The translations under genes were made by a program, and so were the position numbers. A DNA stretch of 22,401 nt from a virus, in IMG/VR virus record IMGVR_UViG_3300002514_000292, positions 1 to 22,401 of that record; one strand, given 5' to 3'. How positions within the stretch are numbered: the first letter of the stretch is position 1; each line of letters opens with the position of its first letter. A model generated the notes under the pieces. The model was given only the letters and a program-made list of their open reading frames with translations, did not search any database and had not been told where the DNA came from. Shown in pieces: positions 1-22,401 of this stretch.

Positions 1-3000
1 CCACGCTTCTCCGTTTGTATATGGTGGCGTGAACGACCAGTTATAGCCATAGAAACTATCCATTGGGTTGGTCTTTATGACAGCCGGATTGATCGAGCCA
101 GTTCCATCAGGCTGGCCAGCAACGGGAGGACCAAAAGCAGACGGCCTCGAATACATTGTAAAAGTTTCTTTAAAAATTGGAGATTGTCGGGGATCCTGTG
201 GTACAGGGTAGGTTGATTCAAGAAAATTGGAACCTATACGGGCGTTGGCACCCGCCAGTCCATACCCGGAATTACTTCCCGCTGAGCCTGATTCTCCTCT
301 ATAGTCTCTAGAACCAGAGACTGATCTTCTAAGCTTAATTCTGGCGCCATATATGCTTCCTGATGTAAACCTTAGATCATCAGTTATAACGTTAGATTCA
401 AGACTAGTAAAGGTGTTGTTCTTCAAAAAGAACGAACCGACTTCGCCGAAGAAATTGCTGGCCATCATAGAATAAAGTTCATCGCTAGCACCCCCCATTG
501 AAGCTGTCGCATTTAAAGAACAGGACGGGTTAGGCTCGACGTCTATAATTTGCACGCCGGCAAGGCTTTTATCGGGAGCCAAGATTGCTTCGAAAGGAAT
601 TCTTTGATCCCAAAACTCGCCGCCGTGATATCCATAATTAGTACTAGACGGCGGGATACGAGCAGTAATTGCCCAATTGCTAGTAGCATCCCCATCGGAT
701 GAACCATAATAAGAGGCACTTAATTTACCTTTATCGGTTATAATAGGATAGTCTACAGCTAAACCAGACTTAATTGAATTGTATAAAATACCTGGAGAGC
801 ACAAAGACTGCATTAGTGGCCTAAGTAGACCTCCTTGATTTTGTATTAAATCGTGACCAGAATACCTAAACGTGCTGGAAGCCTTAACAGATGCATCAAG
901 ACCCGAACCATATGATCTAGAAAACTGGGAAACTAAATCAAGCGTTCTTTGTGCTGGATAAAAACCCTTATATGGATTAAACCTGATTGCGGCGCTACAG
1001 ACTAGTCTAATTTCTGTCGCGTCCAATAACGACGTATTTTTAATATGAAGGAAGTCAGTTAAAAATTCAGAATTAGAATAATCAACATAAAAAGAACCTG
1101 TAGAGCTATTAATGGATGTTCCTGGGATTTCAAACGTATTTGTTTTGTTTCTAGATGATAGACCATATACAACATAGTCTTCGACATGCTGACTTATTCT
1201 AAACTCCGGTACTACGGAAAACCCTCTCGCTAACAATAATAGATCTTCGTTATAGTCATCATAATCATCAAACCATGGTGCCGAAGCCGAAGCTTGGAAA
1301 CTTGGTGTTGTTTCGGAAACGCGTAACGGAGACGTTGCCAAGGAAAGAGCAGTCGTTACGATACCCGCCTGATCGCCGGCTTCCCACAGGGCTTCTCCTC
1401 CGAAAACATCAGTTTTGATTCCAGAGTTAAAAATCTCAAGACCTCTCTCAACGCTTCCTGTCTCTGGAATATCTGGGCCTGTTGGCGCCACAACAGAATT
1501 TGGAGTGCTCATGCAATGTTTTCTAGCGTAGAGCGCCGATGGTTTGAGCGCCCCATTTACACTTGGACTAGATCTCGCAACACCACTATGAATCAAGAAA
1601 TAATTATTTTGAAGCTCGCCGGCAGAACCAGAACGTATGTTGGCTTGAATATCGCCACCGGTACCCAAATTTGGCGGACCAGATCTTGTCAAGAAATCAA
1701 TTTGAGCATCTAAGGGCCAACAACTTTGTGATACTGCAGGGGAGTTTATGCCAAAAGAGTTTGATAATAAATTTCCAACAGCGAGACGATCGGTGTTGCT
1801 ATCTCTCCAAAACTTATTATCGTAATCAGTTTTCTGGCGTGTCTTAGAGATAAAATCATTTTTTACAGATGGGAAAATATTTTCACAATACATTATCCAG
1901 TTTAAAACAAATGGACCATCTCTTATTACTGATATTATTTGATCGGCGGCCGTAACCGTATCTTGATCTGGGTAGCCAAACAAATCATTAAATTCGGTAC
2001 TATTAAAATAGATTTTTTCATTGTTATGTGTTGCTATAATAGTTTGGACTCGCGAGTCAGATTGAAAATTTATGTGTAAGGGTCGACCCCTAACAGACAC
2101 TGGCGGTAGGTCATACTTTGTAATAGTATCGCCGGCTTGTACTTCTGCTCTTGAAACTTTATTGTTTAGGCGCTCATGAACCAATATTGGATGCTCTTGA
2201 ATCCTCATCCTCTTCCAAGTCCATCCAAATGCTCCATTTCTGCGAGTTAATAATAAATTAAGATAATCGGCAGAAGAGGTGAAGAAATCTTCAATCTGGT
2301 GATAATCAACTATGTCGCTATTAAAATATTCTGTTCCTGGCGTTGTGAGAGGATATCCCAGCGTATTTGTTGAGCTTGTAAGTACTTCATGGGTTAGAAT
2401 ATTTAATTTTGTCGTTGGTTGCCACAAGCTTTGTGTAAGCTGTGGTACTACAGAACTAGCACTTACATAATCAAAGTAAGAAACCCAGCCGCTAGAGTTC
2501 TCGGTGTCGGAAGAACCAGAATAATATAAGCCGGCCCGTTCTCCGAATACTGGCATATATCCATAAAATCTTTGCGCATCCATAATAACAGAAGATGTAA
2601 ACCAAGAATACTGCAGATCAGATCTAGGAATCGGATGTTGTACATAGAAGTTATCGTACTTGGACCCTGTAGCGGTTGTCATACTCTTAGGGCTATAAAT
2701 ATCTCCGTCATTAGACATCTCCGGCCTAATCAGCCTGTTTCTATTAATTTTGTGGAATGAAGGCGACTGATCATATCCGGCGCCGGGCAGATCCCCTGCG
2801 GCCGTTACGAACATTGAGTCTCTGCCAAATCTTGCACTATGGCGCGCGAGATGCGAGCGCAAACCAAAGTCTTTTCCGTGAATATCATATACGCGCATCG
2901 CTGATGCGCCAGATGGATAAGTCTCCGACGTAACGATGGCGCCACCATATACTTCAGAAATAGTGCCGGTGGGGCCCTGAGAAGGCTTAATTAATGTTAG

Positions 3001-6000
3001 GTTTCTATTTAACAAACAATTATAAACTGAATATTCCGAAGATCTTAAATCTAAGTACCCCTTAGTCATCGTCTCTATGCCGCCCGGTGCGGCGAATCTA
3101 GAAACTATAACGGACTTGTTTTCAGTAGCGGAGAGATATCCTGTATCATATTCGTCAAAGAACTTAAAGTGACTACCGGACTCTCTTCTAATATCGAGTA
3201 TGGTTCTTACATTTGTTGAAGCTGTTGCTGCATGTTGAAATGCCTGAGTCGGCGGTGTAGGTTGGTTTTCAATAAATGCTCTGGGATTTTCATATGCTCC
3301 GACAACATTAACTATTTCATAATTTCTTGTGTAATTTCCTAATGTTGAAGAGCCTGTGGTAATTCTAATATTTTTAAAATTTACTGGACGTTTAGCTACA
3401 AAATCTCTATATAGCCAAGCTTTGTTTGAGGCCGTCATTGGATATGGAAGAACAGCGGGATCATCCCATTTCTCCTCATTCGCCTCTGGCCATGGATAAT
3501 CTGGCGCGACCATACCAATAGCACCGGTAATATCCGGCAGAAATGGATTGCCATGAATCGTGCCCACCAACAACTTCCAAGCTTCAGGTCGATTGTACCA
3601 TTGATCAGAGCCAGTATTTACCGCAACATGCCTAGATTGATGTCCGCCAACCGCGTAATCTGTGAATGGTCCCTGCATTGGAACTTCGAAAGAGTCTCCA
3701 TAAGTATCATGATGCAGGTTAACAATCTCTATTCCACCTGTCACCCTATCTACAATGGCTTTATTATATCCACTTACAACAGATGAACTAACAATATTGA
3801 ACGGAAACACAAAGGAAGATCTAACATTAGTATAACCAAAGCCATCATAATCAAAGTTTCTACCATGCAACGTTTTTAAATATCTTTTCGTAAGTATTCT
3901 CGGGTATTTGTCGGTTTCCCACTGGTGTGTCTCGTGGAGAGGTTCTATATCTTTCGCGAACCCAAGAACAACATTTCGAGGTATGAAAGTGCTTCCATCA
4001 TTATCGACGGGGCCAGCTGGCCTTAAAGCATTATAAGTAAAATCAATATTCTTTTTATCAGTAAAATTCGTACCTGCGTGTATTGTGCTCCCTGTTGCAA
4101 CGGGAGAAGGCATCTGAAGATTGTATGTTTTCACAAAAGAAGAACTAGCAAACGATATAGCCGGATATGGAGTGCCACCAACAGTATAGTGCAAAGCCAC
4201 TGATTGACTTAAGGTGGGCGAAGACCATATTATTTTTTTAAAGTTTTCTCTTTGAGCATCTATATCGGCATTAACTGCTGGGGAGTTAGTTGAGCGGCTT
4301 GAAGAAATTTCAGTCGCGCTTCGTTCCGCTCTAGAGTCCCAATATAATCTATTTTCTTTTGTTGTTCTTGGAGATTCTGGTATTGTGGAGTGCCCGTCTT
4401 TCCACGAATATAGGTTTTCATGAGCACCTCGCATTGCTGTGCCTATATCTGGTTCTTTAAATTCGACCGTGGGGAATTTTGTTTGATACTTATTTCTTTC
4501 TAATACATGACTTTCAACAACGTTCAACAAATCATTCTCAAAATTTACAGAAGCCGGCAACAATTGAGATATAATGGTCATTATTGAATCATCGAGCCAT
4601 TTATAATAATCAACAAATTTCTCAATATTTTTAACTTCACCGACCCTTCTAAAGAATGCTTCTCTTAGCTTTTCTAATGATTTGTATCTATGACGATATT
4701 TATTTACCGGTTCTCCTATAATATTATTAAAATCAACAACACCAGCAAAAAATTTCAACATTTCTTCGGATATTGCATTGTACATGCTTTTTTCAATAGT
4801 AAAATAATAATCCGGAATTGTCTGTTCAAAATTATATACCATATCATCTTCTGACAAAATTTGAATCATGTCAGACGAAACCACTCTTTCTGGATCTACA
4901 AATTTATAATTGTTTACGGAAAGTTTTTCAATTACATTAACAGATGAAGTCTTAAAGCCATGGCCATATCCTGTATGTTGATATCCGGCCCAGTTTCCTG
5001 CCCAGCCCAGATTGTCTCGTAGTTCGGCGGAACCGGAACTCATATCAGTAATAAAAAAGTTTCCGTTACTATCGGATCCGGTTACATTTTCAAAATCCCA
5101 ATTTAATACCAATGAATTTAAATTTAGATTATCGTGGCCAAAACTATTAAGATCTCGTGGAGAAGTTCGCATGTACGAACCAGACACGCCGGCGTTATAA
5201 AAATCATTAGCGTGCTGCTCCAGCACTCCATCCTCAATATATTTTGTCCAATATTTTACAGAATTGATGTGAATATCTGAATAGTTTAACACAGAACCAG
5301 TTATATTCTCACGCCTTGCTCCTGCATACACTCTTTTTGCTGCATTCAAAAACGCTGTGGCGGTTTCATGATTTATAGAAGCAGTAAGAAAAAAGCTGTT
5401 CTGTGTAGTGCCGATTTCATTATTATAGCCCCGGAAAATTAAATCATACGTATTAAACCCGCTCTTGAACGCCTCAGTTGAGCCGCTAACGATATATGCA
5501 GCTTTATTAGAACCAGTTAAGCTTGGTGTTAATCTTACTGAAAAATTCCAGTTGGTATTGTTATAGACATCAAGGAAAGTGCTGCTAGTTAATGTTGGGA
5601 ATGGAACGTCGCCATCCAGACCCTCATTAGAAGAGGAAAGCATAAACTTGACATTCTTGGAACTTGGCCGGTCTCTAACTGCAAACACTTGAAAGTTTGC
5701 TACATCGGGCCCCGAGTCTTCTCCGAGACTTGTTATCCAAGAAGTTTTGGCACCACTCTTAATATCGGCGCTGCCCGTTGCTACAGTATATAAACCAAAC
5801 AAAGAAACTTTGGGCTCATCTCTATTAAATTTATCCAAACCCAAATAGAAAGTCGGAAACGTTATGCTGGCCTCATTTGTAAATCCATATGGATCTTCAA
5901 GGGCCCTATAGTGCCCGGCGCCGGGGCCTCCCTTTGGGGCATTTAATGCACTATATCCAGCACCATGCGAACCAGAAATAAAACCAATTGTATCTCCAGC

Positions 6001-9000
6001 AACTACATCTGTCGGAGCGTGTGCAAACGCAGAACCAGTATATTGTTTCTGGTAAATGACGCCATCGACGTTGTTACTATCATTTAGATTTATTGTTTTT
6101 TTATGTAAAAGAGTTTGTTGAAGATTATTTTTAAGTTGATAAGTTGTTCTATTGGCGTATGCATTTAATCTTATTAGACTGTCATCAAGATTAAAGCACC
6201 TTAAAACATTCTTGATAGATCTTTCTGTTCCTTTAGACTTAAATATATTTGTTAAGTTGTTATACAAATTCATGTAAATTAGATTTTTAGTCTCAGTTAG
6301 ATCTCCCTCAAAAGAACTAGTTAAATTTCTATTAAGAAATCTTTCCATAATCGTTGATTCAATAAATAATTCTGGCGTTGCAAGACCTAAAGATTGCGGC
6401 AAATGCTTTGCAAATGAAATTGGGCTATAGGAAGCACTAGTGTGAATATCGTGCTTAAATGTCGGAAGGGCTTCTATTTGTAAGCTTAATTTATCAAAGT
6501 ATGCCCCTACAATATGTGTTACATATCTAAGATCTGATTCAAACTCTTCGCCACCAGAATCTTCGTCTTCTTCCGCTATCCATGATGGCAACAAACTTAA
6601 AATTGATGAATTATTTTGCCTATCATACCAAGATCCGGAATTTAATAAATCGGTTTTAAGAGATACGACATCTGGGTGATTAGCTCGAACAATCGGATCC
6701 CTATATTCAGAAGTGTGTGCAGATCCGGATGCAAGCACAATAGCAGAACCGGTCGCTCTTGAATTAGTACTATAACCTGTCCATATTCCGTTGCTAACTC
6801 GGCCACTATAGTCTAAAACAATGCTGTCAGTGTCCGCATTGGTTGTTATACCCTCGTTAAATTTGTAATACAGGCCAAGAGTCGTGTTAGAAATATCTGT
6901 GTTCACACCGCCTCTTATGTGTGTAAACCAGTTTGTTCCAATTTCTCTCGGAGTCCTCGCAACTTTCCAAAATCTAAACTCATCAAGTGAGCCTGACAGC
7001 TTTCCTGCTCCCGCAGTAATGCTTAGTCCAGTAGGAGTTTTTTGAAGCGCTCCGATGCGACCCATTGCATTTTTGTCATTAAATTCGTCAAATGTATAAT
7101 GTTCGTTTTGGAAAAAGTGTGAATTATATATGGCTTTTACTTCATCTTCTGAAAGAATGGAGTTCCAAACTGCAAAATCAGCCATTAATCCTTGCCATCC
7201 TCCTGAGCCGCCGTTATTGTTTCCAATGTAACACGGATTATAAAAACTAGACAACGCTCCTGTGGGTGTGGTCTCTTCTGTGAGAGTAACGGGAATCCCG
7301 TCAATATATATTTTTGGATCGTGCGAGGCATTATTTGCGTCGTATGTAACCACAACGTGGTGCCAAGTACTAAGTTTAATTACATTATTAGCAGTCTCCC
7401 ACTCTCCATTATCCCCACTAAAATGAACATCAAAATGTAATTGTTCATCACCATCAGTATATAATTCGACTCCCGTGGATCCAAATGCAAAAATACGACC
7501 ATTGTTACCACCACCATCGCCTGATTTGTTTATCCAAACAGAAAATGACATTTGTTTATTACTAGCAGCGGAGGCTCCAATAATTGAGTTCCAAAGATTA
7601 GCAGGGCCAACGTTTACGCGCTCGTCGTCGTCATCGTCAAAAATTGATGATCTTGTTGCTTCTTGAATATATCCAGATGGATAATTTGTAGTGCTCAGAG
7701 CCGGGCGCTCGCCAGATGCATCAAAAGTTCCAGTGCGTGTTTTCCATTGTTGTGTTGCGGTTATTATACTATCTGAAATAGCGGTGCCGGCAGTATTAGA
7801 AATTGCTGTCTCGCTTACGGTTGTCGCTCTTAATGCTACTATTTCTGAAGTCGCTGTGGCTGTAACGTTTAGTGTGCCCGCTGCGTTGGCAGCATTAACT
7901 GCTGCGGCGATTTCTATAGCAAATTGATTTGCATCCGCGCCGCATATGCTATATGCTATCATGGTAGCAGTAGACGTGGATTTATTTTTGTTAATTTCAA
8001 ATTCAACAGAATTTGTTTCAACATCATAAATCTTAAGAATTTTTCCGTCTGCTTGTGCTAGAGTTTTACTTAGGGCAGTTAATACAGCCATGGGGGCTTG
8101 GCCTGCGCTGTCGTGCACGTTTTGACTTGCATAATTTTCATTAAGTCTCCACCAGCCCTGTAAATTATCTTGTGATGAATATTTCTTTAGTGTGCCCTCG
8201 CCAAACGCAGTGTGGCCTGTAAAGCTGGAAGACAAACTATACAGCGGAGCACGAGAATTTCTATCATTAAAAGCTCCATTGACATATAGCTCAGTATGTA
8301 AGCCCGATCCCGTATTAAACATTCTTACGGCGTAATGATTCCAATCTCCAAAATTGTTATGAAGAGAGGAGGTTCCCAACAAATATAAGTCTCTACCAGG
8401 AACACCGCCGGCTGTGGTTGTAGAGCTAGCTCCGTGGGCGCCAGATTGTACAGTTATCACAAACGGAGAAATTGGCTGACCCGATGCATCTCTAGAAGAT
8501 GTCAGCTCTACTAGTATTCGCCCATAATGCTCGCTATCAGTGTCTTCGTTATTCCACCAATCAAAAACCACTTGCTTTTCAGTTAAGCTTGCTAGGGGCG
8601 CTTGATATCCAGACTCTTTTGGAGCGGAGCCGCTCTTCATCCAGAATTCTACTGTCACGCCTGTATTAAAATTAGCTTTAAGGTTGGACTCTCGGGATCC
8701 AGATCCATATGTTGAAGGAAGGCCTGCGCTTGTATAAATATCAGTGTCATAAATATTAGAGTTTGTAAACCTATTGTTATAATCATTAATACTCAAACCG
8801 GACAACAGACTATTCTGTGAAGAACCAGTTCCGGGACCTCCTTTAAATGTTATGTATTCTAATGTTGCCGGAAGACCATAACCATTAGTTATGGAGCCAT
8901 CTAGTGAGCCCCAACCACCATCATCCGGATGCGCAATTGTAATAAATCCATTTGTGCGAGGATACAAATTATTAAAAATATATTTTTCAATATCTAATAA

Positions 9001-9276
9001 TTTATTTCTATACTCGTTTATCTCAGCATCTGAGCCATCATATGGATAATAATCATGAATCCATTCAATCGCAGTCCTGTAATAAAGATACGCAGAGCCA
9101 TACTTTACAAAATTTTCTGGCTTTTTAAAATTAATATGCGGCACATATGTTGATTGATGCTCAACAATTGCTTCCATATTTCTAGAGGATTCTACGTCTT
9201 TGAACGCCTCTTTTGTATTAGTTTCTGACAGATAGTTTCTACTGGTATCTGTGTCGAAAAGTTTTTTAATGCTCAT
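1..9276 (-). CDS. Giant LamG-domain virion protein, at least 3092 aa, C-terminus outside window
   Basis: One minus-strand frame is open from the ATG at 9276 to the left edge with no stop, giving at least 3092 residues; the true end is not in the window. The N-terminus (residues 50-115) has FVKYGSAYLYY, YYPYDGS and YPRTNGF, which I recall from large virion proteins of marine T4-like phages. LamG/concanavalin-A-like jelly rolls are visible at about 200-390 (TVEFWMKSG, WNHYAVRMF, LQGWWRLNEN) and 575-720 (MSFSVWINKSG, WHHVVVTYD, IYIDGIPV, AVWNSILS), with a partial one at 745-785 (GSLDEFRFWKVARTPREI). Residues 396-511 are an inserted module shared with the upstream gene. Further recognisable stretches are LPSWIAEEDED (about 900), KSKGTERSIKNVLRCF (about 1013), KRVYAGARRENITGS (about 1313), ESHVLERNKYQ (about 1586) and EVPMQGPFTDY (about 1860). 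The start overlaps the upstream gene and has only a weak purine-rich leader, so coupling is likely. Known family: LamG folds bind glycans or proteins. Inference: a fibre-like or baseplate-peripheral part that may contact the host surface. Confidence 0.88.
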   Translation of the reverse strand, partial: MSIKKLFDTDTSRNYLSETNTKEAFKDVESSRNMEAIVEHQSTYVPHINFKKPENFVKYGSAYLYYRTAIEWIHDYYPYDGSDAEINEYRNKLLDIEKYIFNNLYPRTNGFITIAHPDDGGWGSLDGSITNGYGLPATLEYITFKGGPGTGSSQNSLLSGLSINDYNNRFTNSNIYDTDIYTSAGLPSTYGSGSRESNLKANFNTGVTVEFWMKSGSAPKESGYQAPLASLTEKQVVFDWWNNEDTDSEHYGRILVELTSSRDASGQPISPFVITVQSGAHGASSTTTAGGVPGRDLYLLGTSSLHNNFGDWNHYAVRMFNTGSGLHTELYVNGAFNDRNSRAPLYSLSSSFTGHTAFGEGTLKKYSSQDNLQGWWRLNENYASQNVHDSAGQAPMAVLTALSKTLAQADGKILKIYDVETNSVEFEINKNKSTSTATMIAYSICGADANQFAIEIAAAVNAANAAGTLNVTATATSEIVALRATTVSETAISNTAGTAISDSIITATQQWKTRTGTFDASGERPALSTTNYPSGYIQEATRSSIFDDDDDERVNVGPANLWNSIIGASAASNKQMSFSVWINKSGDGGGNNGRIFAFGSTGVELYTDGDEQLHFDVHFSGDNGEWETANNVIKLSTWHHVVVTYDANNASHDPKIYIDGIPVTLTEETTPTGALSSFYNPCYIGNNNGGSGGWQGLMADFAVWNSILSEDEVKAIYNSHFFQNEHYTFDEFNDKNAMGRIGALQKTPTGLSITAGAGKLSGSLDEFRFWKVARTPREIGTNWFTHIRGGVNTDISNTTLGLYYKFNEGITTNADTDSIVLDYSGRVSNGIWTGYSTNSRATGSAIVLASGSAHTSEYRDPIVRANHPDVVSLKTDLLNSGSWYDRQNNSSILSLLPSWIAEEDEDSGGEEFESDLRYVTHIVGAYFDKLSLQIEALPTFKHDIHTSASYSPISFAKHLPQSLGLATPELFIESTIMERFLNRNLTSSFEGDLTETKNLIYMNLYNNLTNIFKSKGTERSIKNVLRCFNLDDSLIRLNAYANRTTYQLKNNLQQTLLHKKTINLNDSNNVDGVIYQKQYTGSAFAHAPTDVVAGDTIGFISGSHGAGYSALNAPKGGPGAGHYRALEDPYGFTNEASITFPTFYLGLDKFNRDEPKVSLFGLYTVATGSADIKSGAKTSWITSLGEDSGPDVANFQVFAVRDRPSSKNVKFMLSSSNEGLDGDVPFPTLTSSTFLDVYNNTNWNFSVRLTPSLTGSNKAAYIVSGSTEAFKSGFNTYDLIFRGYNNEIGTTQNSFFLTASINHETATAFLNAAKRVYAGARRENITGSVLNYSDIHINSVKYWTKYIEDGVLEQHANDFYNAGVSGSYMRTSPRDLNSFGHDNLNLNSLVLNWDFENVTGSDSNGNFFITDMSSGSAELRDNLGWAGNWAGYQHTGYGHGFKTSSVNVIEKLSVNNYKFVDPERVVSSDMIQILSEDDMVYNFEQTIPDYYFTIEKSMYNAISEEMLKFFAGVVDFNNIIGEPVNKYRHRYKSLEKLREAFFRRVGEVKNIEKFVDYYKWLDDSIMTIISQLLPASVNFENDLLNVVESHVLERNKYQTKFPTVEFKEPDIGTAMRGAHENLYSWKDGHSTIPESPRTTKENRLYWDSRAERSATEISSSRSTNSPAVNADIDAQRENFKKIIWSSPTLSQSVALHYTVGGTPYPAISFASSSFVKTYNLQMPSPVATGSTIHAGTNFTDKKNIDFTYNALRPAGPVDNDGSTFIPRNVVLGFAKDIEPLHETHQWETDKYPRILTKRYLKTLHGRNFDYDGFGYTNVRSSFVFPFNIVSSSVVSGYNKAIVDRVTGGIEIVNLHHDTYGDSFEVPMQGPFTDYAVGGHQSRHVAVNTGSDQWYNRPEAWKLLVGTIHGNPFLPDITGAIGMVAPDYPWPEANEEKWDDPAVLPYPMTASNKAWLYRDFVAKRPVNFKNIRITTGSSTLGNYTRNYEIVNVVGAYENPRAFIENQPTPPTQAFQHAATASTNVRTILDIRRESGSHFKFFDEYDTGYLSATENKSVIVSRFAAPGGIETMTKGYLDLRSSEYSVYNCLLNRNLTLIKPSQGPTGTISEVYGGAIVTSETYPSGASAMRVYDIHGKDFGLRSHLARHSARFGRDSMFVTAAGDLPGAGYDQSPSFHKINRNRLIRPEMSNDGDIYSPKSMTTATGSKYDNFYVQHPIPRSDLQYSWFTSSVIMDAQRFYGYMPVFGERAGLYYSGSSDTENSSGWVSYFDYVSASSVVPQLTQSLWQPTTKLNILTHEVLTSSTNTLGYPLTTPGTEYFNSDIVDYHQIEDFFTSSADYLNLLLTRRNGAFGWTWKRMRIQEHPILVHERLNNKVSRAEVQAGDTITKYDLPPVSVRGRPLHINFQSDSRVQTIIATHNNEKIYFNSTEFNDLFGYPDQDTVTAADQIISVIRDGPFVLNWIMYCENIFPSVKNDFISKTRQKTDYDNKFWRDSNTDRLAVGNLLSNSFGINSPAVSQSCWPLDAQIDFLTRSGPPNLGTGGDIQANIRSGSAGELQNNYFLIHSGVARSSPSVNGALKPSALYARKHCMSTPNSVVAPTGPDIPETGSVERGLEIFNSGIKTDVFGGEALWEAGDQAGIVTTALSLATSPLRVSETTPSFQASASAPWFDDYDDYNEDLLLLARGFSVVPEFRISQHVEDYVVYGLSSRNKTNTFEIPGTSINSSTGSFYVDYSNSEFLTDFLHIKNTSLLDATEIRLVCSAAIRFNPYKGFYPAQRTLDLVSQFSRSYGSGLDASVKASSTFRYSGHDLIQNQGGLLRPLMQSLCSPGILYNSIKSGLAVDYPIITDKGKLSASYYGSSDGDATSNWAITARIPPSSTNYGYHGGEFWDQRIPFEAILAPDKSLAGVQIIDVEPNPSCSLNATASMGGASDELYSMMASNFFGEVGSFFLKNNTFTSLESNVITDDLRFTSGSIYGARIKLRRSVSGSRDYRGESGSAGSNSGYGLAGANARIGSNFLESTYPVPQDPRQSPIFKETFTMYSRPSAFGPPVAGQPDGTGSINPAVIKTNPMDSFYGYNWSFTPPYTNGEAW
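7744..8091 (-). repeat. Shared ~115-aa module, copy 2 (residues 396-511 of the giant protein)
   Basis: This segment begins MAVLTALSK and ends SIITATQQW. It aligns over its whole length with residues 145-261 of the 704-aa protein: LTALSKT, NSV, STSTAT, QFA, IAAA, NAAN, TLN, AGTAI, DS and ITAT are all shared. A hand alignment gives about half of the residues identical with one single-residue gap. It sits directly after WWRLNEN...HDSAG and before GTFDASGER, the place where a LamG domain would normally run on uninterrupted, so it looks like an insertion in a loop. Confidence 0.85.
9266..9276 (-). other. 11-bp gene overlap, probable translational coupling
   Basis: The ATG of the giant gene (9276-9274) lies inside the last codons of the 704-aa gene, whose TAA is at 9268-9266. 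Only a weak AGTAGAAG-like stretch precedes the ATG. Ribosomes finishing the upstream gene probably supply much of the initiation here. Confidence 0.75.
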
Positions 9277-11380
9277 AATCTTCTACTCGAAACTTGAACG
9301 TTTGATCCTGTTCTACCCAAGTTGATAATGAATTATCATAAAAAGCAAACTTGAGAGCATACTCATAACCAGCCTCCAACAGATTCATGTCAAAATCAAA
9401 ATAATTTCCGGACACATCATATGATAGCGCTGTGGCTTGATGTTCATTCCCATAGTGCCCATCATAGCCGCCAGTGCCATATGGAACTGCCTTTAAAGAA
9501 TCTATCGTTCTATAAACTCTATAAGCCGCACTATGAATTGTTTTTGTGGGTATGTTTGTGGTCGCTTTTGTGTAGATATTCGGACTCCAGTTTCTGTCTC
9601 TTACAAATACGTTAAATCTTACCGTTTCATCTGCCTTATAATTGTTACGCAAATTAGTAATACTTAAAACATGCCGGGTCTTGCCGATAACATTCATGCT
9701 ATCTTGAAGCTTAGGCTTGATAGAGCCGGTATGAAATCTTCTTTTTAAGTGCCCATACTTGCTTGGATCTGTTCCATCCGCAAGTGTGCCGCTGGACCAA
9801 ACATCGTATAAAGTCAATATTGGATCAAAGCCTGTGACTAACTCAGATGCAGTAATGGCCAGAGAAGCTGAGTATATTCCAGTTGCTACCCAGCCGCCTG
9901 TAACAAAATAATCCAGCAGTGCGGGTGCTCTAGTTGGCTGTCTGCCGTTAGTTGAGCCAGGAGTAGACTGGCTATTCATCATAAGCATACCGCTAGAACC
10001 GGTGGGACCAGTATCATCAACATTTCCCGAAAATAGACTAACCATAATGGAGCCAGTCTTTTCAATTCCTGCAATATCTTTTAATTGGCCGCGAACATAA
10101 TTATAAAAATAGATTGTATTTAAATTATCTGCCGGAGATGCAACTGAGCTACTATAGTAAAAATCTCCACGATCATCTCTAAGAACATCTTCCCAGCGCG
10201 CCTCAATATAAGGACGCTTAAAGAAATATTGACTCTTTCTTCCAAAAAGCCTCTTAATATAATACGAAGTTGTAGAGCCACTTGGATTTTGAATAAGACC
10301 GGCGTCGTCGCCGCGGCCTGATACTCTACCTGCTAAATGATCTATGGCGCCAGAAGCTTCCTGGCTAGCCGTAAGCATAACACCAATTCCATAATTAGAA
10401 TATGTGCCAGCAATCCATTGCTCAACCCATGGAGTAATATTGACCTCTATATCTTCTGTGCCATCTGCAAGTGTTTGATAAAACATGTAAATTGGCGTAT
10501 CAACTTGCTTATTAGAGCCGCCAGAATACGTGTGATACGAGCCACCCGCTAAAAGTGTGCCGGCGATATCTGTCCAATAGCTAACTGATGCGGCGCCCCA
10601 TTGGCTGGTTGCGGTTATTACACTATCAGTAATTGCTGTACCAGCAATGTTGGTGCTTTGCTGATCTAAAGTTGCATAGTCCATTGTTAAAGTTACAACA
10701 GCATCAGATGAAGTAGCAGTAATATTTAATGTATCGGCATCGTTGGCCGCATTTATTGCGGCGGCAATATTTGTAGCGAATTGCGTTGCGTCTGAATTGG
10801 CATTTCCGAAAGCTATTTTTGTAGCAGTGGAGGTACTAATACTATTGTCTATAGTAAAAGAAACCGAATTGTTGCTAGCATCCAAAATAGTTAATACTCT
10901 TGTGCTAGCATCACCACCAGTTTTGCTTAATGCCGTAAGAGTCGCTTGAGCACCAGTATTGCCACCACTAGAGGCCGTCATCCAATTGCAGCCTTCGTTT
11001 CCAAGCGTTAAATCTGTGTAGCCTTCCATATCAAGACCAACGCCCTCTTCCCAGGATTGAGAAACCATCTGAAATGCATACTTTGCATCTTTAGGAACTG
11101 CGCGCGAGTGAGAAGCATTAAATAATCGTAAGTAAAAATTCACGCTTCCGCTTGCTGGAATTACATCATTTGTTCGATCGGTGGAGATATCTGTTATTGG
11201 AAATTTAACCAAAACACGTGATAGTTCAGCAGAACTAGTTGAGTATCTTCCATAAATTGAAAATACATCTAGAACGTCAGACGCTCCCATATTTGAACCT
11301 GTGCCTCTTATAGACAAGTCCGGACGATAAGCATTTGCAATCGTTGTGTCTGCACTTGCAGTGTATCTCTTTAAAGTCAT
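9266..11380 (-). CDS. DNRLRE-like beta-sandwich virion protein, 704 aa, with inserted module
   Basis: This is a 704-residue protein with no signal peptide or membrane segment seen. Residues 1-135 and 262-400 together resemble a DNRLRE/CBM96-type domain: ADTTIANAYRPDLSIRG near the N-terminus, SRVLVKFPI (54-62), SQSWEEGVGLD (108-118), GCNWMTASSG (130-139), then after the break ITPWVEQWIAGTYSNYGIGV (315-334). The break is the 117-residue module at 145-261 that also occurs in the downstream giant protein. The C-terminal third (565-702) has NLRNNYKADETVRFNVFVRD, SYDVSGNYFDFDM and TFKFRVED, a pattern I recall from proteins beside gp6 in marine T4-like phages, probably a beta-sandwich. The ATG shares one base with the gp6 stop and has GAGGAA 10 nt upstream. 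Its place after gp6 suggests a baseplate-associated or fibre-attachment part. The exact role is unknown, and T4 gp7, gp8 or gp10 equivalence cannot be shown by eye. Confidence 0.8.
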   Translation of the reverse strand: MTLKRYTASADTTIANAYRPDLSIRGTGSNMGASDVLDVFSIYGRYSTSSAELSRVLVKFPITDISTDRTNDVIPASGSVNFYLRLFNASHSRAVPKDAKYAFQMVSQSWEEGVGLDMEGYTDLTLGNEGCNWMTASSGGNTGAQATLTALSKTGGDASTRVLTILDASNNSVSFTIDNSISTSTATKIAFGNANSDATQFATNIAAAINAANDADTLNITATSSDAVVTLTMDYATLDQQSTNIAGTAITDSVITATSQWGAASVSYWTDIAGTLLAGGSYHTYSGGSNKQVDTPIYMFYQTLADGTEDIEVNITPWVEQWIAGTYSNYGIGVMLTASQEASGAIDHLAGRVSGRGDDAGLIQNPSGSTTSYYIKRLFGRKSQYFFKRPYIEARWEDVLRDDRGDFYYSSSVASPADNLNTIYFYNYVRGQLKDIAGIEKTGSIMVSLFSGNVDDTGPTGSSGMLMMNSQSTPGSTNGRQPTRAPALLDYFVTGGWVATGIYSASLAITASELVTGFDPILTLYDVWSSGTLADGTDPSKYGHLKRRFHTGSIKPKLQDSMNVIGKTRHVLSITNLRNNYKADETVRFNVFVRDRNWSPNIYTKATTNIPTKTIHSAAYRVYRTIDSLKAVPYGTGGYDGHYGNEHQATALSYDVSGNYFDFDMNLLEAGYEYALKFAFYDNSLSTWVEQDQTFKFRVEDYEH
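10598..10948 (-). repeat. Shared ~115-aa module, copy 1 (residues 145-261 of the 704-aa protein)
   Basis: The segment runs from QATLTALSK to VITATSQW and matches residues 396-511 of the giant protein. It is Ala/Thr-rich with alternating hydrophobic residues, and has a central STSTATKIAF and an IAAAINAAN helix-like stretch. It interrupts the DNRLRE-like domain between NWMTASSG and SYWTDIAGTLLAGG. The DNA of the two copies is recognisably similar (for example the complement of ttgcggttatta near each end), but many third positions differ, so the copies are not recent duplicates. Confidence 0.85.
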
Positions 11381-11396
11381 TACCGAACTGTTCCTC
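11378..11396 (-). promoter_or_regulatory. TAATG stop-start junction with GAGGAA ribosome binding site
   Basis: The gp6 stop TAA (11382-11380) and the next ATG (11380-11378) share one A. A GAGGAA sequence at 11396-11391 lies 10 nt upstream of the ATG, rather far for a Shine-Dalgarno sequence. The junction favours termination-reinitiation coupling between gp6 and the 704-aa protein. Confidence 0.7.
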
Positions 11397-13176
11397 GTAT
11401 ATCCACTTCTGGAAATTTAACTTGTACAATCGCATTTAAGGGCGTTGTGAGTGCTCCTCCGTCCGGAGACAAGTTCCTTTCGACATCCAAATAGGCGCCT
11501 CCATAATCGGAACCTTGCTTGACGGAAAGCTTTATTGAAATAACATCAAGCACTCCAGTGACACTAGACAATATGCTATACATTTCACTAATGTTTACTG
11601 ATTCGCCAATAAAAAATCCACCGACGTATCTTTCTTGTAATTTTGCTGTGGCGGCCGCCAAAAGTTCAAACTTATCTACCCCTATCGATGGTCTAACTAT
11701 AAAATTAATTCCGATATTGATTACATATGGATCTAAAATATCAATGGTATCGTTCATCATTCTATAATTATCTAACCAGTTTTTCAAATTATTTTTAATA
11801 GTCTGATTAGTTTTTGTAAGCTTACCAAACTTATCGTCAGAAATTACATATAAATTGAGATTTCTTTTTAGTGAGTCCGGATCTCTCTGCATTGAACATC
11901 TCTTAATCGAGCCATATTTTGCCGGCATACGATAAACGAGACTCTCGTAGTCTGATTGTGTTACTGCTCTATTCTGCGAGGGATAAGTGTCGTATATTCT
12001 TCTTTTTAGATCCGATGGTGATGCGCTTGTTGTTTTTCCGATTATAGGAGTTTCGTTAATTACTTCTAAGGACGCCCTAATAGAGGTGATTTCTGACGAC
12101 GCTAGTTTTTGTTCGTTTCTAAAGGCCATGATAGGATTAACCACTTTGTTTAACCCAGCGGTTGCTACATTGGAAGAAGATGCATTATTTGCTCTATATA
12201 TTATCGTCAATGTTGTATTTTGGGGAACAATTCCGTAGCTTATATTTTTTGATAGCCTAGTTGGGTCAAAAGTAAGATCGGAAATGTATTTTTTTCCAAA
12301 CAAATCGGCCGCAACTGACGAAGGATCCGCTATTACATCTGATTCAGTTGCGTCTCCGCTTCCAAATTGTATGGTGAGTTGATTTCGTCCATGTGATGTT
12401 GTAAACTTTCTTGAAACCAACACCGGTTTTAATATAGACGGAACATTGTCATTCATATAATTGTTATTTGGAAGCTCCCTAAAAATCATATCTTGCGAAA
12501 GATAATCCACTTCAAAGTATTCATTACCTTCAGAATCTACAATTGAGATTATTTCAGCGATGTTTTGTCCTCTAAGAGTTACCTTTTTAAATCTCTCAAA
12601 TGGGCCAATAGCAACTTGTTGTACAGAAAATTGACCAGATACTACCGAACCATAAGCCTTTATGGCATAATATGTTGGGGCGCCCGTAACATTGTTTACT
12701 CTAGCGACCACCATGGGCAAAGATGGATCGGAAAAATCAATATTTTCTGTCAAAACATATTTGTTTCCATTGTCAGCAGAAAAGGTAGATCCTCTTTTTA
12801 AAACTGGGTAATACATAGAAGCGGGCCCTAAACCAGCGCTTGACGCCGGAACAAGGACGAAAAAAGCAGCTTGGCCATAAGTCGATGCGGCGCCGGTGTT
12901 TTTATATCCTAAAATTCTCCCATGTCTGATTATATTATTCGTCTGATACGCTGTATCTAAAAATGTTTCGTTAACGTTATAATCAAGGTAAAACGATAGT
13001 TGATCTCCAACATATGCGACCGCATCAAGCATCATAGAGCCAAAAGAGCCCTCGCTAAAATCTTGAAATGAATCAGGGTACAACCTTTCAGCTATCTGCA
13101 TCAAATCATCACGGATGCTAGCAAAATCCCTATTAGTATAATTTATAGGAATCATTTTATTTTGTTCGTCAGCCAT
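11380..13176 (-). CDS. gp6: Baseplate wedge protein, T4 gp6-like (baseplate J type), 598 aa
   Basis: At 598 residues it is close to T4 gp6 (about 660). The N-terminal part carries the family signature: INYTNRDFASIRDDL (11-25), GSFGSMMLDAVAYVGDQLSF (43-62), YLDYNVNETFLDTAYQ (63-78) and RHGRILGYK (84-92). The C-terminal half has the baseplate-J-type stretch RAVTQSDYESLVYRMPAKYG (403-422), SIKRCSMQRDPDS (423-435), LNLYVISDD (440-448) and LDPYVINIGINFIV (481-494). In T4, gp6 dimers join neighbouring wedges and form the continuous ring that holds the baseplate together around the hub. It follows gp25 after 15 nt with GAGGT as ribosome binding site, as in T4 where 25 and 6 are adjacent. No key region seems missing. 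Confidence 0.94.
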   Translation of the reverse strand: MADEQNKMIPINYTNRDFASIRDDLMQIAERLYPDSFQDFSEGSFGSMMLDAVAYVGDQLSFYLDYNVNETFLDTAYQTNNIIRHGRILGYKNTGAASTYGQAAFFVLVPASSAGLGPASMYYPVLKRGSTFSADNGNKYVLTENIDFSDPSLPMVVARVNNVTGAPTYYAIKAYGSVVSGQFSVQQVAIGPFERFKKVTLRGQNIAEIISIVDSEGNEYFEVDYLSQDMIFRELPNNNYMNDNVPSILKPVLVSRKFTTSHGRNQLTIQFGSGDATESDVIADPSSVAADLFGKKYISDLTFDPTRLSKNISYGIVPQNTTLTIIYRANNASSSNVATAGLNKVVNPIMAFRNEQKLASSEITSIRASLEVINETPIIGKTTSASPSDLKRRIYDTYPSQNRAVTQSDYESLVYRMPAKYGSIKRCSMQRDPDSLKRNLNLYVISDDKFGKLTKTNQTIKNNLKNWLDNYRMMNDTIDILDPYVINIGINFIVRPSIGVDKFELLAAATAKLQERYVGGFFIGESVNISEMYSILSSVTGVLDVISIKLSVKQGSDYGGAYLDVERNLSPDGGALTTPLNAIVQVKFPEVDIRGTVR

Positions 13177-13182
13177 TAAAAA

Positions 13183-13187
13183 ACCTC
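13183..13187 (-). promoter_or_regulatory. Ribosome binding site of gp6
   Basis: GAGGT stands 6 nt before the ATG at 13176, inside the 15-nt gap after the gp25 TAG. It supports this start for gp6. Confidence 0.75.
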
Positions 13188-13191
13188 ACTT

Positions 13192-13560
13192 CTAAATAGT
13201 AATTTCCAATGATTCGGAAGAGTTAAGAGATGGTATTTTATATAACACTCTAATCCCTAAACTATTTCTCTCTATATTAGCGCTATCATAGAGAATATCT
13301 ATAATGCCAATAGTAGGCATATATTTTTTTATAGATGATCTCATTTTTTGGTCTATCCTCAAGAGAGTTTGTGTGCCCTCCTGTTCAAATAAAAATCTCT
13401 TAATCCCAACACCATACTCTGGAGACATTACTCGCTCACCGGGATTTGTTAAAATTAACATTTTTAAATTTTGCCTAATGAGGCTTCTAAAATCTTTGTT
13501 CATTTGAAATCCATCAATTGAGCTACGGCGTAATGGAAGGGCTATACTTAAAGAAGACAT
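13192..13560 (-). CDS. gp25: Baseplate wedge protein, gp25/GPW family, 122 aa
   Basis: The 122-residue length matches the family (T4 gp25 is about 132). The core motif is clear: LILTNPGERVMSPEYGVGI (35-53), the conserved Gly-Glu-Arg followed by a Pro-Glu-Tyr-Gly stretch, then FLFEQ (57-61) and a C-terminal beta segment GIRVLYKIP (102-110). In T4 and in contractile injection systems this protein sits at the inner wedge and starts sheath polymerisation around the tube. The gene follows the 2171-aa gene after 18 nt, has AGAGGT 6 nt before its ATG, and is followed by gp6, matching the T4 order. No lysozyme catalytic residues are expected, despite the old family name. Confidence 0.95.
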   Translation of the reverse strand: MSSLSIALPLRRSSIDGFQMNKDFRSLIRQNLKMLILTNPGERVMSPEYGVGIKRFLFEQEGTQTLLRIDQKMRSSIKKYMPTIGIIDILYDSANIERNSLGIRVLYKIPSLNSSESLEITI

Positions 13561-13566
13561 GTCGAC

Positions 13567-13572
13567 ACCTCT
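13567..13572 (-). promoter_or_regulatory. Ribosome binding site of gp25
   Basis: AGAGGT lies 6 nt upstream of the ATG at 13560 in an 18-nt intergenic gap. It fixes the start of the 122-aa frame. Confidence 0.75.
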
Positions 13573-13578
13573 ATATAA

Positions 13579-16500
13579 CTATTCTCTTTCACATTTATTT
13601 CCTTCTGAATCATATGGATCTGGTCTTAATTTTCGCCTTTTCCACCAAGGAAGCAATTTTTCACCAGTAGCCGGTCTTAAACTATTCCTAAGATTATTGG
13701 CTAATATCCGGCCCGGTTTGGGCAACTCTGGAAATTCTCCAAGTTTAAGATTTACGTAATTATAATTTCTTCTGAACAATCTTTTTATTCTTTTCTTGGT
13801 TCTCTTTAATAATACCTGTTCCCAATTATCATATTCTCTAACAAACCAGCCGCTCCAAAATCCCGGATTACGATCGTGAACACTGGCCCAGCCGGGCGTG
13901 TATCCTTCAGTGAGTGTTTGTGCCGGATCTGTAGGAGAGAGGCCTTCTGCGCGCATGCCAGGCCTGGACGCAATAGAAGGTAAATCTAAAGCTCCGTCAT
14001 CGACCGTAACTTCCCCAATTGATGGCAAAAATCCCATATCATTGTAAATAGCCATAGCAGATACTATTTTTTTCATCGGAAACACATATTCGCAAACTAA
14101 TTTAAATTTATCGTCCTGTTTGAGTAGATTAATCAAGCACAATAACAGCTTGCTGTTATTTTGAAATGGTTCAAAATTAGATAATGGAAAGTCTAGAGCA
14201 TCTATTTCTACTTCCGTTATTGCGGCTCTTTGACCTTCAATGGCTATTGAAAGCTGCAAGCCATAGCGAACTCCAATATTTCCAGTAATGCCAATCGGGT
14301 TTTCTTGATCATCTAATATTAATTCTAAATCTCCAGGATAAACATCTGCAAGATTAAGATCTTTATTTTCATTGGCCCCTATCATCGACACAGCTTGAGA
14401 TGAACTATATTTTTGACCATTAATACTGATATACTTTTCAAGTATAAATGGCTGCTCGGTATTTGACAAATCAAAAACTCCACCATAATCTTCCACTTCG
14501 CCGATCGGGACTACGATTTTGGTGGAAAATGGTTTTAATATGTTATGAGCATCGGGAACATGTTCTGGGCCGGCCATATAAAATAGATCCCCGTTATCAT
14601 CGATGTGGGTATGATAATATCCAACATATTCCTCGCCTTTAATAAATTCTGAGTCTTCTTCGTTGACCACATAAACGCTGAGTTCTCCTCCATAAGTATA
14701 TTGTTGGGTGACCTCCTCTGTTGGAAGATCTGTGCTAGTTTCAACAAAAGTATCTTCATTTAATACTAAAGAGCTACCTTGCACATAATTTTCTAAGATA
14801 TGATAACTCATGTCTTCAACGGCAGGCGAAACATCAAGAGTGGTTTTTAAAGCTTTTAATATATTTGGTACTAATGTCTCTATCTGTTCAACAACCAATT
14901 CTTTTAAAATTATTTTTGCCTCTTTCCTTGTATAGAAAACTTGATTAAGATTTTTCTCCTCTCTATAGTTTTTTAATGTTTTAAAGGCCTTTACTTCATG
15001 AAGCTCTTTAGCATTTTTCAAGTCTTGTCGAGTGGGATAAGCATATGACTCTTGCATGTCGTTGATGGCTGTGCATGCCGCTAAAGCAGCCGCAGAAGGA
15101 TCAGGTATATCACCATCGTCAACTCTTCTGCCATAACTCTGTACGGCTTGTTCTAAGAATGCAAACCAAAATTCTCCATCGCTAAATCCCATTGAACCAT
15201 CTTCATGTTCATCAGTACCTCCTCTGAGGACAAGCTCCATATTCTCTACAATATATGATGCATATAAATCAGAAAATACATTTGTAAAATCTGGCTTAAA
15301 GGTTAAAAACGTAGCTAATGATTTTATAAAGTGTGTGGCTACAAATATTCTAATTGTAGATACCATAATCCCTTCAATAGCCACAGCAGAATCTCTAGTT
15401 AAAATTCTGTTATATGGTTTTTCAACAACACATTCGCTACTTCCGGCTTTGAGCCTTTCATCAACTGGAATTTTACTTCTTCGAGCGCCAATAATTTGCT
15501 CAACCTCAGAAAAATTTATAATATCAGCACCAGTCTTATCTTTGCACTCTGTTAATTCTGGGAAGAATGCATCCAATATTCCAACCCAGCCAGTGCTCTC
15601 GACGGGTTTAATATATATCTTAGGGCTCATATACGACACGCCATAAGTTGCAGGATCAAGATAAAAAACTCTATTTTCATCGTCTCGCTGGCCGGACTCG
15701 ACCTCATATTGCATTTTACTAATTCCTAAAATCATATCATCATTAACAATTTTACGAGTTATTATATTGCCATCCTCATCTGTTGCTTCGATTTCTGCAT
15801 CTCCATATATTTCGCCGGCATCATCATACCCAAAACCTAAAACATACTCGGTATCTTCTCTAGTAAGAGTATCCATCTTCATGCCATATCTAAAGGCCAT
15901 CTCTCCATTAGTGGCTATAGAAGTAGCAAAACTCTTAGCCGCATTAGACATGAATTGATCATGAACGATTTTAATACTTGATCTTTCAACCTCTCCTCCA
16001 AGTAAATCATATAATAAAACAACTTGCGGACTATATTCTGATTGTTCTACAAAACAATTCATAAAAGTAGCATAATTGGTGACATCTACATTTGTAAACG
16101 TGTCTTCTTCTACAAAAAATTCAAATTGTCTTTCCTCGGTGCCGGTACCGGGGAAATTAGGTTCTATGTGACTTTTTGCAGGGAGAACAGCAGCTATAGG
16201 GGAATCATAATAGGCCGCTGGATTGAATCTTTCGTTAATCATTATCCTAACATTGTCGCTAAAAACATTGTGAACTGTGTACCCGCTGCTTGCATATTCT
16301 TCCGATACGAATTCAGAGGGCCCTCTTTCTAGATCGCCAAAGTATAGCTTTATATCAAAGCCATATGAATATGGGGATCCTTTCCAAGCTCTTAAGCCTT
16401 TTGCGTTGTCTCTAAACTCAAGAGCCAGATCCGGCTCTGATTTTCGGCCATGGCGCGTGAAATGAATCGCTTGACCATCCCAATTAATTAACGCAGTTGT

Positions 16501-19500
16501 ATTGTAGCCGAGATCGGGAAGATTATATAGTTCAATAGCCGGCTTATCATATAATCCCGATGTAAGCCCAGCGTTGGTGAAGCTTAATATGGCGCCAGAA
16601 TTATCTCCATATTCATTGTTAGAATTATAATTAATAGAGTTATGTAAATCCGACACATCTGTTCCACCGTTTATTGTATCTAATGTGCCATTGGCAAATT
16701 GTTTTTCTAGCCACATTGCCACAGAATAAGGATAGGCGCCTTCTTGTTTATATAAAGACGCGAAGGTTTCGTCGTAGTCGGGATCATCTGTATAATAATC
16801 TACATAATTAGGCCTATTTGAAGAGTATCTATGGTGTGCTGACAAAGGATTTCCCTTCGTATCCGACAAAATCATGTTCATTAATCCCCAATTATGAGCG
16901 CCGGGACCATTATCCAACATATCCTCTAAAAACGCCATCTTAATTGATTCAATCGTGTTGTCTTTAATTGTGCTGGCTAACTGTTGTGCTTCTTCTGATT
17001 CAAATGGTATTAAACCATCATCACACCCAGGCGCCGAAACTAAGGGCGGCATATTATTGTTTATATAATTTGGCAGACCTCCCTGTAATAGGTCTTGTAA
17101 ATCTTCCAAATTATCTTGCAAATCTTTTGTTGCCAAATCACACATGGCGCCGATTTGATTTTCGGATGCTCGGCCTTGTAGCAGACTATTTCTTAAATCA
17201 CAAAAAGCCGCTTGTTGTTCTGGAGTTGCACAAAGAGAAGGGTTTGCTGGCAGATCTGCTTCCGGAGGATTGTTTATCGCGTCTCTCATTGCATCTCTTA
17301 CGTCTACCGGTATTAAATTTCCAGTATTCTCGAAGAAATTAGCGATTGCTTGTCGATTTGGAAAGCCTTCTCTCAATTCTTCATATTCATATCCAACCAA
17401 ATTATCTATAGCTATTAACATTTCATCAGAAGGATTACCCAAAAAAGCATTCATAAATTCTGTTTGAGTTACAGCTGATGAAAAATCTGATATAAAATTT
17501 TGTAACAATTCTTCATCGGATAGAGCGGCGCCGCCGGCGCCAAGTTGTTCAAACAAATCAGCAATTGTATCATCTATTTCCTCTTCGTCGGCAAGTTCTC
17601 CGCATATTGATTCTCTTATGGCACTTTTAAAGGAAGCAGTTCCAGATGCAAGATCTTCTAAAGATGCTAGCGTCGAGCCTGCAGTCTTCAGCGCTTGACA
17701 AATGGAGCCACTTATAAGGCCACATAGTTTCATAATTAATTTAGTAACAATCCCGATAATAAGCTGTATAAGAGCTTGTTTAAAAAGTTCAAAAAATATT
17801 TTTGGATAATCTTTGATCTTCGGCAACCAAGCACCTGGATTTTGAAATCTGGGCATTACCCAATCATCAATATCACTACAAATAGGAAGTTGTATACTAT
17901 TAATAAAATCAGGAATAGACGGATTCATTAAAGGAGCTTGAGGGCAATCCGTGAAAGCAAGAATATTAGCTATCATTTGGGCGCCCGGATATTGGTTTAG
18001 CAGATCAATTGCTTCTATTACATCATTTCTATAAATTTCTATCAGTGCGGAGATATAGGCCTCTACTACTATTAAATTTGAAAATTCTGCTTGCGTAGAT
18101 GAACCATCTACAGTTTGCGCAATAGTCCTATCAGACTTCGGGGGGCCCGTAGGTGCCGATGGGTTTCTTTGAGGGATCATTGCATTATTTGGACCTTCTA
18201 CGCTATTTTCTCTTTCGTGAAGTATCTCTTCGGATGATGGATTCGTAATAATCGCCATGGAGCCTTCGGCCTTTTCAATATCGGCAGAAAGAGACGACAA
18301 TTCTGTTCCTGGCTTAAATATGTCGCCGGAATCTAATTTAGCTCTCGCCAACGATGCGACTTCTTGTTGTCGGTCGGCCGGGAGGGCCCTTAAAAAGAAA
18401 TCATTTAGATTATCTATACTCATGGCTCTTAATGCCGCCTTTAGAATGGCGGCGCCGGCTTGTTCAAGAGTTAGCCCCTTCATTAAACAATGAGTTGCTT
18501 CGATTGCAAAATCAAACATTCCGCATTTTTTAATCTTGTCAAAGCCCTCGGTCCAAATTATATCTAAATCAATAGATCCAAGGGAGCGCACGCCCTGATT
18601 TGTATTCATCTTACCAAAATCTGCTATTTTTGCGCAAAGTGACATGAATATCTGATCTTCATCTTCCATAGTAGCAAAAGCTTGCTCTGTTGCCATTTGT
18701 TTGATTGTGTGGCGGCCGTCCTTTGTTCCAAGAACGTTGCGCAGTTTCGTCGAATTAGTTGTAGTAACTGCGTCGGGAGCCGATCTCAACCCTAGTTGTA
18801 TTTCCAATTCTTCTAATTCTTGAGTGTTATTTAAACACCCACTTTTTCTAAAGGCATATACAACCGCATCTCCAATACTAAATGCAGAATCTAGAATATT
18901 TTGACCAAGCTGTTTTGTCTCTTCTTCTAAGCGAGCAGCTATGCAACTGCTTGTTGGAGCCTCTGTCTCTTTTTCTTCTCCGAATGTACTATACAGACCT
19001 GGGTATGTGTACTCTAAAACAAACTCAATCCACGGCATTGGCTCTGTGGCTGTCAAGCTATCATTCATTTTATCTAGCTGAGCGAAATAAGCGACAGCTG
19101 TTGGGTCTCTCCAAGAATCCTTGGCATTTAAAGGTTTAAGCTTTTTTGGTCCATATATAAATGGTTGCTCTCCACATCCGGCCGCCCATACTCTGAGTCT
19201 TTTAAGTTTGTATTTTGAAGTAAAATTGAATTCGATTCTTGTTACTTTTTGCTTAAAGAGACCTGTCGTTCCAACCGCCACTATATTAAGATCTTTTGAT
19301 GCTAGAAAGTCATCTAAATCAGTTAATAATTTTCCTAATGTTGAATTTCCAAGCCGGGCGAGGTCTCCATAGTTTTGTAGATTAAATACGCTATTGTCTT
19401 TTAATTTGAGAATATTGCCGCCTTCCACAGCGCGATGAACTTTTAAGTACTTTGAGTAAAGTTTGAGACCTCTTCTTACTCTGTTCAGTTTTGTTCTAAT

Positions 19501-20094
19501 TTCATCTGCAATATAAGTTACAGCCTCCGGAGAATCTTCTGATTCTTCCTCTTCTTCCTCTTCTGATTCTTCTGATTCTTCCTCTTCTTCAAGATCGTCG
19601 GCCTCTTCTATTGAGCCTATTGTTTCAAAGCTTACAGAATACAAAAGTTTTAGTCTAGAAGTGGGTCGAGCATCCAAGTATATATCAGTATATTCAATTG
19701 AATTTTTAACAGTCTCTCTTGACTTTAAGCTATCTTCTCTGGAATTATTCACCAAGAGTGACTCGACTGCGATATCTAAAAATTCATCAAACCTTTTATT
19801 AAGACCCTCTGTTTCTAGTTCCTCGGTCAGTTCTCCTGCTCTATCTAATTCAAGATATTCGTCATCCATAGTAGTGGTGTATGGAGTCTCAACAGTAACT
19901 TCAAATTTGCACTTTCTTTCATTGAAAAAAGGCTCGTTCTCATCGAGTTCTTTCCAGCTTGGGACAGAGGCATATGGGTTCGCAACACATGGTGGACACT
20001 GAAATTCTTCTTTTACGTCTACAAGATCTTTACAAGCATCTGCTAAAAGATCTCCATCCATATCCTGAAATCTTAAAAATTTTGATTCTGCCAT
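13579..20094 (-). CDS. Very large virion protein of unknown function, 2171 aa
   Basis: I do not recognise a named domain. The protein is acidic, without a signal peptide. Near the N-terminus is a CPPC motif (33-36), followed by a Glu/Ser tract at 163-190 built on an in-frame duplication. A helical stretch around 500-590 (CLMKGLTLEQAGAAILKAAL, FFLRALPADRQQEV) and a Cys-containing segment (PSLCATPEQQAAFCDLRNSL, IGAMCDLATKDL) recall large proteins near gp25 in marine T4-like phages. The only strongly hydrophobic segment is at 774-798 (LIIGIVTKLIMKLCGLI). A GYYHTHID motif is at about 1825-1832, and the basic C-terminus (RTKKRIKRLFRRN) differs from the acidic front. The gene sits between the 341-aa gene and gp25, with TAAGG 8 nt before its ATG. 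Position and size suggest a baseplate or tail-peripheral structural protein; a tape-measure role is unlikely because long coiled-coil repeats are not seen. Confidence 0.7.
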   Translation of the reverse strand: MAESKFLRFQDMDGDLLADACKDLVDVKEEFQCPPCVANPYASVPSWKELDENEPFFNERKCKFEVTVETPYTTTMDDEYLELDRAGELTEELETEGLNKRFDEFLDIAVESLLVNNSREDSLKSRETVKNSIEYTDIYLDARPTSRLKLLYSVSFETIGSIEEADDLEEEEESEESEEEEEEESEDSPEAVTYIADEIRTKLNRVRRGLKLYSKYLKVHRAVEGGNILKLKDNSVFNLQNYGDLARLGNSTLGKLLTDLDDFLASKDLNIVAVGTTGLFKQKVTRIEFNFTSKYKLKRLRVWAAGCGEQPFIYGPKKLKPLNAKDSWRDPTAVAYFAQLDKMNDSLTATEPMPWIEFVLEYTYPGLYSTFGEEKETEAPTSSCIAARLEEETKQLGQNILDSAFSIGDAVVYAFRKSGCLNNTQELEELEIQLGLRSAPDAVTTTNSTKLRNVLGTKDGRHTIKQMATEQAFATMEDEDQIFMSLCAKIADFGKMNTNQGVRSLGSIDLDIIWTEGFDKIKKCGMFDFAIEATHCLMKGLTLEQAGAAILKAALRAMSIDNLNDFFLRALPADRQQEVASLARAKLDSGDIFKPGTELSSLSADIEKAEGSMAIITNPSSEEILHERENSVEGPNNAMIPQRNPSAPTGPPKSDRTIAQTVDGSSTQAEFSNLIVVEAYISALIEIYRNDVIEAIDLLNQYPGAQMIANILAFTDCPQAPLMNPSIPDFINSIQLPICSDIDDWVMPRFQNPGAWLPKIKDYPKIFFELFKQALIQLIIGIVTKLIMKLCGLISGSICQALKTAGSTLASLEDLASGTASFKSAIRESICGELADEEEIDDTIADLFEQLGAGGAALSDEELLQNFISDFSSAVTQTEFMNAFLGNPSDEMLIAIDNLVGYEYEELREGFPNRQAIANFFENTGNLIPVDVRDAMRDAINNPPEADLPANPSLCATPEQQAAFCDLRNSLLQGRASENQIGAMCDLATKDLQDNLEDLQDLLQGGLPNYINNNMPPLVSAPGCDDGLIPFESEEAQQLASTIKDNTIESIKMAFLEDMLDNGPGAHNWGLMNMILSDTKGNPLSAHHRYSSNRPNYVDYYTDDPDYDETFASLYKQEGAYPYSVAMWLEKQFANGTLDTINGGTDVSDLHNSINYNSNNEYGDNSGAILSFTNAGLTSGLYDKPAIELYNLPDLGYNTTALINWDGQAIHFTRHGRKSEPDLALEFRDNAKGLRAWKGSPYSYGFDIKLYFGDLERGPSEFVSEEYASSGYTVHNVFSDNVRIMINERFNPAAYYDSPIAAVLPAKSHIEPNFPGTGTEERQFEFFVEEDTFTNVDVTNYATFMNCFVEQSEYSPQVVLLYDLLGGEVERSSIKIVHDQFMSNAAKSFATSIATNGEMAFRYGMKMDTLTREDTEYVLGFGYDDAGEIYGDAEIEATDEDGNIITRKIVNDDMILGISKMQYEVESGQRDDENRVFYLDPATYGVSYMSPKIYIKPVESTGWVGILDAFFPELTECKDKTGADIINFSEVEQIIGARRSKIPVDERLKAGSSECVVEKPYNRILTRDSAVAIEGIMVSTIRIFVATHFIKSLATFLTFKPDFTNVFSDLYASYIVENMELVLRGGTDEHEDGSMGFSDGEFWFAFLEQAVQSYGRRVDDGDIPDPSAAALAACTAINDMQESYAYPTRQDLKNAKELHEVKAFKTLKNYREEKNLNQVFYTRKEAKIILKELVVEQIETLVPNILKALKTTLDVSPAVEDMSYHILENYVQGSSLVLNEDTFVETSTDLPTEEVTQQYTYGGELSVYVVNEEDSEFIKGEEYVGYYHTHIDDNGDLFYMAGPEHVPDAHNILKPFSTKIVVPIGEVEDYGGVFDLSNTEQPFILEKYISINGQKYSSSQAVSMIGANENKDLNLADVYPGDLELILDDQENPIGITGNIGVRYGLQLSIAIEGQRAAITEVEIDALDFPLSNFEPFQNNSKLLLCLINLLKQDDKFKLVCEYVFPMKKIVSAMAIYNDMGFLPSIGEVTVDDGALDLPSIASRPGMRAEGLSPTDPAQTLTEGYTPGWASVHDRNPGFWSGWFVREYDNWEQVLLKRTKKRIKRLFRRNYNYVNLKLGEFPELPKPGRILANNLRNSLRPATGEKLLPWWKRRKLRPDPYDSEGNKCERE
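19535..19590 (-). repeat. Direct repeat, 23-bp unit at 33-bp spacing, encoding a Glu/Ser tract
   Basis: The same 23 bases occur at 19535-19557 and 19568-19590. The 33-bp spacing keeps the frame (11 codons). It encodes EEEEESEE (169-176) and EEEEESED (180-187) of the 2171-aa protein. On the plus strand the tract is a TTC/TCT-rich pyrimidine run. Confidence 0.85.
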
Positions 20095-20102
20095 TACTTT
20101 TA

Positions 20103-20107
20103 CCTTA
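20103..20107 (-). promoter_or_regulatory. Ribosome binding site of the 2171-aa gene, overlapping upstream stop
   Basis: TAAGG combines the stop codon of the 341-aa gene (20107-20105) with the Shine-Dalgarno core. It lies 8 nt before the ATG at 20094, linking the end of one frame with the start of the next. Confidence 0.6.
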
Positions 20108-21130
20108 TGTTAGAAATACATTTTTACTGCACACATAGCGATATGAGAAGGGATAAACAAAATTAGCTTCCCATATATTACTATTTATTCTTTGTTGCCA
20201 AATATTATTAACCACACTATCTAAAACTTGTGTCGCTGTAGCGCCGCCGGCAATACCATAGTGAGGAATCGGACCAACTGAAATGGCACTCGCAAACGCC
20301 GTGTTAACGACTGCAAGATTAAAGATAGCCGACATCATGTTTTCAATTATTCCATGAAGCTCTTTAAGTGCTGAAACCATATTTTCTCCTCTAACGGCAG
20401 GCTGCAGATCTTGGATTATTTCTCTTCTCAAAAACTCTCCCCCCGCTACTGTGCGTTCTCCGCTTTTGTTTCCAGCGATAAGTTCAATTTTAGGGGCGCG
20501 CTGTCTAATACGACCACCAAGCGCGTTTGTTTCTCCAAAAATACCAAAACCTGGAAATGGGGCCTTTCCTGTGACAATCTTTACACCTTCTCGCCCAATA
20601 ATCCTTACTGCGTCTGCTTTTATTCCGATACCGGATCTTGTCGTTACATTGCCGGCGATCCCCTCTGTAATGCCAAAATTTTTATCAATATCTGTCAATT
20701 GGCTTATATATATTCTTGCAGCATCTGCAGCGAAGTTAGGATCTACTATTGTCCCTCTCCTTGCGTTGTTTACACGCGGCAAGCTAGACATTCTCCCTAC
20801 AACAATATCAATTGCATCGCAATTAATTGCGCCTTTGCCGCCCCATCCAGTTTCAAGACCACCGGGCCTATCTTTACCAAATACTATATAAGCATTTCTT
20901 TTTTTTATAACTTTCTGGCCGGGAGCGGGTTTGAGATATACTTTTGATTCTGGACCATTTGTCTGTATTAATCCGGATTGATCTGGCAATTCTGTAATGT
21001 ATTCTCCAGTGCGCGAATTTTGAAGCGCAGTGAACAAAGGAATACCACCATAAACGCCACGTTGTTGAGATTTCAATTGCGCTTCGGCATCGTTAAAATA
21101 TTTTGGATCCCATATTTTTCTTTCAGACAT
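20105..21130 (-). CDS. Conserved virion protein, possible baseplate/spike component, 341 aa
   Basis: The protein resembles, from memory, a conserved protein of marine T4-like phages, but I cannot assign a named family. Notable stretches are NAYIVFGKDRPGGLETGWGG (79-98), AIDIVVGRMSS (106-116), a central ARIYISQLTDIDKNFGI (138-154), SGIGIKADAVRIIGREGVKI (166-185), and a C-terminal QPAVRGENMVSALKELHGII (243-262) that looks helical. The middle part alternates short beta strands and glycines, as in beta-helical or spike-type proteins, so a link to the baseplate hub is possible. Its position after a gp5-like hydrolase gene and an M15-like gene supports this. The start is firm: GGAGGT lies 5 nt upstream and the previous stop is only 2 nt away. 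Confidence in a structural role is fair; in the spike idea it is low. Confidence 0.6.
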   Translation of the reverse strand: MSERKIWDPKYFNDAEAQLKSQQRGVYGGIPLFTALQNSRTGEYITELPDQSGLIQTNGPESKVYLKPAPGQKVIKKRNAYIVFGKDRPGGLETGWGGKGAINCDAIDIVVGRMSSLPRVNNARRGTIVDPNFAADAARIYISQLTDIDKNFGITEGIAGNVTTRSGIGIKADAVRIIGREGVKIVTGKAPFPGFGIFGETNALGGRIRQRAPKIELIAGNKSGERTVAGGEFLRREIIQDLQPAVRGENMVSALKELHGIIENMMSAIFNLAVVNTAFASAISVGPIPHYGIAGGATATQVLDSVVNNIWQQRINSNIWEANFVYPFSYRYVCSKNVFLT

Positions 21131-21132
21131 GC

Positions 21133-21447
21133 TTAACCTCCATCATAGCTCCAATGCCATGGCTCACCGCCAGTTGCTAAAGGATCGGGCGGATCAGAGC
21201 GCGATCTTGTCCAGTTTTTTATATTACCATAGGCAGCTTTGTTGTGCACATTTTCCAATAGCCATTTGTATACATCACTCTCTCGGCAATCGGCCGTCGC
21301 AGTGTTTTGGCAACATTTTTGCCCACTTAAACATCGCTTTTTAGAGAATTTACTATTAACATGTAGGGAACCTGGAAGAGGAGCAGAAAGGACTGCTTCT
21401 TCTTTAAGTACCATAGTTAATTGTGATTCTGTCAATAATACCTTCAT
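21133..21447 (-). CDS. Small M15-like (VanY/D-Ala-D-Ala carboxypeptidase-type) protein, 104 aa
   Basis: The C-terminus GEPWHWSYDGG (94-104) matches the end of M15 peptidases of the VanY type, where the Glu is catalytic and the His binds zinc. The preceding YKWLLENVHNKAAYG (60-74) fits the WL..N...YG helix before it. The usual HxxGxAxD zinc motif is not intact: the aligned positions read C46-Q-N-T-A-T-A-D53, so the Asp is kept and Cys replaces His. The protein is shorter than usual M15 domains and is Cys-rich (C39, C45, C46, C54). Its N-terminus MKVLLTESQL resembles starts of many small marine phage proteins. It begins immediately after the stop of the gp5-like gene, with AAAGG as ribosome binding site. 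It may be an active cell-wall peptidase with an altered metal site, or a decayed one; an unrelated structural protein is also possible. Confidence 0.55.
   Translation of the reverse strand: MKVLLTESQLTMVLKEEAVLSAPLPGSLHVNSKFSKKRCLSGQKCCQNTATADCRESDVYKWLLENVHNKAAYGNIKNWTRSRSDPPDPLATGGEPWHWSYDGG
21136..21141 (-). promoter_or_regulatory. Strong Shine-Dalgarno of the 341-aa gene inside the upstream Gly-Gly codons
   Basis: GGAGGT is both the last two codons (Gly-Gly) of the 104-aa gene and a perfect Shine-Dalgarno core 5 nt before the ATG at 21130. The stop TAA lies between them. Confidence 0.85.
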
Positions 21448-22401
21448 TTAACAACCTTTATATACGTATCCACCTGAACTGGCAGTAAGGGGATAACTTT
21501 TATTTATATGATTACATCTACTTCTACATGGACTTACAGCAGAACATTCTCCTTCACAATATGCTCTTAACATCTGTTCTGCGTCCCAGTTGTATTTTGC
21601 TCCCATCTCATGTAAACATTTAGGATAAGAATTTAAATAAAACATTCCTACCGCGTATTCTCTAGGCGTGTTCCAACCACCCTTATTTATGGGTGTTACC
21701 AATCCTTCTTTAAACTTTCTTGATGCCGCTCTATTCTGTACACTTTCACTTTCGGAAGAATTTAAGAAACTCAACATTCCCTGTTTCCAAGAAGAATCTT
21801 TCATTTCATCACCACTATATGATTTAATACTATCCACCATTTCATTCTCTGACTTACCAAAATATTTCTCAGTGTCCATTTCCTTATAAAGTTTTTTAAG
21901 TCCGCTTTTTGTAAAATGTAAAATTCCTACCGCTGTATCTCCCTGACTATCTAAAAATAAATCATTATAGTTTTTAGACCCACCAGCAGAAATAGTACTA
22001 TTAATAATATCAATAATTAAATCATCTGATATTGGAGCTTGTTGATTAGATTTTGCACCACTTTGATAAGAACCAGTTCGTGATATGCCGCGAGAACTAC
22101 GTCGAGTGCTGGAAGCTCCAGATATATTTCGAAAAGCATTTTTTAAAGACTCACAATCTAAAGCATCACTTTCATCCGACTCAACATTGGTTCTGTTATC
22201 CTTGACGCTAACAAAGGTACCAAATTGCAAATCATATGAAAAAACATTTTCTTCTAATCGAACGTTCACAATATCTCCCACTTGTGGAAGATAATTGGTA
22301 CTTTTAGTATAATCATCGGATGATATAAAAGTTGTATGTAAAGTCACCAGTCTTCTTATTTTGGCCTTCTCTTCGGCAGTTGTTCCCCTCGCATTACAAG
22401 G
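21448..22401 (-). CDS. gp5-like baseplate hub protein with OB-fold and lysozyme-like region, N-terminus outside window
   Basis: The frame is open to the right edge (at least 317 codons), so the gene probably starts outside the window. A GTG at 22347 is possible but unlikely as start, because EEKAKIRRL before it reads as coding. LPQVGDIVNVRLEENVFSYD (about residues 38-57 from the edge) looks like the OB-fold of phage spike proteins. A Ser/Arg/Gly-rich linker (SGASSTRRSSRGISRTGS) follows. The next region, about 125-260, is lysozyme-like: SQGDTAVGILHFTKSGLKKL and a SSWKQGMLSFLNSS helix. A Glu where many lysozyme folds have an ESGG motif is not obvious here (TISAGG). The C-terminus is Cys-rich (CEGECSAVSPCRSRC, and a final Cys). 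In T4, gp5 combines an OB-fold, lysozyme and a beta-helix at the tail tip. Here the gene lies upstream of an M15-like gene and the baseplate genes. Confidence 0.6.
   Translation of the reverse strand, partial: PCNARGTTAEEKAKIRRLVTLHTTFISSDDYTKSTNYLPQVGDIVNVRLEENVFSYDLQFGTFVSVKDNRTNVESDESDALDCESLKNAFRNISGASSTRRSSRGISRTGSYQSGAKSNQQAPISDDLIIDIINSTISAGGSKNYNDLFLDSQGDTAVGILHFTKSGLKKLYKEMDTEKYFGKSENEMVDSIKSYSGDEMKDSSWKQGMLSFLNSSESESVQNRAASRKFKEGLVTPINKGGWNTPREYAVGMFYLNSYPKCLHEMGAKYNWDAEQMLRAYCEGECSAVSPCRSRCNHINKSYPLTASSGGYVYKGC
21455..21459 (-). promoter_or_regulatory. Ribosome binding site of the 104-aa gene
   Basis: AAAGG lies 7 nt before the ATG at 21447, inside the last codons of the gp5-like gene. 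Stop and start abut as TAAATG with no gap, which points to coupled translation. Confidence 0.65.

Follow-up and report, generated by a model that had tools for sequence, protein, structure and literature searches.

The window analysed here covers an entire virus record (22,401 bases), in which all long genes are on the minus strand (Table 1). These genes encode a 2171-aa protein, a gp25-like protein, a gp6-like baseplate wedge protein, a 704-aa virion protein (P0001) and a giant virion protein (P0002), the last of which adjoins the baseplate genes. Along its length, the gp6-like protein shares 26-30% of its residues with counterparts from a Microcystis phage, from Flavobacterium phages and from an uncultured phage. 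Two other ORFs on the minus strand, at 21133-21447 (104 aa) and 21448-22347 (299 aa), have no convincing family match; the 104-aa ORF shows only a weak VanY-like match (E 0.04, below the cut-off).

Table 1. Positions of the genes, domains and module copies discussed in the text
Feature	Position in window	Strand	Extent and remarks	Evidence
Giant virion protein P0002	1..9276	-	At least 3092 aa; open at contig end	
LamG1, C-terminal part	6877..7044	-	P0002 about 745-800	Alignments
Inserted LamG2 domain	7072..8166	-	P0002 about 371-735; split by copy b	Pfam Laminin_G_3
Module copy b	7744..8082	-	P0002 residues 399-511	Empty site in L012
LamG1, N-terminal part	8227..8709	-	P0002 about 190-350	Continuous Laminin_G_3 in the L081 homologue; alignments
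704-aa virion protein P0001	9266..11380	-	N-terminal DNRLRE domain, split by copy a	NF033679 on module-free homologues
Module copy a	10598..10939	-	P0001 residues 148-261; with linkers about 10583-10963, residues 140-266	AlphaFold2 model
Baseplate wedge protein (gp6-like)	11380..13176	-		PHROG 6 and 219
gp25-like baseplate wedge protein	13192..13560	-		Pfam PF04965

An earlier, sequence-only reading had claimed that the same module of about 115 aa occurs in the 704-aa protein and in the giant, with about half of the residues in agreement. Both claims held: copies a and b share 61 out of 116 residues (53%; BLASTP E-value 4e-20) and are 61% identical at the DNA level, and their BLOSUM62 local score of 271 compares with at most 80 when one copy is shuffled 1000 times. 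The module ends given in that reading, 10948 and 8091, were 9 bases too long (we found 10939 and 8082). The module is rich in A, T, N and S. A third copy was searched for in the window and is absent.

The claim that copy a splits a DNRLRE-like domain also held, because module-free homologues of P0001 match the NCBIfam family NF033679 (DNRLRE_dom; best score 35.5 bits with a cut-off of 34, two proteins being above the curated cut-off), while P0001 itself has no match to it. Out of 72 P0001-type proteins, 56 are empty at a site where the other 16 have an insert (between residues 139 and 267). The joins in the empty alleles are clean (e.g. SNWMSASNT-TYWTD in L065, compared with SNWMSGSNT-[126 residues]-SYWTD in L004). 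When the filled state is mapped on a tree of the host proteins (with the insert excluded), 11 changes are required, and well-supported branches make at least five of these unavoidable. Among close relatives the two states alternate: L004, which is filled, lies inside a clade of empty alleles, and the sisters L019 and L071 differ in their state. The inserts at the residue-139 site are of at least five sequence types (subfamilies), apparently of one superfamily. A module within a module, in the order N1-N2-C2-C1, was found in two different phages (L070:8448-9272 and L129:2671-4947).

In the giant protein, copy b was said to split a LamG-like region, and this held as well: Laminin_G_3 (Pfam) matches P0002 at residues 572-714 with an E-value of 1.4e-23, and copy b is found just before this stretch, in the N-terminal DSAG/GTF segment, which is continuous in the giant of L012 (LQGWWRLNTEQFSVNDKVPDSSVHN-RPGTF). 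What the earlier reading had missed is that the LamG domain holding copy b is itself an insertion within a further LamG domain. In most of the other giants, a single LamG domain runs unbroken here (Laminin_G_3 2.7e-12 in L081); in the window this domain (LamG1) is interrupted after LYVNG.. by LamG2, and LamG2 is in turn interrupted by the module. Since the L012 giant has LamG2 without the module, the window holds three nested levels (LamG, LamG, module). The multi-domain model of this region is poor (pLDDT 59), so the nesting is argued from the sequence and from L012, and not from the model. Both LamG2 and the module are missing from 48 out of 53 aligned giants, and in the giants of L085 and L086 another member of the module superfamily is located directly in the same LamG1 loop. 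We therefore consider this loop an insertion hot spot with four states: LamG2 plus module, LamG2 alone, a superfamily module alone, and neither. The module in LamG2 was found only in the window and in L120. The first condition that the earlier reading had set for its failure, a module at one fixed position in every homologue of both hosts, is therefore not fulfilled; the optional presence of the module in otherwise homologous virion proteins is shown by the empty and filled members of the 704-aa family and by the empty site in the L012 giant.

A search profile built from 31 modules yields 48 copies across 18 out of 36 related records, the remaining 18 having none; as a control, it has no matches in reversed or shuffled ORFs, versus 149 in the real ones. 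The subfamily found in the window occupies seven sites in four unrelated virion proteins: sites 139, 82 and 475 of the DNRLRE protein, LamG2 of the giant, two tail-sheath groups and a tail protein. Members of the superfamily as a whole sit in the giant and the DNRLRE protein, in the tail sheath (PHROG 23 and others), in a tail spike with Peptidase_S74, in a tail protein that has a weak likeness to PHROG 290, and in three unnamed families. The presence of the same domain in unrelated virion proteins is thus shown. On the giant, about 15 sites can be told apart from the flanks of the superfamily modules; at most of them the left and right coordinates abut, and the position at about residue 1178 holds a module in seven giants. 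In L091, L063 and L073, two or more ORFs take the place of a single giant gene; the second giant ORF of L091 starts just before the module at this hot-spot position (about residue 1178). In another record (L074:47-2392, minus strand), two tandem modules with 86% protein and 74% DNA identity are encoded in a gene whose product has no family match.

Outside of the related records, annotated phage genomes searched with the module and with P0001 gave no match to either, and one module, used to scan the genomes of bacteria and archaea, brought up no relative there. No family of Pfam, PHROG or NCBIfam covers the module (single weak matches were treated as chance). We found no paper on the spread of the module domain, most subscription journals being outside our search.

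The two copies in the window have different histories. Copy a is 84% identical to the insert at the same site in L003, and the host proteins are 82% identical; it is inherited at its site along with the host gene. Copy b, which is a long branch in the module tree, is nearest to the copy in LamG2 of L120 (70%), then to a copy at the DNRLRE site of L004 (60%), and only then to copy a (53%). We considered a recent within-genome duplication giving rise to copies a and b, and rejected it, as the two are not each other's closest kin. A further comparison concerns the neighbouring genes of L120: the DNRLRE proteins of L120 and L003 are 99.4% identical, the N-termini of the adjoining giants (L120 and L081, the latter from the same record as L003) are only 64% identical, and the cassette of LamG2 plus module present in the giant of L120 is missing from L081. 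This marks a sharp recombination joint between the neighbouring DNRLRE and giant genes.

Across the collection, in every one of the 28 pairs compared, identity is higher between the modules than between their hosts. The modules of L006 and L007 are sisters (support 100/97), and their host proteins reject this pairing (p-AU 0.021), with the caveat that the pair was picked after seeing the tree. The nearest relative of a module is found in the same genome for 17 out of 55 modules (permutation mean 2.6, maximum 12); for example, in L014 the DNRLRE insert and one of the modules of the giant are 86% identical (87% for the DNA). In the six pairs that we read, DNA homology does not reach further than about five codons from the module ends. 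The dN/dS ratios of the module are between 0.06 and 0.29, indicating purifying selection on the copies. It is possible that the within-genome likeness comes in part from gene conversion between resident modules, and gain versus loss is not settled at single sites.

The second condition that the sequence-only reading had set for its failure, a module integral to each host domain, appears not to be fulfilled either, as the module is predicted to fold alone: an AlphaFold2 model based on the 31-row alignment has a pLDDT of 81.9 and a pTM of 0.81, and the predicted structure consists of strands plus a single helix of 17 residues, both termini being strands. The best matches among solved structures are the sheaths of A-1(L) (Z 9.0) and Milano (Z 8.5), with the phiTE and Sf14 sheaths within 8.0-9.0, together with the tail protein of P-SCSP1u (8.3), FliC (8.2), the Kp9 tail (7.7), T4 gp11 (7.5) and FliD. 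Six phage tail-sheath entries, the podophage tail protein and FliC match at Z 9.0-8.0 (rmsd 2.7-4.3 over 86-107 residues), and domains of phage tails and outer domains of flagella make up most of the list. Among predicted viral structures, six match the module below an E-value of 0.001. These comparisons rest on Z values of 7-9, a range which, as the tool warns, may reflect a merely common arrangement; they are at the edge of what it counts as telling. A profile search of PDB sequences with the module gave nothing significant, i.e. there is no sequence link to a solved structure. It is likely, subject to the Z caveat and at the level of a predicted fold only, that the module shares its fold with sheath insertion domains and flagellin D2-like domains; the fold, which had been called unknown in the sequence-only reading, is refined accordingly to one resembling tail-sheath insertion domains and the outer domains of flagellin and FliD. 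Immunoglobulin (Ig) light chains match the model at a Z of only about 2.5 (the model has the 17-residue helix among its strands), and the Pfam Ig families have no match to the module.

Three known systems invite comparison. For the sheath insertion domain (InD) of the Vibrio phage XM1, likeness to FliD has been noted and acquisition by gene exchange proposed (PMC10457771), and additional sheath domains in general have been discussed (PMC9230969). The InD (in XM1, with equivalents in A-1(L), Milano, phiTE and E217) is like the module in its similar predicted fold (Z 5-9) and in being inserted in a virion surface protein; however, the XM1 InD was described in one gene of one phage, whereas the module is found in many unrelated genes and sites and is copied within genomes, and there is no sequence match between the module and a solved structure. 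The outer domains (D2/D3) of FliC and FliD have a similar fold (Z 5-8) and are located in an outer part of a surface filament protein, but they are cellular, reside in one gene family and have no sequence match to the module. Ig-like domains of phage virion proteins have reportedly been described by Fraser et al. 2006 (referenced in PMC10684548); like the module they are optional, promiscuous and common to unrelated structural genes, but they are beta sandwiches, whereas the module is predicted to be mixed alpha/beta with one long helix, and the module, unlike them, sits inside loops of other domains.

Taken as a whole, the data make it likely that a domain of about 115 residues has repeatedly entered loops of many different virion proteins in an uncultured group of tailed phages, and that the module is a self-contained small alpha/beta domain acting as a mobile decoration unit of these proteins. 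The claim that the module moves between structural genes is supported by the empty and filled sites and by the spread. Established here are recurrent presence and absence at the same sites, one subfamily in unrelated genes, sharp DNA ends, purifying selection and nesting; the transfer itself was not seen, and no transfer machinery for the module was found. We propose that the module enters loops of unrelated structural proteins in frame, its ends being the first and last strands of the fold, and that it would spread through recombination when phages co-infect, as well as through copying inside one genome. Selection would retain only in-frame insertions in tolerant, exposed loops, and once two sites hold modules, the modules themselves may serve as homology for further exchange. 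What the module does is inferred from fold likeness and the classes of host proteins: it may form knobs on the virion surface, like those that this fold makes on contractile sheaths and on the filaments of flagella (we have no exposure data), and may add weak adhesion to cell-surface polymers, or bulk or stability, rather than catalysis (we have no binding data). Surface exposure and dispensability for assembly are likewise inferred, only from optional presence and from the fold relatives.

The rival that survives best, although we consider it unlikely, is that modules are ancient at every site and vary only by loss, with gene conversion producing the within-genome likeness. Gene conversion would also yield nearest neighbours in the same genome and homology confined to the module, and some site groups are monophyletic in the module tree. 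However, this rival supposes that an ancestor already carried modules in many genes, at more than 20 sites, among them those within LamG2 and within another module, and it is opposed by the excess of module over host identity in every pair, by the disagreement between the host and module trees for L006 and L007, and by the number of subfamilies at one site. A second rival, that the insert is a selfish element at the DNA level (an intein, a homing element or a transposon relic), draws on the sharp in-frame boundaries and the repeated insertion at hot spots, but is very unlikely: reading by eye the joins of filled versus empty alleles and the copy boundaries showed no evident repeat or target duplication, the module has no match to any endonuclease or splicing family, and it is predicted to fold as a stable domain and is under purifying selection. 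Low-complexity convergence of Ala/Thr/Asn-rich beta proteins, suggested by the composition, is refuted by the alignment score against shuffled copies and by the lack of HMM matches in reversed or shuffled ORFs.

Within the mobile-decoration reading, a bolder version can be put forward, which we hold to be less likely than not: that one fold serves as a genome-wide, self-nesting decoration unit, copying itself among most large virion genes faster than these diverge, and giving a combinatorial coat that is changed by domain moves and not by point mutation or diversity-generating retroelements. Independently of this version, the collection is a well-sampled natural experiment on the entry of domains into folded proteins, with many sites, empty and filled alleles and nesting to three levels, and about 20 positions in virion proteins that tolerate an insert of 115 residues are now available. 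One recurring fold ties together separate structural reports on sheath insertion domains, podophage tail inserts, T4 gp11 and flagellin outer domains; phages seem to decorate their particles by moving one fold around.
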